Shown piece after piece: positions 1-64,000 of a stretch of DNA of 64,000 bases. The notes under the pieces were generated by a model. The model did not search any database, was not told the DNA's origin, and saw only the letters and a program-made list of their open reading frames with translations. Location of the stretch: positions 2,292,501-2,356,500 of the forward strand of contig NZ_CP126101.1 of assembly GCF_030123245.1 (NCBI RefSeq), read 5' to 3'. The DNA is from Lysinibacillus pakistanensis (lineage in GTDB: Bacteria > Bacillota > Bacilli > Bacillales_A > Planococcaceae). Position 1 is the stretch's first letter. Every line of letters begins with the position of its first letter. The position numbers and the translations under genes were made by a program.

Positions 1-272
1 TAAAAACACATGAAACAGCCAATTCCATAAAAAATTAAACCGCCTAACATTGCCGGTCTACGTCCAATAAAATCAGAAAGCCATCCCCAACAAAATACAC
101 CTATGGCAAACCCTATAAAATAAATACTTAAAGTGAGCTGTACGGCACTATTTGAAGTATTCAATGCGTGCGAAATATCAGGAAGAGATGGAGAATAGAT
201 TGTCTCACTAATTTGTGGAAATGCCACAAGTACAATCATTAATAGTAAAGATGGTGCTACATGTTTTTTCAA
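1..272 (-). CDS. MFS drug exporter, Bcr/CflA type (N-terminal part)
   Basis: Only the first 90 or so codons are in the window; the gene runs off the left edge. The start is TTG at 272, chosen because a GGAGGG site lies 7 bases upstream. The first membrane segment (about residues 5-22) is followed by SETIYSPSLPDIS and then a second segment ending in WGWLSDFIGRRPAM. That loop is the major-facilitator motif A between helices 2 and 3 in the form typical of Bcr/CflA proton-driven multidrug exporters. It should sit in the cytoplasmic membrane and expel small molecules; the substrate cannot be told. It is transcribed away from the acetyltransferase gene at 490. Confidence 0.8.
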   Translation of the reverse strand, partial: MKKHVAPSLLLMIVLVAFPQISETIYSPSLPDISHALNTSNSAVQLTLSIYFIGFAIGVFCWGWLSDFIGRRPAMLGGLIFYGIGCFMCF

Positions 273-489
273 CTTATTGCCCTCCTACAAGCAAAATCTA
301 CTTTTTAATGAAAGAGTAGATTAGAGTAGCTAGGGAAAAGGCGGGACCATTATTAGTATACGTTCATAGGATGTCATGTTATCACCTTAATATGCTTGAA
401 GTAGGAGTGCATAGTCTTATATAGTATAATTTAACTTTAGATATATAGCAATAATTACTATGAATAGAATAGATTGAAGGAGGAGTTAT

Positions 490-1035
490 ATGTTTCCCAT
501 TTTAGAGACAGAAAGACTTATTTTACGTGAGCTGACACTGGAGGATACAAGAAGCATTTTTCATTGTTTTTCTCATAAGGAAGTGACACGATATTATGGG
601 CAAGAACCATTTACAGAATTTAAGCAAGCAGAAAAATTAATAACGCTTTTTTCAAAAAACTTCACTGAAAAAAGGGGGATACGTTGGGGCATCGAACGAA
701 AAGGAACAAAGGGAATTATCGGTACTGTTGGTTTCAATGTTTGGTCTTCAACACATAAACGAGCCGAAATTGGCTATGAAATTCATCCAGATTATTGGCG
801 AAAGGGCTATACATTGGAAGCGGTAACTAAAGTAATTTCTTATGGCTTTAATGACATGGGGCTAACGCGAATAGGAGCTGTTGTATTTAAAGAAAATGAG
901 GCTTCTAATCAATTGCTTATGAAAATAGGGTTTCAACAGGAAGGAATTCTCAGAGACTATATGTACCAAAACGGTGAGGCATACGATACATTTATTTATT
1001 CCATTTTAAAGGATGAAGCTCATCATCTTATTTAA
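490..1035 (+). CDS. GNAT N-acetyltransferase, RimJ/RimL-like
   Basis: The 181-residue protein starts TERLILRELTLEDTRSIF, the usual opening of the RimJ/RimL branch of GCN5-type acetyltransferases. It carries the acetyl-CoA binding region around residues 95-125 (IGYEIHPDYWRKGYTLEAV) and the C-terminal NEASNQLLMKIGFQQEG motif with an acceptor-side YDTFIYSIL tail. Such enzymes move an acetyl group from acetyl-CoA to a primary amine of a protein N-terminus, antibiotic or small metabolite; the substrate is not predictable here. The start is well set by GGAGGAG 5-6 bases before ATG. The gene appears monocistronic. Confidence 0.88.
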   Translation: MFPILETERLILRELTLEDTRSIFHCFSHKEVTRYYGQEPFTEFKQAEKLITLFSKNFTEKRGIRWGIERKGTKGIIGTVGFNVWSSTHKRAEIGYEIHPDYWRKGYTLEAVTKVISYGFNDMGLTRIGAVVFKENEASNQLLMKIGFQQEGILRDYMYQNGEAYDTFIYSILKDEAHHLI

Positions 1036-1162
1036 CGCCATTTATTGGTTATTAAATAGTGGTATTGTAGTAGTTTTGTAGATTCATTTTTCGGTTATAG
1101 TGCTAATAAGAAGCTAGGTGTTAGGAAAGAAAAAATAGGAATAGGTAAGGGGCTTTATACCG

Positions 1163-1384
1163 ATGGAATTACAATACAGTACAGCTTATTTTCAAAAGTT
1201 AGATTTGCTAGAAGAATTATACTTAGGTCAGGCGTCATTAAGGGAAATGATGCAGACCAAAAATGGAAGCGCTCGTTATGGGGAACGCTTTGAACAAATA
1301 GAAGAGGCTATTGTTAAACTAAATAAAGAAATTAGAATATTAGAACGTCACATCATTCAGTCTGTAGATTCGGTTATAGTTTGA
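1163..1384 (+). CDS. small helical protein of unknown function
   Basis: A 73-residue, charged, probably all-helical protein with a heptad-like C-terminal half (EQIEEAIVKLNKEIRILERHI). No membrane segment, signal peptide or known motif is visible. An AGGGG-like site lies roughly 10 bases before the ATG. It is followed immediately by a strong hairpin terminator, which supports it as a real transcription unit. Function unknown. Confidence 0.6.
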   Translation: MELQYSTAYFQKLDLLEELYLGQASLREMMQTKNGSARYGERFEQIEEAIVKLNKEIRILERHIIQSVDSVIV

Positions 1385-1393
1385 TCATTATAA

Positions 1394-1435
1394 AAACAAC
1401 TCATGCTAATATTTGAATAGCATGAGTTGTTTATT
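1394..1435. terminator. intrinsic terminator
   Basis: A 14-bp perfect stem (1394-1407 with 1419-1432) and an 11-base loop. A-rich and T-rich flanks suggest it may work in both directions. It closes the small gene at 1163. Confidence 0.85.
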
Positions 1436-1460
1436 GTGCTTTTGATAAGTTTAACTTATT

Positions 1461-1479
1461 GAAAATGATAATTAACATT
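1461..1479. promoter_or_regulatory. possible Fur box
   Basis: GAAAATGATAATTAACATT matches the 19-bp Fur consensus at 14 of 19 positions by eye, including the central ATGATAAT core. It lies about 70 bases before the methyltransferase start. Iron control is an inference. Confidence 0.35.
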
Positions 1480-1550
1480 AATTTTTTTAATGTTCAGAAG
1501 GGGTTTATAATAAGAATACAAGATTATCCATATAAATTTCGAAAAGAGTG

Positions 1551-2333
1551 ATGAAGATGGGCATTGATTTTCGCAATATGAACAATCAATCAACGTATAC
1601 AACTCGGTATGCTGATTTCTCATGGATGGAAACGATTAAAAAGCTTGTTCCGCTAGTAAATATTTCTAGAGCTGCTGATATTGGATGTGGTGGAGGAATT
1701 TACTCTAAGGCATTAGTAGAATTGGGCGTAGCTTCTGTCATCGGTGTAGATTTTTCTAAGGCTATGTTGGTGGGAGCGAGGGAAAATTGTAAGGATTATC
1801 ATCATATTACATTTAAGCAGGGAAATGCATTGGATACAGGCTTAGACAACAGTAGCTTTCAGGTAATTCTCGAACGAGCATTAATTCATCATATTCAAGA
1901 TTTAAAGGCATGTTTTCAAGAGGCGTATCGAATATTGGAGGATGATGGAATCTATATTATCCAGGACCGTACACCAGAAGACTGTCTTTTAAAAGGCGAT
2001 GCCAGTCATATACGAGGATATTTCTTCGAGTATTTCCCTAAATTAAAGGAGCATGAAATAACGCGTAGACATAGTAGTGAAAAAGTAATGGAAACACTAA
2101 AGGAAATTGGATTTAAGGAGATACAGGAAGTCAAGCTGTGGGAAACAAGAAAAGTCTATGAGGAAAAAGCACAATTACTCCAAGATATTAGGAATAGAAC
2201 AGGTAGAAGTATTTTACATGAATTAGAAGAGGAAGAGCTGCATCAATTAGTAAAGTATATAGATGATTCACTGGACGTAGCCAGTGCGATAGTTGAAAAG
2301 GATAGATGGACGATTTGGAAAGCAGTGAAATAA
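1551..2333 (+). CDS. class I SAM-dependent methyltransferase
   Basis: About 260 residues with the Rossmann SAM-binding motif I AADIGCGGGIYSKAL near residue 45, motif II VIGVDFS about 20 residues later, and the ALIHHIQDL strand of the UbiE/COQ5-type methyltransferase_11 fold. It should transfer a methyl group from S-adenosylmethionine to a small molecule; the substrate is not evident. The start is uncertain: GTG at 1548, ATG at 1551 and ATG at 1557 are in frame, and only a weak AAAGAG site is present, so ATG 1551 is used. A Fur-like box upstream hints at iron-responsive expression. It stands alone and ends in a shared terminator with the convergent gene. Confidence 0.82.
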   Translation: MKMGIDFRNMNNQSTYTTRYADFSWMETIKKLVPLVNISRAADIGCGGGIYSKALVELGVASVIGVDFSKAMLVGARENCKDYHHITFKQGNALDTGLDNSSFQVILERALIHHIQDLKACFQEAYRILEDDGIYIIQDRTPEDCLLKGDASHIRGYFFEYFPKLKEHEITRRHSSEKVMETLKEIGFKEIQEVKLWETRKVYEEKAQLLQDIRNRTGRSILHELEEEELHQLVKYIDDSLDVASAIVEKDRWTIWKAVK

Positions 2334-2412
2334 AGATAGTTTTTACGTTTTTTTATCATCGAGGGATGATCCAATCCGCATTTACGATTGATTAATCCTA
2401 TCATTTTAAATT

Positions 2413-2441
2413 AGCTCTCGTTTTGCTTTTAAACGAGAGCT
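2413..2441. terminator. bidirectional terminator
   Basis: An 11-bp perfect stem (2413-2423 with 2431-2441) lies between the convergent genes ending at 2333 and 2449. Both flanks are A- or T-rich. Confidence 0.8.
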
Positions 2442-2448
2442 TTCACCA

Positions 2449-2847
2449 TTAGTCACCAGCTAGAGTGAGGAGGTAATTGTCTCGAACCTCTTCATCCTGC
2501 ATTTTATTATCAACTAGCATAGCACCGTACCATACCTTTGTTCTATCATTATCTACTAAAAATTGAATATTCACTTTCTTTTCTTTATGACTGATTGGAC
2601 AATCTCCTTTAAACTCTACAACCTTTTGCCCTTTTTGCGTTTCAAAATATACCCAGTATGGATTTTTACAAGCACTTGCCAATCCAGATTCTAACGATTT
2701 TTGATTGTTTTCAATGGAATAATTTTTAACGTATGTAATATATTCATTATCTGTAATGTCCTTTTGTGGACCGTAAAAGTACCAAAATACCCCTAGGATC
2801 CCAATTGGCACAATCCATAATATATTCCTCTTGCTTAATTTCCCCAT
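2449..2847 (-). CDS. membrane-anchored protein of unknown function
   Basis: A 132-residue protein with one N-terminal membrane anchor (NILWIVPIGILGVFWYFYG, residues 8-26) preceded by a basic stretch, so the rest is probably outside the membrane. The outer part holds two cysteines (SACKNPYW and GDCPIS) that could form a disulfide. The start is set by AAAGGGGG about 8 bases before ATG. No family was recognised. Confidence 0.7.
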   Translation of the reverse strand: MGKLSKRNILWIVPIGILGVFWYFYGPQKDITDNEYITYVKNYSIENNQKSLESGLASACKNPYWVYFETQKGQKVVEFKGDCPISHKEKKVNIQFLVDNDRTKVWYGAMLVDNKMQDEEVRDNYLLTLAGD

Positions 2848-3311
2848 GTTTGCATCCCCCTTTATTAAGCTATTTTATCACCTTTATACCGATTTTTGCT
2901 AGCTTACAATAATATTTTCTATTTTTTTGTTTTATTGTCATAGCTAAGTGGATTGAGTCTAAGGGATGATGTGTTTCAGTTATATAATACGAGGGTGATT
3001 GTTCTGCTTTAAGAAGGTATTTATGTAATCATTATAATTGCATTGTTTTCATTCCGCTGTCGCTTGTTTAGAAATTGTTCAGAACGATATGTTATTTTAT
3101 TAATGTAACATGACAAATGTTATTCATTGCGCAAAAAGATTGGACTCAAATGATGTGAGATTTGAGTCTAATTTTTTTGTTTTTTGGAATTTTAACAAGT
3201 GCTTTCCATTCAATTTTGAGCAAAATTTATAAAGCTGTTTGGGGTAATTTAGCTATTTACCAACGTAATTCCAAGCATTCAATTGAGACTAAGCTGGTGG
3301 AGGGAAATAAA
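2848..3311. other. intergenic stretch with an orphan terminator
   Basis: 464 bases without a convincing gene. It should hold the minus-strand promoter of the gene ending at 2847. A strong hairpin terminator at 3143-3177 implies plus-strand transcription through 2900-3140, but no open frame with a ribosome site was found there. Confidence 0.5.
3143..3178 (+). terminator. intrinsic terminator without an obvious gene
   Basis: A 9-bp perfect stem (3143-3151 with 3160-3168), an 8-base loop and a run of seven T. It ends an unidentified plus-strand transcript. It also shows that an in-frame ATG at 3162, inside the right arm, is unlikely to be the start of the next gene. Confidence 0.7.
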
Positions 3312-3635
3312 ATGGCTATAATCTATCAATTTTCAAAAAGAATATTTCGGGATATAACAAATGAAGGAGTCGTTGACGTAGATAAAGTTACAGCTGATTT
3401 TATTGGAAGCGTTATAAAAGTCTACGAACGCAAAGGGACAATAATTGTACATATTAAAGATAAAAGGGTGAATCATGCGAGCATTTCTAATACTAATGGC
3501 CAGGTTAAGGAATGGGAAATTAAATATGCAATAGAACAGGTTTTAGAAAGTGAAATTAAAGATGTGCTTGTACATGTCAGTAGAACTGGAGTAATTCATG
3601 TATGTACAAAAGAGGACAATACTTTTATCAAATAG
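3312..3635 (+). CDS. small protein of unknown function
   Basis: 107 residues from ATG 3312, preceded by GGAGGG with a good 7-base spacing. The frame is open up to 3162, but that would start inside a terminator hairpin and add a spurious hydrophobic leader. The product looks like a compact alpha/beta protein, with strands TIIVHIKDKRVNHA and KDVLVHVSRTGVIHVCTK. No family was recognised. Confidence 0.6.
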   Translation: MAIIYQFSKRIFRDITNEGVVDVDKVTADFIGSVIKVYERKGTIIVHIKDKRVNHASISNTNGQVKEWEIKYAIEQVLESEIKDVLVHVSRTGVIHVCTKEDNTFIK

Positions 3636-3801
3636 GTGCACTAATTTTGCCGTAAACAAATCTATACATACATATTTGGCTATTGTCTCGATGTTTTTTG
3701 GAGATAGTCTAAAACAATATAGAAGTTCTTTTTTTTCTTAATATTTTTTTGCTAACAGTAAATAATACATAAGAAATCTGATTATGAAGGGAATATTCTA
3801 G

Positions 3802-4926
3802 ATGTTAAAAAAACCGAAGTCCATTACATCACCTAAAAAATTCATAGTGGGTCAAAATTTATTAGAAGCATTACCTAATTACACAAAGATTTATGGTGAC
3901 CATGCTTATGTAATATGTGATGAGTTTATACTTGAACGAGCAAAGGAAGAAGCTGGTAGGTCTTTTGGAAATGAGGGATTTAAAAGTGAATTTGTGAAAT
4001 TCAATTATGAAATTACACAAGAAGAAATTGATAAACACCGAGAGGCAGTAAGACAATCAGGGGCAAATATCATTGTGGGTATTGGAGGTGGAAAAACATT
4101 AGATACAGCTAAAGCTACTGCTTATTATGAGCAATTACCTGTTGTGATTTTTCCAACTATAGCCTCAACTGATGCACCATGTACAGCACTAGCTGTTATT
4201 TATCATTCTGATGGTTCATTTGATCGTTATTTGTTCTTACCCTCAAACCCTGATATTGTGTTAGCAGATACAAAGATCTTAGCAGCTGCACCAACACGTT
4301 TTTTTGTAGCTGGTATTGGTGATGCTCTTGCTACTTATTTTGAAGCACGAGCATGCTACCGTAAAAATGGTGATAATTTGGTGAATTTAAAGCCTACACT
4401 ATCGGGACTTGGAATTGCTAAAATGTGTTATGACACTATTTTAGAATATGGTCTACAAGCTAAAATTGCCGTGAATCAAGGAATTACTACGCTTGCAGTT
4501 GAAAATACAATTGAAGCGACCATTTATTTAAGTGGTGTTGGTGCTGAAGCTGGTGGCTTAGCTGCTGCACATGCAATTCACAATGGAATGACTGCCGTTC
4601 CATCACTTCATCGTGCACAACATGGTGAAAAAGTAGTATTTGGTTTATTAACACAGCTTGTTTTAGAAAGTGCACCGAAAGAGGAAATTGCAACTGTTAT
4701 TCAATTTATTAAAGAAATTGGTTTACCATTAACTTTAAATGATCTTGGTATGGATGAATTCCGAGAAGAAGAATGGAGAAAAGTAGCAGAAGCTGCATGT
4801 GCTGAAGAGGATACCATGAAGAATATGCCACATCCAGTTACTCCCGATGATGTGTATCAAGCAATTATTGCTGCAAATGCTTTAGCAGAACATTATAAAA
4901 ACGAAGTGAACCCCAAAGGGATATAG
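3802..4926 (+). CDS. gldA: glycerol dehydrogenase
   Basis: NAD-linked oxidation of glycerol to dihydroxyacetone, in the cytoplasm. The 374-residue protein has the full length of the iron-type alcohol dehydrogenase family. It shows the NAD motif GIGGGKTLDTAKA near residue 95 and the metal ligands of bacillar GldA: Asp174 in AGIGDALATYFEA, His257 in GGLAAAHAIHNG and His274 in LHRAQHGEKVV. The start at ATG 3802 follows GAAGGGA. No dihydroxyacetone kinase lies beside it; the gene is a single unit ended by a very strong terminator. Confidence 0.95.
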   Translation: MLKKPKSITSPKKFIVGQNLLEALPNYTKIYGDHAYVICDEFILERAKEEAGRSFGNEGFKSEFVKFNYEITQEEIDKHREAVRQSGANIIVGIGGGKTLDTAKATAYYEQLPVVIFPTIASTDAPCTALAVIYHSDGSFDRYLFLPSNPDIVLADTKILAAAPTRFFVAGIGDALATYFEARACYRKNGDNLVNLKPTLSGLGIAKMCYDTILEYGLQAKIAVNQGITTLAVENTIEATIYLSGVGAEAGGLAAAHAIHNGMTAVPSLHRAQHGEKVVFGLLTQLVLESAPKEEIATVIQFIKEIGLPLTLNDLGMDEFREEEWRKVAEAACAEEDTMKNMPHPVTPDDVYQAIIAANALAEHYKNEVNPKGI

Positions 4927-4963
4927 GATTTACCTTGTTAAAGGGAAAAATACAAAAATAAAC

Positions 4964-5003
4964 AAAAAGCATATTTTAGGATTTCTAAAATATGCTTTTT
5001 TTT
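4964..5003 (+). terminator. gldA terminator
   Basis: A 16-bp perfect stem (4964-4979 with 4985-5000), a 5-base loop and a T run. Confidence 0.92.
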
Positions 5004-5175
5004 GCTCTAAAATTGATTAAAAATAAAATTCAAAGGAAAAAGTCCCGTTGAGTATGTAGAGATTTTGAAAAATTCCAACGACATAGTAAATATATGCTTA
5101 TACTTATCGATGAATACAAGAGAAGCTTTTTTGGAAAAGCAGACAATCTAAAAGGGAAAAAAGGAGGCGCTTACT

Positions 5176-6003
5176 TTGCTTGAATGGACTAGCGATACAT
5201 GGGGGAAGCTGATGGGACCTTATGGATCTGGAGAGAACGTACCAATGCTGCTACAGCAGTTGATGCAGGAGTATAACCAAGAAACGGCTGATGAACTCTT
5301 TCAGGAATACTTGTTTCATCAGAACACGATTTATACGGTCACCTATGCGGCTGTTCCTTATTTAGCAAAGATGGCTCGTTTGACGAAAGATCCTGAAGTG
5401 CAGCGCGATCTTTTTATTACATGCGGCATCATTGAAGCAAGCCGTGACAAGAGCGACTCAACACCGTATCCTACAGCTTGGGCGGAACTCGCTGAGGATG
5501 TAGGAGCATCAATCTGTGAGGACATCTACAGTGGATATATGGAGGCCATACGTGATGTAGCTTCATTAAGTGAAGAGGTGGTTACCCACACTGCTCTTGC
5601 TCCAATTGATGATGTGGAGAAGCGTTATATTCTTATCGCCGATTCAGCCTTTCGGGGATCGTACAAGGTGGCGAATATGCTGTTAACATTTACGGCAGGA
5701 GATGAGTACATTGCAGTGTGTCAAGAGTGCAACCAGGAAGTATATCTGTGGCCGAATGAAGAGAATGGGCACATACAGGCATTTGCGCAAGACCCTGTGT
5801 TTGAAGAAGAACAACAGGCTCAAATAGTTATACCTGCATCTCAGTATTTGGATGAAGATCAAGCAATGTTGGCGGATCAAGTGATGGCGATTGGCGAACA
5901 CGGTCTCGCTCGCCATTTGCCATATCTGGCTGGTGAGACAAACTGTCCTTCATGTGGAGTGGACATACCAATTTGGCAAGCATTGCTCTCGATATTTGAC
6001 TAA
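5176..6003 (+). CDS. HEAT-like protein with a C-terminal four-cysteine module
   Basis: 275 residues from TTG 5176, chosen because AAGGAGGCG lies 5-8 bases upstream. The first part has WTSDTWGKLMGPYG and the helix pair NTIYTVTYAAVPYLAKMA, a pattern of bacterial HEAT-repeat proteins of unknown role. Two CxxC pairs (CQECNQ near residue 183 and CPSCGVDIP near residue 257) are placed to bind one metal ion in a split zinc-ribbon arrangement. Some relatives sit beside toxins as possible immunity proteins, but no toxin gene is adjacent, so no function is assigned. Confidence 0.6.
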   Translation: MLEWTSDTWGKLMGPYGSGENVPMLLQQLMQEYNQETADELFQEYLFHQNTIYTVTYAAVPYLAKMARLTKDPEVQRDLFITCGIIEASRDKSDSTPYPTAWAELAEDVGASICEDIYSGYMEAIRDVASLSEEVVTHTALAPIDDVEKRYILIADSAFRGSYKVANMLLTFTAGDEYIAVCQECNQEVYLWPNEENGHIQAFAQDPVFEEEQQAQIVIPASQYLDEDQAMLADQVMAIGEHGLARHLPYLAGETNCPSCGVDIPIWQALLSIFD

Positions 6004-6180
6004 TTAGTTAGTTTGCTAGTGTAATGGAATACTTAAACCTATCCAGCGCTGAATTTCTTGACTAAGTAGCCGAGGTGATAACCATAGGTAATCCAAGGAA
6101 ATTTGTAATTTACCGTTTATAAAGCGTTACTGAAGCGGTAACTTTAGTGGTAGTATCATAGTTTCTAAACCTCAAATTTA

Positions 6181-6220
6181 AAAAGAGAAAGATGGAATAA
6201 ATAGTTAATCTTTCTCTTTT
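6181..6220. terminator. intrinsic terminator
   Basis: A 13-bp perfect stem (6181-6193 with 6208-6220), T-rich on the plus strand and A-rich before it. It serves the gene ending at 6003, and probably also the convergent small gene ending at 6254. Confidence 0.8.
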
Positions 6221-6253
6221 AAAAACTCTAGTAGAATAAACCCACTATGTGAA

Positions 6254-6472
6254 TTATTTTGATTCATCTTTTTCAACAGGATCTATATACTTTGTCTGTT
6301 CCTGTAAATCTTTATCACTGTTTGTATTGTTAGTTCCTCTAGTTAAATCGTCAAATGGTGTATACATATTGATGATTTTCTTTTTCTTTATAACAATATT
6401 GAATACCCCGAAAATGATTAATCCCATGGACATAACTCCAATTACAACAACAATAGCAGTAATTATTTTCAA
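6254..6472 (-). CDS. small single-span membrane protein
   Basis: About 72 residues with one N-terminal membrane segment (AIVVVIGVMSMGLIIFGVF) followed by KKKK and a charged tail (QTKYIDPVEKDESK), so probably N-out with a cytoplasmic tail. A perfect AAAGGAGG lies upstream, but the in-frame TTG at 6472 is only 2 bases from it. The codon at the usual 8-base spacing is ATA, so the true start is unclear. Function unknown. Confidence 0.55.
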   Translation of the reverse strand: MKIITAIVVVIGVMSMGLIIFGVFNIVIKKKKIINMYTPFDDLTRGTNNTNSDKDLQEQTKYIDPVEKDESK

Positions 6473-6600
6473 AACCTCCTTTGTTTTGAATTTATTATAA
6501 CAACATATAAAAAATACGGGCGTTTTATTTTTTGAAATGACAAGAAATGTCTATCTGAATTTAAAATTGAAAACGACAGTAAAAAAAGGGTTGAGCTTTA

Positions 6601-6957
6601 TTGAGAAGAAAAGGCTATTTCATAGACAAATACAAAAATCAGATTTATAACGATCAAGCATTAGTTTCAAGTAAACTTTACCCTGATACTCCTACGTTAC
6701 AGCAACTTGAAGAAATGATTTTTAATAGCATAGTGGAACAGGTATTTATCTGTAACTATCAAACAGGACAGAAAGGCAAGTTAGAGAAATTATTAATAAA
6801 TGATGTTAGGTCTGAATGGTATTCGAAGTTTAAAAATAATATCTGCCTTGATGATGAAGCGTATTTAGATAATTTCCCTAATGGATACTGCTTTTTTGTT
6901 GAGCTTTGGGAAAGCGAAAAAGGTGCTCCCATTTTGGTGTTATTCAAATGTCATTAG
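6601..6957 (+). CDS. protein of unknown function
   Basis: 118 residues from TTG 6601, with AAAAAAAGGG about 10 bases upstream. Mixed alpha/beta composition; no signal peptide, membrane segment or known motif. It occupies the place upstream of comX where comQ is usually found, but is far too short and lacks the Asp-rich prenyltransferase motifs. Function unknown. Confidence 0.55.
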
Positions 6958-7189
6958 GAGTCCAAAAAAGATGAATGAAATAGGTAGTTAGTATTTGAAA
7001 AGATTTCAGTATGATTTTGAAATTAATATTCAAATCATTTAATTCCTTATAAGGGCAAAAAAATTAGAATTTGAGCTAGTTTATATCGACACCTAAAATT
7101 AAATTGTCAAAAAATGAAGGAGATAAAGCTTGTTTTTAGCAAAATCAACTCCTAATATATTAAATTTTAGCATTTTTTAGAAAATATCG

Positions 7190-7217
7190 TTGAAAAATTG
7201 GATAATAAAAGTATAAT
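7190..7217 (+). promoter_or_regulatory. sigma-A promoter of comX
   Basis: TTGAAA (7190-7195), a 16-base spacer and TATAAT (7212-7217). Transcription would begin near 7224, right at a large 5' hairpin. No ComA-type palindromic box is seen. Confidence 0.65.
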
Positions 7218-7224
7218 ATAGGTG

Positions 7225-7272
7225 TAGTTACATTTATGGATTATTAATCCATAATATTAGAAAATGTAACTA
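7225..7272 (+). promoter_or_regulatory. nested hairpin in the comX leader
   Basis: Outer arms TAGTTACATTT (7225-7235) and AAATGTAACTA (7262-7272) enclose a near-palindrome ATGGATTATTAATCCAT (7236-7252). It lies at the predicted 5' end of the comX transcript and could stabilise the mRNA or act as an operator. Confidence 0.55.
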
Positions 7273-7299
7273 TAAAAACTAATGAAATGAGGAGATTTT

Positions 7300-7461
7300 A
7301 TGATTAACATGATTCAGTATTTGGAAAAAAACCCGTCACTACTTACATTGTTAAAAGAAAATAAGGCTTCTCTAGTTGGTGTTACAGAGCTTGAGCAGAA
7401 GGCAATCATAACATCCTTTGATGAGGATGAGACATGTTTAGAAACGGGCTTCTGGCATTAA
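7300..7461 (+). CDS. comX: ComX pheromone precursor
   Basis: A 53-codon gene starting at ATG 7300, with TGAGGAG 5 bases upstream. The product has the ComX prepeptide pattern: an N-terminal helix, then NPSLLTLLKENKASLVG (residues 11-27), then EQKAII, and a short C-terminal pheromone region ending GFWH with the Trp at position 52. In Bacillus, ComQ prenylates this Trp and the processed peptide activates the ComP kinase. The last 28 bases overlap the start of comP, so the two are translationally coupled. No comQ lies next to it. The call rests on the motif plus the adjacent comP. Confidence 0.85.
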   Translation: MINMIQYLEKNPSLLTLLKENKASLVGVTELEQKAIITSFDEDETCLETGFWH

Positions 7462-9800
7462 ACTATTTGAAAAATAATTGGCTTTGGCTTGCTATAAGTA
7501 CTTATCTTATATTAGGAAGCTATTTGCTTTCTGTTACTTATAGCACGCCTTATTTAGGAATTAAACTGAAAGAAGAGAATGGACAATGGTTAATTATTGA
7601 ACCATATTATAAGGAATGGGCAAATAAGCAAAAGATTTCAGCAGGGGATATTATTTTAGAAATTGATGGTAACAATATTAATGAATTAAATATTATTAAA
7701 TACGATCCTGTAATTAGAGTAGCTAAAGAGTTAAAGTTTCTGAACCATGAAGATGGACAGTTAATTCATTTACAAATAGCACCATTAGATATTCCTGAAC
7801 AATTTTTGTATATATTTTTTTTACCAGCATGTTATTTTTTATTAAGTTTAATTGTTTCTCTCTACTTATATAAGAAACAAAAGAATTCGAGTTTAATAAA
7901 TTTACTTACTCTGTTTATTCTTACAGTATCGTTGGCATATGTTAGTATTGGTGCATCAGGAATGTTAGATAGTGTTGGAACAGTTGTGAATCGAAGTAGT
8001 ATGATACTTTGTCTTGTTCTTTTGATTCACTTTTTAAGAAATTATTTTTTATTTTTGAATTTAAAATGGTTATTTATCAACAACATTAAAATAATATATA
8101 TACTCCCTTTATCAATAGTTTCTTCTTTTAGTATTTTTAGCATCATCCACCCATTTACAAATACTTTATTCTCTATTTTTACCTTGTGGTTATTTTTTAT
8201 TTTGTTATTAATAATTTTTGGTATTTTAGGGATAGGCTATTCAAAATATAAAACCCCTCAATTGAAAATTTTTTTATTAAGTATTATTAGCCCTTTCTTA
8301 CCATTCCTTTTTTTGTTTGCCATACCGCAAATTATTTTTCATAAATATATACTTTCTGCTGATATATGCTCCTTATTTTTGTTGCTTATACCATACAGTT
8401 TCATATTTACACAGCTCACTGAACGGATATTTGATATGGAGTACTATATAACTCGTTTTCGTCATTATTTTAATTTTTCATTTGCTTTTACAGTTTGGCT
8501 ATTAATAGGTCTCTACTGGATAACTGATCTAGCTATTTCAAGAATGACGGAAATTTTCTTTTTTTCCTTCCTCTCTTTAATAGCCCTGTTCTATTTTAAA
8601 GAAAAAATAGATTATCATAAGCGAAAAATCCTTTTTTCAACAAAAGGAGATTATATCCATAGAATGTATACGACCATTGATAGTATAGGTAGAGTGGTGA
8701 AAATTGAAGATTTACTAGAAAGATTTGTTCAGGAAGTCTCCCTGCACCTTGAGATTCATCATGTTTATGTCCTCACCTATGATTTTCACACACATGCCGT
8801 TACTTCAACGAGCAAATCAAAAGAATATACACAAAATCAAATGGATGAAGTATTACTAGAAAAACTACGCTTGGGGGATATCAAGAAAACAGAGCATTTT
8901 TATATTGCTTTTATACACCAAGATGTAAATTATAAAAGAATATTAGTCGTAGATCATAATAAATCTATTTATCTAAAGGATGAGGAATTATTATGGCTTG
9001 AATTATTGCTTCTATATTTAAATAATTTTATAGAAAATACGAAAATGGTTGAAGATCTTTTAGAACAATTAAAGCATATGAAGGAAGCCGATAATAATCA
9101 GTTACCGTGGCTTAATAAGCTACTTTGGCTACGATTTGAAGAAGAAAAGTATCAATTGGCACAAGAGTTACACGATACGATTTTACAAGAACAGCTACAT
9201 ATTGCAAGGGAAATGGATGTAGTTATTCATGCAAAGAAAAAAACAAATATACAAATGAAACTTTCAAAAGTTCATGATCATATGATTGCATCGTTAAATG
9301 ATTTAAGAGGATATTGTGAAAATTTAAAACCGCCACTATTAGATACATTAGGTTTAAATGCAGCGCTCGAGAAACTTATTCAAAAAGTTCATAAACGTGC
9401 TGAATTTGTTTTAATTTACACCATTGATCGTCTTTATTTAGAGGATGAACGTTTAAACTTAATGATTTATCGTCTTTTCCAAGAGCTATTGAATAATGCC
9501 TTGAAACATTCGCATGCTAACATTGTTGAAATTCATCTCTTAGAAGCCAAAGAAGGTTTTGAAGTCAATTATTTTGACGATGGTATAGGATGTAAAATGG
9601 ATGAAATCATTCTTGCCGATTCAATGGGGATTAGGGGGATGCAAGAGAGGGTACGGGCCTTTAATGGCAAGTTTTCTATCAAGACCAATATAGGAGATGG
9701 GATGTCCATTCGAATTAAAGTAAATGAAAGAGAACAAACCAATTCCGATGGTTACAATACTTATCATAGATGGCCAACCCCTAGCAAACAACTCAATTGA
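7434..9800 (+). CDS. comP: ComP-type membrane histidine kinase
   Basis: 788 residues. It begins with a membrane segment (about 15-33), then an extracellular PDZ-like stretch (about 38-115, KISAGDIILEIDGNNI), then a further eight or so hydrophobic segments to residue 390. The cytoplasmic part has a HisKA_3 dimerisation box with phospho-acceptor His580 in ELHDTILQEQL, the N box ELLNNALKHSHA (about 684) and the G box DDGIGCKM (about 716), so the kinase core is intact. This is the layout of ComP, the receptor for ComX, which phosphorylates ComA. It overlaps comX by 28 bases. Its last codons run over the start of a comA remnant. Confidence 0.88.
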   Translation: MFRNGLLALNYLKNNWLWLAISTYLILGSYLLSVTYSTPYLGIKLKEENGQWLIIEPYYKEWANKQKISAGDIILEIDGNNINELNIIKYDPVIRVAKELKFLNHEDGQLIHLQIAPLDIPEQFLYIFFLPACYFLLSLIVSLYLYKKQKNSSLINLLTLFILTVSLAYVSIGASGMLDSVGTVVNRSSMILCLVLLIHFLRNYFLFLNLKWLFINNIKIIYILPLSIVSSFSIFSIIHPFTNTLFSIFTLWLFFILLLIIFGILGIGYSKYKTPQLKIFLLSIISPFLPFLFLFAIPQIIFHKYILSADICSLFLLLIPYSFIFTQLTERIFDMEYYITRFRHYFNFSFAFTVWLLIGLYWITDLAISRMTEIFFFSFLSLIALFYFKEKIDYHKRKILFSTKGDYIHRMYTTIDSIGRVVKIEDLLERFVQEVSLHLEIHHVYVLTYDFHTHAVTSTSKSKEYTQNQMDEVLLEKLRLGDIKKTEHFYIAFIHQDVNYKRILVVDHNKSIYLKDEELLWLELLLLYLNNFIENTKMVEDLLEQLKHMKEADNNQLPWLNKLLWLRFEEEKYQLAQELHDTILQEQLHIAREMDVVIHAKKKTNIQMKLSKVHDHMIASLNDLRGYCENLKPPLLDTLGLNAALEKLIQKVHKRAEFVLIYTIDRLYLEDERLNLMIYRLFQELLNNALKHSHANIVEIHLLEAKEGFEVNYFDDGIGCKMDEIILADSMGIRGMQERVRAFNGKFSIKTNIGDGMSIRIKVNEREQTNSDGYNTYHRWPTPSKQLN

Positions 9801-9876
9801 GAGCGCGTTTATTGAAGTTCTACAGAAGAAAATTGTCAAACTTAATAATACTCCACAAAGAAAGAATCGAATTTGA
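9748..9876 (+). pseudogene. comA: truncated comA response regulator stub
   Basis: A frame of 42 codons starting ATG 9748 begins VTILIIDGQPLA, the first strand and acidic patch of a NarL/ComA-type receiver domain (normally IIDDHP or IIDDQP). It then loses all similarity and stops at 9876. The phospho-acceptor Asp, the rest of the receiver and the HTH domain are absent from the following 500 bases. The position, overlapping the comP end by 53 bases, is where comA belongs. Confidence 0.65.
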
Positions 9877-9904
9877 TTAATTATTTCAAACAGATTCTTT
9901 TTTT
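9861..9904 (+). terminator. terminator after comP/comA stub
   Basis: An 8-bp stem AAAGAATC (9861-9868) with GATTCTTT (9893-9900), a long 24-base loop and seven T. Confidence 0.55.
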
Positions 9905-10401
9905 GTTGTCAAAAATGAGCTTGGAAGATCCTTTAAATAAAAACTATTAATCTGTTCATCATGGAGCAGACTATTTAATTTTTTTTCATTTAACATCATC
10001 CTTTTACAGTTTTATTAAAACCCACCTGCTATTAAAACTCCTTCTAACGACCTGAAAAGTACAATATTTTTTAAAATGTTCTTTTCCACTTTCTGTTTTC
10101 ACTATAATTTCTGATAGCCTACTTTATTGGTTGATTATAAACCAATATATCCATCCTTTATTTCTACCCACTCGTTTATAGACAGCATTCCCAGTGCTCC
10201 CAATTACGGTTTATTTAATTAAAATCAACGAATCTCTTATGGTATTGTCGCTATAAAGTAAAGGTATTTTGAAAAAATATTATATTATGAATATAGAGAA
10301 TATTTTAAATATTAATTTACATTTTAAAAAATTATGATAAGATTGTAATAAATTACGGTTATACAGTAATTATTCTTCTTTTAAGAGAAAGGAGTTAAGT
10401 T
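9877..10401. other. gene-free stretch with decayed coding traces
   Basis: About 525 AT-rich bases. On the minus strand, roughly 10220-10135, a 28-codon stopless run reads GSTGNAVYKRVGRNKGWIYW then FIINQ and a stop. It looks protein-like but has no start or ribosome site, so it is probably a gene remnant. The right part should hold the promoter of the regulator at 10402. No HTH part of comA was found. Confidence 0.4.
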
Positions 10402-10947
10402 ATGGAAGAAATTTTTCAAAAAATAAAGCAATTAAGATTTGAACAAGGTATGACTTTAAAGGAATTGAGTGAAAAGACGGAATTATCAGTTAGTTTCTTA
10501 TCCCAGATTGAGAGAGGAACATCATCATTAGCTATCACCTCTTTAAAAAAAATTGCTGATGCATTTGGCGTGAAGATGATTCATTTCTTCGAGGAGACGG
10601 AAGATCTAAATTACGCAGTGAAAAAGCAAAATCAAAAACCTTTTAAAATAGAAAGCTCTGATTCTACTTATGTTAGATTAAGTAATAACTTTCCAGATAG
10701 AAAAATAGAGCCATTTCTCGTCACAATAAAGCCTTTCCAAAAAGAAAATGAACCATTTAAGCATCCAGGTGAAGAATTTTATTACGTTCTAAAGGGGGCT
10801 GTATTATTCACTGTTGATCAGACGGAATATTATTTGCGTGAAGGAGAAGCCATCCATTTTCCTTCAAATCTAACTCATATATGGGAAAATCCTTTAAACC
10901 AAGAAACTGTATTACTTTCCGTAATCACGCCAGTAATTTTTAATTAA
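10402..10947 (+). CDS. XRE-family regulator with cupin domain
   Basis: 181 residues: an N-terminal helix-turn-helix of the XRE/SinR type (residues 6-60, LKELSEKTELSVSFLSQIERG) joined to a C-terminal cupin_2 barrel (residues 105-180, HPGEEFYYVLKGAVLFTV and GEAIHFPSNLTHIWEN). This architecture (PuuR/YdcN-like) usually senses a small metabolite in the cupin and controls a neighbouring transport or catabolic operon. AAAGGAGTT precedes the ATG by about 8 bases. It points into the ABC importer operon that starts at 11145 and is its likely local regulator (inference). Confidence 0.88.
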   Translation: MEEIFQKIKQLRFEQGMTLKELSEKTELSVSFLSQIERGTSSLAITSLKKIADAFGVKMIHFFEETEDLNYAVKKQNQKPFKIESSDSTYVRLSNNFPDRKIEPFLVTIKPFQKENEPFKHPGEEFYYVLKGAVLFTVDQTEYYLREGEAIHFPSNLTHIWENPLNQETVLLSVITPVIFN

Positions 10948-10958
10948 ACGAGTAAGGT

Positions 10959-10984
10959 TTCCCTGAACAAAAAAGGGAATTTTA
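10959..10984 (+). terminator. weak terminator after the regulator
   Basis: TTCCCT (10959-10964) can pair with AGGGAA just downstream, followed by TTTT. A short stem. Confidence 0.4.
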
Positions 10985-11144
10985 GAACGGATTTATTTTT
11001 TAGATTTTAAGTACCTTTTCGACAAGACTGCGGGCAATAGTTAATGGAATGTTCCTTAAGCAAACTCCTGTTTAATTTTCTGAATTATCAGTCTTCTAAT
11101 TCGTAGTTATTTTAAACAATATATTTTTGAAAGAGGTGAAATTG

Positions 11145-12143
11145 ATGACATTACTAAAAGTGGAGGATTTGACGATTAAATTTAAGTCACGCCAAGGTGT
11201 TGTCAAAGCAGTAGATAATTTAAACTTTGAATTAGCCCAAGGGAGTTCATTAGGAATCGTTGGTGAAAGTGGTAGTGGCAAAAGTGTTACATCCCTTACG
11301 ATAATGGGACTTTTACAAAATGCTAATACTGAAATCACAGGAAGTATTGATTTTGATGGTTTAGATTTGTTAAAACTCTCACCTCGTGAAATGAGGAAGA
11401 TTAGAGGAAATTCTATATCAATGATATTTCAAGAGCCGATGACCTCACTTAATCCTTTACATACTTGTGGTAAGCAAATTATGGAGCCAATCTTGATTCA
11501 CCAAAAAGATGTAAGTAAACAAGAGGCAAAAAAACAAGCAATTGAATTACTAAGAATGGTAGGAATCCCTTCTCCTGAGCAGCGATTTCATGAATATCCA
11601 CATCAAATGTCTGGTGGTATGCGACAAAGAATTATGATAGCTATCGCTTTAGCCTGTAATACCAAACTATTAATTGCTGATGAGCCTACTACTGCATTAG
11701 ATGTTACTATACAAGCGCAAATTCTAGATTTAATGAGCAGTCTGAAGAAAAAGAGGAATATGAGTATTATTATGATCACTCATGATTTGGGTGTTGTGAA
11801 AGAAATGTGTGAGAAAGTAGTTGTTATGTACACTGGACAAATTGTTGAAAAAAGTCCAACTGAGTTAGTATTTGCTGATCCTCTTCATCCGTATACAAAA
11901 GGATTACTTAATGCCATACCTAGAATTTCCAGTAAAGTGGAAAGACTTGAGGCGATTGAGGGTAGTGTCCCTGATGCACTGAATATGCCAAGAGGTTGCA
12001 GTTTTCATCCTCGCTGTAAGTTTGCAACAGAGAAATGCAAATTGGAATCCCCACCATTATTTCAACTAGAGGATGGTCGTGAAGTAAAATGCTTCATTTA
12101 TGACGGATCTGAAAGGGGCGGTGATGTGAATGGTACAAAATAA
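11145..12143 (+). CDS. peptide/nickel ABC importer ATP-binding protein (OppD/DppD type)
   Basis: 332 residues from ATG 11145, preceded by AAAGAGGTG. Walker A GESGSGKS (about residue 40), Q-loop [10 protein letters not shown], signature MSGGMRQR, Walker [13 protein letters not shown], and the C-terminal oligopeptide-transporter extension with the cysteine cluster [16 protein letters not shown] that marks OppD/DppD proteins. It hydrolyses ATP on the cytoplasmic side to power uptake. First gene of the operon; overlaps the next gene by 14 bases. Confidence 0.93.
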
Positions 12144-13134
12144 TTCCAATAATATAGCAGCGGTATCGAACAGCAATGGGACAGAAAACATTTTAGAGGT
12201 TTCACACTTGAAAAAGACCTTTCATATCAAAAGCCCAGATGGAAAAAAAGGCCTACTTAGAGCAGTAGACGATGTTTCTTTTACGATAAAAAAGGGTGAA
12301 ACTTTTAGTCTTGTCGGTGAAAGTGGATGCGGTAAAAGTACACTGGGCAGAACATTGCTAGGTCTATATACACCTGACCAGGGATCTGAAATTTTATTTA
12401 ATGGCGAAGATATTACAAAGTTTTCAAAATCAAAACGGAAAAATTTTGCTAAAAAGGCACAGCTGATTTTTCAAGATCCATCTGCTTGCTTAAATCCACG
12501 TAGAACCATTAAGCAAATTTTATTAGAACCATTCAAAATTCATAAAATACCAAATGGTGAAGCAAAAATTAAAGAGCTAATGGAAATGGTTGGTCTAGCA
12601 AATCGTTTCTTTGATAGATTTCCTCATGAAATGTCTGGAGGGCAGAAACAAAGGGTGGGAATTGCTCGAGCATTGGCACTAGATCCAGAACTTATAGTGT
12701 GTGACGAGCCTGTCTCAGCTTTAGATGTGTCGATTCAAGCTCAGGTCATTAACTTGCTAGAGGATTTACAGAAACAATTGAACCTTACTTATCTATTTAT
12801 CTCGCATGATCTAAGTGTTGTTCACCATATTAGTGACCGAGTCGCTGTAATGTATTTAGGTAAAATAGTTGAATTGTCTACTCGCGATCAACTATATGAA
12901 AAAACGCAACATCCTTACACAAAATCGCTCCTGTCCTCAGTTCCAGATATCACGGATGAACATCGAGAAAAGATTATTCTTACAGGGGATGTTCCAAGTC
13001 CATCTAATCCGCCTGCCGGATGTCGGTTTCATACAAGATGTCCTGTAGCAATGGATATTTGCAAAACACAGGAGCCTATCTTTATCCAAACAGATAGTAA
13101 GCACTTTGCAGCATGTCATTTGCAGACAAAGTAA
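12130..13134 (+). CDS. peptide/nickel ABC importer ATP-binding protein (OppF/DppF type)
   Basis: 334 residues. Walker A GESGCGKST (about residue 65), Q-loop FQDPSACLNPRRT, signature MSGGQKQRVGIARAL, Walker B LIVCDEPVSALD and the C-terminal GCRFHTRCPVAMDIC cluster. It pairs with the upstream ATPase to form the two-ATPase motor of Opp/Dpp-type importers. The start lies inside the end of the previous gene (translational coupling) behind a GGGGCGG site. Confidence 0.93.
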   Translation: MVQNNSNNIAAVSNSNGTENILEVSHLKKTFHIKSPDGKKGLLRAVDDVSFTIKKGETFSLVGESGCGKSTLGRTLLGLYTPDQGSEILFNGEDITKFSKSKRKNFAKKAQLIFQDPSACLNPRRTIKQILLEPFKIHKIPNGEAKIKELMEMVGLANRFFDRFPHEMSGGQKQRVGIARALALDPELIVCDEPVSALDVSIQAQVINLLEDLQKQLNLTYLFISHDLSVVHHISDRVAVMYLGKIVELSTRDQLYEKTQHPYTKSLLSSVPDITDEHREKIILTGDVPSPSNPPAGCRFHTRCPVAMDICKTQEPIFIQTDSKHFAACHLQTK

Positions 13135-13166
13135 AACTATAAATTTTTTATAAAAGGAGAACTTAG

Positions 13167-14765
13167 ATGATGAAAAAAATTTCTTTACTTTCAATCCTAT
13201 TGGTAGTAGTTCTATCACTTTTCGCCTGTAGTAAAGATGAAGAAAAAACAAATGAATCTGGAGGCACATCTAACACGGATACAATTGTTATTGGGGTTGC
13301 TTCCGACTGGAAAACATTAGATCCAGCTCGTGCTTATGAAGTGTTTGGGAATTTCTATTTCTATGCAACATATGAGAATTTATACACGTTGGAAGGGTCA
13401 GACCTTACACCAAAGCCAGCACTTGCTAAAGAATATACAGTAGATGAATCTGGACTTGTGTATACATTTAAGCTAGATGAGGGTCGTAAATTTTCCAGCG
13501 GGAATGCTGTAACTTCAGAGGATGTTGTATTTAGTTTTAATCGTACAATAAATTTAAAAGACAATGCTTCTGCTCTTGCAGAGGGAGTTGCCAGCGTGGA
13601 AGCGCCAGATGACAAGACTGTAGTTGTTAATCTTAAGGAAAAGGATGCATCCTTCCTTTCAAAACTTACAAGTAATGCCTTTGCAGTTGTAGATAGCAAA
13701 GTTGTAAAGGAACAAGGTGGTTCAGATGCTGCAGATGCAAGTACAACGGATGCAGCAACTGCTTACCTTGATGGGGCATCAGCAGGCAGTGGTCCTTATG
13801 TATTGAAGAAGTGGACTCCGAATACAGAGATGGTTCTTGAAAAGAATCCGAATTATACGGGTACTGTGAATGCGAGTAAGGTTATCATCAAAGAAATTCC
13901 AGATCCAAATACACAAATTAAAGCACTTGAAAAAGGTGAAATTGACGTAGCATTAAGTGTTGGACCTGACCAAGTGAAAAACATTAAAGAGGGTGGAAAT
14001 GCGAAGGTTGTATCTTCACCAACTTCAACAATTTCATTCTTATTAATGAATAATAGTACTGAAATAGGAAAAGAAATGGCGGATCCACTTGTTCAGCAAG
14101 CTGTTCGTTACGCACTTGACTATAAAGGCTTCCAGCTATTAGCGGGTGATGGCGCACTATTACCAATGTCATTTGTGCAAGATGGTTTTATTGGTGCAAA
14201 ATCTAGACCAGATAATTATCAAGACCTAGAGAAAGCAAAGGATTTGATGAAGCAGGCTGGGTATGAAAAGGGCTTTACTGTCCCTTTAACAGCTGCTAAT
14301 TACGATTCAGAAGGACTTTCATGGGTAACGATTGCTGAAAAAGTAAAAGAAGATCTTGCAAAAATTAATATTAATGTGGAAATTCAAACTGGAGATGTTG
14401 GGGTAGTTATTGAAGACTATCGAAATGGAAAAACGCCATTCCTAGTAATGCATTGGTCACCTGACTACTATGATTTAAGCAACCAATTAGCATTTATTCC
14501 AGGAGATATTGTAGGAAAACGTGCGAACTGGGAAGCTTCAGCTAATGCTGAATTAGTAAGCTTAGCTGAACCAGCGAAGGTGGAAATTGATGTGACAAAA
14601 CGTGCAGAAATTTCTGAGAAAATGCAGGAAATAATTGCTGAAAATAGTCCATATGCATTCCTAGTACAGCACCCTAAATCATTTGCTGTAGGTGCCAACC
14701 TTGAGGGCGTTACTTATAATGACCTTTATAAATTACGATTAAATGAATTAAAGCTTTCAAAATAA
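13167..14765 (+). CDS. ABC importer substrate-binding lipoprotein, family 5
   Basis: 532 residues with a type II signal: MMKKISLL, a hydrophobic core and lipobox LFAC with Cys21, so it is anchored on the outer face of the membrane. The mature part follows SBP_bac_5 proteins (DppA/OppA/NikA): TLDPARAYE near the start, LTPKPALAKEYTVDESGLVYTFKL, the GSGPYVLKKW region and a C-terminal AFLVQHPKSFAVG stretch. It delivers peptides or another solute to the permease pair. AAAAGGAG precedes the tandem ATG codons. About 390 bases of repeat DNA separate it from the permeases. Confidence 0.93.
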   Translation: MMKKISLLSILLVVVLSLFACSKDEEKTNESGGTSNTDTIVIGVASDWKTLDPARAYEVFGNFYFYATYENLYTLEGSDLTPKPALAKEYTVDESGLVYTFKLDEGRKFSSGNAVTSEDVVFSFNRTINLKDNASALAEGVASVEAPDDKTVVVNLKEKDASFLSKLTSNAFAVVDSKVVKEQGGSDAADASTTDAATAYLDGASAGSGPYVLKKWTPNTEMVLEKNPNYTGTVNASKVIIKEIPDPNTQIKALEKGEIDVALSVGPDQVKNIKEGGNAKVVSSPTSTISFLLMNNSTEIGKEMADPLVQQAVRYALDYKGFQLLAGDGALLPMSFVQDGFIGAKSRPDNYQDLEKAKDLMKQAGYEKGFTVPLTAANYDSEGLSWVTIAEKVKEDLAKININVEIQTGDVGVVIEDYRNGKTPFLVMHWSPDYYDLSNQLAFIPGDIVGKRANWEASANAELVSLAEPAKVEIDVTKRAEISEKMQEIIAENSPYAFLVQHPKSFAVGANLEGVTYNDLYKLRLNELKLSK

Positions 14766-15157
14766 TTTTTTACAATTAAGCAGCTACTCGTAGGTAGGAA
14801 ACTATATACGGTAGCTACTTACCTGAGATTACCTTCATTCAGCGGAAGACTCCCACCTCTATAGGTGGTGAGATGAATGTGATTTTGATTACTTTTTCAG
14901 AGGGTGTCCAAAAACCTACTGAAATAGCGGAACTCAGTCTAAGAACGCCACGTCCTGTGGCAACGACTGAGTGACCAATATCATGTTGGCCCAAAGCCTC
15001 CGGCGGATGTCACGGATTTTCAAAGGAATGAATTGTGCGGGCACAATTCAAAATCCGGACGCATTGTTTATCTGTAGCGAAAGCAAAGCGGCAGCTACAA
15101 TTACGCCGAGGCGAAATTGATTAGGAAGTTGTATTCTAGTTGGGAGTGTGATCCGAA
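14766..15157. repeat. GC-rich structured intergenic repeat inside the importer operon
   Basis: The gap between binding protein and permease is much more GC-rich than its surroundings. One part (14836-14879) is a hairpin: CATTC and GAATG ends around CACC-TCTATA-GGTG, resembling ends seen with IS200/IS605-type elements. A second part (about 14898-15128) begins AGGGTGTCC. It contains GCCACGTCCTGTGGC, a two-step hairpin at 15013-15057 (CGGATTTT and GAATTGTGC with their complements), and GTAGC...GCTAC. No open frame of note. Its look is that of a REP/BIME-like or non-autonomous mobile repeat. Similarity to known repeats is from memory, not a search. Confidence 0.6.
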
Positions 15158-16171
15158 TTGCTTAGATTTATTGCTAGGCGTCTATTGTTTCTGCTTTTCT
15201 TATTATTTGGTGTGGCACTTTTCGTTTTTATTCTTTCGCATTTAGTGCCAAGTGATCCGGTAGCTGCGAATTTGAGCCAAAGTGCATTGAATAATCCTGA
15301 AATTGTTGCTGCTTTTAAAGAGAAGTGGGGACTAGATCAGTCACTTTTTAGTCAATTACTTCTGTACTTCCAACACTTATTGACTGGTGATTTGGGTACA
15401 TCAATACGTACAGGTAGACCTGTATTTGAAGATTTAATGCAGTTCTTCCCAGCAACATTGGAATTATCGATAGTGGCGATGGTGATTGCCTTAGTATTAG
15501 GTATTTTATTTGGCACAATTTCTGCCATTTTCAGAAATAAGGCTATTGACCATATCATTCGTACTGTTTCTATTAGTGGGGTATCTGTCCCAAGCTTTTG
15601 GTTTGCTTTAATTATGCTCAATATTTTTTCTTCCGTTTTAGGCATTACGCCTGGACCTGGTCGAATTGATGCACGGGCAACAACTCCTGAGGGGGGAACA
15701 GGATTACTTCTATTAGATTCGATGATGAGTGGGAATTTTCAATTATTCGGTGATGTGGCTATGCATTTGATTTTGCCAGGGACGGTGTTAGGATTCTTTA
15801 CTATGGGATTAATTGCTCGTCAAACAAGATCTAATTTACTTGAAGTGTTGTCAATGGATTACATACGTACAGCTCGTTCTAAGGGTCTGAAGGAATCTGG
15901 GATTATCGTTAAACATGCGATTTCCAATGCAATGATACCGGTCATTACAGTAGCTGGAATAGGATTTTGTAATTTACTAGGTGGAATGGTGCTTGTTGAG
16001 AATATTTTTGCATGGCCAGGAATTGGACAATATGCCTACCTATCTGCCGTTTCACTCGATTTCCCAGCTATATGCGGTGTTTCATTATTAATTGCTTTTA
16101 TTTATGTTGTTATTAATCTACTAATTGATATCCTTTATGGGATTATTGATCCGAGGGTGAGGTATAAATAA
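15158..16171 (+). CDS. peptide/nickel ABC importer permease (OppB/DppB type)
   Basis: 337 residues from TTG 15158. A GTG a few bases upstream is out of frame and soon stops; GGGAG lies about 11 bases before. It begins LRFIARRLLFLLFLLFGVALFVFILSHLVP-like, typical of DppB. It then has six membrane helices and the EAA coupling loop (about 205-235, DYIRTARSKGLKESGIIVKHA) that docks on the ATPases, and ends IDILYGIIDPRVRY. Forms the inner-membrane channel with the next gene. Confidence 0.93.
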   Translation: MLRFIARRLLFLLFLLFGVALFVFILSHLVPSDPVAANLSQSALNNPEIVAAFKEKWGLDQSLFSQLLLYFQHLLTGDLGTSIRTGRPVFEDLMQFFPATLELSIVAMVIALVLGILFGTISAIFRNKAIDHIIRTVSISGVSVPSFWFALIMLNIFSSVLGITPGPGRIDARATTPEGGTGLLLLDSMMSGNFQLFGDVAMHLILPGTVLGFFTMGLIARQTRSNLLEVLSMDYIRTARSKGLKESGIIVKHAISNAMIPVITVAGIGFCNLLGGMVLVENIFAWPGIGQYAYLSAVSLDFPAICGVSLLIAFIYVVINLLIDILYGIIDPRVRYK

Positions 16172-17004
16172 TGAGAAAATTTAGCTCTTTTATCACTCAA
16201 AAAGGATTTCTTTTTAAACTGGGATTATTCATTTGTGCATTTTGGATAATCGTTGTCATTTGTGCGCCATTAATCGCTACACATAGTACAACTGTACAAG
16301 ATTTAACCATTCGATACCAGCCACCAAGCTTTTCACATTTCTTTGGTACTGATGAGCTAGGGCGTGATGTATTCTCACGTGTTATGTACGGTTCTAGAAT
16401 TTCTTTATCAGCTGGTGTTATTACCGTGATCATTGCCTTTTCTTTTGGTATTTTCTATGGGGGAATTGCAGGATATAAAGGCGGGAAAGTGGACGAGGTG
16501 ATGATGCGTTTCTCAGAGCTAATTATGGCATTTCCACCACTAATTTTAGCGATGGTCATTGCAGCAGCACTTGGTCCAAGTATCATAAACTCTGTAATTG
16601 CAATGGCCATTATATGGTGGCCAAATTATGCAAGATTAATGCGTTCAATGGTTATCTCCTTAAAAGAAAGCGAGTATGTTACCGCTTCTCGTGTGATGGG
16701 TGCCTCACATGTTCGAGTTCTATTTTTAGAAATTTTACCGAATAGCTTTGGTCCATTACTGGTTATGGCAACACTTGATCTAGGGAATGCAATCTTGATG
16801 TTTTCAGGATTAAGCTTCCTCGGACTAGGAACACAGCCGCCTACACCTGAGTGGGGGTCAATGGTATCAGATGGGGCAAAGGTTATTCAAAATTGGTGGG
16901 TATCAACCTTCCCAGGGTTAGCTATATTCTCAATTTCGATTGGTGCTAACTTCGTAGGGGATGGTCTACGAGACTTTCTAGATCCAAAACTTCAAAAAGA
17001 ATAG
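16171..17004 (+). CDS. peptide/nickel ABC importer permease (OppC/DppC type)
   Basis: 277 residues; the ATG shares its A with the TAA of the upstream permease. The OppC signature HFFGTDELGRDVFSRVMYGS lies near residue 50, the EAA loop YVTASRVMGASHVRVLFLE near 170, and the C-terminal GDGLRDFLDPK is intact. It completes the two-permease core of the importer. Confidence 0.94.
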   Translation: MRKFSSFITQKGFLFKLGLFICAFWIIVVICAPLIATHSTTVQDLTIRYQPPSFSHFFGTDELGRDVFSRVMYGSRISLSAGVITVIIAFSFGIFYGGIAGYKGGKVDEVMMRFSELIMAFPPLILAMVIAAALGPSIINSVIAMAIIWWPNYARLMRSMVISLKESEYVTASRVMGASHVRVLFLEILPNSFGPLLVMATLDLGNAILMFSGLSFLGLGTQPPTPEWGSMVSDGAKVIQNWWVSTFPGLAIFSISIGANFVGDGLRDFLDPKLQKE

Positions 17005-17016
17005 GTGGTAAATGAA

Positions 17017-17355
17017 ATGGAAAAAATTAATATTAATCAAGTTGAGCCCATTGGCATGCCAATGTATGAAATGAAAAAATTTTTTACAAAGCAGGGGAAT
17101 TTTCAAGAAGTGAGCATGAGTGTTATTTCTCTGCTACCAGGCGAACGTGTTCCTACTGTGGGCATGAGCCGTCATGATGAAGATGAATATTCTTATATTT
17201 TCAGTGGAGAAATAGAAACATACAGTAATGGTGAATACAGTGTGGAAAAGGCAGGAGATGCAACACTAATCCCTGCTGGCGAGGAGCATTGGTGCGTTAA
17301 TAATAGCAATGAACCATGTATGCTTGTGTGCTTTATGGTGAAAAAAGCTGAATAA
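17017..17355 (+). CDS. single-domain cupin protein
   Basis: 112 residues from ATG 17017, with AGGTGG about 9 bases upstream. An in-frame GTG at 17005 is part of that ribosome site. One cupin_2 barrel: SRHDEDEYSYIFSGEIE holds the first metal-binding motif and LIPAGEEHWCVNNSNEP the second. Directly behind the permease gene and so probably the last gene of the importer operon. It may bind or modify the imported solute; no catalytic activity can be assigned. Confidence 0.8.
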   Translation: MEKININQVEPIGMPMYEMKKFFTKQGNFQEVSMSVISLLPGERVPTVGMSRHDEDEYSYIFSGEIETYSNGEYSVEKAGDATLIPAGEEHWCVNNSNEPCMLVCFMVKKAE

Positions 17356-17527
17356 TATTGGCACTTACTTATAGTGGTCCAAAAAGATTTGTAGCAAGTT
17401 TAATAAAATTAAAACGCTACTAAAATGGAATGTTTTACAGTGAAAATGATAACTTTATTTCTGAAATAATTATTGGAGTAATTTTAAGTTCGAATACTCG
17501 TGTTTAAAAACTAAAAAATATGTGTTA

Positions 17528-17567
17528 GAACTCATTTTGAATAATTTTTTCAAAATGAGTTCTTTTT
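17528..17567. terminator. terminator between importer operon and topB
   Basis: A 13-bp stem (17528-17540 with 17550-17562) plus TTTTT. It lies between two convergent units and may serve both. Confidence 0.85.
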
Positions 17568-17628
17568 GAGATTAATATTAAAAGAAATACAGATAATTGT
17601 TTATAAAAAAATTCAAACAATGTAGTTA

Positions 17629-19800
17629 CTAAGGAAATTTAAAATTAATCTTATGCATTTTTATATCCCAAGTTAGGTGAGCATTAAAAGTCTTTTCACC
17701 TTTTTTAAACCCTTTTATTAAGTCCGTTTCACCAGTAGCCAATAACTTTTTCAAGTTAGCTTGTGAAATGGTTTTACTGAGTATTTTTTTCGAAATCGAG
17801 AATTTACAGTTTACAGTTTTATAATTTGAGCAACCGTAAAAGGTACCATGATCTATTATTGACCCACCACAGAGCATACATTTTCCAACAACTTTTTTTA
17901 CTTTTTTATATTTTTTATTATAAGGATTATTTTCAGTAATTTTATCCACTTCATTTTGATCGAATGCCCATTCCTTTTCACGTTCATTGGCATCTGTAAT
18001 CAATTTGTATGCTAGCTTTTTTACTTGTTCCATAAATACTTTAGGGGAAGCATTACCTTCACCTATTTCAGAAAGACGTTGCTCCCATTTGGCTGTCATT
18101 AAAGGAGAAGTTAGTATGCTTTCACCTAATGCCTCTATTAATAACATACCTTTAGTTGTTACAAAGACTTGGTTTTTCTTAATTTCGATATAGTTTCGAT
18201 CCTTAAGGGTACCAATTATTCCTGCGCGTGTGGCCTCAGTACCTAAACCTTCAGTTTTAGATAAAATCTTTTCTAATTCGTTATCTTCTAAATGTTTGCC
18301 AGCCGTTTTCATCAATGTAATTAAATTACCCTCTGAATATCTAGTAGGTGGCTGTGTTTCACCTTTTTTTACTTTAGTTTTAGCAACTATACCAAGTTCA
18401 TTTTCTGAAAGAAGGGGAAGCAATTCATCTTCGTCTGTAGATGAGTTGTCTTTAGAATGATAAATGACTTTACGCCAACCTTCTTCAATTTGCACTTTAC
18501 CCTTAGAAATAAACTCCGCTCGCTTATCTACAAGTGAATGAATCGTTGTATAAGAGAAAACTGCATTGTTATAATGAGCTGCAATGACTTGTCTAACAAC
18601 TAAATCATAAATTTTTTCTTCTTCGGCTTTAAGTTTAGAAAAATTAGGGTACTGCTCTGTAATAATAATCGCATGGTGATCAGTAACTTTTTTTTCATTC
18701 ACGTATCTTTTATTATTCATAATTGAATTTGTTGGGGGTGGAAGAAGGTTTTTATATTTATCAATTTTACTCAAGTTTTCTAATATATTTGGTAGTGTTT
18801 TTGCTTCTTCATTCGTCAAATATTGTGAATCAGATCTTGGGTATGAAACTAAGCCCTTTAAATACAGTTTTTGCAGAATATCAAGTGTGTATTGTGGTGA
18901 AAATTTGTAGGCCTTATTTGCTGTTGCTTGTAATGCAGATAGGTTGAACAATAAAGGTGGAGCATATTCCTTTGTTTCTTTTTTTATACTTGAAATTTCT
19001 ACACTTTTATTGATACAGAAATTAGCAATTGCAATAGCCTGTTTTTCCTCTTGAACTCTTGAAATATTATTTTTATGCCATTTTGCCTTTAAAATTTTGC
19101 CTTCAAAATTAAAGTCTGCCTCAACTTCCAAAAAAGGTTCAGGTTTAAAATTTGCAATTTCCTGTTCTCTTTTAACGATTAGAGCAAGTGTAGGTGTTTG
19201 CACTCGACCTATTGAAAAAACATCTTTTATACCATTTTTTTTGAGTAAGACGGTATATAATCTCGATGTATTTATTCCAATTAACCAATCGGCACATGAA
19301 CGGCTTAATGCTTCGAAATAAATATCTCTAGTTTTCTCTTCGGGTAGAAGGTTTGAAAAGCCTTTTTTTACAGCATTTTCAGTTAAGGACGATATCCATA
19401 AGCGTTTCATCGGCTTTTTTACACCACATACTCTTAAAATTGTCCGAATAATTAATTCACCTTCACGACCCGCATCCCCACCAATAATGATTTCTTGTAT
19501 ATCAGGTCTTTTTACTAGATTTTTTATTACATTGAATTGCTTATATTTTGATTTTGTAACTTTATATTCGAATCGATCTGGAATAATTGGTAATGTTTCT
19601 AATGTCCATTTTTTCCATGTTGAATTATATTCTTCAGGGGCTTTCAATTCACATAAATGTCCTATTGCCCAAGTTATTAATGCACCGTTTGGAAAGTAAA
19701 CGTTTGGCTTAACTTCAAGATAACCTGATTTTTTAGTATAAGAAAATGGAGCAGCTAATTTTACTGCTTGGTCAGGTTTTTCTGCAATTACTATCTTCAT
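17629..19800 (-). CDS. topB: DNA topoisomerase III (type IA)
   Basis: 723 residues, close to the usual length. N-terminal Toprim domain with VIAEKPDQAVKLA and the metal motif GGDAGREGELI (about residue 105). The gate domains contain the active-site tyrosine Tyr320 in GLVSYPRSDSQYL. The HAIIITEQYP and RYSEGNLITLMKTAGK segments are typical of TopB. The C-terminus has a CMLCGG...GCSNY...C cluster like a topoisomerase zinc finger. It relaxes and decatenates single-stranded or hemicatenated DNA. AGGAGA lies about 7 bases before the ATG. Topoisomerase III genes occur both as chromosomal housekeeping genes and on conjugative elements; no conjugation genes are nearby. Confidence 0.93.
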   Translation of the reverse strand: MKIVIAEKPDQAVKLAAPFSYTKKSGYLEVKPNVYFPNGALITWAIGHLCELKAPEEYNSTWKKWTLETLPIIPDRFEYKVTKSKYKQFNVIKNLVKRPDIQEIIIGGDAGREGELIIRTILRVCGVKKPMKRLWISSLTENAVKKGFSNLLPEEKTRDIYFEALSRSCADWLIGINTSRLYTVLLKKNGIKDVFSIGRVQTPTLALIVKREQEIANFKPEPFLEVEADFNFEGKILKAKWHKNNISRVQEEKQAIAIANFCINKSVEISSIKKETKEYAPPLLFNLSALQATANKAYKFSPQYTLDILQKLYLKGLVSYPRSDSQYLTNEEAKTLPNILENLSKIDKYKNLLPPPTNSIMNNKRYVNEKKVTDHHAIIITEQYPNFSKLKAEEEKIYDLVVRQVIAAHYNNAVFSYTTIHSLVDKRAEFISKGKVQIEEGWRKVIYHSKDNSSTDEDELLPLLSENELGIVAKTKVKKGETQPPTRYSEGNLITLMKTAGKHLEDNELEKILSKTEGLGTEATRAGIIGTLKDRNYIEIKKNQVFVTTKGMLLIEALGESILTSPLMTAKWEQRLSEIGEGNASPKVFMEQVKKLAYKLITDANEREKEWAFDQNEVDKITENNPYNKKYKKVKKVVGKCMLCGGSIIDHGTFYGCSNYKTVNCKFSISKKILSKTISQANLKKLLATGETDLIKGFKKGEKTFNAHLTWDIKMHKINFKFP

Positions 19801-20387
19801 ATATCATTCTCCTATTACAACTACATATAAAATAATTATAAATTAATATTGAGTATAACTGCTAGAACAATAATTTTATGTCTAACTTTGGATATATGAA
19901 TGGAAAATAAAGTAAATAATATAGCGGCAGATTAAAAGATAAGCAAGATCACTTTCAACTAACTTAAAATTTTTACAGCATAAAGTTTGAAAGTGACCTT
20001 ACGTCATTTTATATAATTGGCGTAAGGAGGTTTATTTGTAAATTTGTTGTTAGTATTTAATCGTTCTTGCAGGGTGTTTATCAGGAGAAAGGGAGGTAAG
20101 CGTTAATAAAGAGTCAATAAAAGATGTTGAGGAAATTGTCTAAATTTTGCCGATGTTAATGTTCTGCCAAGCAGGAAAAGTGAATTAGAAACCTATAACA
20201 GCTAATGATAACGGACCAGGTTAATATTAGATGGGTGTAATGGTACTAGACGCTTATTCAATTTTAGATAACCTTTGAAGAAGAGTAATCCTTTTTATTG
20301 CGAAATCCAAAAATTAACTATATAGGGATAATAAAACTATTAGAAATGAATATTTTTATTATTTGAGCTTGAAGGAGAGATACAATT
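19801..20387. other. 587-base gap with hairpins and a broken lipoprotein gene
   Basis: The left part holds the topB promoter region and an imperfect inverted repeat (GATCACTTTCAA near 19948 with TTTGAAAGTGAC near 19995). The middle contains the lipoprotein remnant described separately. The last 100 bases should hold the promoter of the ABC pair at 20388. Confidence 0.5.
20033..20143 (+). pseudogene. broken lipoprotein gene start
   Basis: TAAGGAGG is followed by a frame reading NLLLVF that continues, after a one-base shift near 20057, as LIVLAGCLSGEREVSVNKE and then DVEEIV before a stop at 20141. Joined, the two frames give a lipoprotein signal with lipobox LAGC. Removing one T from GTATTTAATC would restore the reading frame. 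The rest of the gene is not recognisable up to 20387. Confidence 0.45.
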
Positions 20388-21107
20388 ATGATTTCAATAA
20401 ATCAATTATTTAAATCTTTTGAACAAGGTAATTTAAAGATAGAGGTGCTAAAAGGCATTGATCTTACTATAAAGGAAGGTGAGTTTATAGCAATCATGGG
20501 ACCTAGTGGTTCCGGTAAAAGTACTCTATTACAACTATTAGGTGGTTTAGATACACCATCATCTGGACAGGTAAAAATACAAGGAAAAGATTTTTCTGGA
20601 TTAACTGAAAAGCAAAGAACTATCGTAAGGAGAAAAAGTATCGGATTCATTTTTCAAAATTATCAATTATTACCTACATTAACTGTAGAAGAAAATATCG
20701 GTTTTCCACTTTATGCAGATGGCAGAAAAGACAAAAACATGAAAGAGAAAATAAGGAACATGATAAAAGAAGTTGGTTTAGAAGGTTTTGAAAAGAAAGC
20801 CCCTAATCTTTTAAGCGGAGGACAGCAGCAAAGGGTATCTATAGCAAGAGCTTTGATCCACGAGCCGAAAATACTATTAGCTGATGAACCAACGGGAAAC
20901 CTAGATAGGCAACGAGCCAAAGAAATACTGGATTTATTAGCTAAATTCAACAAACAAAGAAAACAGTCTATTATTATGGTAACTCATGATATCTTCGCAG
21001 CTAGTTATGCGGATAAAATTATTTTGTTCAAAGATGGATTAATTGAAACGGAAGTAACTAGGGAGGATCATGGCTATGCTGAATATTTGGCTAGTTTCTT
21101 GGCGTAA
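20388..21107 (+). CDS. ABC transporter ATP-binding protein, LolD/MacB type
   Basis: 239 residues with Walker A GPSGSGKST (about 37-45), Q-loop FQNYQLLPTLTVEENI, signature LLSGGQQQRVSIARAL, Walker B ILLADEPTGNLD and the H-loop His in VTHDIFAASYA. This is the ATPase branch that partners FtsX-type permeases and usually drives mechanotransmission or export of peptides, antibiotics or lipids rather than uptake. AAGGAGAG precedes ATG. It overlaps the permease gene by 38 bases. Confidence 0.92.
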   Translation: MISINQLFKSFEQGNLKIEVLKGIDLTIKEGEFIAIMGPSGSGKSTLLQLLGGLDTPSSGQVKIQGKDFSGLTEKQRTIVRRKSIGFIFQNYQLLPTLTVEENIGFPLYADGRKDKNMKEKIRNMIKEVGLEGFEKKAPNLLSGGQQQRVSIARALIHEPKILLADEPTGNLDRQRAKEILDLLAKFNKQRKQSIIMVTHDIFAASYADKIILFKDGLIETEVTREDHGYAEYLASFLA

Positions 21108-23532
21108 CTTAACAAAAAATAAAAAAAGGTTTTTCTTTACACTCATTGCAGTAATACTTGGTATCCTCTTAACAACTAGTATGTTGGTTGCTAATAACAC
21201 GATTAAAGATACATTTAGGTATTATCAAGAAATCTATGCAGGGGATGCTGATTATTGGATATTAAGCAAAAATTATTCTTTCTCAGAAGATGAGGTAAAA
21301 GCAATAAAGCAGCAGGATATTGTATCAGATAGCTTAAGTGTCCTAGATAAACAAGTATTGGTGGAAATAGATCAACCGAAAGCTCCGGCTGAAACTTCAG
21401 TTAGAATAACTGGTGTCAGTGATTTAGAAAGTAACCTTTTAAAGCTTCCATTAATAAAAGGGAGCTTGAACGGAAATGGTATTATTATACCTGAGAATGC
21501 AGCTAAGCTATGGGGTAAAGATATAGGAGATACTTTAACATTTAAAGGGTTAGGTGAAATAGAAGTAACGGGGATTGTTGGCTTTACATCATGGCTTGCT
21601 AGTCCTACTAATTGGAATGACGCTAAAGGTAGATCCTTTAGAGTTATGATGGATTTAGGTACTCTTCAAGACTGGACTAACCAAGATAATCAAATAAGTT
21701 ATATACGATTACAGCATAAAGATCGTGATAATGAAAAGTGGTTATCGAATTATCAGGAATTATTACGAGGGACATCATTATATGTTCAGCCTGTTGTTAT
21801 TGATGATTTAAGAAATAATGACGTAGAAGGTCTATATTCTGTCTTTTATCTAGTATGTATTCTCTCCCTTTTTATAAGCGGCTTCATCATATTTAATATG
21901 ATTTATTCAAGTGTAATTGAACGAAAAAAAGAATTTTCAGTTATGAAGAGTCTTGGATACACAAATTTTGACGTGTTTAAACTTGTTTTGATGGAAGTCT
22001 TTTTACTTGCTCTTTTAGGTACTGCTATTGCATTACCAATTGGTGTATCATTCGCAGATTTGTTTGTAGGGATGCTTTTAGGAATCTTTCAAGATACTAT
22101 GGTTTACACTTTAAATTGGAAAAGTGCAACAATTTTATCAGGATTAATCGGGATTTTATTTCCAATAATAATTTCTGGAATACCTATGTATATTGCTTTT
22201 AAAACGCCTATCGTATACGCAATGCGAAATACAAATAAAACGCCTAGCTTTAGAGTAGAAATTCTTAGGTATTTATTAGGTATTATTCTCATATTACTTA
22301 GCTTTGTTGACAGTTATTTGGGGTATATTTCCTTATTATTTGGGGTGGTATTCATATATCCATTGGTGATGAGGGTCCTTGCAAAAATTCTTGCACCAAT
22401 GATAGAAAAAATACTTAGTTATCCAGGGAAATTATCTGTCAGTAACATAAAAATTAATACGAATCGAAACGCTAATACATCAGCTATGTTAGCAATAAGT
22501 ATTGCTGTAGTCATTTTTTTAGGTTCAGCTTTAGAATCAATCCCTTCTGGCTTTGAAAAGGAGATTCGCCAAACTTTTGGGGGAGATATTCAAGTTCAAT
22601 TTGAAGAACCAGTGAATGAAGAAATTATTAATAAGATAAGTAGTTACGCTGACGTAGAGGGCGTTGAATGGTTTAGAGAAACAATGGTAACCTGGAAAAC
22701 AGTTGGAGATGAATATAGAGAATTCTATGTGATGAGTTTACCATCTGAAAATACGGAAGGATTTCAACTTTTCGAAGACCCAGGCGGCATTAATCTTCCA
22801 TCCAACTCTATCCTATTAGGTGAAAGAGCGTTTGATGAATGGGGTGGGAAAATGAATGATACCATTACTATTAATTCTCCTTCAGGTACAAGAGAATATC
22901 AGGTAATAGGGAAAGTTAATACTTCTCAAGATGGAGGATATGTTGGATTTATATCAGAAAATGAGTTTAAAGAAGGTTTTAACTGGGATGTTATTTATAC
23001 AATTATGATAAATATCAGTGACTTAGGGAATCCTTATACATTGCGTGAAAAATTAAACGCTGATTTTACAACCTCTATTTCTACCATTACATTAGTAGAA
23101 GATCAAATTAAATCTTCTCAAAGTTCTTTTGATGGAATGAATGAAGTTATGCAATTTTTATTGATCATTGTGATTGCCCTTTCCAGTATAGGTATAGGTA
23201 ATACATTATTGATGAATACAATGGAAAGAGTCGGGGAAATTGGTACAATTCGTGCGATTGGATTTACCACTAAACAAGTCAGAACAATGATTATAGGAGA
23301 AGGTTTAGTTGTAGGTGTTGCAGGAATAATTATTGGGGTTTTACTGGGCATATTTGTAGTATTTTTAAACTCTATATCAAACACATCTGCAATGCATATG
23401 CCATTTATTATTCCGTGGGGCAATGTAGTTTTGGCAATTACTGCAGGAATTTTCCTATCTCTAATTGCTTCAATTATACCATCTTATTTTGCAGCAAAGG
23501 TTAATCTTCTAAGTGCATTAAAAGAAATTTAA
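21070..23532 (+). CDS. FtsX-type ABC permease
   Basis: 820 residues with two FtsX modules. An N-terminal helix (about 15-40) is followed by a large outside MacB-like periplasmic-core domain (about 45-245). Membrane segments then cluster at about 255-375 and 395-450, followed by a second outside domain (about 500-680) and a final three-helix FtsX unit (about 690-815) with MNTMERVGEIGTIRAIGFT, the cytoplasmic loop typical of the family. It starts inside the ATPase gene at ATG 21070; ATG 21076 is an equally spaced alternative behind GGGAGG. The substrate is unknown. Confidence 0.9.
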   Translation: MAMLNIWLVSWRNLTKNKKRFFFTLIAVILGILLTTSMLVANNTIKDTFRYYQEIYAGDADYWILSKNYSFSEDEVKAIKQQDIVSDSLSVLDKQVLVEIDQPKAPAETSVRITGVSDLESNLLKLPLIKGSLNGNGIIIPENAAKLWGKDIGDTLTFKGLGEIEVTGIVGFTSWLASPTNWNDAKGRSFRVMMDLGTLQDWTNQDNQISYIRLQHKDRDNEKWLSNYQELLRGTSLYVQPVVIDDLRNNDVEGLYSVFYLVCILSLFISGFIIFNMIYSSVIERKKEFSVMKSLGYTNFDVFKLVLMEVFLLALLGTAIALPIGVSFADLFVGMLLGIFQDTMVYTLNWKSATILSGLIGILFPIIISGIPMYIAFKTPIVYAMRNTNKTPSFRVEILRYLLGIILILLSFVDSYLGYISLLFGVVFIYPLVMRVLAKILAPMIEKILSYPGKLSVSNIKINTNRNANTSAMLAISIAVVIFLGSALESIPSGFEKEIRQTFGGDIQVQFEEPVNEEIINKISSYADVEGVEWFRETMVTWKTVGDEYREFYVMSLPSENTEGFQLFEDPGGINLPSNSILLGERAFDEWGGKMNDTITINSPSGTREYQVIGKVNTSQDGGYVGFISENEFKEGFNWDVIYTIMINISDLGNPYTLREKLNADFTTSISTITLVEDQIKSSQSSFDGMNEVMQFLLIIVIALSSIGIGNTLLMNTMERVGEIGTIRAIGFTTKQVRTMIIGEGLVVGVAGIIIGVLLGIFVVFLNSISNTSAMHMPFIIPWGNVVLAITAGIFLSLIASIIPSYFAAKVNLLSALKEI

Positions 23533-23605
23533 AAAAGAAACCTACACTTCTGAATAATCACGAACAGACATAGCTGAAAAAAAGGAAGGAGTGTTTGAAA
23601 ATGGG

Positions 23606-23640
23606 TGCCAAAGCGTTGATTTAACAGCGTTTTGGCATTT
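23606..23640 (+). terminator. terminator of the ABC pair
   Basis: A 13-bp stem with G-T pairs (23606-23618 with 23625-23637) followed by TTT. Confidence 0.75.
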
Positions 23641-23673
23641 AAATTAGAAAGCTCCAATCGATATGGAACGATT

Positions 23674-24609
23674 CTATAATTGTTGATAATAATGGAGGAG
23701 TTTCTCTACCTTAGCCTGAATAATTTGCTTTAATGATTCTGGCTGCACAGATAAAACAAAATGACCGTATTTCATAAAATAGCTAGCAATAAATTCCTCT
23801 TCTCCGGGATTGTAGAAGCCTTTTATGAAAGTTTGATCTCCCACTTCTATTGTCATAGACGGATAATGTTCTTTATAAAAAATATCCACTCCTTGTACAG
23901 CAATTTCCACTTCAAAGTCAATATGATGTTCAGATTGATAAAGTTCTAATGAAAGGTTAATAAGCTCATCAATTGAAAAATGAGAAGTCAATTCTTCTTC
24001 AATCGAAGTAATGCGATCACATCTGAACACCCTATATTGATTTGAATGGACCTCTATACCAGTAGCATACCATTGACCATATCTCGCAGAAATTTTGAAA
24101 AATTGTACTTGAAAACTTTTTTGTTGATTATTTTTCAAATAGTGAATTTTGCAGCTACACTCATGTAGAATACTTTTTAAAATTTTATCTAAATAACGAC
24201 TGACATTCTTATGTTGAGTTACTTCAAATTGCAGAACCTTCTTCATTTTATGAATTTGCATTATTTGATGTTGAGATAGACAGTTTTCAAATTTCTCATT
24301 GAGTTTATGAACACTTAAATGAAATGGTGTAGATTGATAAGATTCTAATGTTAGCATCGCAAAGTACAATGCGTACACCTCATCAATAGAAAAAATAATG
24401 GGGGATAATAATCTGTTTTTTAAAAGACCATAGCGCCCATTTCTGCCATGCTCCGAAAAAATGGGCATACCTAATTGTTCTAATGAACTAATATCACGTA
24501 AAGCAGTACTCTTGGAAATATTATATTTAGTCATAAGATCCTGTAAGTTAAAGTATTCTAGATTATTTAAGTATCTGATCATATCATTTAATCGTTCTGA
24601 TTTCTTCAT
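23674..24609 (-). CDS. HTH-WYL transcriptional regulator (YafY/DeoR-like)
   Basis: 311 residues. N-terminal winged HTH (NLQDLMTKYNISKSTALRDISSLEQLGMP, about 18-50), then a WYL ligand-binding domain (about 140-220) with the pattern RYGQWYATGIEVHSNQYRVFR, and a C-terminal WCX extension. WYL regulators respond to nucleic-acid fragments, nucleotides or other small ligands. AAGGAG lies 7 bases before ATG. Divergent from the VOC-protein gene, which it may control. Confidence 0.9.
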   Translation of the reverse strand: MKKSERLNDMIRYLNNLEYFNLQDLMTKYNISKSTALRDISSLEQLGMPIFSEHGRNGRYGLLKNRLLSPIIFSIDEVYALYFAMLTLESYQSTPFHLSVHKLNEKFENCLSQHQIMQIHKMKKVLQFEVTQHKNVSRYLDKILKSILHECSCKIHYLKNNQQKSFQVQFFKISARYGQWYATGIEVHSNQYRVFRCDRITSIEEELTSHFSIDELINLSLELYQSEHHIDFEVEIAVQGVDIFYKEHYPSMTIEVGDQTFIKGFYNPGEEEFIASYFMKYGHFVLSVQPESLKQIIQAKVEKLLHYYQQL

Positions 24610-24728
24610 GGAGTTCTCCTTATAAAGGTTTCATGTTTTGATACCTTTTAATAGTAGAATAAATTCAAGGTAAATATCAATTAATAAGATATCCACCTAA
24701 AATGATTGTAAAAAAGGAGATTGGTACC

Positions 24729-25178
24729 ATGAGTACAACACTAGAAGTAGCTATTTTTTTATCAATGAACGGAAAAACAAGAGATGCAATTGATTTTTAC
24801 AAAAAACATTTTAATGCAGAGCAATTGCTAGTCGTTACCTATGAAGATATGGCAAAGCGAGATAGCTCCTTGAAGCTCACTGAAGAAAATAGGAATAAAA
24901 TTACACACTCTGTGTTAGCAATCGGAAAAACAAAGATAATGCTTGCGGAAGAAACAATGGATGTCTCACAAAAATATGTGGTGGGAAATAATTCTTCTCT
25001 GTGTATTCAAAGTGCAGACTTAGAAGAAATTAGACGTTTTTATAAAAGTTTGTCGACAGAAGAAAAAGTACGAATCATCGTACCTTTAACTAATAATGTG
25101 TTTAGTAAAGCATATGGAATTATTGAGGACCCGTTCGGCATTCAGATACAGTTAATGTTTGATGATAGATTACGATAA
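24729..25178 (+). CDS. VOC-superfamily protein, PhnB/glyoxalase-like
   Basis: 149 residues from ATG 24729, behind AAAAGGAG. The frame extends to an ATG at 24702, but that lies before the ribosome site. It has the paired beta-alpha-beta-beta-beta modules of PhnB-like proteins: LEVAIFLSMNGKTRDAIDFYKKHF and a C-terminal KAYGIIEDPFGIQIQLMF. The HSVLAIGKTKIMLAEE strand sits between them. Often annotated as bleomycin-resistance or 3-demethylubiquinone-like; the activity is unknown. Divergent from the WYL regulator. Confidence 0.85.
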   Translation: MSTTLEVAIFLSMNGKTRDAIDFYKKHFNAEQLLVVTYEDMAKRDSSLKLTEENRNKITHSVLAIGKTKIMLAEETMDVSQKYVVGNNSSLCIQSADLEEIRRFYKSLSTEEKVRIIVPLTNNVFSKAYGIIEDPFGIQIQLMFDDRLR

Positions 25179-25263
25179 AACTAGTGAGTACAGTTTCAAC
25201 TAAAAAATAGGGACATCTATTTAATTGAAGATGTACTATTCAGCAATTTCAGGAGGTTATTGA

Positions 25264-26088
25264 ATGAAAGTACTAGCAGATGTTTTAAATAGAAAGGGCG
25301 CTAGAAAAGCTAGCGATATCCCTAATGAAGTTTTAATACTGCTGAACCAAGGAAAAATAGAGAGTGTTAATTTAACAGAATGGCAAACGGTTCACCATAT
25401 GACCTTATTAAAGAATGTTCTACCATCCATAGGACTAGAAGAAAAATTGGAATTTATTCTAAGTGAAATGGAAAAACAAAAAGTAGAAACAGGAATGAAG
25501 GCAATACGGTTAATTGGAAGTTTATTAGATACAATCCTGAAAGATGAAAGTGCTACTAACAAAGAGAATATCATCAAGAAATGTTCTCATCATGTATCGG
25601 ATAGTGTACGATGTTGGGCAGCTTTTATGAATAAAAGTAATGATTATTCTTTAGAAGAAAAATTGTTGTATATCAAGCCTTTTGCTGCTGATCGCCATTT
25701 TGGTGTTCGGGAAATTGCCTGGATGTCAATTAGAGAGGACCTTTCAGTCAATATAGAGAATAGTGTAGATTTGCTAATAGAGTGGGCGAAAAGCGAAGAT
25801 GAAAACATTCGAAGATTCAGCTTGGAATCAATTCGTCCTCGTGGGGTATGGACGAAGCATATTGAAATTTTAAAAGAAAAGCCACACATTGCACTCCCTA
25901 TTTTAAATTTATTAAAATCAGATTCGTCCAAGTATGTGCAAGATTCAGTTGGTAATTGGTTAAATGATGCTAGTAAAACGCAACCAGATTGGGTTAAAAA
26001 CCTTTGTGACGAGTGGCAAAAAGATTCTCCATCAAAGGCAACAGAGAGAATTATTAAAAAGGCTCAAAGAACGATTGTGAAGAGCTAG
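25264..26088 (+). CDS. DNA alkylation-repeat (AlkC/AlkD-like HEAT) protein
   Basis: 274 residues of HEAT-like helical repeats. The C-terminal half follows AlkC/AlkD-type glycosylases: RHFGVREIAWMSIREDL, then RRFSLESIRPRGVW and the repeat YVQDSVGNWLNDASKTQPDWV. The family removes N3- and N7-alkylpurines from DNA without base flipping, but divergent members lack proven activity. AGGAGG precedes ATG by 6 bases. Single gene with its own terminator. Confidence 0.8.
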   Translation: MKVLADVLNRKGARKASDIPNEVLILLNQGKIESVNLTEWQTVHHMTLLKNVLPSIGLEEKLEFILSEMEKQKVETGMKAIRLIGSLLDTILKDESATNKENIIKKCSHHVSDSVRCWAAFMNKSNDYSLEEKLLYIKPFAADRHFGVREIAWMSIREDLSVNIENSVDLLIEWAKSEDENIRRFSLESIRPRGVWTKHIEILKEKPHIALPILNLLKSDSSKYVQDSVGNWLNDASKTQPDWVKNLCDEWQKDSPSKATERIIKKAQRTIVKS

Positions 26089-26096
26089 TGAACTGC

Positions 26097-26137
26097 ACCC
26101 AATTGTTTGGCTCGTCATCAATTGGGGTATTTTTTTT
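26097..26137 (+). terminator. terminator of the alkylation-repeat gene
   Basis: ACCCAATTG (26097-26105) pairs with CAATTGGGGT (26119-26128), followed by eight T. Confidence 0.88.
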
Positions 26138-26150
26138 ATTTGAATGTAAG

Positions 26151-26462
26151 GATGTACTAGTTAACAATGCAAATGGTTCTTTACCAAAAATGATTGCCAA
26201 CATAGAAATGGCTAAGTGATATAAAATTAAGGACTTTAACCAAAATGGCTGTATCATAGGTATGAAATATGTTATTCCCGAAATGCAAAAAGCAGGAGGC
26301 GGCTCACTTCAATTGATAGCATCGTTGGGATGGCAGGTACAAGCCCATCACAGCAGTAAAAGGCGCACTTCGTTTTACTAACCTGTACACCCAGGGTTTA
26401 ACGTTACACCAATGACGGCTCCATCAAGATCTCGCTTTATGACAGAAATTAGTCATCGATAG
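26151..26462 (+). pseudogene. decayed short-chain dehydrogenase/reductase
   Basis: Pieces of an SDR enzyme in several frames: DVLVNNANG (the NNAG motif, altered), then NGCIIGMKYVIPEMQKAGGG with the usual G-G-S strand. In a shifted frame GMAGTSP and ITAVKGALRF follow, and finally PMTAPSRSRFMTEI. The N-terminal Rossmann part and the YxxxK active site are missing. It keeps the order of a real SDR, so it is a remnant with a deletion and several frameshifts. Confidence 0.75.
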
Positions 26463-26499
26463 TGGTTGAACTGCTATTTAAAAATAATAGAATTAGAAT

Positions 26500-26533
26500 A
26501 CTAGGTTTCACAAATTGTGAGCCTAGTTTTTTA
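26500..26533 (+). terminator. terminator upstream of the minisatellite
   Basis: ACTAGGTTTCACA (26500-26512) with TGTGAGCCTAGT (26516-26527), then TTTTT. It separates the SDR remnant from the repeat array. Confidence 0.75.
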
Positions 26534-26547
26534 TATGTGGGGATAGA

Positions 26548-27243
26548 TTGGAGCGAAAAATACCTTGGTCTCTGAGAAAAATCGCTCGGGAAGGTCAAAG
26601 AATCGCTCAGGTTCCCGGGAAAGTCGCTCGGGAAGGTCAAAGAATAGCTCAGGTCCCCAAGAAAATCGCTCGGGAAGGTCAAAGAATCGCTCAGGTCCCA
26701 GAGAAAATCGCTCGGGAAGGTCAAAGAATCGCTCAGATCCCAGAGAAAGTCGCTCGGGTAGGCCAAAGAATAGCTCAGGTCCCCAAGAAAATCGCTCGGG
26801 AAGGTCAAAGAATCGCTCAGATCCCAGAGAAAGTCGCTCGGGAAGGTCAAAGAATCGCTCGGTTCCCAGCGAAAGTCACTCGGGAAGGCCAAAGAATAGC
26901 TCAGGTCCCCGAGAAAGCCGCTCGGGAAGGCCAAAGAATAGCTCAGGTCCCCAAGAAAATCGCTCGGGAAGGTCAAAGAATCGCTCAGATCCCAGAGAAA
27001 GTCGCTCGGGTAGGCCAAAGAATCGCTCAGGTCCCCAAGAAAATCGCTCGGGAAGGTCAAAGAATCGCTCAGGTTCCCGGGAAAGTCGCTCGGGTAGGTC
27101 AAAGAATAGCTCAGGTCCCCAAGAAAATCGCTCGGTTCCCCGAGAAAGCCGCTCAGGTCATCCAAAGAATCGCTCGGCTCCAATTGCTAATGTTTAAAAT
27201 AGCACAAACATCACTATTTTCTCTGCATATCATAATGAGGTAA
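26548..27243 (+). CDS. possible repetitive basic protein (14-residue repeats)
   Basis: A TTG-started frame of 231 codons runs through the minisatellite, giving 14-residue repeats of the type REGQRIAQVPKKIA. GGGGAT lies about 5 bases before the TTG. A second plus frame (26565-27197) gives Arg/Ser-rich GRSKNRSGPQENRS repeats that recall low-complexity spore-coat proteins, but it has no ribosome site. The minus frame (26449-27183) gives LGDLSYSLAFPSDF-like repeats. Which, if any, is translated cannot be decided from sequence; this frame is listed because it alone has a plausible start. Confidence 0.3.
   Translation: MERKIPWSLRKIAREGQRIAQVPGKVAREGQRIAQVPKKIAREGQRIAQVPEKIAREGQRIAQIPEKVARVGQRIAQVPKKIAREGQRIAQIPEKVAREGQRIARFPAKVTREGQRIAQVPEKAAREGQRIAQVPKKIAREGQRIAQIPEKVARVGQRIAQVPKKIAREGQRIAQVPGKVARVGQRIAQVPKKIARFPEKAAQVIQRIARLQLLMFKIAQTSLFSLHIIMR
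26582..27184. repeat. 42-bp tandem repeat (minisatellite), about 14.5 copies
   Basis: Thirteen consecutive 42-bp units start at 26582 and every 42 bases to 27086. A 21-bp half unit at 27128 and a degenerate last unit from 27149 follow. Each unit is itself two diverged 21-bp halves that both begin with a TCGCTC or AGCTC core. The array is clearly more GC-rich than its flanks. Because 42 is divisible by 3, long frames stay open in two plus frames and one minus frame. Confidence 0.93.
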
Positions 27244-27630
27244 GCGTTTTCTTTTATTTATATAGAAGAAAGCCATAACATTTCTGTCAAAAAGGGAGCA
27301 AAATCAAGGGAAGAATCTTGCAACTTATTTTGTAAAGCCAACACATGTCCTAATGACGATAATTTCCGGAAATTCGATGATTTAAGCTGATTCAGACGAA
27401 GAATTGTACGATTATATGAATTTCACAAAAAATATTTGTAAAAACCTTAACTATTTCGTATGAAATCCGTATAATAAATCAAACAGTGCGAAAATTGTCC
27501 ATTTTCTCTCGGTAAATTGCGTGAATTTTTTAAATTGTATTGACGTGGAGAACGATAATTTGTACACTGTGTACATTCAATTGTTTTTTGGAGGAATACA
27601 ATTATTTCAAAAAGTTAGGATTTGATAGAT
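27244..27630. other. aspartokinase upstream region
   Basis: About 390 bases between the repeat array and the aspartokinase gene. It holds the promoter at 27540-27568 and a short leader. No lysine riboswitch, T-box or leader peptide with Lys/Thr codons was found. Confidence 0.5.
27540..27568 (+). promoter_or_regulatory. sigma-A promoter of aspartokinase
   Basis: TTGACG (27540-27545), a 17-base spacer and TACACT (27563-27568), followed by a GTACACTGTGTAC-type near-palindrome overlapping the -10 and start site. Confidence 0.65.
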
Positions 27631-28989
27631 ATGATCGTATGTAAATTTGGTGGAACATCTGTAGCAAGTGCAGAACAAATTCAAAAAGTAGCAAACATTG
27701 TAAAATCTAATCCGGCACGTAAAATCGTTGCCGTTTCAGCGCCAGGGAAACGCTCTGGGGATGATATAAAAGTAACTGATTTATTAATCCATTTAGCAAT
27801 GGCAGCCGTAAAAAATGAAGATACTGAAGAGAAAATCCAAACTGTTGTCAACCGTTTTAAGGCAATTGCAGATGGCTTGGCATTAGATTATGCCATTTGT
27901 GACGTGATTGCGGAGGATCTACGTGAGCGTGTACAGGGTGATAAATCCAATGAGGAATTATTTATTGATAGCATTAAAGCGGCAGGTGAAGACAATAATG
28001 CTAAGCTTATCGCAGCATATTTCAATTCGATTGGTATGCCAGCGCGATATGTAAGTCCAAAAGAGGGTTTGGTGGTCAATGATTTACCAGAACGCACTTT
28101 TGCATTACCCGAGGCTTATATCAATTTAGCACCACTCAAAAACACAAAAGAAATTATTGTGTTCCCAGGTTTCTTCGGTTACACTAAAGCGGGCGTATTG
28201 CGTACATTTGACCGTGGTGGCTCCGATATTACAGGCTCTATTCTCGCAGCAGCTGTAGAGGCAGAGCTTTATGAAAACTTTACGGATGTGGATTGTGTGT
28301 TCTCTGCGAATCCGAAAGTCGTGAATGATCCAGTGGAAATTAAAGAAATTACGTATCGCGAAATGCGCGAATTATCCTATGCAGGCTTTTCCGTGTTCCA
28401 TGATGAAGCGCTGATGCCTGTCTATAAGATTGGGGTGCCAGTTAACATAAAAAATACAAATAATCCATCAGCCCCAGGTACTCGTATCGTACCAAGCCGT
28501 CCTGCAACAGGTCGTCCAGTTACAGGTATTTCGGCAGACAGTGGCTTTTCAACTTTATATGTCTCTAAATATTTAATGAATCGTGAAGTAGGCTTTGGCC
28601 GTAAGCTGTTACAGATTTTAGAGGATGAAAATATTTCATATGAACACACACCGTCTGGCTTAGACGATATTTCTGTTATTATGCGTTCCAATCAATTGAC
28701 ACCAGAAAATGAAGCACGCATTTTGACACGCGTGAAAAATGAATTGCAGGCAGATGATGTGCAAATGCGTCATGGTTTTTCAATGATTGTAATCGTTGGC
28801 GAAGGTATGCGGAACAATACAGGTTTAGCGGCACGTGCTGCTACTGCGATTTCCAAAACTGGTGCAAACATAGAGATGATTAATCAGGGTTCATCAGAAG
28901 TAAGTCTAGTATTTGGTGTGCTCCAAGAATTTGAAAACAAAATTTTACAAGCACTTTATGGAGAATTTTTTGCACATGTGCAAGCATAA
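27631..28989 (+). CDS. aspartate kinase (class III, YclM-like)
   Basis: Phosphorylates L-aspartate with ATP, the first step toward lysine, threonine, methionine and diaminopimelate. 452 residues from ATG 27631; a TTG at 27622 is an alternative, with AGGA upstream of both. KFGGTSVAS at the N-terminus, VSAPGKRSGDDIKVTDLL, the catalytic FDRGGSDITGSILAAAV (about 194-210), and two ACT regulatory domains in the last 150 residues (ISADSGFSTLYVSKY and VIVGEGMRNNTGLAARA). The length and single reading frame fit the threonine-responsive YclM/ThrD isoenzyme rather than the LysC type with an internal start. Feedback control by an amino acid is expected. Confidence 0.93.
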   Translation: MIVCKFGGTSVASAEQIQKVANIVKSNPARKIVAVSAPGKRSGDDIKVTDLLIHLAMAAVKNEDTEEKIQTVVNRFKAIADGLALDYAICDVIAEDLRERVQGDKSNEELFIDSIKAAGEDNNAKLIAAYFNSIGMPARYVSPKEGLVVNDLPERTFALPEAYINLAPLKNTKEIIVFPGFFGYTKAGVLRTFDRGGSDITGSILAAAVEAELYENFTDVDCVFSANPKVVNDPVEIKEITYREMRELSYAGFSVFHDEALMPVYKIGVPVNIKNTNNPSAPGTRIVPSRPATGRPVTGISADSGFSTLYVSKYLMNREVGFGRKLLQILEDENISYEHTPSGLDDISVIMRSNQLTPENEARILTRVKNELQADDVQMRHGFSMIVIVGEGMRNNTGLAARAATAISKTGANIEMINQGSSEVSLVFGVLQEFENKILQALYGEFFAHVQA

Positions 28990-28995
28990 GGAAAT

Positions 28996-29032
28996 AAACA
29001 CTAATCCTTACCTGGATTAGTGTTTTCTTTTT
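28996..29032 (+). terminator. aspartokinase terminator
   Basis: A 12-bp stem (28996-29007 with 29014-29025) followed by a T-rich run. Confidence 0.9.
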
Positions 29033-29082
29033 AGCTAGAATACGGTAAAATCGAGGACGTACATAGATAGGAGGGCTTTCTA

Positions 29083-29265
29083 TTGAAAAATTTATCAATT
29101 GGTATGCTGTTATCAGTGGTTGGGATACTATTTGTTTGTCTAACAATCATGGATGTTTTACCATCCTCGACAAAAACTATGAAATTTGTCTATATCGGAA
29201 TTGGCTGGGTATTTATCATTGCCGGGTCCGTTATTCGTTTTAAAAATTTAAAACAAAGACAATAA
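29083..29265 (+). CDS. small two-span membrane protein
   Basis: 60 residues from TTG 29083, behind TAGGAGGG with a 7-base gap. Two hydrophobic segments (LSIGMLLSVVGILFVCLTIM and FVYIGIGWVFIIAGSVI) are joined by a short loop (SSTKTMK) and followed by a basic tail. Lies just before the corrinoid operon but is separated from it by a terminator-bearing leader, so it is probably unrelated. Function unknown. Confidence 0.65.
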   Translation: MKNLSIGMLLSVVGILFVCLTIMDVLPSSTKTMKFVYIGIGWVFIIAGSVIRFKNLKQRQ

Positions 29266-29416
29266 GTGTATCAAGAAATTAAATTGTTTTAAAACATAAA
29301 TTTATGATACAATTTCAAAGAAAATAAATAATTTGAGTAGTATGAAGTTGTAATGCTGTACAAAAATTCAGAAGTTTCAAATTTGAAGTTTATTATTAAT
29401 TTAAAAATTGGACAGT

Positions 29417-29448
29417 ACAAATTCTTCTTTGTAAGAATTTGTTTTTTT
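29417..29448 (+). terminator. terminator hairpin in the cob operon leader
   Basis: ACAAATTCTT (29417-29426) with AAGAATTTGT (29433-29442) and a run of seven T, 55 bases before cbiZ. It ends the upstream unit or serves as an attenuator. No B12-box or other part of a cobalamin riboswitch was found in 29266-29416. Confidence 0.75.
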
Positions 29449-29502
29449 ATGGCTGTAATCGTCATAAAGAATGGTTCTAATTTTAGTAGGAGGCTTTAGG
29501 TA

Positions 29503-30183
29503 ATGCCCGTACTTCGTAAGGAAGATATTCATATTTTCGAACATTACGTTGCTCTACAAACAGCTTCACCGATGAAAGTGGTATCCTCAGCTATGCACAA
29601 TCCAGGCTTTGGCTATTTTACACATTTCATGAATCGATCAGTGCCGAAGACGTATGATGAACGGAAGCCACATCTGGAATTACAACAATTTATACATAAA
29701 GAGGGTTTTCCAATTGATAACACAGTGGCAATGATGACTGCTGTCTATGCTAAATTTGCAACAATTCGGGAATTTACCGTTGAAGGAATCCACCTAGTTG
29801 TTATGATAACGGCTGGTCTCGGCAATGCCGTAGATATTACGCGTGCCTATCATCGGCAGGAGCAATATTATGCGGGCACAATTAATACTTGGGTCATGAT
29901 TAATGGAAAGCTATCAGATGAAGCTTTATTTCAGGCGATGATTTCTACAACCGAGGCAAAGGTTAAGGCCATTATTGATGAAGGTATTATTGACCCTACA
30001 ACTGGTACACAGGCTACTGGAACCTCAACAGATAGTTTGCTTATTGCCTCGACAGAAGAAGGGGAGTACCATCAATATGCGGGCCCGATTACAATGCTAG
30101 GAAAAGTTATAGGTCATGGTGTATACGTGACAATGCGAGAGGCGATTCAAAAATATAAAAAAGATAAAGAGGAGAATTTGTGA
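29503..30183 (+). CDS. cbiZ: adenosylcobinamide amidohydrolase
   Basis: CbiZ cuts the aminopropanol (or whole lower-loop) side chain from adenosylcobinamide or pseudocobalamin to give adenosylcobyric acid, which can then be rebuilt. The 226-residue protein has the family core: VVMITAGLGNAVDITRA, AGTINTWVMINGKLSD, TEAKVKAIIDEGI, and TGTQATGTSTDSLLIAST followed by AGPITMLGKVIGHGV. AGGAGG lies 8-9 bases before ATG. First gene of the operon, overlapping cbiB by 4 bases. It supplies substrate for CbiB, encoded next. Confidence 0.9.
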   Translation: MPVLRKEDIHIFEHYVALQTASPMKVVSSAMHNPGFGYFTHFMNRSVPKTYDERKPHLELQQFIHKEGFPIDNTVAMMTAVYAKFATIREFTVEGIHLVVMITAGLGNAVDITRAYHRQEQYYAGTINTWVMINGKLSDEALFQAMISTTEAKVKAIIDEGIIDPTTGTQATGTSTDSLLIASTEEGEYHQYAGPITMLGKVIGHGVYVTMREAIQKYKKDKEENL

Positions 30184-31139
30184 TGTTGGCATTGGTCATT
30201 GCCTGTATCCTTGGGCTTGTTTTTGATTTACTAGTAGGTGATCCTCCTAAACTGCCTCATCCAGTTCGTTGGATTGGAAAGCTTATTCAAGCTCAAACGG
30301 AATTATGGAATAAAGGGAAAATGAGAAAATTCCGCGGCATGGTCATGGCACTCGCTGTTGTGGGCACAACCATGTTTGTTGTCACAGCTATACTGCTAGT
30401 TAGCTACCAAATTAGCTTGCTATTGGGTATTGTGGTGGAAGGGCTTCTTATTGGAATTGGACTGGCTCAGCGAAGCTTAAAGGAGGCTGCGATGGCAGTA
30501 TATGAACCGCTTGTTAAGGGGGATTTTGCCGAAGCTCGTATGAAGCTGTCTTGGATTGTTGGACGAGACACCGATAATCTAGGTGAGGATGAGATTGTGC
30601 GTGGTGTCGTGGAAACCGTGTCAGAAAATACAAGTGATGGTGTAACAGCCCCATTATTCTATGCTTTTTTATTTGGTGCCATTGGTTTGTGGGGCTATAA
30701 GGCTGTAAATACATTAGATTCAATGGTTGGCTATAAAAATGATAAATATAAAGACTTTGGCATGTTCTCAGCGAAGCTCGATGATGTTCTTAATTTTATT
30801 CCGAGTCGTATCACAGGTCTACTCATTGTATTGGGTACAAAAAATGAAACAGATGTATCCCTTAGAAAACGTTTAAAACGCTGGGCACAGGATGCCAAGA
30901 AGCACCCTAGTCCTAACAGTGGCTATTTAGAGGCAGCAACAGCTGTGCAGCTAGGGGTAGAGCTAGGTGGTAGAAACTCCTACCAAGGGGTTGTCTCACA
31001 CCGAGCAATTATGGGGGAAAAATTAGTACCCTTAACCAAGGAGCATATCGCTACATCCGTTATACATATGAGAATAGCGACATTGCTCTTTACACTTGTT
31101 ATGTTAGCAGTGGAGGTGTTAATATTTGCAATTACCTAA
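30180..31139 (+). CDS. cbiB: adenosylcobinamide-phosphate synthase
   Basis: CbiB (CobD in the Pseudomonas naming) joins cobyric acid to aminopropanol or its phosphate at the membrane. 319 residues with LLVGDPPKLPHPVRWIGKLI at the N-terminus and the family block VSENTSDGVTAPLFYAFLFG (about 143-162). NTLDSMVGYKNDKYKDFGMF follows, and then PNSGYLEAATAVQLGVELGG. Four or five hydrophobic segments. Overlaps cbiZ by 4 bases and the aminotransferase by 14. Confidence 0.93.
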   Translation: MMLALVIACILGLVFDLLVGDPPKLPHPVRWIGKLIQAQTELWNKGKMRKFRGMVMALAVVGTTMFVVTAILLVSYQISLLLGIVVEGLLIGIGLAQRSLKEAAMAVYEPLVKGDFAEARMKLSWIVGRDTDNLGEDEIVRGVVETVSENTSDGVTAPLFYAFLFGAIGLWGYKAVNTLDSMVGYKNDKYKDFGMFSAKLDDVLNFIPSRITGLLIVLGTKNETDVSLRKRLKRWAQDAKKHPSPNSGYLEAATAVQLGVELGGRNSYQGVVSHRAIMGEKLVPLTKEHIATSVIHMRIATLLFTLVMLAVEVLIFAIT

Positions 31140-32205
31140 TCATGGAGCGAATCCACAAAATGTCTATCGGCAGTTAGGGCTTGTTATGCCAGAAGATGTC
31201 TATGATTTTAGCGAAAATGTTAATTCTGCAGGGCCGCCTCCGTTTGTGGAGGCACGCTGGCGAACATTTTATCCGCTTATTCAACGATATCCTGATCCAG
31301 ATGGTGAGCCATTCCTTACAAAGGTTGCAGCTTTTCATCATGTGATAAAAGATTCTATTTTACTTGGTAATGGGGCATCTGAGCTTTTTACTGTATTGGC
31401 TAGACGCTATGCTTGTAAGCGTGTTATCATCGTTCATCCAACTTTCTCTGAATATGAACGAACATTGCAAGCAGTTGGCGCAAATATTGTGCCGATTATC
31501 GTAGAGGATATTGTTCAATATGCATTACCGATGGAGAAACTAAAGCGAGAAATGGTAAATGCAGATGCTCTTTATATTTGTACGCCCAATAATCCGACAG
31601 GTGTGCTACCTCAAAAAGTAGAGCTAGAACAGTTAATTATTCATGGGGCAAGCGTAAATTGTGAGCTTGTTATTGATGAAGCCTTTATAGACTGGGTGGA
31701 TGAGGGGTACTCTTTAATCGGACATGTAGCGAAAAACCCTCATGTGCTTGTTGTACGTTCGATGACAAAAATGTATGCTATTCCAGGATTGCGATTGGGC
31801 TATTTAGTTGCGGACCCAGCTGTTGTAGGAGAGCTAAAGGGCATGCTTGCTCATTGGAATTTAAATGCCTTTGCTCTTGTTATAGGCGCAGGCTGCTTAG
31901 ATGAACAACACTATTGTCAGCGAGCTATTACCTATGCGAGAAACCAGCGAGAAGCATTACAAGGTTATTTACAAGAAAACGGTTGTCAGGTGACGAATAG
32001 TGTAACCAATTATATATGTTTTGCATTACCTAAAAATCAGTCAGCAGATGCCTTTTTTACGTATTGTTTATCGAAGGGTGTTGTGCTGCGCCATACTAAT
32101 AACTTTTTAGGATTAAATGGCGAATGGTTCCGAATTGGTATAAAAGATATTACGGCTATGACTTATTTACATAACTGTTTGCAGACTTGGTTTAAAGCAA
32201 ATTAG
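31126..32205 (+). CDS. cobD: PLP aminotransferase-fold L-threonine-phosphate decarboxylase (CobD-like)
   Basis: A HisC-fold enzyme of 359 residues that should decarboxylate L-threonine-O-3-phosphate to (R)-1-amino-2-propanol phosphate, the linker used by CbiB. It has PNHGANPQNVYRQLG at the start, CTPNNPTGVL near 150, DEAFIDW near 185 and the PLP lysine Lys215 in SMTKMYAIPGLRLGY. A histidinol-phosphate aminotransferase role is excluded mainly by context, being wedged between cbiB and cobC. TTG start, with GGAGGTG 7 bases upstream. Confidence 0.88.
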   Translation: MQLPNHGANPQNVYRQLGLVMPEDVYDFSENVNSAGPPPFVEARWRTFYPLIQRYPDPDGEPFLTKVAAFHHVIKDSILLGNGASELFTVLARRYACKRVIIVHPTFSEYERTLQAVGANIVPIIVEDIVQYALPMEKLKREMVNADALYICTPNNPTGVLPQKVELEQLIIHGASVNCELVIDEAFIDWVDEGYSLIGHVAKNPHVLVVRSMTKMYAIPGLRLGYLVADPAVVGELKGMLAHWNLNAFALVIGAGCLDEQHYCQRAITYARNQREALQGYLQENGCQVTNSVTNYICFALPKNQSADAFFTYCLSKGVVLRHTNNFLGLNGEWFRIGIKDITAMTYLHNCLQTWFKAN

Positions 32206-32216
32206 GAGTGAGAAGA

Positions 32217-32825
32217 GTGACAACATTTTATCTAGTAAGACATGGTGAAACGATGTGGAATAAGGAGCATCGTTTACAGGGGTGGTTAGATTCACCATTA
32301 ACCGAAGTGGGTGTTTTACATGCAGAAAAGCTACAAAAATATTTAAAAAATATATCTTTTGCTGCAGCATTTAGTAGTTCAAGTGGTCGAGCAATGGAGA
32401 CGCTGCATATACTTGTTGTTGATCGCCAGCTCCCAATTTTTTATGAAAATGATTTACGAGAAATTTATTTAGGAGACTGGCAAGGTAAAACGATGGAGGA
32501 TATTATAAAAACACACTGCTCAGAGTATGAATTATACACGAATTATCCAGCTCAGTTTGTTGCTACTCATACCGAAAGCTTTGGCGCGGTGACAGAACGG
32601 GCAATGTTTACGCTGAAGAAAATTGCAGAAAAATACCCACAAGACAATGTTTTAATTGTCTCTCATGCAGTCACAATTAAATGCATGATTAATGCCATTT
32701 TAGATCGTAGTATAGATCAGCTATGGGCAGAGCCATTTATCAACGGGACAAGCGTTACCATAATGGAACACCTTGAACAGCAATGGCATGTGAAAGAGAT
32801 AGGCACGATTTATCATCTGCAATAG
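32217..32825 (+). CDS. cobC: alpha-ribazole phosphatase-like histidine phosphatase (copy 1)
   Basis: 202 residues from GTG 32217, placed 7 bases after TAGGAG. Histidine-phosphatase fold with the catalytic LVRHGET (His9), LREIYLGDWQGKTMEDI, and the second histidine in VLIVSHAVTIKCMI. CobC removes the 5' phosphate of alpha-ribazole phosphate or of adenosylcobalamin phosphate, the last step of nucleotide-loop assembly. A second paralogue follows at 34197, so the two may differ in substrate. Confidence 0.85.
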   Translation: MTTFYLVRHGETMWNKEHRLQGWLDSPLTEVGVLHAEKLQKYLKNISFAAAFSSSSGRAMETLHILVVDRQLPIFYENDLREIYLGDWQGKTMEDIIKTHCSEYELYTNYPAQFVATHTESFGAVTERAMFTLKKIAEKYPQDNVLIVSHAVTIKCMINAILDRSIDQLWAEPFINGTSVTIMEHLEQQWHVKEIGTIYHLQ

Positions 32826-32837
32826 GAGGTGTTTACA

Positions 32838-33413
32838 TTGCCATTGATTTTCATAACTGGTGGAGTACGCAGTGGTAAATCCCATTTTGCAGAAAAAATG
32901 GCGATTGCGCATTATTATACGGAATCGATGCAAGCACAGCGTCTTGTTTATATTGCGTCAGGAATTGCGCTGGATCATGAAATGGAGAAACGAATACAGC
33001 GTCATCAGGCTGATAGGCAATCTCAAGGAATCCAATGGCTAACGATTGAAGCCCCATATAAGATGGCAGATTCGCTCCAAGGTCTAAGAGATGGCGATGT
33101 CGTTTTATGGGATTGCGTCACAACATGGCTGACAAATGCTTTTTATGAGGGCTTTGATAAAGGAAAGTCATGTGTAGAGCAACCTGGCTGCTTAGAGAAG
33201 AAGCTAAGTGATTTAAAAATAGCTGTACAATCATTACTTAACAAAAAGATCACGCTTATAGTTGTATCCAATGAATTATTTGATGAGCCTCCGTATCTTA
33301 ATGAGGAGGTAGAATTATACCGACAAATGCTAGGGAATTTCCATCAATGGTTTGTTTCGATGGCAGCGGAAGCCTATGAAGTAAATTATAGTATCGTGAA
33401 AAAATGGAAATGA
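32838..33413 (+). CDS. cobU: adenosylcobinamide kinase/guanylyltransferase
   Basis: CobU phosphorylates adenosylcobinamide and adds GMP to give adenosylcobinamide-GDP. 191 residues from TTG 32838, since a GTG at 32829 lies inside the AGGAGGTG site. P-loop GGVRSGKSHFAEKMA (8-22), VYIASG, the guanylylated-His region RIQRHQADRQSQ, VLWDCVTTWLTN and VVSNELFDE. The last part is shortened and less conserved than in classical CobU. Confidence 0.87.
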   Translation: MPLIFITGGVRSGKSHFAEKMAIAHYYTESMQAQRLVYIASGIALDHEMEKRIQRHQADRQSQGIQWLTIEAPYKMADSLQGLRDGDVVLWDCVTTWLTNAFYEGFDKGKSCVEQPGCLEKKLSDLKIAVQSLLNKKITLIVVSNELFDEPPYLNEEVELYRQMLGNFHQWFVSMAAEAYEVNYSIVKKWK

Positions 33414-33447
33414 TATCCTTGAAATTAAAATGAAGGAAGGCAAGACG

Positions 33448-34224
33448 ATGAAAAATTTCTGGCATAGCCTATTACTTGCATTTCAATTTTTTACAGTTTT
33501 GCCGGTACATAAGGAACTAACTTTAACAAAAGGAACTGTTACAGGGATGTTCGCCTTTTTGCCATGGGTAGGTGCATTAATAGGTACGGCAACGGCGGCA
33601 GTGATCTATAGCTTAACGGAATGGACGGCAAGCAGTGAAATATTCCTGTCCTTTGTGATTATTGGGCTATTCGCTTTCTTCACTGGAGGTTTACATTTAG
33701 ACGGATTTATTGATATGGGAGATGCTTATTTTTCGTATCGGGATCGTGAGAAGCGATTGGAAATTTTGGATGATCCGCGTGTCGGCGCATTTGGTGTGCT
33801 TTCCGTGTTATTTTTAGTGCTTGGAAAATTTGTCATACTGCATGAATTACTCGTACAGCATAAGTTCGCACTTTGGATGCTTATTTTTATCCCTTTATTA
33901 ACGAGAGTAGGCATGAGCTTTTATTTTATGTCACTAAAATGTTCAAAAGAAAAAGGGCTGGCCTACTTTTTTAAATCCCATATTAAGCAATATGTACTAA
34001 TTAGTTTCATGCTTATCACATTAATGGTCGCATATACAATCGTCTTCCTTATTACAGGTTTAGCATTTGTCCCAATTGTGCTTCTAGTGGTTTTAGCTAT
34101 TGCTCTTGTGGTTTTCCGACAATTTACAATGCGCAACTTTGGTGGCGTTTCTGGTGATTTATTAGGCGCTTCCATTGAGGGAATGGAGGTAGTATTGTGG
34201 ATAACACTGTTATTGTGCGCTTAA
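33448..34224 (+). CDS. cobS: adenosylcobinamide-GDP ribazoletransferase (cobalamin synthase)
   Basis: CobS is the integral membrane enzyme that joins adenosylcobinamide-GDP to alpha-ribazole (or its phosphate). 258 residues from ATG 33448, behind AAGGAAGG. It has FQFFTVLPV near the start, FFTGGLHLDGFIDMGDAYFS (about 80-100), RLEILDDPRVGAFGVL, and a C-terminal NFGGVSGDLLGASIE. Five to seven membrane segments. The end overlaps the next gene by 28 bases. Confidence 0.94.
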   Translation: MKNFWHSLLLAFQFFTVLPVHKELTLTKGTVTGMFAFLPWVGALIGTATAAVIYSLTEWTASSEIFLSFVIIGLFAFFTGGLHLDGFIDMGDAYFSYRDREKRLEILDDPRVGAFGVLSVLFLVLGKFVILHELLVQHKFALWMLIFIPLLTRVGMSFYFMSLKCSKEKGLAYFFKSHIKQYVLISFMLITLMVAYTIVFLITGLAFVPIVLLVVLAIALVVFRQFTMRNFGGVSGDLLGASIEGMEVVLWITLLLCA

Positions 34225-34796
34225 TGAGGCATGCACCAACAAAAGAGAATTTGGAAAAACGTTATCTTGGCTGGACGGACGCAGCATTAGCTGATATATC
34301 TAAACTATCGATTGTAGATAAAAATGTTATGAAAGTATATGGCAGTGATTTGCGACGTTGTAGGGAAACAGCTGCTCATTATTTTCCGAATGCTACTTAC
34401 ATAACTGATTGGCGACTTCGAGAGTCCAACTTTGGGGAGTTCGAAGGAAAAACATATGAGGAGTTAAAATCTGATCACAGGTATTGTGCATGGTTAGACA
34501 ATCCTGTTTTGTCTCCACCACCAAATGGGGAAGGCTTTGCTGCATTTTGTCAGCGTGTGAAAGAAGGTTTTTCTGCGCTACCAAGGGATGAAGATGACTA
34601 TTATGTGGTTGCACATGGTGGCGTTATTCGAGCATTACTTGTAGAATTTGCCCCAGTGGAGCAGCCCTTTTGGACGTACAATGTGCCACATGATAAAATG
34701 TTTACTTTAACATTTTCAAGAAAAGCTTGGGAGGAGGGAAATAGATGCATGTCTTTATTGGAGGAGCCTATAATGGAAAAACCGACTATGTTATGA
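34197..34796 (+). CDS. histidine phosphatase, second CobC-like
   Basis: 199 residues from GTG 34197, with GGAGG 7 bases upstream and the start inside cobS. It has RLMRHAPT (His12), GSDLRRCRETA, LRESNFGEFEGKTYEEL and the second catalytic His in YVVAHGGVIRALL. Same fold and general role as the copy at 32217. Two copies in one operon suggest separate acceptance of alpha-ribazole phosphate and cobalamin phosphate (inference). Overlaps the following gene by 52 bases. Confidence 0.82.
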   Translation: MDNTVIVRLMRHAPTKENLEKRYLGWTDAALADISKLSIVDKNVMKVYGSDLRRCRETAAHYFPNATYITDWRLRESNFGEFEGKTYEELKSDHRYCAWLDNPVLSPPPNGEGFAAFCQRVKEGFSALPRDEDDYYVVAHGGVIRALLVEFAPVEQPFWTYNVPHDKMFTLTFSRKAWEEGNRCMSLLEEPIMEKPTML

Positions 34797-35137
34797 CATT
34801 GCTTGAAGATCAAGAGGCTGTATTAGTTGATGGTTATTTACCTGAATCTATTCCTGAATGTGATGTATTAGTTATCAAAGGTCTTGAAAAGTGGCTTGTC
34901 ACACAAAATCTTGAGGAGGATGAGGCTCTTGTCAACGCCATGTTAACAAGACTACAGGCTCTAGAGGAAAATAGGACATTGTATATTATAGTTACTGATA
35001 TGGGGCGCGGGGTTGTGCCGATGGAAAAGCAGGCACGATTATTACGTGATACTTGTGGGCGATTGTATCAAGCTTTATTTGCTGAAGCAGAACGTGTCAT
35101 ACGTATATGGTACGGTATCGCAGAGCAAATTAAATAA
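34745..35137 (+). CDS. short CobU-like P-loop protein
   Basis: 130 residues with a P-loop FIGGAYNGKTDYV (4-16) and a C-terminal block VTDMGRGVVPMEKQARLLRD then GRLYQALFAEAERVIRIWYG, which parallels the end of CobU (there SNEVG-type and GRLNQ-type). The middle portion of CobU, including the guanylylated-His segment, is missing. It may be a kinase-only relative or a subunit that complements the C-terminally weak CobU at 32838. Starts within the preceding phosphatase gene. Confidence 0.7.
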   Translation: MHVFIGGAYNGKTDYVMTLLEDQEAVLVDGYLPESIPECDVLVIKGLEKWLVTQNLEEDEALVNAMLTRLQALEENRTLYIIVTDMGRGVVPMEKQARLLRDTCGRLYQALFAEAERVIRIWYGIAEQIK

Positions 35138-35157
35138 GACAGAAAAGAGGGAATGGA

Positions 35158-35652
35158 ATGAATCGACAAAGATTGACGAAATTGACGTTCACTGCTATGG
35201 TAGCCGCTATCTGTGCTGTTGGAGCGGTGATTAAAATTCCAGCAATTATATCGACTGCTGCATTGGACTCTGCACCTGCATTTTTAAGTGTCGTATTTTT
35301 ATCGCCGGTATTAGCAGGAGTTGCAGGAGGCATTGGGCATTTTATTACAGCTTTAACGACTGGATTCCCATTTGGACCATTACATATTATCATCGCAGTA
35401 GAAATGTTTATTGTCGTTTGGATATTTGGAATAATGCATAAAAAAGGCCTGCATTTCTGGAAATGGCCTGTAGCACTTTTTTTAAACGGTGTGGTAGCAC
35501 CATTACCATTTTATTTTATCATAAGTCCAGCATTCTACTGGGCATCGCTGACTAGTCTTCCGTTAGCAACGCTTATTAATTTGGTTATTGTTGCCGTCGT
35601 CATGCCGATACTTTCTAAGGTGTTTGTTCGTAAGGGTGGGCGAGTACATTGA
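35158..35652 (+). CDS. cblT: ECF transporter S component, CblT-like
   Basis: 164 residues, five or six hydrophobic segments, no ATPase: the substrate-binding S subunit of an energy-coupling-factor importer that borrows a shared EcfA/A'/T module encoded elsewhere. The N-terminus LTKLTFTAMVAAICAVGAVI is typical of S components. Followed with a 4-base overlap by the CblS-like kinase, the arrangement described for alpha-ribazole uptake, so alpha-ribazole (or a corrinoid precursor) is the likely ligand. AGAGGGAATGG precedes ATG. Confidence 0.82.
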   Translation: MNRQRLTKLTFTAMVAAICAVGAVIKIPAIISTAALDSAPAFLSVVFLSPVLAGVAGGIGHFITALTTGFPFGPLHIIIAVEMFIVVWIFGIMHKKGLHFWKWPVALFLNGVVAPLPFYFIISPAFYWASLTSLPLATLINLVIVAVVMPILSKVFVRKGGRVH

Positions 35653-36329
35653 GAAATGCAGTTAAAATAGGCGGGCTTATTGCGACTACAGATAATGCTG
35701 CAGCAATTGGTGAAAAGCCACAAGATATTGTGTCAGCTTCAGATAAGCTCACGGCTTACTTTACAGCGCGTGTGACATTTTTAGAGCAGCTTGCAGCAAA
35801 TGCTTTACCTACGCATATTATACTAGCAAATTTTTCAGGGGATGCTGCTTGGTCTCATTATGTAGTAGGTATACAGCAGGTTTTTGAGGAGGCTGGTCTA
35901 ATATGCCCTCAGATAGATGGTAGTACAGAATCCAATATGCCGACATTACAATCTGCCTTAGCGGTTACAATGCTTGGTGAGCCGCAAAAACGTACATCCT
36001 ATGAGTATGAGCACCTTCGTTGGTATACGTATGGACTGCCACTTGTAGGCAATGAAGTCCTTGCGCAGCCCGAGGATGTTGCACAGCTTCAAGCTATTTA
36101 TCATGCATGGAAAGAGGAAATTGTTCAGCAAGTTTGGCCTGTCGGTTCAAAGGGGCTACAAGCAGAGTTTAACCGACTTTTTGGTGAATTACAGGTTGAA
36201 AGTGTCTTAAATATTGAGAAAAGTGCTGGGCCTTGTACTGTGATATTACTTGGGATTCATCCAGCAAAAGAGCAACTAGCACAAAAAATTTTTTCTAAAA
36301 ATTTTAAAAAGCTTTGTAAAACAACCTAG
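35649..36329 (+). CDS. cblS: alpha-ribazole kinase, CblS-like (PurM fold)
   Basis: 226 residues from TTG 35649, whose TTGA overlaps the previous stop. PurM/AIR-synthase-like features: GGLIATTDNAAAIGEKPQD (ATP-binding loop), YFTARVTFLEQLAANALP, LANFSGDAAW and DGSTESNMPTLQSALAVT. CblS phosphorylates imported alpha-ribazole to alpha-ribazole phosphate, replacing CobT, which is absent here. Last gene of the ten-gene operon. Confidence 0.85.
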   Translation: MRNAVKIGGLIATTDNAAAIGEKPQDIVSASDKLTAYFTARVTFLEQLAANALPTHIILANFSGDAAWSHYVVGIQQVFEEAGLICPQIDGSTESNMPTLQSALAVTMLGEPQKRTSYEYEHLRWYTYGLPLVGNEVLAQPEDVAQLQAIYHAWKEEIVQQVWPVGSKGLQAEFNRLFGELQVESVLNIEKSAGPCTVILLGIHPAKEQLAQKIFSKNFKKLCKTT

Positions 36330-36413
36330 TAATAGGTCTTGCTTCAGGAAGAAATTGTAAGAGGCAAAATACTTATTGCAACTCTAAACACAAAAATGTA
36401 CAACGGTAATTAG

Positions 36414-36524
36414 CTTGGTATTGATTGTTTGTATAAGGACTATCACAAAAATCCACTAAAATGGATTAAAGCTTATGAAGATATGGGATTAACCAAAATG
36501 GATGTCTATGAAAGCAATAGATAA
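36414..36524 (+). pseudogene. C-terminal remnant of an unknown gene
   Basis: A 36-codon stopless run after TAG reads GIDCLYKDYHKNPLKWIKAY then EDMGLTKMDVYESNR and stops, followed by a good terminator. The composition is protein-like but there is no start or ribosome site. Likely the tail of a deleted gene; the family was not recognised. Confidence 0.35.
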
Positions 36525-36550
36525 CAGCTTTGATAATGTAAAAGGAGAAC

Positions 36551-36581
36551 CCACGTGAGCAAAAGCTTTCGTGGTTTTTTT
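36551..36581 (+). terminator. intrinsic terminator
   Basis: CCACG (36551-36555) with CGTGG (36570-36574), extended by AAC/GTT with one bulge, then seven T. Confidence 0.7.
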
Positions 36582-36601
36582 AGCTGATAATCAGGTTGAT
36601 A

Positions 36602-36637
36602 TTGACGTTTTGTATACCTTTGTATACAATTGTATGC
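36602..36637 (+). promoter_or_regulatory. exporter promoter with three phased repeats
   Basis: TTGACG (36602-36607), a 17-base spacer and TACAAT (36625-36630). Three copies of TTGTATAC/TTGTATGC begin at 36610, 36620 and 36630, exactly one helical turn apart, covering the spacer and the -10. This looks like a repressor or activator array. Confidence 0.7.
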
Positions 36638-36872
36638 TATGGAGAGGTTTTCGATAGTTTAGTCTGCAAATTGAATGTAGAGTGGTGGTTACTGATAGAG
36701 CATAGTAGTGGCTGTCAAATGGGGGAGAAGGCAAATGATTCCATAGTATTCAAGAGTCTACAAAGACATAATCTAGCAAAATATTACGAGACTCGAAAAA
36801 CTTCTTCGCAATTGGGAATGATTTTCAGTTATAATGAGAAACGAATGATTTAACAGGAACGGAGTCGAAGGA

Positions 36873-38606
36873 ATGCAGGCAATTAAACAATTAGGGCGCT
36901 ATTTAGGACCCTATAAATTTTTTACATTGATTGCACCGCTGCTGATGGTGCTAGAGGTAACGATGGATTTACTTCAACCCACAATTATGCAGCATATGAT
37001 TGATACAGGCATTGTTAATGGTGATAATCCATATGTGCTGAAAATGTTCATATGGATGTTAGTAAGTGCGGTGCTTGGACTTTTTGGTGGAATTGGTTGT
37101 TCATATTATAGTTCCAAGGCAGCGATTCATTTTGCTTCTGATGTTCGCCAATCATTGTATGAGAAAATGATGACGTATTCAGCAAAGGAACGTGATAATT
37201 TCACAACAGGAAAGCTTATTACAATATTAACAAGTGATGTGGAAAGTATTCAACGCGCGTTTATGATGACGTTGCGTATTTTTGTGCGTGGGCCACTGCT
37301 CTTTATTGGTGCAGTTATAATTGTCTTTGTCACTGCTCGCGAGCTATTTTCCATACTACTGATTATTGTACCAATGTTAATCATAGCTATGTACTTTTTT
37401 ACAAAGTATTCAGGTATGCTATATCGCAGAGTACAAGAGGCCATTGATGGTGTGAATACAAAGCTACAGGAAAATTTAGCAGGAATTCGTGTGATCAAAG
37501 CCTTTCGTCGTGAAACACAGCAAATTGAACAATTTAGTAAACATAATGATGCACTGACAAAGCGTTTTATTACAGCCGAGCAAATTGTTGGTGTGCTTGT
37601 ACCCTTTACTATGTTTGTGGTCAACTTGGGCATTGTTGCAGCACTTTGGCTTGGGGCAATTAAAGTGGAGGCAGGAACATTACAGGTAGGCGTTATACTC
37701 GCTTTTATCAATTATTTAACAATCATCTTGAATGGCTTGATGTCTTCAAGCATGGTGCTAATGCAAATTGCCCGTGCAATCCCTTCTGGTGAACGCATCA
37801 TAGATGTTTTAAATAAAGAGGTGACAGTGAAAGAAGCAGAAAATGCACTTGCTACTCCAATCCATGGTGCAATTGATTTTCAAAATGTCAGCTATCGTTA
37901 TTATGAAACGGCTGAGGATGTCCTCAAAAACATTACCTTTTCCGTGAAGGCAGGACAAACAATTGGTCTCATTGGCAAAACGGGGAGTGGAAAATCCACG
38001 CTGGTAAAACTTTTACCTCGCTTATTCGACCCTACTAGTGGTGAAATACACTTGGATGGAAAGCCAATAAAGTCGTATGCATTGTCAACTTTACGTGAGC
38101 ATATTGGCTTTACCTCTCAGAAAGCACTTCTGTTCTCAGGCAAGATTGAGAAAAATATCCGTGTAGGAAAGGAAAATGCAACAACGAAAGAAATACAAAA
38201 AGCATTGGATGCTGCGTGTGCTACTGAATTTGTAGAACGACTTGATAAAGGCATGGCCCATGAATTATCACAGGGAGCAACGAATCTTTCTGGTGGACAA
38301 AAGCAACGACTGGCCTTAAGCCGTGCGCTGATCAGGCAGCCAGCTATATTAGTGCTGGATGATACAACATCAGCATTGGATAGTGCCTCCGAAAAACATG
38401 TGCAACAAGCCATTCATGAACAATATCAAAATACCACAACATTTATCGTCGCCTCAAAAATCACTTCGATTCAGCAGACAGATGTCATTCTTGTATTAGA
38501 GGATGGCGAAATTGTTGGTCAGGGCACACATCAGGAATTATTACAGAATAATAAATCCTATCAAGCAATCTATGCTTCACAGCAAAAGGCTGGTGAACAA
38601 TCATGA
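36873..38606 (+). CDS. ABC exporter half-transporter, degenerate-site subunit
   Basis: 577 residues: six-helix exporter domain (about 15-310) plus nucleotide-binding domain with Walker A GKTGSGKST, signature NLSGGQKQRLALSRAL and Walker B ILVLDDTTSALD, where Asp replaces the catalytic Glu. The length and pairing resemble Bacillus YfiB/YfiC and other heterodimeric multidrug exporters (BmrCD, TM287/288). With its own Asp, this subunit contributes the degenerate ATP site but supplies a good LSGGQ to the partner. AACGGAG-type ribosome site; ATGA overlap with the next gene. Confidence 0.92.
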   Translation: MQAIKQLGRYLGPYKFFTLIAPLLMVLEVTMDLLQPTIMQHMIDTGIVNGDNPYVLKMFIWMLVSAVLGLFGGIGCSYYSSKAAIHFASDVRQSLYEKMMTYSAKERDNFTTGKLITILTSDVESIQRAFMMTLRIFVRGPLLFIGAVIIVFVTARELFSILLIIVPMLIIAMYFFTKYSGMLYRRVQEAIDGVNTKLQENLAGIRVIKAFRRETQQIEQFSKHNDALTKRFITAEQIVGVLVPFTMFVVNLGIVAALWLGAIKVEAGTLQVGVILAFINYLTIILNGLMSSSMVLMQIARAIPSGERIIDVLNKEVTVKEAENALATPIHGAIDFQNVSYRYYETAEDVLKNITFSVKAGQTIGLIGKTGSGKSTLVKLLPRLFDPTSGEIHLDGKPIKSYALSTLREHIGFTSQKALLFSGKIEKNIRVGKENATTKEIQKALDAACATEFVERLDKGMAHELSQGATNLSGGQKQRLALSRALIRQPAILVLDDTTSALDSASEKHVQQAIHEQYQNTTTFIVASKITSIQQTDVILVLEDGEIVGQGTHQELLQNNKSYQAIYASQQKAGEQS

Positions 38607-40414
38607 ATCAAAGTCAACCAAAGCAAATGAATTTTGGACGTGGACCTCGTATGAGTGGTCCAGCTGAGAAGGCTAAAAATCAAAAGGTCACAATATACCG
38701 TGTATGGCAGTATGTGAAGCTGCAAAAAATAGGGCTTTATTTCTCTATATTTTTTGTCATCGCCTCAACATTTTTAAGCTTAGCAGGCCCATATATGATT
38801 GGACATATCGTTGATGACTATATTATGAAAAAGGACATTGCTGGAACGATTCGTCTTGGGATTGTCTTAGCTGTCATTTTTACAATCGCCTCTATTTTTA
38901 CCTGGCTGCAAACATATGTCATGATTCATGTAGCGATGAAAACCATTCGCACACTGCGACTGGAATTATTTAAAAAACTTCAAACTCTCACACTAAGATT
39001 TTTTGATCAGCGTGCACTTGGTGATTTAATGAGCCGTGTCACAAATGATATTGATAATTTAAATACAGCCCTTGCACAAAGTGTGACCCAAATTGTTTCA
39101 TCCATTTTAACAGTGATTGGTGTTAGCATTGCGATGTTTTCCCTTAGCTGGCAGTTAGCCATTGTCACATTAATTATTATTCCGCTTATTGTTTTCACGA
39201 CAAAGCAAATTGTGAAACGTAGCAGTAAAAACTATGCAGCACGACAACGTGATTTAGGCAAACTTAATGGCTATATTGAGGAAATGATTACAGGAGCAGA
39301 AGTTGTCACACTTTTTGGAAAGGAACAGCAAACAATTGCCACATTCTATCAACAAAATGAAAATTTACGCAACTCGGCACAGCGAGCAGAAATTACATCA
39401 GGCCTACTTGGTCCAATTAATAACTTTATGAACAACCTAGGTCTAGCCGTTGTCATTGGAACAGGGGCATTTTTATCAGTGCAAGGGTTTGTTTCTGTCG
39501 GTGTCATTGCGGCATTTGTCACGTATACACGTCAATTTTTCCGTCCGTTAAATCAGCTATCCAATCTATTAAATACCTTTCAGTCAGCAATTGCAGGAGC
39601 AGAGCGTGTTTTTGAAATTTTAGATGAATCATCAGAGGTGGCAGATAAACCACAGGCTATTGATATCCAATCTTTAAAAGGAGATGTGATATTTCAACAT
39701 GTGTCCTTTAGCTATTTACCAGGGAAGCCAGTCCTGAAAAATATAAGCTTTCATGCTAAAGCTGGTGACACTATAGCACTTGTTGGACCAACAGGATCAG
39801 GAAAAACGACTATTATCAATTTGCTTACACGTTTTTATGATGTGGATACGGGTGAAATTTTGATTGATGGCCAAAACATTGAGAGCTACAAAATGGCTAC
39901 AATCCGTCAAAGAGTAGGAGTCGTATTGCAGGATACGTATTTATTTTCTGGGACTATTCGGGAAAATATTCGTTTTGGTAAGCTAGATGCGACAGACGCA
40001 GAGGTAGAGGAAGCGGCGAAAATAGCCAATGCTCATAATTTTATTAAATACTTACCGGCCCAATATGATACGCCAGTACATGCAGGAGGCGCAAATTTAA
40101 GTCAGGGACAACGTCAATTACTTGCTATTGCCCGGGCAATTTTGGAAAATGCAGATATTTTAATTTTGGATGAAGCGACATCAAGCGTCGATACGCAAAC
40201 AGAGGTCGATATTCAAAAGGGCTTACAGCATTTGATGCAGGGGCGCACTAGCTTTGTCATTGCACACCGTTTAAAAACGATTGAGAGTGCCGATCAAATT
40301 CTCGTTATTCAACAGGGCGAAATTGTCGAGCAGGGCAATCATCAGCAGTTAATGCGACGTCAAGGTATCTATCATAACCTCCAACAAAAGCTTTTACTTG
40401 AGCAAGAAGAGTAA
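38603..40414 (+). CDS. ABC exporter half-transporter, catalytic-site subunit
   Basis: 603 residues, starting inside the stop of the partner gene. A soluble N-terminal stretch (FGRGPRMSGPAEKAK) precedes six membrane helices (about 40-330). The nucleotide-binding domain has Walker A GPTGSGKTT, Walker B ILILDEATSSVDT with the catalytic Glu, and an altered signature NLSQGQRQLLAIARAI. Its good Walker motifs pair with the partner's LSGGQ to form the one working ATPase site. Likely exports drugs or lipids; the substrate is unknown. Confidence 0.92.
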   Translation: MNQSQPKQMNFGRGPRMSGPAEKAKNQKVTIYRVWQYVKLQKIGLYFSIFFVIASTFLSLAGPYMIGHIVDDYIMKKDIAGTIRLGIVLAVIFTIASIFTWLQTYVMIHVAMKTIRTLRLELFKKLQTLTLRFFDQRALGDLMSRVTNDIDNLNTALAQSVTQIVSSILTVIGVSIAMFSLSWQLAIVTLIIIPLIVFTTKQIVKRSSKNYAARQRDLGKLNGYIEEMITGAEVVTLFGKEQQTIATFYQQNENLRNSAQRAEITSGLLGPINNFMNNLGLAVVIGTGAFLSVQGFVSVGVIAAFVTYTRQFFRPLNQLSNLLNTFQSAIAGAERVFEILDESSEVADKPQAIDIQSLKGDVIFQHVSFSYLPGKPVLKNISFHAKAGDTIALVGPTGSGKTTIINLLTRFYDVDTGEILIDGQNIESYKMATIRQRVGVVLQDTYLFSGTIRENIRFGKLDATDAEVEEAAKIANAHNFIKYLPAQYDTPVHAGGANLSQGQRQLLAIARAILENADILILDEATSSVDTQTEVDIQKGLQHLMQGRTSFVIAHRLKTIESADQILVIQQGEIVEQGNHQQLMRRQGIYHNLQQKLLLEQEE

Positions 40415-40474
40415 ATCAATTCCGCCTACACACTGTACCCTATATTCAATCCATCTATCCAGAACAATAGTAAG

Positions 40475-42297
40475 AGAGGCTGGGACATAACTAGTTTCAA
40501 TTCGTGAGAAATCCGACTTTGAATTCATTCAAAGTCGGATTTCTCTATCTTTTATGTTGTCTCCAAATAGCTTTTAGCTAATGGCTGTGAATTTTCTTAA
40601 ATTCACGGCCATTAATGCGAGGCCCATCTCGTTTTCCACCTTCGATTTTCCTCGTACAGAAAATCGAGTGAAACGCAAATTAGCCTTCAAGAATCCAAAA
40701 ACTGGTTCCACGTCAATTTTGCGTTGACGATAAAGGGTACTCGTTTTTTCTTCTGAAAGCTTTGCTCTCACATATTCTTTTTGTTGTTCCCACTTCTCAT
40801 TCACCATTAACTTACGATTATTTCCTTCTTTTGCTTTTGTACATAATGAACGGAGGGGGCATCCGGAACAGTCTTCACATTCATATACCTTAAACTCACG
40901 CACGAAATCATACTTATCCGTTTTCGTGGTACGATATTTAAATTCAAGATGTTGTTGGTTTGGGCATGTGTATCGATCATTTTCTTTATCATAATCCCAG
41001 TTCGCTGTATTGAATTCGTTTTGCTTATACGTTTTCTTCTGTTCTTTTACATACATGGTGTACGTGATTAAAGCTTCTCGCTTACGATTCGAAAGGATAT
41101 CATCATAATTTTGTTCACTGCCATATCCGGCATCTGCGACGATGTGTTTTGGTAGCTTAAAATAATGTTGTTCGATTTCATCTAAAAATGGGATTAATGT
41201 ACGTGTATCCGCTGGGTTTGGAAAAATGCTGTAGGCAAGCGCATACTGACCTTCTGTTGTCACTTGTATGTTATAACCTGCCTTCAATTGACCATTTTTC
41301 ATATAGTCATCTTTCATACGCATAAATGTCGCATCTGGGTCTGTTTTAGAATAACTATTTCGTTCGTCAAAGATTTCGAAGTCTCTTTGGTATTTTAGTT
41401 TGCGTTCAATATAGTCGATTAATTTTGCGGGCTTTCTTTGGGAATTTCCGTTCCGTTCTTAAAGCCTTTCGCTCTGCTACATCTGATGAGTCCTCAATTT
41501 TTCGATCATATTCAGCGATCACTTCATCTACTTTTTCGACCATTTGAGCGAGGTCTTCCAATGCTAATTCCTTTTCATTTTCCCGTTTAATTTCTGGGAT
41601 GATTTCTTTTTCAAGTAGTTCATCGTATAACTGGTTAGACTTCTCAATTAGTCCGTTATGATATTTCTCAATCGACTTTTTCCACACGAATGTAAATTTG
41701 TTCGCATTTGCTTCAATCTTAGTTCCGTCGATAAAAATGGCTTCCTGATCAATTAATTCTTCCTGTACCAGCTGACAGCGGAATTGAACGAAGCATTGAC
41801 GAATCAACTCCTTCACCTCTGATTGGACACGGAATCGGTTGATTGTTCGGTAGGTTGGTTCATTTCCTTGAGCTAACCACATCATCCGAAGACTATCTTT
41901 TAAAAGTCCTTCAATTTTGCGCCCTGAGAAGACAGATTGCGTGTAGGCACATAAGATAATTTTAAGCATCATGCGTGGATGGTAGGCAGGACAGCCCTCA
42001 TTTCGAAGGAATGGTTCAAACGCTTCGGGCGGGATACTTTCGACTAAATGGTGGATATGGAAGGCAATATCATTCTTTTGTAACTTCACTTCTAAATCTA
42101 AAGGCAAAACTAGTTGATTCATGTTATAATCTTTAAACATAAGGATCCTTCTTTCTGTATAATTTTGTTGTGGTGACTTAATTTTATCAGAAGTGATCCT
42201 TATTTTTTTATGAAAAAAATTTAAAACCGGTGAAATTTTACTGATCGTAAAATTTCACCGGCTTTTTAGTTTAGAGGAGGGTTTTGTCCCAGCCTCT
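40475..42297 (-). mobile_element. IS1182-family insertion sequence
   Basis: An element of about 1823 bp bounded by inverted repeats AGAGGCTGGGACATAA (from 40475) and its complement ending at 42297 (right copy AGAGGCTGGGACAAAA). Each end carries a strong subterminal hairpin: a 17-bp stem at 40506-40522/40529-40545 and a 15-bp stem at 42227-42241/42247-42261, which shield the element from outside transcription. No clear target duplication is seen. It holds one transposase gene on the minus strand, broken by a frameshift. Inserted just downstream of the ABC exporter operon. Confidence 0.9.
40574..42140 (-). pseudogene. IS1182-family transposase, frameshifted
   Basis: Two frames make one transposase of about 520 residues. 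The N-terminal part (41406-42140) has the DUF772 domain, YHPRMMLKIILCAYTQSVFS, and the first catalytic Asp in AIFIDGTKIEANAN. The C-terminal part (40574 to about 41445) has HIVADAGYGSEQNYD, the CEDCSGCPLRSLC zinc-like cluster and the final Glu in VEPVFGFLKANLRFTRF. Reading through in the second frame gives KPAKLIDYIERKLKYQRDF just after the break. One extra base in GGAATTTCC at 41441-41449 explains the shift. Confidence 0.88.
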
Positions 42298-42371
42298 TTT
42301 TTCTACAAAAATTAATCAGAAATTTATTTTTACTGTGTATCCTTTCAAGTAACAATTGAAAGGAGAATTGT

Positions 42372-43352
42372 ATGAAAAAAGTTAAGAAAATTCTATTCTA
42401 TGTAGGAGTGATTCTTTTACTTGGTATAGTCGCTATTTGTGTGTATCATCAAATTCAGCTACATAGAGAAGCAGTTATTTTAAAGAATAAGGGCAAAATG
42501 GTTGAGGTTGATCACCATAGAATCAATGTTTATAATGAGGGGCGTGGTAATGATACCTATGTCTTTATGGCAGGCTCTGGCATTGCTGCTCCTATGTATG
42601 AGATGAAAGGGCTTTATAGCAAATTCTCACAGGAGCATAAAATTGCTGTTATCGAAAGAGCAGGCTATGGACTTAGTGATATTACAGATGATAACCGAGA
42701 TATTGATACTATATTAGAGCAAACGAGAGCAGCTCTTCTACAAAGTGGCAATAAGCCTCCTTATGTTTTAGTTCCACATTCAATCTCGGGTGTTGAAGCT
42801 ATCTATTGGGCACAAAAACACCCTGAAGAAATTAAGGGCATTATTGCACTTGATATTGGTTTGCCAGGTCAATATGTGAAGCATAAAATGGGACAAATGG
42901 ATACATGGATGATAAAGGGTATCAATCTATTAACGAAAATAGGCCTGCATCGTCTAACACCCTCGAAAGTTTATAACCCACAGGTAATAAGGCAATCCTT
43001 TTTAACAGAGGAAGAAAAAGCTATTTATCAAGCGTTGTCCTATAAACAATTTTTTAATAATAATATGAAGAATGAGCTATTACAAGTCTACGAAAATAGT
43101 TTACAATCAGAAAAGTTGCCAAAGCCTCAGAATACACCGATATTATTTATTGATGCCATTGCAGAGGAAAATAAATATACAGAACAAAATCGCAAGGATT
43201 ACAGAAATTTTGCTGAGCAAATAAACTTGGCAGATGTGAAAGAAGTAAGAGGTACCCATAGCATTTATTTATATAAACCAGATGAGATTTATCAACTTGC
43301 TATGACATTTATGGAAGAGAAAGTAGACAGCAAAGAAAGGTCGATAAAATGA
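42372..43352 (+). CDS. membrane-anchored alpha/beta hydrolase
   Basis: 326 residues. An N-terminal anchor (ILFYVGVILLLGIVAICVY, 7-25) puts the enzyme outside the membrane. The hydrolase fold has YVFMAGSGIAAPMYEM, IAVIERAGYGLSD, the nucleophile Ser137 in VPHSISGVEA (the elbow Gly is replaced) and a late His in RGTHSIYLY. Substrate unknown. Its stop overlaps the response regulator start by 4 bases, so it is co-translated with the two-component system. AAAGGAG lies 6 bases before ATG. Confidence 0.85.
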   Translation: MKKVKKILFYVGVILLLGIVAICVYHQIQLHREAVILKNKGKMVEVDHHRINVYNEGRGNDTYVFMAGSGIAAPMYEMKGLYSKFSQEHKIAVIERAGYGLSDITDDNRDIDTILEQTRAALLQSGNKPPYVLVPHSISGVEAIYWAQKHPEEIKGIIALDIGLPGQYVKHKMGQMDTWMIKGINLLTKIGLHRLTPSKVYNPQVIRQSFLTEEEKAIYQALSYKQFFNNNMKNELLQVYENSLQSEKLPKPQNTPILFIDAIAEENKYTEQNRKDYRNFAEQINLADVKEVRGTHSIYLYKPDEIYQLAMTFMEEKVDSKERSIK

Positions 43353-44020
43353 AGGGTTTTACCATTTTAATAGTAGAGGATGATCAAATGATTGGTCATT
43401 TACTGCAAAAAATTATCCAACGTGAAGGCTATGAGGTAGTATGGAAAACAAGCGGTAAGGATATAGGGCGTATTATCCATCAAATTGATTTAGTGATCAT
43501 GGATATTATGCTACCTGGAGAGGATGGCTATCAGCTGACAACGTTTATTAAAGGCTTAGGCTTACCTATTCCTATTATCTTTCTGTCAGCTCGAAATGAC
43601 ATTGAGAGTAAGCTAGAGGGATTAACAGTTGGAGAAGATTATATGACAAAGCCCTTTGAACCGAGAGAGCTTCTTTTACGAATGCAAAAAATGCTCAAGC
43701 AGCATTATGGTTCTTTGACACAAATTCAGCACCTCTTGATTAATACAGAGCAGCGTAAGGTATTTAAGCATAATATTCATGAGGAGATTGTTTTAACTGC
43801 CATTGAGCGTAAAATCTTCTTTTATTTATTTGACAACCGAGATAGAGTGTTATCGAAGGATCATTTTTTTGACTACCTATGGCCACTGGAGGATCGAAAT
43901 CATAATATCATCAATGTCCATATTAAAAAAATTAGAGCAAAAATGGATGATCCTACAGGTACTATACTTCAAAATATTTATGGGGAAGGGTATCGTTTAA
44001 ATACCTATATACGACAATGA
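43349..44020 (+). CDS. OmpR-family response regulator
   Basis: 223 residues: receiver domain with the acidic pair EDD, phospho-acceptor Asp52 in LVIMDIMLPGEDGYQ, the Thr/Ser in FLSARND and the Lys in MTKPFEP. It is followed by a winged-helix DNA-binding domain (about 125-222, LTAIERKIFFYLFDNRDRVL and IINVHIKKIRAKM). It should bind DNA once phosphorylated by the kinase encoded next, with which it overlaps by 4 bases. Confidence 0.93.
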   Translation: MKGFTILIVEDDQMIGHLLQKIIQREGYEVVWKTSGKDIGRIIHQIDLVIMDIMLPGEDGYQLTTFIKGLGLPIPIIFLSARNDIESKLEGLTVGEDYMTKPFEPRELLLRMQKMLKQHYGSLTQIQHLLINTEQRKVFKHNIHEEIVLTAIERKIFFYLFDNRDRVLSKDHFFDYLWPLEDRNHNIINVHIKKIRAKMDDPTGTILQNIYGEGYRLNTYIRQ

Positions 44021-45012
44021 CATTAAAAACAAAATATCGCTTTCTATTATTTTCTGCTATTATCAGTGTTCCAATTGTATTATTAGGAATAAGTGTATTG
44101 ATGTCCATACTCTATGAGTTTGCCTTTAAAGCGAAAAATCAGGACACTCCATTTCATGAATCCTTTGCCTACCCAATAATGCTAGTTGTGTTCTTTTTAT
44201 CACTATGTGTGTTAGCCTTTTTATTTTCGAAATCAATTAATTCATTGCTTACGAAAATTAACATGCTCCATCAAGTAATTCGTGACTTAGCAAGTGATGA
44301 AAGAACACCCCATACATTAGAAGTTAACAGTGAGGATGAAATAGGACAGCTTATCCAATCGGTCAATATTTTAATTGAACGAACTACCTATCGGGAACTA
44401 GAATTGGAGCAACAACAACGATTGCAAAAGGAGCTTCTTCAAAAGCTAAGACACGATATCAATACACCACTCACAGCGATTCGATTACAATTATTTTATG
44501 TAGAAGATTCCCTAAAGGACCAGCCAGATTTGGTAGAGTCATTAAATGAGCAGATTCACTATATTGCGAACTTAACAAATGAATTATCGTTTCAATCCAT
44601 TGATACAGTGGAAAGCTCTTATATTATAAAAGAGGAAGTAAGTCTGCCGAAATTATTGGAGACAATGATAGACAAATGGCGCTATTTATTTACCATTCAT
44701 TCAATCGAATTAAGCTTTCAACTAAATGTATCAGAATTATTGTGGATGAGTAATGAATTATGGTTACAGCGTTTATTTGATAATGTGTTTCAAAATACCT
44801 TAAAACATTCCAAAGCCACAAAGCTTATGGTTGTCATTGATAATGGAATGATTAAGATGATAGATAATGGGATTGGCTTTGAAAAAAACCACAAACATTG
44901 CGGATTAGGGTTACAGATTATCGAGGATATCGCTATGGTTCTTCAGCTACACTACACACTGGAATCAAGCAAAGCAGGTACATCATTTTGCTTTACCTCA
45001 AAGATGGAGTAA
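44017..45012 (+). CDS. sensor histidine kinase
   Basis: 331 residues. Two membrane helices (about 10-30 and 50-68) with only a short outside loop, a HAMP-like linker, the H box LRHDINTPLTAIRLQL with His146, the N box NVFQNTLKHSKATK and the G box MIDNGIGFEKNHKHCGLGLQII. The tiny extracellular loop suggests it senses membrane state or a partner protein rather than a soluble ligand, as in bacillar intramembrane-sensing kinases. Partner of the upstream regulator. Confidence 0.92.
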   Translation: MTLKTKYRFLLFSAIISVPIVLLGISVLMSILYEFAFKAKNQDTPFHESFAYPIMLVVFFLSLCVLAFLFSKSINSLLTKINMLHQVIRDLASDERTPHTLEVNSEDEIGQLIQSVNILIERTTYRELELEQQQRLQKELLQKLRHDINTPLTAIRLQLFYVEDSLKDQPDLVESLNEQIHYIANLTNELSFQSIDTVESSYIIKEEVSLPKLLETMIDKWRYLFTIHSIELSFQLNVSELLWMSNELWLQRLFDNVFQNTLKHSKATKLMVVIDNGMIKMIDNGIGFEKNHKHCGLGLQIIEDIAMVLQLHYTLESSKAGTSFCFTSKME

Positions 45013-45047
45013 TAAAATGTTTAGAAAAAAACAATAAAAACAAACTC

Positions 45048-45094
45048 TAAATCGATAATGATTTATTGTAAATCGATAAAAGTGGTGCTACAAT
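45048..45094 (+). promoter_or_regulatory. promoter with two operator-like repeats
   Basis: TTGTAA (45066-45071), a 17-base spacer and TACAAT (45089-45094). TAAATCGATAA occurs perfectly at 45048-45058 and 45069-45079, two helical turns apart, the second overlapping the -35. Probably the binding site of the XRE protein encoded by the second gene of the unit (inference). Confidence 0.65.
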
Positions 45095-45129
45095 CAAACT
45101 TACAATAAATCCGTGATGAGGTGTATTTG

Positions 45130-45600
45130 TTGAAACGTGAAACACTCTTTTTAAAGATCGCTGTTTTTCTAATGGGATTGCCAGTTCTTTCCTTATGTAT
45201 TTTAGTGGTGCCTCGAGTGGCAATAAAAGCAGCACAGCATTTTCCAAAAACAACTTTATTCGCTGTCATTGTTGTCTATGCAACGGCAATCGCTTATTTT
45301 GTCGCCCTGTATACGACTATAAAACTTTTAAGCTATATTGATCAAAATATTGCTTTTTCAGAACGATCAGTCAAAGCTTTAATTACTATCAAATACTGTG
45401 CAATCATTATTAGTAGTCTATACGTGGTAGGCATGCCAATGATATACTATGTTGCGGAAGTAGATGATGCTCCTGGACTTATTATCATTGGTATGGTCAT
45501 TATTTTTGCTTCCTTTATCGTGGCAGTCTTTGCTGCTGTGCTTCAAAAGCTCTTAAAAAATGCCATCGATATCAAATCAGAAAATGATTTAACGGTTTGA
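45130..45600 (+). CDS. DUF2975 membrane protein
   Basis: 156 residues from TTG 45130, 7 bases after GAGGTG; an in-frame GTG at 45121 overlaps that site. Four membrane helices (about 9-27, 42-65, 88-110 and 120-145) with the family's KIAVFLMGLPVLSLCILVVP start and the loop IDQNIAFSERSVKALITIKYC. DUF2975 proteins are commonly encoded just before a small YozG-like regulator, as here. Role unknown. Confidence 0.85.
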   Translation: MKRETLFLKIAVFLMGLPVLSLCILVVPRVAIKAAQHFPKTTLFAVIVVYATAIAYFVALYTTIKLLSYIDQNIAFSERSVKALITIKYCAIIISSLYVVGMPMIYYVAEVDDAPGLIIIGMVIIFASFIVAVFAAVLQKLLKNAIDIKSENDLTV

Positions 45601-45610
45601 GGTGAATATT

Positions 45611-45832
45611 ATGGCGATGATAATTAATATTGATGTAATGCTAGCTAAACGGAAAATGAGCGTAACAGAACTTTCAGAAAAGGTTGGCATCACGATGGCG
45701 AATCTATCTATTTTGAAAAATGGTAAAGCAAAGGCGATTCGATTTTCAACTTTAGAGGCGATTTGTGAGGCTTTGCAATGTCAGCCGGGGGATATTTTAG
45801 AATACAGGCGGAACGAAGATAATCAGGACTAA
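45611..45832 (+). CDS. small XRE/YozG-like transcriptional regulator
   Basis: 73 residues from ATG 45611, behind GAGGTG. A single HTH domain (MLAKRKMSVTELSEKVGITM, then ANLSILKNGKAKAIRFSTLE) with the C-terminal EALQCQPGDILEY typical of the YozG (HTH_26) family. It follows the DUF2975 gene by 10 bases and probably regulates the pair. Confidence 0.9.
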   Translation: MAMIINIDVMLAKRKMSVTELSEKVGITMANLSILKNGKAKAIRFSTLEAICEALQCQPGDILEYRRNEDNQD

Positions 45833-45835
45833 AGA

Positions 45836-45864
45836 AGAGCTTGGTCAAAAACCAAGCTCTTTTT
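45836..45864 (+). terminator. intrinsic terminator
   Basis: A 10-bp perfect stem (45836-45845 with 45851-45860), a CAAAA loop and a T run. Confidence 0.9.
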
Positions 45865-45990
45865 GGTATTTGGTTCAAGTTGCTATGCATGTGATTTTCG
45901 CCGCTGCATTAAAAAGATGGCTAGTTCCATGAGGTAAAACAATTGCAAGAGCATAGCCACGTTAAGGTATGCGGTATGCCCTTGCAATTG

Positions 45991-46848
45991 TCAACTGGCT
46001 TCAAGTAAAGACTCAATAATCTTTTTTAATTGATGAATGGGTGAGTGCTGCTGATTATTCTTTTTATAAATAAAGACCGTTTCAATAACTTTATTGAGCC
46101 CTTTTAAATCGTAAAAGTGAATGTTTGAATAATTATAAAGGTGAATTAATTTTGTATTTAAAACAGCAATTGTATTGTCTATTTGTAGAAAATCGAGAAT
46201 ACTGCTGACGGATTTAATTTCTTTGATAGTAAAAGGAATGTTCTCATTTTTTAGCCATTCCGACATTGCATGTGAATACATGCAACCTTTACTTAGCACA
46301 AGCAATGTTACAGGTGTACGCCGCTGAAAATCAATTAGCTGCTTATTATTCGAAATCACTTCAAATGTTTCTGTAGCAATCAGGTCATAGTTTAAGTCAG
46401 GATAATGTTTAATCGGATTACTTGTTAGTGCACAATCCATCTCGGAATTGTGTACTTTTTGATTTAATGATGTACTGGATTCAACTGTGAAATCTACATC
46501 GATCTGGCTATTATTGGTCTGGAGTGCGTTCATAATGGATGCACCATAAATTTTGATTGTCGTATGAGAAGTGCCGAAGTGGATGGTGGTTTGGGCTGGT
46601 CCAATAGCTTGTAAAAACTCCTCATACTCTTGTGCAACTAGCTTTAAGAAATGTAAATATCGCATACCTACATCTGTAATTTTTAAGCCTTGAGTTGTTC
46701 GTTTAAAAACCTCTTGTCCAATTTCTGCCTCCATTTTCTTCACTTTTGATGTTAATGCTGATTGTGTGTAATTCGTCATTTCAGCGGATTTACTTAAATT
46801 CTGCCTCTCCAATAGCTCAATTTTTAAGGCAATTTCTTCTCTATTCAT
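45991..46848 (-). CDS. LysR-family transcriptional regulator
   Basis: 285 residues from ATG 46848, preceded by TAGGTGTG. The frame is open to an ATG at 46893 with GGAGG only 3 bases before it. The later start places the HTH (LSKSAEMTNYTQSALTSKVKKM) at the usual distance from the N-terminus. The effector domain follows (about 90-285). It is divergent from an MFS transporter gene, the classic LysR/target arrangement, so it probably controls that gene. Confidence 0.85.
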   Translation of the reverse strand: MNREEIALKIELLERQNLSKSAEMTNYTQSALTSKVKKMEAEIGQEVFKRTTQGLKITDVGMRYLHFLKLVAQEYEEFLQAIGPAQTTIHFGTSHTTIKIYGASIMNALQTNNSQIDVDFTVESSTSLNQKVHNSEMDCALTSNPIKHYPDLNYDLIATETFEVISNNKQLIDFQRRTPVTLLVLSKGCMYSHAMSEWLKNENIPFTIKEIKSVSSILDFLQIDNTIAVLNTKLIHLYNYSNIHFYDLKGLNKVIETVFIYKKNNQQHSPIHQLKKIIESLLEAS

Positions 46849-46990
46849 ATCTGTTGTCACACACCTATTAAATATTTTGATAGACCCTATCATTTTCCTC
46901 CATTTTACGCATATGAGTAACGGGCGTAAACTTTAGGTAAATAAAATTATACTGCACAAATAAAGAAGTGTAATGCTTTTGGAGGGTTTT

Positions 46991-48178
46991 ATGCATACAT
47001 ATTTTAAATGGGTTATCTTACTAGTGGCTACGCTTTCACAAACAGCAGCAACGTTTGTCACATATGGAATGGGGCCAATTGCCACGTTTTATCAAATTGA
47101 ATGGCATTTATCATCTTTCGAAACAGGGCTGATTGTTTCAGCCGTCAATATAGGTCCAATTTTCTCGATGCTCATTTTTGGCTACTTGATGGATAAAAAA
47201 GGAGAAAAGCAAATTATCGGTTGGGGCTCCATATTATTAGGGCTGTCAGCATTACTACTTGTCTCTGTTAACAATTATACGACATTACTTCTTGTATTAG
47301 TAGTTGTCGGAATCTGGTATGGTAGTGCACAAACTGGGGGTAGTACGGCCATTGTGAAATGGTTTCCAGACAAACATAGAGGGCTGGCGATTGGCATTCG
47401 TCAAACAGGAATCCCAATTGGTGGTGCCTTAGCATCGACTGTTCTAACGTATATGTACAATCATTTTTATCTATCCTCAGTTCACCTTATGCAAGGTATT
47501 GTAGCAATAGCTGGTGGTCTACTATTTTTATTGATATATCAAGAACCTAAAAATCATATAGAGGTAGCAGGCTCATCTTTTACATTTAGTGATAAAATCA
47601 AGGCCATAAAAAATAATAAAGACCTATATCCTATTTATATAGTAGGAATTGTAATGATGACCTTACAAATGATTCTTATCGCCCACTTCATGGGATACTT
47701 ACATGAGGAAGGGGATTATTCATTAACAGAGGCAGGTTTTTATTTAAGCCTTGTTTTGCTTGGTGGGATGATAGGGAGAGTAGGTCTTGCGTGGATTAGT
47801 GACCAATTTGCACAAAAGCGTGAACAATTATTAATCTTAGTGATGTTAAGTACGGTAATATTTGCTATAAGTTTACCACTCATTCTACATTTCAAAAACT
47901 TGATGATTATTTATTGCTTTTTATTCGGGTTTATAGCACTTGGTTGGTATTCTTTGTTCATCACATGTGTAACAGAAAAATCCAATCCACATTATGTTGG
48001 CTTAACTGTGAGTGCAGCTTTAACCATCAATCAACTATTTATTGTGATTGCACCATCCTTATACGGCTTTATGGTCACTATTTTGTCAAGTCATCAGCTA
48101 GCAATGGACAGTATAGCAGGAATCGTTGTACTCGGTGCATTGAATTTATATAGGTCTACCAATAAAACTTGTGATTAA
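46991..48178 (+). CDS. MFS transporter
   Basis: 395 residues from ATG 46991, just after TTGGAGGG; an ATG at 46973 lies upstream of that site. Twelve hydrophobic segments. Motif A in FGYLMDKKGEKQIIGWG (about 65), the GSAQTGGSTAIVKWFPDKHRGLAIGIRQTGIPIGGALAS stretch (written here as family-typical; about 110-148) and a second-half RVGLAWISDQFAQKREQ. It resembles cyanate/nitrate-type or organic-acid MFS carriers. Substrate unknown; paired with the LysR regulator. Confidence 0.88.
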   Translation: MHTYFKWVILLVATLSQTAATFVTYGMGPIATFYQIEWHLSSFETGLIVSAVNIGPIFSMLIFGYLMDKKGEKQIIGWGSILLGLSALLLVSVNNYTTLLLVLVVVGIWYGSAQTGGSTAIVKWFPDKHRGLAIGIRQTGIPIGGALASTVLTYMYNHFYLSSVHLMQGIVAIAGGLLFLLIYQEPKNHIEVAGSSFTFSDKIKAIKNNKDLYPIYIVGIVMMTLQMILIAHFMGYLHEEGDYSLTEAGFYLSLVLLGGMIGRVGLAWISDQFAQKREQLLILVMLSTVIFAISLPLILHFKNLMIIYCFLFGFIALGWYSLFITCVTEKSNPHYVGLTVSAALTINQLFIVIAPSLYGFMVTILSSHQLAMDSIAGIVVLGALNLYRSTNKTCD

Positions 48179-48281
48179 TTGGGAATTGATATAAACAGAG
48201 ATAACGTCTTTGTTGTTATCCATTCCATTAATGGGATAAAATGGTGTAAAGAAGAATGAGTTGTAAATGGAGGCGTCATGA

Positions 48282-48653
48282 ATGAAAGAAAATAGTTCGA
48301 TTTGGATTGATGCAAGTATTGATAAAATTTGGCAAGCTATAACGGATGAACAACAGTTGTCACAATGGTATGCTCCAGGCTCTACATGGAAGATTCCATC
48401 ATTGGTGGCCGGTGAAAAAATAATCTTTACATTAATGCCAAATGCTCATAATGGACTAACTGAAAAATTACCGATAATATTGACGATCAAAAATATCATA
48501 CAGAATCAGGAATTTTCGTTTTTCTTAGATGTAGAAGAAACCTTGATTGCCATTTTATTAGAGGAAGCACAAAAAGGCACTACTGTTGCGATAAATATGA
48601 GTGGCTATGAGCCATCACTCGCCAATTTAAAAGCCTTAGTGGAAGGAAATTAA
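48282..48653 (+). CDS. SRPBCC/AHSA1-type protein
   Basis: 123 residues with the START-like fold of the AHSA1 family: SSIWIDASIDKIWQAITDEQ, then LSQWYAPGSTWKIPSLVAGE at the first strands and a C-terminal amphipathic helix. These bind hydrophobic ligands, or Hsp90-like partners in eukaryotes; the bacterial role is mostly unknown. GGAGGCGTC precedes ATG. Shorter than the usual 140-160 residues, mainly in the central strands. Confidence 0.75.
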   Translation: MKENSSIWIDASIDKIWQAITDEQQLSQWYAPGSTWKIPSLVAGEKIIFTLMPNAHNGLTEKLPIILTIKNIIQNQEFSFFLDVEETLIAILLEEAQKGTTVAINMSGYEPSLANLKALVEGN

Positions 48654-48667
48654 ATAGAAGACTAATC

Positions 48668-48704
48668 AAGTTTCATGAAATTTTATTTTTCATGAAACTT
48701 TTTC
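48668..48704 (+). terminator. terminator overlapping an ECF -35 element
   Basis: A 13-bp stem (48668-48680 with 48688-48700) followed by TTT. The right arm contains TGAAAC of the putative sigma-factor promoter that follows. Confidence 0.8.
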
Positions 48705-48721
48705 GTTAGTCGAGGGTCTAA
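48693..48721 (+). promoter_or_regulatory. putative autoregulated ECF promoter
   Basis: TGAAACTTTTT (48693-48703) and GTCTAA (-10, 48716-48721), with CGTTAGT between. The same pattern stands before the second ECF gene at 51138. Confidence 0.5.
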
Positions 48722-48756
48722 CTATAAATGCTTCTCAAGAAAGTGGAGCGAGGGGG

Positions 48757-49299
48757 ATGGTAAAGGTGATAAAAGAGCAAAAAGATGCTCATCTATCTCG
48801 TGCTATGACAACTTATGGCGATTATTTATTGCGCATATGTTATACATATGTGAAAAATTGGACCGTGGCGGAGGACTTAGTTCAAGATACATTCGTTAAA
48901 TATTACGAAAGAATGGAGCAATTTCGAGAGGAAGCTTCTGTTAAAACCTATTTATATCGTATAGCCATTAATAATTGTCATAGTTATCTTTCAAGCTGGC
49001 GCTATAAAAAAATTCAAGTCATTGATTTCTGGGGCAAATTCATAAGCCTTTCTGACATCCCGGAGAGGGAAGTACTTGAAAATGAAGCGGAGGCAATGCT
49101 TGTTGCATCCATCGAGCAACTGCCAATTAAATATAAAGATGTCCTACTATTATTTCATTTTGCTGAGTTTTCATTAAAGGAAATTGCGAATCTGTTAAAG
49201 CTACCTGAAAATACCGTTAAGTCAAGACTAAGGCGAGCGCGTCAAATGGTTGGACTAATACTTATGGAGGAGGGATTTGAATATGGATCAGATTCGTAG
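48757..49299 (+). CDS. ECF-type sigma-70 factor
   Basis: 180 residues. Region 2 (LLRICYTYVKNWTVAEDLVQ, DTFVKYYERMEQF) binds the -10, and region 4 (LLLFHFAEFSLKEIANLLKL, PENTVKSRLRRARQMV) binds the -35. ATG 48757, with GGAG 8 bases upstream. It overlaps by 17 bases a membrane protein gene that should encode its anti-sigma factor. Expected to direct RNA polymerase to an envelope-stress regulon including its own promoter. Confidence 0.92.
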   Translation: MVKVIKEQKDAHLSRAMTTYGDYLLRICYTYVKNWTVAEDLVQDTFVKYYERMEQFREEASVKTYLYRIAINNCHSYLSSWRYKKIQVIDFWGKFISLSDIPEREVLENEAEAMLVASIEQLPIKYKDVLLLFHFAEFSLKEIANLLKLPENTVKSRLRRARQMVGLILMEEGFEYGSDS

Positions 49300-50155
49300 T
49301 GCCATGAACAATTTGTATAAGGATGCTACATTTTCTCAGGAGCAACAGCTAAAAACCTTCCAAAAAATCAATGAAAAAACAACTAGAAAGTCGTTTATGC
49401 CCCTTATTCTTACCATCTTCATTACAGGGTGTCTTTTGTTTGGTTTGAAGACAATGCTTGAACAGCATGACAATGTTATACAATCCGCCTCAGCGGTAAT
49501 TTATCCAGAAAGGTCTGGTGTGGTGAAAGATTATACTGCATTACAACGACCTTGGATGGTAGTCGGGTTAATTTCGAGCATGTTATTATTTATCCTTGCC
49601 TTATTGGCTATCAAGAAAAAATGGTATTGGCGATTACTACTATGTATCATTATCATTATTGCCATTTTGGGGAATATGTCTGAACGAATTGGAGATCGTG
49701 TTTACGTACAAAATGAAGCGGAAATTCAACAGGCAATACAGTGGGGTCCTTTCCAACCCAATACCATGACAATGCATGATACATTAACGATACCCCCTTA
49801 TAGAATAGGCTATTTTTCAAGGGGAAAAATAAAGGGTATTTCAATTTTCAAGCATGATGGAAAAGGGTATGCATTAGAGTATAATATACAAAGTGAATTA
49901 GATTATATGAATATCATTTATTTTCGAGAAAGCCACTTTATTGTTATACCTTTATTGGCAAATCATCATATCGAAAAATTAGTAATAAACACTGGATCAA
50001 AGCGTATGGAGATAGCCATTGATTCGAATGGTGCGCAATTAGTGCCAGTGGAATTAGAGGCGACCGTAACTCCTTCACAGCTAATAATCGATGCTTTTGA
50101 TCATGATGGAAATCAATTTTCTCCTTACAAATCTTTAGATATTTTCTCGTATTGA
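49283..50155 (+). CDS. membrane protein, probable anti-sigma factor
   Basis: 290 residues from ATG 49283, with GGAGGAGGG upstream; a TTG at 49277 is an alternative. A 37-residue cytoplasmic head could hold the sigma factor. Three membrane helices follow (about 38-57, 90-108, 113-130) and then a 160-residue outside domain of beta type with no recognised family. The overlap with the sigma gene and the head-plus-membrane layout suggest an anti-sigma role (inference). Confidence 0.7.
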   Translation: MDQIRSAMNNLYKDATFSQEQQLKTFQKINEKTTRKSFMPLILTIFITGCLLFGLKTMLEQHDNVIQSASAVIYPERSGVVKDYTALQRPWMVVGLISSMLLFILALLAIKKKWYWRLLLCIIIIIAILGNMSERIGDRVYVQNEAEIQQAIQWGPFQPNTMTMHDTLTIPPYRIGYFSRGKIKGISIFKHDGKGYALEYNIQSELDYMNIIYFRESHFIVIPLLANHHIEKLVINTGSKRMEIAIDSNGAQLVPVELEATVTPSQLIIDAFDHDGNQFSPYKSLDIFSY

Positions 50156-50272
50156 ATGAGTCTTTACTACGTCTCAGGTCTTAGACGAATTTAAAGCGGA
50201 GGGTCGTTTTTATTATTTTGTATTCCTATATAATGAATTTATTGGTAAATTATATAGTGGGAGGAAATAAAA

Positions 50273-50989
50273 TTGAAAAAAATTATTGGAATTGGTGTCA
50301 TGATGGGTGCTTCGTTATTACTTTTATCGGGATGCTCCTCAGTTTTCCCAGAAAAAACCAGAGATGAAACGCTCCTTGTGGAAAAGGATAAAGCAGAAAA
50401 GTTAGAGGTTGATATCAATCTTGGTGTAGGAGAATTAATTGTTAAAAAGGGCGCCAAGGATTGGGTTGAAGGTACCGCTCAATATAATATTAAAAAATTG
50501 GCGCCACAGGTACATTATAATTTAAATGGTAAGACAGGTAATGTAGAAATTGAGCATAAAGGCTCAAAGAACATTCGTCTTGGAAAAATGAAAAATACAT
50601 GGGATATCGAACTAAATGAGGATATTCCAATGGATCTCTCTATTGAAACAGGTGCCTCAACAGCAGAGCTTGATTTGCGAGGCCTGCAGCTTGAAAATTT
50701 AGATATTGAAACGGGTGTTAGTGATTTACTTGTGGATTTAAGTGGTGATTGGAAAAAAAGCTTCGAAACGAACATTGAAACAGGCGTTGGTGCAACTACT
50801 GTCATTTTACCATCAACGGTTGGGGTAAAACTAACAACAGAAGAGGGAATAGGTTCTTCGAGCATAGAAGGCTTAATTTCAAAAGGTAAGGGTGTCTATG
50901 TCAATGAAGCCTATGAAAAAGCTGATGTTGTATTAGAGGTCAACTCTGAAATTGGTGTTGGTGATGTAACCTTTAAATTAGATAAATAA
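50273..50989 (+). CDS. lipoprotein with toast-rack-like beta domain
   Basis: 238 residues from TTG 50273, behind GGGAGG. Type II signal with lipobox LSGC (Cys21). The mature part is a repetitive beta protein: VDINLGVGELIVKKG, DLSIETGASTAELDL, LDIETGVSDLLVDLS, FETNIETGVGATTVIL and VNSEIGVGDVTFKL, the rungs of a toast_rack/DUF4097-like solenoid. Outside the membrane and downstream of an ECF sigma module, so possibly a regulated envelope protein. Confidence 0.85.
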   Translation: MKKIIGIGVMMGASLLLLSGCSSVFPEKTRDETLLVEKDKAEKLEVDINLGVGELIVKKGAKDWVEGTAQYNIKKLAPQVHYNLNGKTGNVEIEHKGSKNIRLGKMKNTWDIELNEDIPMDLSIETGASTAELDLRGLQLENLDIETGVSDLLVDLSGDWKKSFETNIETGVGATTVILPSTVGVKLTTEEGIGSSSIEGLISKGKGVYVNEAYEKADVVLEVNSEIGVGDVTFKLDK

Positions 50990-50994
50990 AGATT

Positions 50995-51028
50995 AGTAGA
51001 CTACTTTAGGTGCGGTAGTCTACTTTTT
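50995..51028 (+). terminator. intrinsic terminator
   Basis: A 10-bp stem (50995-51004 with 51015-51024) and a T run. Confidence 0.88.
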
Positions 51029-51137
51029 TGATTCTCGAGAAAAGAGAAGGATAGATGAGCCGAACTGATGGATAAAAGCATCAAAGTGAAGGATAGAAGA
51101 ACCAAACTGCCAGATAGAAAAAAGAAATTAATGAAAG

Positions 51138-51163
51138 TGAAACCTTTTACGTTAGTGAATGAC
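51138..51163 (+). promoter_or_regulatory. putative autoregulated ECF promoter
   Basis: TGAAACCTTTT (from 51138), CGTTAGT in the middle and TCTAAG about 20 bases after TGAAAC. It matches the site at 48693 in all three blocks. Confidence 0.5.
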
Positions 51164-51190
51164 TCTAAGTATTGAAAGGAGGGAAGCAGC

Positions 51191-51733
51191 ATGGAACATG
51201 ATATTTCTATCGTCCAACAGGCTATTGCAGGGGATAAGGAAGCATTTGAGCAGCTACTTATTTTAGAGGAAGAAAAGCTATTTTATACCGCGCTTTCTTA
51301 TGTTGGCCAAAAGGAAGATGCTTTGGATGCAATTCAAGAGGCAGCATGTAAAGCCTATTTAAGTGTTAGCCAATTAAAGCAACCGGAATTTTTCTCCACA
51401 TGGCTTTTTCGCATTTTAATCCATGAATGCTACCGCTTACTAAAAAAGGGCCAAAAAATGATTCCTTATGAAGAAAGTGAATTATTAAATCGTTTACAGC
51501 ATAAAGAAAATGTCGTGGTGAATCCAATCGACCTATCAGAAGCCATAAAGCAATTAAACCATTCTCAGCAAATGGCCATTATTTTATTCTATTATTACGA
51601 TTTGCCGATGAAAGATATTTCAGAGGTAATGGAAAAGCCTGTTAGCACCATTAAAACGTATCTACATCGTGGAAAAAAACAATTGAAGCGAGAATTAGAA
51701 AGGAGTGTAACGTTCAATGAAAAAGTCATTTGA
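51191..51733 (+). CDS. ECF-type sigma-70 factor
   Basis: 180 residues. Region 2 in LFYTALSYVGQKEDALDAIQ and EAACKAYLSVSQLKQPEFFS; TWLFRILIHECYRLLKK; region 4 in YYYDLPMKDISEVMEKPVST and IKTYLHRGKKQLKREL. AAAGGAGGG precedes ATG by about 8 bases. It overlaps the DUF4179 gene by 17 bases, a common sigma/anti-sigma pair of Bacillaceae (SigV/YlaC-like group). Confidence 0.93.
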   Translation: MEHDISIVQQAIAGDKEAFEQLLILEEEKLFYTALSYVGQKEDALDAIQEAACKAYLSVSQLKQPEFFSTWLFRILIHECYRLLKKGQKMIPYEESELLNRLQHKENVVVNPIDLSEAIKQLNHSQQMAIILFYYYDLPMKDISEVMEKPVSTIKTYLHRGKKQLKRELERSVTFNEKVI

Positions 51734-52799
51734 TGCGACTGAATTCTCTAGGGAAGAGGTACGAGCAGCGATTGCAAAGGGCATACAACAAGCAGAGGAG
51801 CAAGCAAATATGAAACAAACACCTTTACAAATGAAAAGAAAAAGTAAACGTAAACCATTATTATATGTAGCAAGTGCAGCAGCTGCATTTAGTATTATGG
51901 TTGGTTCCGCCGCATATGTATCACCAACTTTCGCAAGTACATTATCACAGCTACCAATCGTTGGATCGGTATTCAGTAACTATGACTTTCTCGGGCTAAA
52001 ACAAGTTAGTGAACAAGGTTTAACAAGCCTTATTGGAGAAAAGCATACAATCAATGGTATATCTGTAACGATAGACGAAGTCCTTTATGACGAATCTAAT
52101 ATTACGGTTGGATATACAATTGATTCTGAAAAGGAATTAAGTATTGAATACTTCGGGGCAGGACTGGAATTTACTATTAATGGTGCAAACCCTGTAGCGA
52201 GTTCTGCAAGCTTTGGTAAAAAAGTTGTAGGTCCAACAGTTCAAACAGTTATTGCAAGATTTGATGTAAAGGACCAAATGCCGGATTCCTTTAAAATGGG
52301 CTTAATGTTAGAAGGTAAAGAAGGAGAGAAATGGGAATTTACCGTTCCTGTTAAAAAGATTACGAATACTATTTATGTTCCAGTTAATTATCAGCAACAA
52401 GCAGAAGGCATTCAACTCGATGTGTCTAAAATTTCATTAAGCCCGTCAGGTATAGCACTTGACTATAAAGCTACTGAAAAGGGTACAATTGATAATCCAC
52501 AAGTAGGTGCATCGTTTATAGAGTTCCGTATTACCGATCAGAATGGCAAGGAGATTACATCACATTCAGGTGGGGGAGAAGGTCATTTCGATAATGATGT
52601 ATGGAATTTTAGCAGCATTAAATCCTTTGACCCGATTTCAGACGATGTTCAACAATTAACGATTACCCCTTATTTAGCACTTCCGTCAGGCGGAGGTGGT
52701 GTACAAGGTGTGGAAACAAAAATACCATTTGATAGGTCAGCACTAAAAGAAGTGAACTTCCAATCATTCACAGTAGATGTACCTAAGCAAACTAAATAA
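51717..52799 (+). CDS. DUF4179 membrane anti-sigma factor
   Basis: 360 residues. A 45-residue cytoplasmic head rich in charged residues, one membrane helix (LLYVASAAAAFSIMVGSAAY, about 48-67), then VSPTFASTLSQLPIVGSVFS and a large outside beta domain. This is the DUF4179 layout found next to ECF sigma factors. It should hold the upstream sigma factor at the membrane until a signal arrives. AAAGGAG upstream; starts within the sigma gene. Confidence 0.9.
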   Translation: MKKSFDATEFSREEVRAAIAKGIQQAEEQANMKQTPLQMKRKSKRKPLLYVASAAAAFSIMVGSAAYVSPTFASTLSQLPIVGSVFSNYDFLGLKQVSEQGLTSLIGEKHTINGISVTIDEVLYDESNITVGYTIDSEKELSIEYFGAGLEFTINGANPVASSASFGKKVVGPTVQTVIARFDVKDQMPDSFKMGLMLEGKEGEKWEFTVPVKKITNTIYVPVNYQQQAEGIQLDVSKISLSPSGIALDYKATEKGTIDNPQVGASFIEFRITDQNGKEITSHSGGGEGHFDNDVWNFSSIKSFDPISDDVQQLTITPYLALPSGGGGVQGVETKIPFDRSALKEVNFQSFTVDVPKQTK

Positions 52800-52805
52800 A
52801 CATTC

Positions 52806-52844
52806 AAGCGTCAAATACAACCTTTTGTATTTGGCGCTTATTTT
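52806..52844 (+). terminator. intrinsic terminator
   Basis: A 15-bp stem with one G-T pair (52806-52820 with 52825-52839), then ATTTT. Confidence 0.88.
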
Positions 52845-52888
52845 GTGATAGCTTAAAGAGAGCAATAGTAATGAAGGAGCGAATATTA

Positions 52889-53413
52889 TTGAAGATTTAT
52901 ACATACAAACAACCAGCGGCGATTGAATCAACTGAGTCAGTAGCAATATTAAATGAAGCGGGTGAAGTATCGTCTACTGTTCAACGTGTTTATTCCAATG
53001 GATTGAAAAAAGCATTTGATCGTACAATGGATTACCGCTATTTTGTGCGGTTTGATGTCAATGATGTGGCTGGTAAGCCTCTTTTTACATGTAAAAAGGT
53101 GTCCCGTCGTGGGCGCGTGCATTTTCAAGGGAAGGATTGCGTCACAGGCAAAGAATATATGATTGCCTATGAAGGCTGGCAAATCATGATTCCTGATTTA
53201 ATCATTACAGATGGCTCCCAAAAGATTAAGCTCAACAAAGAAATGGAAGACTGGTCTGTATTTTCTCTTGAAGATCAACCGATTGCACGCTGGCAGGCAA
53301 TTCTTCATGAAACACATTTTGATATTACACTTCATATTGAAGGCAGCAGCCCGATCCAGCATGAAGCCTTTTTTATAGCAATTGGACAGGCTGTGTTGTT
53401 TGTTGGCGCTTAG
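52889..53413 (+). CDS. tubby C-terminal-like domain protein
   Basis: 174 residues from TTG 52889, 10 bases after AAGGAG; the frame begins at an ATG at 52871 that overlaps that site. All-beta protein with YRYFVRFDVNDVAGKPLFTC, KKVSRRGRVHFQ and ITLHIEGSSPIQ, which fits the tubby/LURP-one/YxjI beta-barrel fold of Bacillaceae. The role is unknown; phospholipid binding is known only for distant members. Confidence 0.65.
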   Translation: MKIYTYKQPAAIESTESVAILNEAGEVSSTVQRVYSNGLKKAFDRTMDYRYFVRFDVNDVAGKPLFTCKKVSRRGRVHFQGKDCVTGKEYMIAYEGWQIMIPDLIITDGSQKIKLNKEMEDWSVFSLEDQPIARWQAILHETHFDITLHIEGSSPIQHEAFFIAIGQAVLFVGA

Positions 53414-53758
53414 GATGTCGATAAAACGAAAAAGTTAGGCGATAAATCTAAATAATAGGGCGATAAACTGAAAAATAAGTGTGATAAATAAAAAAGCAGG
53501 CCCTCCAAACAGTTTTATTAAAAGTCAAGTTTTAATTTTTTATACGTGTTTTAACAACAACAGAATATAATGTTACACATTATGATTGTTCAAGACGGAA
53601 TCCAACAGGGTTTCGTCTTTTTATTCCGCAATCGGGCCAGATTGTGGAGTAAGGGAGGTAATCAGATGGTTCATCTCGAAATTATTAGTTATGCCAAAAC
53701 AACACGCCCCAAATGAATATTGAACAAAGGGATTATATATGATTGGAGGGAATAGAAA
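53414..53758. repeat. gene-free stretch with a dispersed GGGCCAG repeat
   Basis: Three short near-repeats of the form GGCGATAAAT/GGGCGATAAACTG (53430-53480), a hairpin with T run (53592-53622), and one copy of ATCGGGCCAGATT (53631-53643) of a repeat seen again at 54322 and 57321. No gene found. Confidence 0.55.
53592..53622 (+). terminator. terminator-like hairpin of the dispersed repeat
   Basis: AAGACGGAATCC with GGTTTCGTCTT around AACAG, followed by TTTT. Confidence 0.65.
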
Positions 53759-54247
53759 ATGGATGTAAGGACACTTTTGTTACAACAATGGGCAAGCTGC
53801 TTAGATAAAGAAGACTGGTTTCCACCACTTGACAAAGTACTAGAGAATATTACTTTGGAACAGGCAATTTGGAAACCAGTTGAGGGGGCACATTCCATTT
53901 GGGAATTAGTTTGTCATTTACTTTTCTATGAAAAGAGAATTCTGTTACGCTTTCTTGGTGAAACAGCAAATGAACCAAAGGCAGAAAATAATGACGCTAC
54001 ATATCGATTACCAACTGAGACCTTTCCAAATTGGAAGGAAACAAAACAAGAATACTTTTCTGTTCATCGTGAACTTGAAAAAATACTAGCAAAATCAGAA
54101 CTAGAAGATTTGTATAGACCTATTCCCGATGACAATCCATTAGTGCTTGAACTGAAGAGTTTAGCAATGCACAACGCATATCATATTGGGCAAATTGTAT
54201 TCCTCAGTAAAATGCAAGGAGCCTGGGCAGGGAAACGCAGCTTTTAA
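53759..54247 (+). CDS. DinB-like metal-binding protein
   Basis: 162 residues of a four-helix bundle with the DinB/YfiT histidines: HSIWELVCHLLFYEKRIL (about 43-60) and HNAYHIGQIVFL (about 140). These proteins bind a divalent metal; many act as thiol transferases, others have no known activity. ATTGGAGGG precedes ATG. Single gene. Confidence 0.85.
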   Translation: MDVRTLLLQQWASCLDKEDWFPPLDKVLENITLEQAIWKPVEGAHSIWELVCHLLFYEKRILLRFLGETANEPKAENNDATYRLPTETFPNWKETKQEYFSVHRELEKILAKSELEDLYRPIPDDNPLVLELKSLAMHNAYHIGQIVFLSKMQGAWAGKRSF

Positions 54248-54572
54248 AAAAGCTTCATTAGCTTTACAGTTATTCCATTAACGGGCGCATTTCTTTAATA
54301 AGGAATGTGTCTTTTCCGTTTAAGGGCCAGATTGTTGATTAACATTTTCATTGGATATTATTGTTGAAATATAGAGCAAGATAAAGATTAACTCCATTTT
54401 GATCAATCTTTTTTCAAAATGGAGTCTTTGCATTTGCTGATAAATAAAGTCTGAAGGTTATTTTTTTATGGATCGAAGAATTAAAAATGACAACATGAAT
54501 AGAGTGTTACTGCTCTCATACATTTTGTCATCAATCTGAAGTGATCCAAACAAATTGATTAATTATTGATCA
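54248..54572. repeat. gene-free stretch with dispersed repeats and a terminator
   Basis: ACGGGCGCATTTCTTTAATA (from 54281) and AAGGGCCAGATTGTT (54322-54336) are a second copy of the GGGCGC/GGGCCAG pair. A strong hairpin at 54391-54425 follows. The right end is the 3' flank of the minus-strand exporter gene. Confidence 0.55.
54391..54428. terminator. terminator hairpin
   Basis: ACTCCATTTTGA (54391-54402) with TCAAAATGGAGT (54414-54425). Nearly the same hairpin recurs at 59209-59246. Confidence 0.75.
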
Positions 54573-55484
54573 CTAGTTTAAACTTTGAGCATTGTTATTT
54601 TCTTTAATCATTTCTTCTTTTTTTATGTTTGCAATAAATACACCTATTAAAGTAATTAAGCCCCCAGTTACTGCAGAAAATTGTGGAACTTCACCAAGCC
54701 AGATCCATGCGATAAGAAATGCAAAAACAGAGGTTAAATAAAGTGTACTTGTTGCTTCAGCTGCTCCAGTTCGTGAGGTAACATAAGCTAGAGTAAAATA
54801 AGGAATGATTGTTGGAAAGATTCCAAGATACAAAATGACTAATGTTGTATTTAACGGGGCAGCCATAATTGCTTCACTTAGGCCAGGTGAGAAAAGTAGC
54901 ATAAAAAATGTACCTGACCAAATTGCGTACATCGTAAAGGGAATAGCCCCATACTTTTTTAGATATCGATGTTGAAAAACAAAATAAATACTTTCTGAAA
55001 GGGATGCTATTAAAACGATAATAACCCCAGAATTAAGTGAAAAACTTTCATTTGAATCTCCAACAGAAATAAATGCTACACCACAAAGACCAATAAGTGA
55101 ACCAAGCCATCCCCATAATCCAAGCTTCTCACGATAAAAGAATACAGCTAACAAAGCAGTGAATATCGGAGTTGTTGAAACAAGTAAACTCGCAATCCCA
55201 GCACTAATCGTTTGCTCTCCATAATTTAGTGCTACTTGATACACGGTGAAACCTGAAAAGCCAAGTAATAAAATAATAGGGATATCTTTTAACTCAGGCA
55301 AAGGGGTTTTTGTAATAACTGCTATGATGATTAAGACAAATGAGCCGACTAATAATCGAAAAAGTGATATATGTTCAGGCGAATAGGCTGACAATGCAAC
55401 TCGTATTCCTGGAAAAGCTGATGCCCATAAAATGATTGTTACCAAATGAGCAGAAATAATCTTAAAATCAAATTTTTTAAACAT
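54573..55484 (-). CDS. EamA/DMT-family transporter
   Basis: 303 residues, ten membrane helices in two EamA repeats. First repeat with ILWASAFPGIRVALSAYSP and LFRLLVGSFVLI; second with SESIYFVFQHRYLKKYG and GAAEATSTLYLTSVFAFLIA, then WIWLGEVPQF. Probably exports an amino acid or related metabolite. AGGTG lies before the ATG. Divergent from a MocR regulator with shared operator-like repeats between them. Confidence 0.9.
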   Translation of the reverse strand: MFKKFDFKIISAHLVTIILWASAFPGIRVALSAYSPEHISLFRLLVGSFVLIIIAVITKTPLPELKDIPIILLLGFSGFTVYQVALNYGEQTISAGIASLLVSTTPIFTALLAVFFYREKLGLWGWLGSLIGLCGVAFISVGDSNESFSLNSGVIIVLIASLSESIYFVFQHRYLKKYGAIPFTMYAIWSGTFFMLLFSPGLSEAIMAAPLNTTLVILYLGIFPTIIPYFTLAYVTSRTGAAEATSTLYLTSVFAFLIAWIWLGEVPQFSAVTGGLITLIGVFIANIKKEEMIKENNNAQSLN

Positions 55485-55499
55485 GAATACACCTCTTAT

Positions 55500-55586
55500 C
55501 CAACCAATTAAATTTATGTTTTCAATATTAATAGGTTTTTGCTAAAACTTCTCCAACCGGTTAAAATAAAAAAAACCAACCAGTTA
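55500..55586. promoter_or_regulatory. three CCAACCRRTTA repeats, probable MocR operator
   Basis: CCAACCAATTA (55500-55510), CCAACCGGTTA (55553-55563) and CCAACCAGTTA (55576-55586), all in the same orientation, fill the space between the divergent EamA and MocR genes. Starts are 53 and 23 bases apart, close to whole helical turns. Probable binding sites of the MocR protein (inference). Confidence 0.65.
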
Positions 55587-55601
55587 GAAGAGGGATTACA
55601 A

Positions 55602-57011
55602 ATGAAAAAACCAAAATATCAATTGATTATTGATTTTATAAAAGAAAAAATTGCTAAAGGGGAGTGGGCGATCGGAAGTCCCATACCAAGTCAACGTAAT
55701 TTGGCAAAACAGTTTGAGGTTAATCGTAGTACAGTCATAACGGCGTTAGAGGAGCTGATGGCAGAAGGGCTACTAGAAGGTAAAGCTGGGAAGGAAACAG
55801 TCGTCACCAATAATACTTGGACTTTGATGGGGGCAAAATCATCGACTAACTGGAATGAAAACGTCACTTTAGGCATTCATAAACCCAGTGTATCTATGGT
55901 GCAGGAGATTAACGAGGCTGAATCGAATACGAATCTTATTCAATTGAGTAAGGGGGAGCTATCACCAGAAATGTTCCCCTTAGAAGAGATGAAATTCATC
56001 GTTCAAAAGATATCGAATCAATTGACCTCGTTTGGCTATGAAGAGCCAAAAGGAAATATAAATTTACGACAAGCCATTAGTGACTATTTAAAGGTAAGGG
56101 GTATCGAAGCATCACCTTCGTCCATTCTCGTAGTTTCAGGTGCGATCCAAGCTTTACATTTAATTTCAATTGGATTACTAAAAAGAGGTTCTACGGTATT
56201 GCTAGAGATGCCGTCCTATCTTTACTCGTTGACTGTTTTTGAGTCTGCGGGGATGGAGTTGCAAGGATTAGCGATGGACAAGGAGGGGCTAATCATTGAT
56301 TCAATTTATTTGACAAAGGAAAAAGGAAAAAATATTTTATATACGATTCCAACCTTTCATAATCCTACAGGCGCCTTAATGCAAGAAAAGAGACGAGAGA
56401 AATTAATTGCCTATTGTGAAAGAGAGCAGCTGCCAGTTATAGAAGATGATGTGTACCACGATTTATGGATTGATAACCCACCACCTAAACCACTAAAAGC
56501 AAGGGACCTTTATGGAAATGTATTATATGTTGGGAGTTTATCAAAAACCCTTAGTCCAGGATTACGAATTGGCTGGATAGTTGGCTCGGAGTCAGTTATT
56601 AATCGATTAGCGGATTTAAAAATGCAATCCGATTATGGATCAAGTACTCTTTCCCAGCTCGTTGCCGCAGAGTGGTTATCTAGTAATTTCTATGATAGTC
56701 ATCTTGATAAAGTAAGAGAACAACTTAGGATTCGTAGAAAAGTTGCTTTAGATGCACTGGATAAATATTTGAGTCCTTATGCTACGTGGGACATCCCAAA
56801 AGGTGGATTGTTCATATGGGTAAAAATAAAACCCGAATTCAAAGTAAAAAGGCTATTTGAAAAAGCATTTTCCAACAATATTCTTCTAAATCCCGGTAGT
56901 ATTTATGCTGAAAAGTCAGGACAGTTTATACGAATCTCTTATGGGTATGCTTCACTCGATGAAATAAAAGTAGGCATCTTCAAATTAAGTGAAATAATAA
57001 AAATGAAATAG
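55602..57011 (+). CDS. MocR-type regulator (GntR HTH fused to PLP aminotransferase fold)
   Basis: 469 residues from ATG 55602, behind AGAGGG. The frame opens at 55539, but that TTG lies within the operator region. Winged HTH of GntR type (residues 1-70, PIPSQRNLAKQFEVNRSTVI) and then a class I aminotransferase-like domain with PTFHNPTGALM, EDDVYHDLWID and the PLP lysine Lys315 in SLSKTLSPGLRIGW. MocR proteins use PLP to sense amino acids or vitamin B6. Likely controls the divergent EamA exporter. Confidence 0.93.
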   Translation: MKKPKYQLIIDFIKEKIAKGEWAIGSPIPSQRNLAKQFEVNRSTVITALEELMAEGLLEGKAGKETVVTNNTWTLMGAKSSTNWNENVTLGIHKPSVSMVQEINEAESNTNLIQLSKGELSPEMFPLEEMKFIVQKISNQLTSFGYEEPKGNINLRQAISDYLKVRGIEASPSSILVVSGAIQALHLISIGLLKRGSTVLLEMPSYLYSLTVFESAGMELQGLAMDKEGLIIDSIYLTKEKGKNILYTIPTFHNPTGALMQEKRREKLIAYCEREQLPVIEDDVYHDLWIDNPPPKPLKARDLYGNVLYVGSLSKTLSPGLRIGWIVGSESVINRLADLKMQSDYGSSTLSQLVAAEWLSSNFYDSHLDKVREQLRIRRKVALDALDKYLSPYATWDIPKGGLFIWVKIKPEFKVKRLFEKAFSNNILLNPGSIYAEKSGQFIRISYGYASLDEIKVGIFKLSEIIKMK

Positions 57012-57464
57012 ATATAATACTTTAATTATCTAGTGAATTAAATCGTTCTCTGAATTTGAAATAAAAACAAATTATTAAATATTAGACAAATAAAATATAT
57101 TTGGTTGAAAAACAAGGTAATGCATTTTATTAATTCAACGTCGAGGTGTTTTTTCTACGATATCAAACTAAGTTAGTTTCATTGTAGAAATTTGGAGAGT
57201 TGAATGTTTTAGTAACAATAAAGTTGTTAAGTTTACAATAAAGTCATTAAAAAATATTAAAACTGTTTATTCAACAATCGGGCGCAATTTTAGAGTAGGG
57301 ATTGCGCTTCTTCTTTAAGAATCGGGCCAGATAATTGAATAAGCATCAAATATGGATATGCTTGTATGAATATTTGCCACAATATTTAACAAGAAATGTT
57401 ATGAACTGTTGATAGATTTCTCCTTAAATCCTCTATATTATTAAAATACAAGGAGATGAAAAAC
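57012..57464. repeat. gene-free stretch with dispersed repeat
   Basis: About 450 AT-rich bases. AATCGGGCGCAATTT (57276-57290) and ATCGGGCCAGATAATT (57321-57336) are a third copy of the GGGCGC/GGGCCAG pair. The last 100 bases should hold the promoter of the XRE-AbrB gene. No gene found. Confidence 0.55.
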
Positions 57465-57902
57465 ATGATTGGTATGAATATTCGTGTTTTGCGTAAAAGG
57501 CATAAACTAAGTCAAGAACAATTGGCTGAAAAGGTAAACGTATCACGGCAGACCATAGCGAAATGGGAAAACGAGGAAGCTCTACCAGATATTTATAAAT
57601 GTAAGATACTCGGTGATATTTTTCAAGTAACCGTAGATCAATTATCTCGCAATATGAATGAAGAAGAAGCAAACCAGATCAGTCCTAAAGGGAAGCAGTT
57701 CTTTGGTGTTGTGAAGGTAGGAGAACGCGGACAGATTGTAATTCCAAAACAGGCACGTGAAATGTATCAGATACATGCAGGTGATAAACTGGTTGTTTTG
57801 GGAGAGGATGAAACAAAAGGAATTGCTGTCTTAAAAAGTGACGACTTCCTAGAATTTGCAGAGATGATTCGAAATGCGGAATCGAAGGATGAGGTCGAAT
57901 GA
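57465..57902 (+). CDS. XRE HTH regulator fused to an AbrB/SpoVT domain
   Basis: 145 residues from ATG 57465, 9 bases after AAGGAG. XRE helix-turn-helix (residues 3-58, LSQEQLAEKVNVSRQTIAKW and ENEEALPDIYK) joined to a swapped-hairpin AbrB domain (about 80-125, VKVGERGQIVIPKQAREMYQ, IHAGDKLVVLGE). Two DNA-binding folds in one small protein is unusual. Overlaps the glycosyltransferase gene by 4 bases, so it is probably its regulator. Confidence 0.9.
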   Translation: MIGMNIRVLRKRHKLSQEQLAEKVNVSRQTIAKWENEEALPDIYKCKILGDIFQVTVDQLSRNMNEEEANQISPKGKQFFGVVKVGERGQIVIPKQAREMYQIHAGDKLVVLGEDETKGIAVLKSDDFLEFAEMIRNAESKDEVE

Positions 57903-59080
57903 GTAAAATCGTCTTTTTTTCGTTACCCGCACATGGTCATACTAACCCAACTATTCCGGTAGTAACCGAATTAATAAAGAAAGGTCATCAAGTTTGGTAT
58001 TATTCCTTTTTAGAATTTCAGGAAAAAATAGAAGACACTGGTGCTTTATTTATGGCTTGTGATGAATTCTTACCTAAAGTTTCACATAAAGAATTGGACC
58101 ATAAGGTTGGCAAAGATTTTGCAACATTGATTGAAGTGGCAGCGGATACAACGATTGCTTTGGATAAAAAGGTGTGTAAAGAATTAAGGGAAATTCAGCC
58201 AGACTGCATTGTATCTGACTCTTTATGTATTTGGGGAAAATTATTTGCTGAGAAACTAGGAATTCCATATATTTGTTCGACTACTTCGTTTGCCTTTAAT
58301 CAGTATACAGCAAAATTAATGAAGCGGGGTTTCATGGAAGTCTGGAGAATGATTGTAGGTATGCGGAGGATTAACAGAAAAATTAAACTATTAAACGATT
58401 ATGGTTATCGAGTAGAGAATTTTGTATCGTTAGTTCAAAATGATAATGAAACGGACACCATTGTTTACACGTCGAAAGAATTTCAGCCGATGGCGGATAC
58501 CTTTTCTGAGCGCTATGCCTTTGTTGGACCATCCATAAGGCAGTCTGTACCGATACAGAATGATAAAAGAGTTAGAAAAGTAATCTACATCTCTCTTGGA
58601 ACTATACTAAATCAGAATCAGGATTTTTACCAAAACTGTCTCAAAGCATTTGGAAAGACAGACTATGATGTTGTGATGTCAGTTGGCGAAAAAACTGAGA
58701 TTTCGTCTCTTGATAGCGTACCAGAAAATTTCATAGTGAAAAACGCTGTGGATCAGATCTCGGTATTACAGAAAGCAGATGTATTTATTACCCACTGCGG
58801 GATGAATAGTACGAATGAAAGTCTATATTTTGGAGTTCCAATGGTTTTATTTCCGCAACATAGCGAACAAAGAATGGTAGCTGACCGAGTTGCCCAGCTC
58901 GGTGCAGGATTAAAACTTAATAGAAAAAATCCAAAGTATTTAGCAACAGCGGTAGCTGAAGTGCTTACAAATCGAGCATATCAGGAAGAAGCGCAGAAAC
59001 TGTCAGAAAGCTTTAGGAAAGCTGGTGGTGCGTTAGAAGCTGCCAATGTGATCCTGAGCAAAATTGGAGAGAAATCTTAA
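57899..59080 (+). CDS. macrolide-type glycosyltransferase (MGT, YjiC-like)
   Basis: 393 residues of GT-B fold, family GT1. N-terminal acceptor half begins FFSLPAHGHTNPTIPVVTEL; the donor half has ISLGTILNQNQDFY and the nucleotide-sugar motif THCGMNSTNESLYFGVPMVL followed by FPQHSEQRMVADRV. MGT and YjiC enzymes transfer glucose from UDP-glucose to macrolides, flavonoids or similar small molecules. Co-translated with the XRE-AbrB regulator, which suggests an inducible detoxification or tailoring unit. Confidence 0.92.
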   Translation: MSKIVFFSLPAHGHTNPTIPVVTELIKKGHQVWYYSFLEFQEKIEDTGALFMACDEFLPKVSHKELDHKVGKDFATLIEVAADTTIALDKKVCKELREIQPDCIVSDSLCIWGKLFAEKLGIPYICSTTSFAFNQYTAKLMKRGFMEVWRMIVGMRRINRKIKLLNDYGYRVENFVSLVQNDNETDTIVYTSKEFQPMADTFSERYAFVGPSIRQSVPIQNDKRVRKVIYISLGTILNQNQDFYQNCLKAFGKTDYDVVMSVGEKTEISSLDSVPENFIVKNAVDQISVLQKADVFITHCGMNSTNESLYFGVPMVLFPQHSEQRMVADRVAQLGAGLKLNRKNPKYLATAVAEVLTNRAYQEEAQKLSESFRKAGGALEAANVILSKIGEKS

Positions 59081-59283
59081 CGGCTTTGTATTCTGCAAAA
59101 GATTATATATCTTAACAAAACTTTAACGATCGGGCGCGATTGTGAAGCAACACAGGTAGAAATTAATCAAACTTTTTTATAGAAACCAAACTCAAGTCTA
59201 TTGAAAAAGAATCCATTTTGAACAATCTTTTTTCGAAAATGGATTCTTTTCATTTATCGTCAAATGTAGCTTACGGGGTATTT
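59081..59283. repeat. dispersed repeat and terminator after the glycosyltransferase
   Basis: GATCGGGCGCGATTGTGAAG (59130-59149) is a partial fourth copy of the dispersed repeat. A hairpin (GAATCCATTTTG at 59209-59220 with CGAAAATGGATTC at 59234-59246, then TTT) follows and is nearly identical to the one at 54391. Confidence 0.6.
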
Positions 59284-59637
59284 TTAAACAAACCTTATTC
59301 GAATGGAACTATATATAGCATCACTTCTTAATGCTTTACCTGCATATTGGAAATAATAAGGCATAGGTGTAGGGAATAAGTGCTTTCTTTTATCTCCGTA
59401 TGGGACACTTGGAATTTTATCATTGTCATAATGTGTTTTTAACATCCTTGATACCGTTTGAATATGTTCCATCGTTTGTTTACTTAAATAAAATTCTTCT
59501 AATGAATCTCTTCCTTTAGGAATAGCTTTATAGGAGTAATGTAGCTTGTTGTTAATTTTCTTTACCTCAATACATTCTTTTGTATTACTAATTTGAAGTA
59601 AATCGTTCAGTCTTGCACCTGTTGTTATTAACCTCCT
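59284..59637 (-). pseudogene. tyrosine-recombinase-like fragment
   Basis: A stopless minus-strand run of about 118 codons begins after a TAG near 59645. It reads LITTGARLNDLLQISNTKEC at the start (the conserved Arg-bearing TGAR block of tyrosine recombinases), then AIPKGRDSLEEFYLSKQTME, PSVPYGDKRKHLFPTPMPYY and a stop at 59284. The second half of the catalytic core (HxxR and the Tyr) is missing, as is the N-terminal arm. Remnant of an integrase. Confidence 0.55.
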
Positions 59638-59883
59638 CTAAAAAGAACCTATGTTCCTATTTTAGTATTTTACTTAGTCATTGTAAATCATTGTAAAGTG
59701 TTCAACCTTTTAACAAATGTTGATGAGAAAGATAGTCAAAATAAAAAGCACATTACTAAAATTTACATTTAGTAATGTGCATTTTTATTTAATGTGTAAC
59801 ATTATAAAAGAAACACTATTGAATTAAACATAATGTACAATTACTTGTACTTAATCTTACAGAGTATTGGTCCTGCTTTTATT
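59638..59883. other. intergenic stretch with bidirectional terminator
   Basis: Contains an 18-bp hairpin at 59743-59786 and AT-rich filler. No gene seen. Confidence 0.5.
59743..59787. terminator. strong terminator of the minus-strand ABC operon
   Basis: AAAAAGCACATTACTAAA (59743-59760) with its complement at 59768-59786 and T runs on both sides. Confidence 0.88.
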
Positions 59884-62391
59884 TTATATTTCAATTATTT
59901 CATTCGCTAATTTTCTTCTACTAATCCAGTAGCCTTGTAAAGTAAAGACAATGAGTGTTGCTCCTAAAAAGACGAGACTTGTCATACCTAAGGTAAAGAA
60001 ATCATAATACACCGTTGATCCCTCATCAATAAAGCCCAGCAATCTGGTCAACACTAGGCCAAGAATGGTACCAACTGCCAGTCCATAGAATACAAATGAC
60101 AGCACTTGTGTCAAAATCAGCTTTATCAAACCATTTGGAGAAATACCAATAAGTCGTTGAATGGCATAGTCACTACGTTTGGCATAAATGGAATGCAGCA
60201 ATGTCTGTAATACACCAAGACAAGTAGCAGCAATTAAAATCATAAAGACACCCACAAACAGACTCCAACGTTGGTAAGTCATTTCATCATTCTGCTGAAT
60301 AATAGATTCTTTATCCGTTAATTTCAAGGCAGGCCAACGTTCTTGTAAATAGGTAAGATCAGCTAGAGCTTGTTCTGTATTATCGGCTTCTACCATAATA
60401 GTGGTCACTACAGGTTTTTCAATCTCTATCAAAGTAGAAGACCAATCCATTACTAAATTGGCATGCTGAATCGGTGAATCAATAATACCGATAATTTGCA
60501 ATTGACCTGAAGTGATATATTGCTGCAGTGTATAATCAAATTTACCTATTGTTACACTATCACCAACAGATAGATGGTGTTGTTTAGCAAATTTCTCTGC
60601 TATTAATACTCCATTTTTATAATGACCGCTAATCTTATTAAGCTTCCCCAATTGAATATATTTTTCGAAATCAACGGTTGTATAGTTTTCTGGTATCCAT
60701 TCATTTTCAAGCTGTAGTGCAATAAAAGAATTATCGCTCTTTGCAAAGGCATAGGACACGCTCGGCAATGATTCAATTTCTTTAACCAAATCAGATTTAA
60801 ATGTTGGATCATATAATTCATTATCAATTTTAATGGAAGCTTCATATTGAGAATTAATATATTGATAGGAAGTTTGTTGTACAGATTTAAATAATGAGCT
60901 GCCAAATACCAATATAACCATTAATCCAATAATACTCAGGACAATTGGCATATTTTTACGTACTTGTGGCATAAGTTGCTGACAGGCTAAGTAAGCTTCT
61001 TTGCCAAAGACTACCCGTATTGGCTTTAATGAAATGTTTAACAAAGCTGTAAACAGGTATGGCATGATAAACAGCAATATCCCACAAAGAAGTAGTGTCG
61101 CTATTAAAAATAATAAGGCACTTTTACCGCTCCCTTTATCTGTGAATTTCGCATTTAAAAATAAAAATAGGGATATGACTGTAAAGCTGCTCACGATAAT
61201 TGTTTTCCATTTTGTCCAGCGCAAACTTAAGGTTTCATTCTCTGTCGCAATTTGTAAAGGCAATAAACTCGCACTTTTTCTAACTTGCCACTGCGTAATG
61301 AATTGTAGAATTAAAAAACTAGACACGCCAATGATAAGCACAAAAACAATTGGTAAATCTGTTCGTGCGCTTGGTAATTTCATTAAGTCAATCAATTGTG
61401 GTAACCAACTTTTAATAACGAGCAAGCTGACGGTAATGCCAAGCAATACACCAAAAATGACAATGGAAGATAGCTGCAATTGTACAATAGTTCGTATTTG
61501 TTTTGTGGAGGCACCGAGTGCTCTTAAAACCATTAATTGTTCTTTAATTTTATAAAATAACAGCTGGAACGTTGACAGCAATAGGACACTTGAAATGAGT
61601 AGTATAAAAAATGACAGCACAATCATAAAAATCATTAAAGCCTGGAAATTTTTCTTAAATTCATCATAGTCACTCATAATATCAACGCGTAAAGTTTCAT
61701 CAAGCAGTTTTAATTCCATACCAACAGAGGTTGCCATGTTATTTTCTGTACTAAATAAGGCAAACATGCCAGCAGTTTGATCGTCACTAAAATCCATCCA
61801 TGTTTTTAGGACATCATTTTGCAGAAGAATCATATTAGGACTATCTGTGCCTTTCAAAGCAGGAAGAATTTCTTGTATCGTAAAGTTGTCTATTTCTGCT
61901 TCAATTTCATCTCCAATTGTTTTATTAAAAGTAATGTTTAGTTTATCGCCAACCTCTTTCTTAAAGAGACGTGCCACATTTTCAGTAATGACAATATCTT
62001 TCGGGCCAAGATTAACAGTAAAATGATAGCGGCTTTTCACTAGATCATCATTTTCAACGCCAACCGTATAAAAATTTGTGCTTTTTTCATTTTCAACGAT
62101 TGTATGAGCTAGTGACACACTTGACACTTTTGTCACACCATAGATTTCTTCGAAACTTTCAATTTGGCTCTTTGTTAATAGCTTATTTTGCTCAGGATTA
62201 TAGCCGACCATCAAATCCATCTCACCAATAAGCGCTTGAATTTCTTCCTTCATTTGTGTGTTAGCATTATATATATAAACGCTCATTGTCATTACAAGAC
62301 AAATAGAAATCGTGATGATACTAATACTTGTTAATACATTTGACCAAGCTGCTCGAAATAGCTTCACGGCAATGCTACGCATCGTAAACAT
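59884..62391 (-). CDS. FtsX-type ABC permease
   Basis: 835 residues in the duplicated FtsX layout. Helix about 13-35, outside domain about 40-235, three helices about 245-345, two central helices about 390-450, second outside domain about 490-690, and three C-terminal helices with SIYAKRSDYAIQRLIGISPN in the cytoplasmic loop. Start ATG at 62391 shares a base with the ATPase stop. With the ATPase and an ECF sigma factor it forms one operon, so it likely acts in envelope stress, lipid handling or peptide-antibiotic resistance (inference). Confidence 0.9.
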   Translation of the reverse strand: MFTMRSIAVKLFRAAWSNVLTSISIITISICLVMTMSVYIYNANTQMKEEIQALIGEMDLMVGYNPEQNKLLTKSQIESFEEIYGVTKVSSVSLAHTIVENEKSTNFYTVGVENDDLVKSRYHFTVNLGPKDIVITENVARLFKKEVGDKLNITFNKTIGDEIEAEIDNFTIQEILPALKGTDSPNMILLQNDVLKTWMDFSDDQTAGMFALFSTENNMATSVGMELKLLDETLRVDIMSDYDEFKKNFQALMIFMIVLSFFILLISSVLLLSTFQLLFYKIKEQLMVLRALGASTKQIRTIVQLQLSSIVIFGVLLGITVSLLVIKSWLPQLIDLMKLPSARTDLPIVFVLIIGVSSFLILQFITQWQVRKSASLLPLQIATENETLSLRWTKWKTIIVSSFTVISLFLFLNAKFTDKGSGKSALLFLIATLLLCGILLFIMPYLFTALLNISLKPIRVVFGKEAYLACQQLMPQVRKNMPIVLSIIGLMVILVFGSSLFKSVQQTSYQYINSQYEASIKIDNELYDPTFKSDLVKEIESLPSVSYAFAKSDNSFIALQLENEWIPENYTTVDFEKYIQLGKLNKISGHYKNGVLIAEKFAKQHHLSVGDSVTIGKFDYTLQQYITSGQLQIIGIIDSPIQHANLVMDWSSTLIEIEKPVVTTIMVEADNTEQALADLTYLQERWPALKLTDKESIIQQNDEMTYQRWSLFVGVFMILIAATCLGVLQTLLHSIYAKRSDYAIQRLIGISPNGLIKLILTQVLSFVFYGLAVGTILGLVLTRLLGFIDEGSTVYYDFFTLGMTSLVFLGATLIVFTLQGYWISRRKLANEIIEI

Positions 62392-63206
62392 TATAGATCA
62401 CCCCTAGTAATTAGCTTGAACTTCGCTAAAATACAATCCAAATCATCTGCCGTTTGCTGATTCTGATAGGAATCCACAATAGCCCCATCATGGAAGAATA
62501 ATACACGATTCGCATAGGTAGCAACATAAGGATCATGTGTGACAAGTAATATCGTCTGATTCATATTTTTTTGCAAGTCTACTAAAAGTTCCAAAATTTC
62601 ATCCGTTGTATTTACATCCAGTGCACCAGTCGGCTCATCTGCCAGCAGGATAGGGGGATTTGCTATAACGGCACGAGCTATAGCGACTCGTTGCTTTTGC
62701 CCCCCTGACAGCTCACTTGGGCGATGCTTTGCCCATGCGGCAATATTAAGCTTTTCCATCATGTGCTGGACACGCACTTTTATGTCTTTACTTGGCAAGT
62801 CATTGAGGATAAGTGGAAGTGCGATATTATCTTCAACTGATAAATCTTTTAACAGATGAAAGGATTGAAAAATAAAACCGATATTTTCTTTACGGAATTT
62901 GGATGCATTTGGCTCCTGATAAATATCATGGGCTTCCTCGCCAAATAAAAAGAGTGCACCTTCAGTTGGCTCATCAATGGCACTAATCATATTTAACAAT
63001 GTACTTTTACCAGACCCGCTTGTTCCCATAATAGCAACCATTTCGCCTTGGTAAATGGTACAATGGATATTTTTCAATGCTTGTACTGTATGATGCTTTT
63101 GCTGGAAGACTTTAGACATCCCTTCAACACGTAACACCTCTGTTAATCTGCCCTTAGGTATTGGAATTGCATCAATGACCTCTTTCAATGGATTGAACCC
63201 ATTCAT
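62391..63206 (-). CDS. ABC transporter ATP-binding protein, MacB/LolD type
   Basis: 271 residues. A 25-residue lead precedes the domain. Walker A GTSGSGKST, Q-loop FQSFHLLKDLSVEDNI, signature ELSGGQKQRVAIARAV, Walker B ILLADEPTGALD and VTHDPYVATYANRV. GGGGG lies 9 bases before ATG 63206, inside the end of the sigma gene (35-base overlap). Motor of the FtsX-type permease encoded next. Confidence 0.9.
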   Translation of the reverse strand: MNGFNPLKEVIDAIPIPKGRLTEVLRVEGMSKVFQQKHHTVQALKNIHCTIYQGEMVAIMGTSGSGKSTLLNMISAIDEPTEGALFLFGEEAHDIYQEPNASKFRKENIGFIFQSFHLLKDLSVEDNIALPLILNDLPSKDIKVRVQHMMEKLNIAAWAKHRPSELSGGQKQRVAIARAVIANPPILLADEPTGALDVNTTDEILELLVDLQKNMNQTILLVTHDPYVATYANRVLFFHDGAIVDSYQNQQTADDLDCILAKFKLITRGDL

Positions 63207-63732
63207 CTATATATGCCCCCTTTAATTGTTGTCGTAAAGCCTGTAAACCTCGTCGTATATTTGTTTTTACAGTGCCCTCAGGATATTGTAAAATTGCGGC
63301 AATATCTTTTACTGAGTAATCCTGGTAAAAACGGAGTAGGAGAACAGTTTTATATTTTTCCTCAAGCTTACAGAGAGAATGCCAAAGATCCAGCTCCTCT
63401 TCGATATATGTAGGTGTTGTACTAGTAAAATCCTCTAAAGTATGTGGCTCCACAAGCTGTACTGTATTTTTCTTTGCTATATAGGTTTTACAAACATTAA
63501 TAATAATGCGCGTTAGCCAGGTTGAAAAATAGTGTGGCTCCTTTAACTGAGGAAGTCCCTCATAGGCACGAATAATTGTTTGCTGAAAAACCTCTACGGC
63601 GTCATTTTCATTTTGTACATAGACATAAGCCATGCGATAAAGTTTATGCTGCTCCTGTTCAATCAGCTGATAAAATGCCTGTTCATCCCCGTGTTGAGCT
63701 AACTGTACTAGTGAAACATACTGTGTAGAAAT
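63172..63732 (-). CDS. ECF-type sigma-70 factor, probable ATT start
   Basis: Region 2 (LYRMAYVYVQNENDAVEVFQ, PHYFSTWLTRIIINVC) and region 4 (LLRFYQDYSVKDIAAILQYP, EGTVKTNIRRGLQAL) are clear. The first ATG in frame is at 63633, but that would cut off the conserved helix VQLAQHGDEQAFYQLIEQEQ, whose frame stays open upstream. No ATG, GTG or TTG exists between there and the stop upstream of it. AAGGAGG sits at 63741-63747, and the codon exactly 8 bases downstream of it is ATT at 63730-63732, giving a normal 186-residue protein. No anti-sigma gene adjoins; instead an ABC ATPase and permease follow. Confidence 0.85.
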   Translation of the reverse strand: MSTQYVSLVQLAQHGDEQAFYQLIEQEQHKLYRMAYVYVQNENDAVEVFQQTIIRAYEGLPQLKEPHYFSTWLTRIIINVCKTYIAKKNTVQLVEPHTLEDFTSTTPTYIEEELDLWHSLCKLEEKYKTVLLLRFYQDYSVKDIAAILQYPEGTVKTNIRRGLQALRQQLKGAYIDEWVQSIERGH

Positions 63733-64000
63733 GAAAATCGCCTCCTTCCACCCATTAGACTTCGCGAACGCCCATTTCGATTCAAGTTTTTTTAAAAATA
63801 GTAAAATTGAAATTTATGGTGGTAAATCAATTTACTGCTATAATATTATTAGTAGTATAAATCGATTTTTAAATGGAGGATAGTCTTGACGATAATGAAA
63901 AATTATTATTAGCGTCTACATAAAGAACAAATTTATTTGTGAACAAAAAAAATGACGAGAATAATAACTATCTTAAAAAGAAGAAATAGAATACAAGGTA
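63733..64000. other. upstream region of the sigma operon and window edge
   Basis: On the minus strand AAACTTGAATC and GTCTAAT (63754-63760) may be an ECF-type promoter. On the plus strand a 14-bp palindrome GTAAATCAATTTAC (63822-63835) precedes TATAAT (63839-63844) and GGAGG (63875-63879) with a TTG that opens only an 8-codon frame. No gene is seen up to the edge. Confidence 0.4.

Follow-up and report, generated by a model that had tools for sequence, protein, structure and literature searches.

Satellite comX-comP cassettes in Lysinibacillus probably draw on a shared ComQ and ComA

The comX-comP locus described here is a genuine satellite of a quorum-sensing system already known, it is being maintained, and its gene content and kinase phylogeny place it as a member of a family of satellite comXP cassettes that extends throughout the genus Lysinibacillus. 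We consider it likely that these cassettes borrow the ComQ of the canonical comQXPA locus and a shared ComA in trans, each of them sensing its own ComX. The locus was found in a stretch of 64,000 nucleotides from Lysinibacillus pakistanensis (NZ_CP126101.1, positions 2,292,501 to 2,356,500), hereafter the window.

The window holds intact comX and comP genes in overlapping reading frames (Table 1), as an earlier, sequence-only reading of this DNA had proposed and as the open frames and Pfam matches now confirm, with the HisKA_3 and HATPase_c scores of ComP both lying barely above their cut-offs. The Trp of ComX is the second residue from its end, ComP aligns over its full length to canonical ComP, and His580 of ComP is invariant across nine aligned satellites. 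A tblastn search with the genome's own ComQ as query found nothing in cis up to an E-value of 1, and ComA gave no match at the same threshold. The same reading had called comQ missing and comA truncated; no comQ gene is indeed present, but its decayed 3' end is still recognisable and now serves as promoter and leader, and comA is indeed reduced to a stub, but the recognisable part amounts to about 15 start-like codons in a different frame, beneath the tail of comP. The 118-residue protein said to occupy the place of comQ is a neighbour; we rejected it as a replacement for comQ, since it has no Pfam match and among the 64 loci read in this study recurs only in locus L116 of the sister genome G021. 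Two further candidates were rejected, namely a 50-aa ORF at 9724, which has no Pfam match and no second match in the genome, and a complete comA or comQ restored by assembly correction at this site, as the other satellites show the same truncations. Six promoter-like sites occur in the stretch examined against 3.3 ± 1.9 in shuffled sequences. The leader also folds into a hairpin that 0 of 200 shuffles matched in stability; a best-pair search of 29 canonical loci finds 9-11 of the 11 pairs there too, so this structure is a side observation and not decisive.

Table 1. Features of the satellite locus, in window positions.
Feature	Position	Strand	Evidence or remark
comX, 53-aa pheromone precursor of the satellite, C-terminus GFWH	7300..7461	+	PF05952 42.7 bits (cut-off 25)
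comP, 788-aa receptor histidine kinase of the satellite	7434..9800	+	HisKA_3 24.6 bits (cut-off 24), HATPase_c 27.9 bits (cut-off 26.4)
comP blocks			swapped at about residues 1-330; kinase half conserved
Decayed comQ 3' end, now comX promoter and leader	7135..7299	+	aligned with canonical comQ 3' coding ends
Sigma-70-type promoter, TTGAAA, 16-nt spacer, TATAAT	7190..7217	+	11/12 consensus bases
Hairpin in the leader, past the promoter and ahead of the ribosome-binding site	7226..7271	+	-16.5 kcal/mol, z -3.1
comA start remnant, not a gene	9727..9800	+	frame comparison with canonical comA

The genome, 5.25 Mb in one contig, contains three ComX matches. The sequence-only reading had suggested a genome search for ComQ. 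One of the ComX matches belongs to a locus at 4.785-4.789 Mb with the complete set comQ-comX-comP-comA; the comQ and comA that are missing at the window locus therefore exist in the same cell. A second comXP-only locus resembling that of the window lies at 3.335 Mb, and its ComP shares 74% identity with the window ComP, against 62% between the window ComP and canonical ComP.

Extending the search beyond this genome gave 73 ComX matches spread over all 32 Lysinibacillus genomes. We read 64 loci, consisting of the window, L009, L010 and 61 that were fetched; 31 of them are complete comQXPA loci, in 31 of the 32 genomes, and 33 are satellite comXP loci without comQ or comA, in 26 of the 32. Most genomes that carry satellites have one (23 genomes), G000 has two, G021 three and Lysinibacillus macroides DSM 54 (G012) five, the maximum of six ComX per genome being reached once, and six of the 32 genomes have none. 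At E up to 1, the only cis match to comQ among the 33 satellites is a 47-residue one at L104 (E 0.4) and the only cis match to comA is one of 78 residues at L010, 4.2 kb past comP (E 8e-4). Nine ComX matches lie outside the 64 loci, and the six that were fetched (L164-L169) all have comQ nearby. The flanking gene families of one neighbourhood are common to 23 of the 33 satellites and any shared flanking family links 25; from their motifs we take the flanking genes to be, for example, gcvPB and endonuclease V. The genomic site of the window is common only to L116 of G021. Across the family, ComX is present in 59 of 250 genomes, 32 of which are Lysinibacillus, and four of the 27 ComX-bearing genomes outside the genus have two ComX matches. 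Carriage of satellites by plasmids or phages was rejected, as no phage match was found and neither of the two plasmid records fetched, from three that matched, is a satellite: one, filed under Stenotrophomonas, holds a complete comQXPA among chromosomal neighbours, and the other, an L. fusiformis record, has comP-comA but neither comQ nor comX.

Phylogenetic analysis of ComP separated the 29 intact satellites from the 31 canonical sequences by a 100/99 branch. When five outgroups were added and the canonical rows were limited to 12 of the 31, the 29 satellites remained one clade (100/99), and the canonical ComP of L. contaminans (L122) grouped on the satellite side (94/89). Trees of the two halves of the protein gave a satellite/canonical split of 100/98 for the kinase half and a weaker one, 86/70, for the sensor half. 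An alignment of 15 satellites with 10 canonical loci places the promoter and leader of the satellites against the 3' coding end of comQ, and the window begins to be alignable with the L010 satellite at about position 7135. The trees and this alignment show that each satellite descends from a comQXPA copy that was cut within comQ and just within comA. The best promoter-like hexamer pair upstream of comX has TATAAT in 31 of the 33 satellites, mostly paired with TTGAAT or TTGAAA; of the 31 canonical loci, 27 have TATAAT and 24 have TTCAAA in this pair. The precursor of the satellite promoter seems to have been carried within the canonical comQ gene.

The frames of the satellites have been kept. 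ComX is open in all 33 and comP in 29. Of the other four, L115, L116 and L153 have comP interrupted by an insert of at least about 1.3 kb, whereas comP of L151 spans two overlapping frames. When 80-residue pieces of the inserts were searched against Pfam, a transposase was confirmed for L153 and nothing was matched for L115 and L116, so that describing all three as insertion sequences would be too strong. Within the kinase region (541-760), dN/dS is 0.010-0.107 in 14 of 15 satellite pairs, with dN of 0 in the G007/G008 pair, and 0.013-0.195 in 13 of 14 canonical pairs, one pair being identical; close relatives were selected for these pairs, and genomes recur between them. Strong purifying selection acts on the kinase half of the satellites. 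A decaying relic, that is, what remains of a comQXPA copy that broke but has not yet lost its frames, would account for the truncated comQ and comA, for the absence of satellites from six genomes and for the four interrupted ComPs, among them L116, the only other locus at the site of the window. Against it stand the descent of the satellites as one old clade with 29 of 33 frames intact, the low dN/dS of the kinase, the conserved promoter and an invariant Trp among variable residues, and we regard such a relic as very improbable. Indeed, the proposal that the system is dying is not supported by the comparison, in which alleles are also seen to be exchanged, and the short ORF at 7300, whose lack of conservation in relatives had been named as refuting the earlier reading, has an open counterpart in every satellite.

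The C-terminus of ComX bears on whether the satellite peptide is modified. Of the 33 satellites, 31 have the last Trp at the second position from the end and two at the third; it is second in all 31 canonical loci and in 72 of 74 ComX relatives from a global protein set, which carry 47 distinct last-12 sequences (canonical and satellite pooled). For the satellite ComX of length 52 (25 of 33), mean column entropy is 0.33 bits over residues 1-40 and 1.40 bits over residues 41-52, and Trp51 is present in all 25. According to the available part of a study of Bacillus ComQ in vitro, a short C-terminal segment suffices for the enzyme, with Trp second to fourth from the end and no consensus (PMC5331326), and the Trp position falls within this range in 33 of 33 satellites. 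A ComQ match and a ComA match were each found in all 32 genomes. That the satellite ComX is left unmodified, or that satellite ComP listens to other strains instead of its own ComX, would agree with the lack of comQ in cis; we give it the least credence of the alternatives considered, as Trp is fixed amid variable neighbours, the ComX C-terminus co-varies with the sensor of its own ComP (see below) and ComQ is universal in the genomes searched.

The genome of L. piscis (G016) is informative in this respect. Its single ComX match lies within satellite L121, and its comQ and comA stand about 100 nt apart among the usual canonical neighbours, with comX and comP absent from between them and no N at the junction. 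This comQ is 60% identical and retains a DDxxD-type motif, and comA is 84% identical; the pheromone of L. piscis, if it is modified by ComQ, is therefore modified in trans. Together with the ComQ in every genome and the retained Trp, this arrangement makes modification of ComX by a distant enzyme the best supported of the possibilities raised by the sequence-only reading, and L. piscis offers a natural test case for action of ComQ and ComA in trans. The comA of the canonical locus of G002 (L131) matches over 157 of 210 residues in one search and over 142, with two stops, in another and looks broken, so the output may be lost there, and both comQ and the satellite are intact in spite of this. 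In another genus of the same family (g18), comQ was found in four of seven loci fetched from four genomes; the remaining three (L225, L226 and L230) have comX-comP-comA without comQ in cis, and the genomes that hold them (G048, G080 and G092) each have a strong comQ elsewhere, apparently a second, independent uncoupling of comQ.

We compared the window kinase with the two candidate partner systems of its genome. Identity to canonical ComP is 0.85 in DHp helix 1 (0.94 for L010), 0.75 in helix 2 and 0.73 in the ATPase domain, whereas identity to the kinase of a comPA pair at 2.497 Mb is 0.72, 0.55 and 0.45, respectively. As the DHp region is closest to canonical ComP, kinase similarity in this one genome suggests that the ComA of the genome is the likelier partner. 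The idea that ComP signals to another regulator, also raised earlier, thereby loses ground. In its present form, satellite ComP would feed a different regulator such as the ComA-like protein of the 2.497-Mb pair, with ComX still matured by canonical ComQ; there is no regulator gene in cis, all 32 genomes have a ComA-like regulator with about 47% identity to ComA, and the 2.497-Mb kinase has an HDTILQEQLH stretch in common with the window kinase. We nevertheless consider this unlikely, because the window kinase is closer to canonical ComP in both DHp and ATPase regions, the 2.497-Mb regulator already has a kinase of its own, and L. piscis has a comA without any other canonical-type ComP.

Comparison of close relatives points to the exchange of a discrete block. 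In G007 and G008, the canonical loci are 99-100% identical in all bins, and the satellites keep 96-100% identity over the region between about 1.8 kb upstream and 4.9 kb downstream of comX except in bins 0-1050, where the comX bin falls to 93% and the next six to 60-72%; beyond 1.8 kb upstream of comX the satellites are divergent (24-47%). A similar dip was seen in G006/G015, in G010/G002/G003 and between L010 of G000 and L095 of G021, and no dip was seen in G018/G015, G023/G030 and G011/G004. The comX C-terminus and the comP sensor half are thus replaced as one block between close relatives whose flanks and kinase half remain similar. Sensor identity is below 0.80 for satellites in 25 of 27 rows of close genomes and for canonical loci in eight (24 genome pairs with canonical kinase identity of at least 0.88, with genomes shared between rows and three rows representing different satellite sites). 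Canonical loci thus exchange the block as well, so that this variability is not special to satellites, and to call the canonical locus fixed and the satellite variable would be too strong. Distances of the satellite ComX C-terminus correlate more closely with those of the sensor (Mantel r 0.51, p 0.0005) than with those of the kinase (r 0.23, p 0.026); the values for canonical loci are 0.81 and 0.40, respectively. Where canonical loci with different blocks were compared (five pairs, sensor identity 0.66-0.68), comQ identity stays at 0.88-0.92, and ComQ is therefore uncoupled from the dialect.

Block changes in canonical loci, together with L119 and L120, two loci of one genome with a common body (dS 0.06 over residues 340-540) and very different sensors, would also be expected if satellites were a silent archive that mainly donates comX-comP blocks to the canonical locus by gene conversion. 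This function is hard to credit, since canonical and satellite sensors lie on separate sides of the tree (86/70, and 88% of bootstrap trees), an archive has no need of a conserved kinase half, and the promoter is conserved.

The reading that we prefer, with ComQ and ComA supplied in trans, can be formulated as a sequence of steps. ComQ from the canonical locus would prenylate the C-terminal Trp of the satellite ComX, and the modified peptide would be secreted and then sensed by its own satellite ComP, which would phosphorylate the shared ComA. Unliganded satellite ComP may also dephosphorylate ComA; an ELHDTxLQEQ motif, which presumably has a phosphatase role, is kept in 33 of 33 satellites. 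Each cell would then possess one maturation enzyme, one output and between one and six pheromone dialects. A broader reading, which we put forward tentatively and hold somewhat less probable than its negation, is that of a shared core (ComQ, ComA and usually the canonical ComX-ComP) with expandable satellites. ComQ would here be a generalist for every ComX in the cell because comQ has left the dialect block, and unliganded satellite ComP would drain ComA-phosphate, making cooperation conditional on the dialect of each cassette, the kind of facultative cheating that theory predicts for added quorum-sensing systems. A generalist ComQ of this kind is a prediction that would be useful for Trp prenylation across varied peptides.

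Homologous ComX and ComP, the C-terminal Trp, the comX-comP overlap and the polymorphism of the block formed by comX and 5' comP are all shared with the ComQXPA system of B. subtilis, from which the satellites differ in lacking comQ and comA in cis and in occurring as several comXP per genome. Moreover, the polymorphic block includes comQ in B. subtilis, as stated in the available part of one report (PMC6334282), and excludes it in Lysinibacillus. The census of Dogsa et al. 2014, in its available portion, lists two comQXPA loci in two Lysinibacillus species and contains no description of comXP-only loci that we could find (PMC4008528); among the matches listed in a search of the open-access literature, no title or abstract opening described comXP satellites. 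One maturation enzyme and one regulator serving several pheromone-receptor cassettes would be a new architecture.

Extra pheromone-receptor pairs have been considered in theory and experiment. The Rap-Phr receptors are cytoplasmic inhibitors. Several such peptide-receptor pairs of B. subtilis are said to converge on ComA in the accessible parts of two reports (PMC4771773, PMC6334282); the likeness to satellites is one of number, no homology is claimed, and the Lysinibacillus receptors, unlike these, are membrane kinases. Even-Tov et al. 2016 (PMC4771773, available sections) asked why Rap-Phr pairs multiply and ComP-ComX stays single, each B. subtilis isolate having a single ComP-ComX and an added pair being out-competed. 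In their ExtraCom strain, too, a single cell combines two ComX-ComP pairs, orthogonal to each other, with one ComA, but the strain was engineered by insertion of comQXP with its own comQ and was selected against (PMC4771773, same sections), whereas the satellites are natural, lack comQ and are kept genus-wide. Since an extra ComX-ComP is selected against in B. subtilis, Lysinibacillus is a natural counterexample. Facultative cheating, as defined in those sections, requires an extra receptor that, when unliganded, has a dominant repressive effect on the shared regulator (PMC4771773); applied here, the theory implies that satellite ComPs should repress ComA when unliganded. If the broader reading is true, the logic of facultative cheating would have been reached with a receptor type thought unable to multiply.

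A functional parallel is provided by the B mating-type loci of basidiomycetes, which are multi-allelic cassettes of prenylated pheromones and receptors with the prenyltransferase and the output encoded elsewhere. They use Cys farnesylation and G-protein-coupled receptors, and they work like the satellites without being homologous to them.

The leader hairpin, which lies ahead of the comXP pair of the window, is built of parts that derive from codons of comQ, and comparable arms were found in the other satellites (loci that carry comXP with neither comQ nor comA in cis), with some of the changes being two-sided. On the other side of the pair, downstream of comP, Pfam identified an HTH-cupin regulator, which is followed by two ORFs that we take to be ABC-transporter ATPases and by one that presumably encodes a solute-binding lipoprotein-like protein, a set that resembles oligopeptide uptake.

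We also found further ComQ-, ComP- and ComA-like genes elsewhere in the same genome. One set is a divergent system (L011), in which a short ORF of 54 aa ending in GSPGWK is followed by ComQ-like, ComP-like and ComA-like genes, with values of 27% for the ComQ-like and 23% for the ComP-like protein; it adjoins a lasso-like cluster of the asparagine-synthetase type. At a second site (L024), ComA-like and ComP-like genes adjoin a leftover piece of comQ, and the ComP-like gene contains stops within its N-terminal half. At a third (L023), neither comX nor comQ was found adjoining a comP-comA-like pair. A ComA-like regulator with ∼46-49% identity to ComA is listed in all 32 genomes.

Features in the window, its own genome and other records
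Feature	Position or record	Context
Leader hairpin, arms TAGTTACATTT..AAATGTAACTA	window 7226-7271	5' of ribosome-binding site
HTH-cupin regulator, then transport-type ORFs	window 10402-14765	downstream of comP
Divergent com-like system	L011 3036-6777	own genome ~4.136-4.140 Mb
comQ remnant, ComA-like gene, ComP-like gene	L024 5243-8760	own genome ~1.024-1.028 Mb
comP-comA-like pair	L023 2903-5714	own genome ~2.497 Mb
Canonical-type comP-comA	L222, NZ_CP130332.1	L. fusiformis MGMM7 plasmid record
Complete Lysinibacillus-like comQXPA	L221, CP031730.1	filed as Stenotrophomonas rhizophila plasmid
Tandem comX duplication	L223 3238-7661 (G049)	inside comQXPA locus
Canonical comA match with two stops inside	G002:C23:63018-63440 (L174, L131)	L. 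boronitolerans-type genome

ComQ is separated from the gene for its substrate a second time in another genus of the Planococcaceae, where three loci (L225, L226 and L230) read comX-comP-comA with comQ not in cis, and each of their genomes carries comQ at another site.

Two plasmid records also hold com genes. In the 14-kb stretch from L. fusiformis, comQ and comX are both absent and comP-comA adjoins rsgA and a predicted fosfomycin-resistance gene, the remaining neighbours being those of the canonical chromosomal locus. The same canonical neighbours flank the comQXPA of CP031730.1, which looks like misassigned Lysinibacillus sequence.

In the tandem comX duplication of L223, a piece of comP sits between the two copies and comQXPA is otherwise complete. 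Two L. macroides satellites (L119 and L120, both from G012) share a nearly identical linker (dS 0.06, residues 340-540), but their sensors have diverged strongly (dS 2.0), which looks as though fresh heads were being fitted to a shared body. In G002, comQ, comX and comP appear intact alongside the stop-containing comA.
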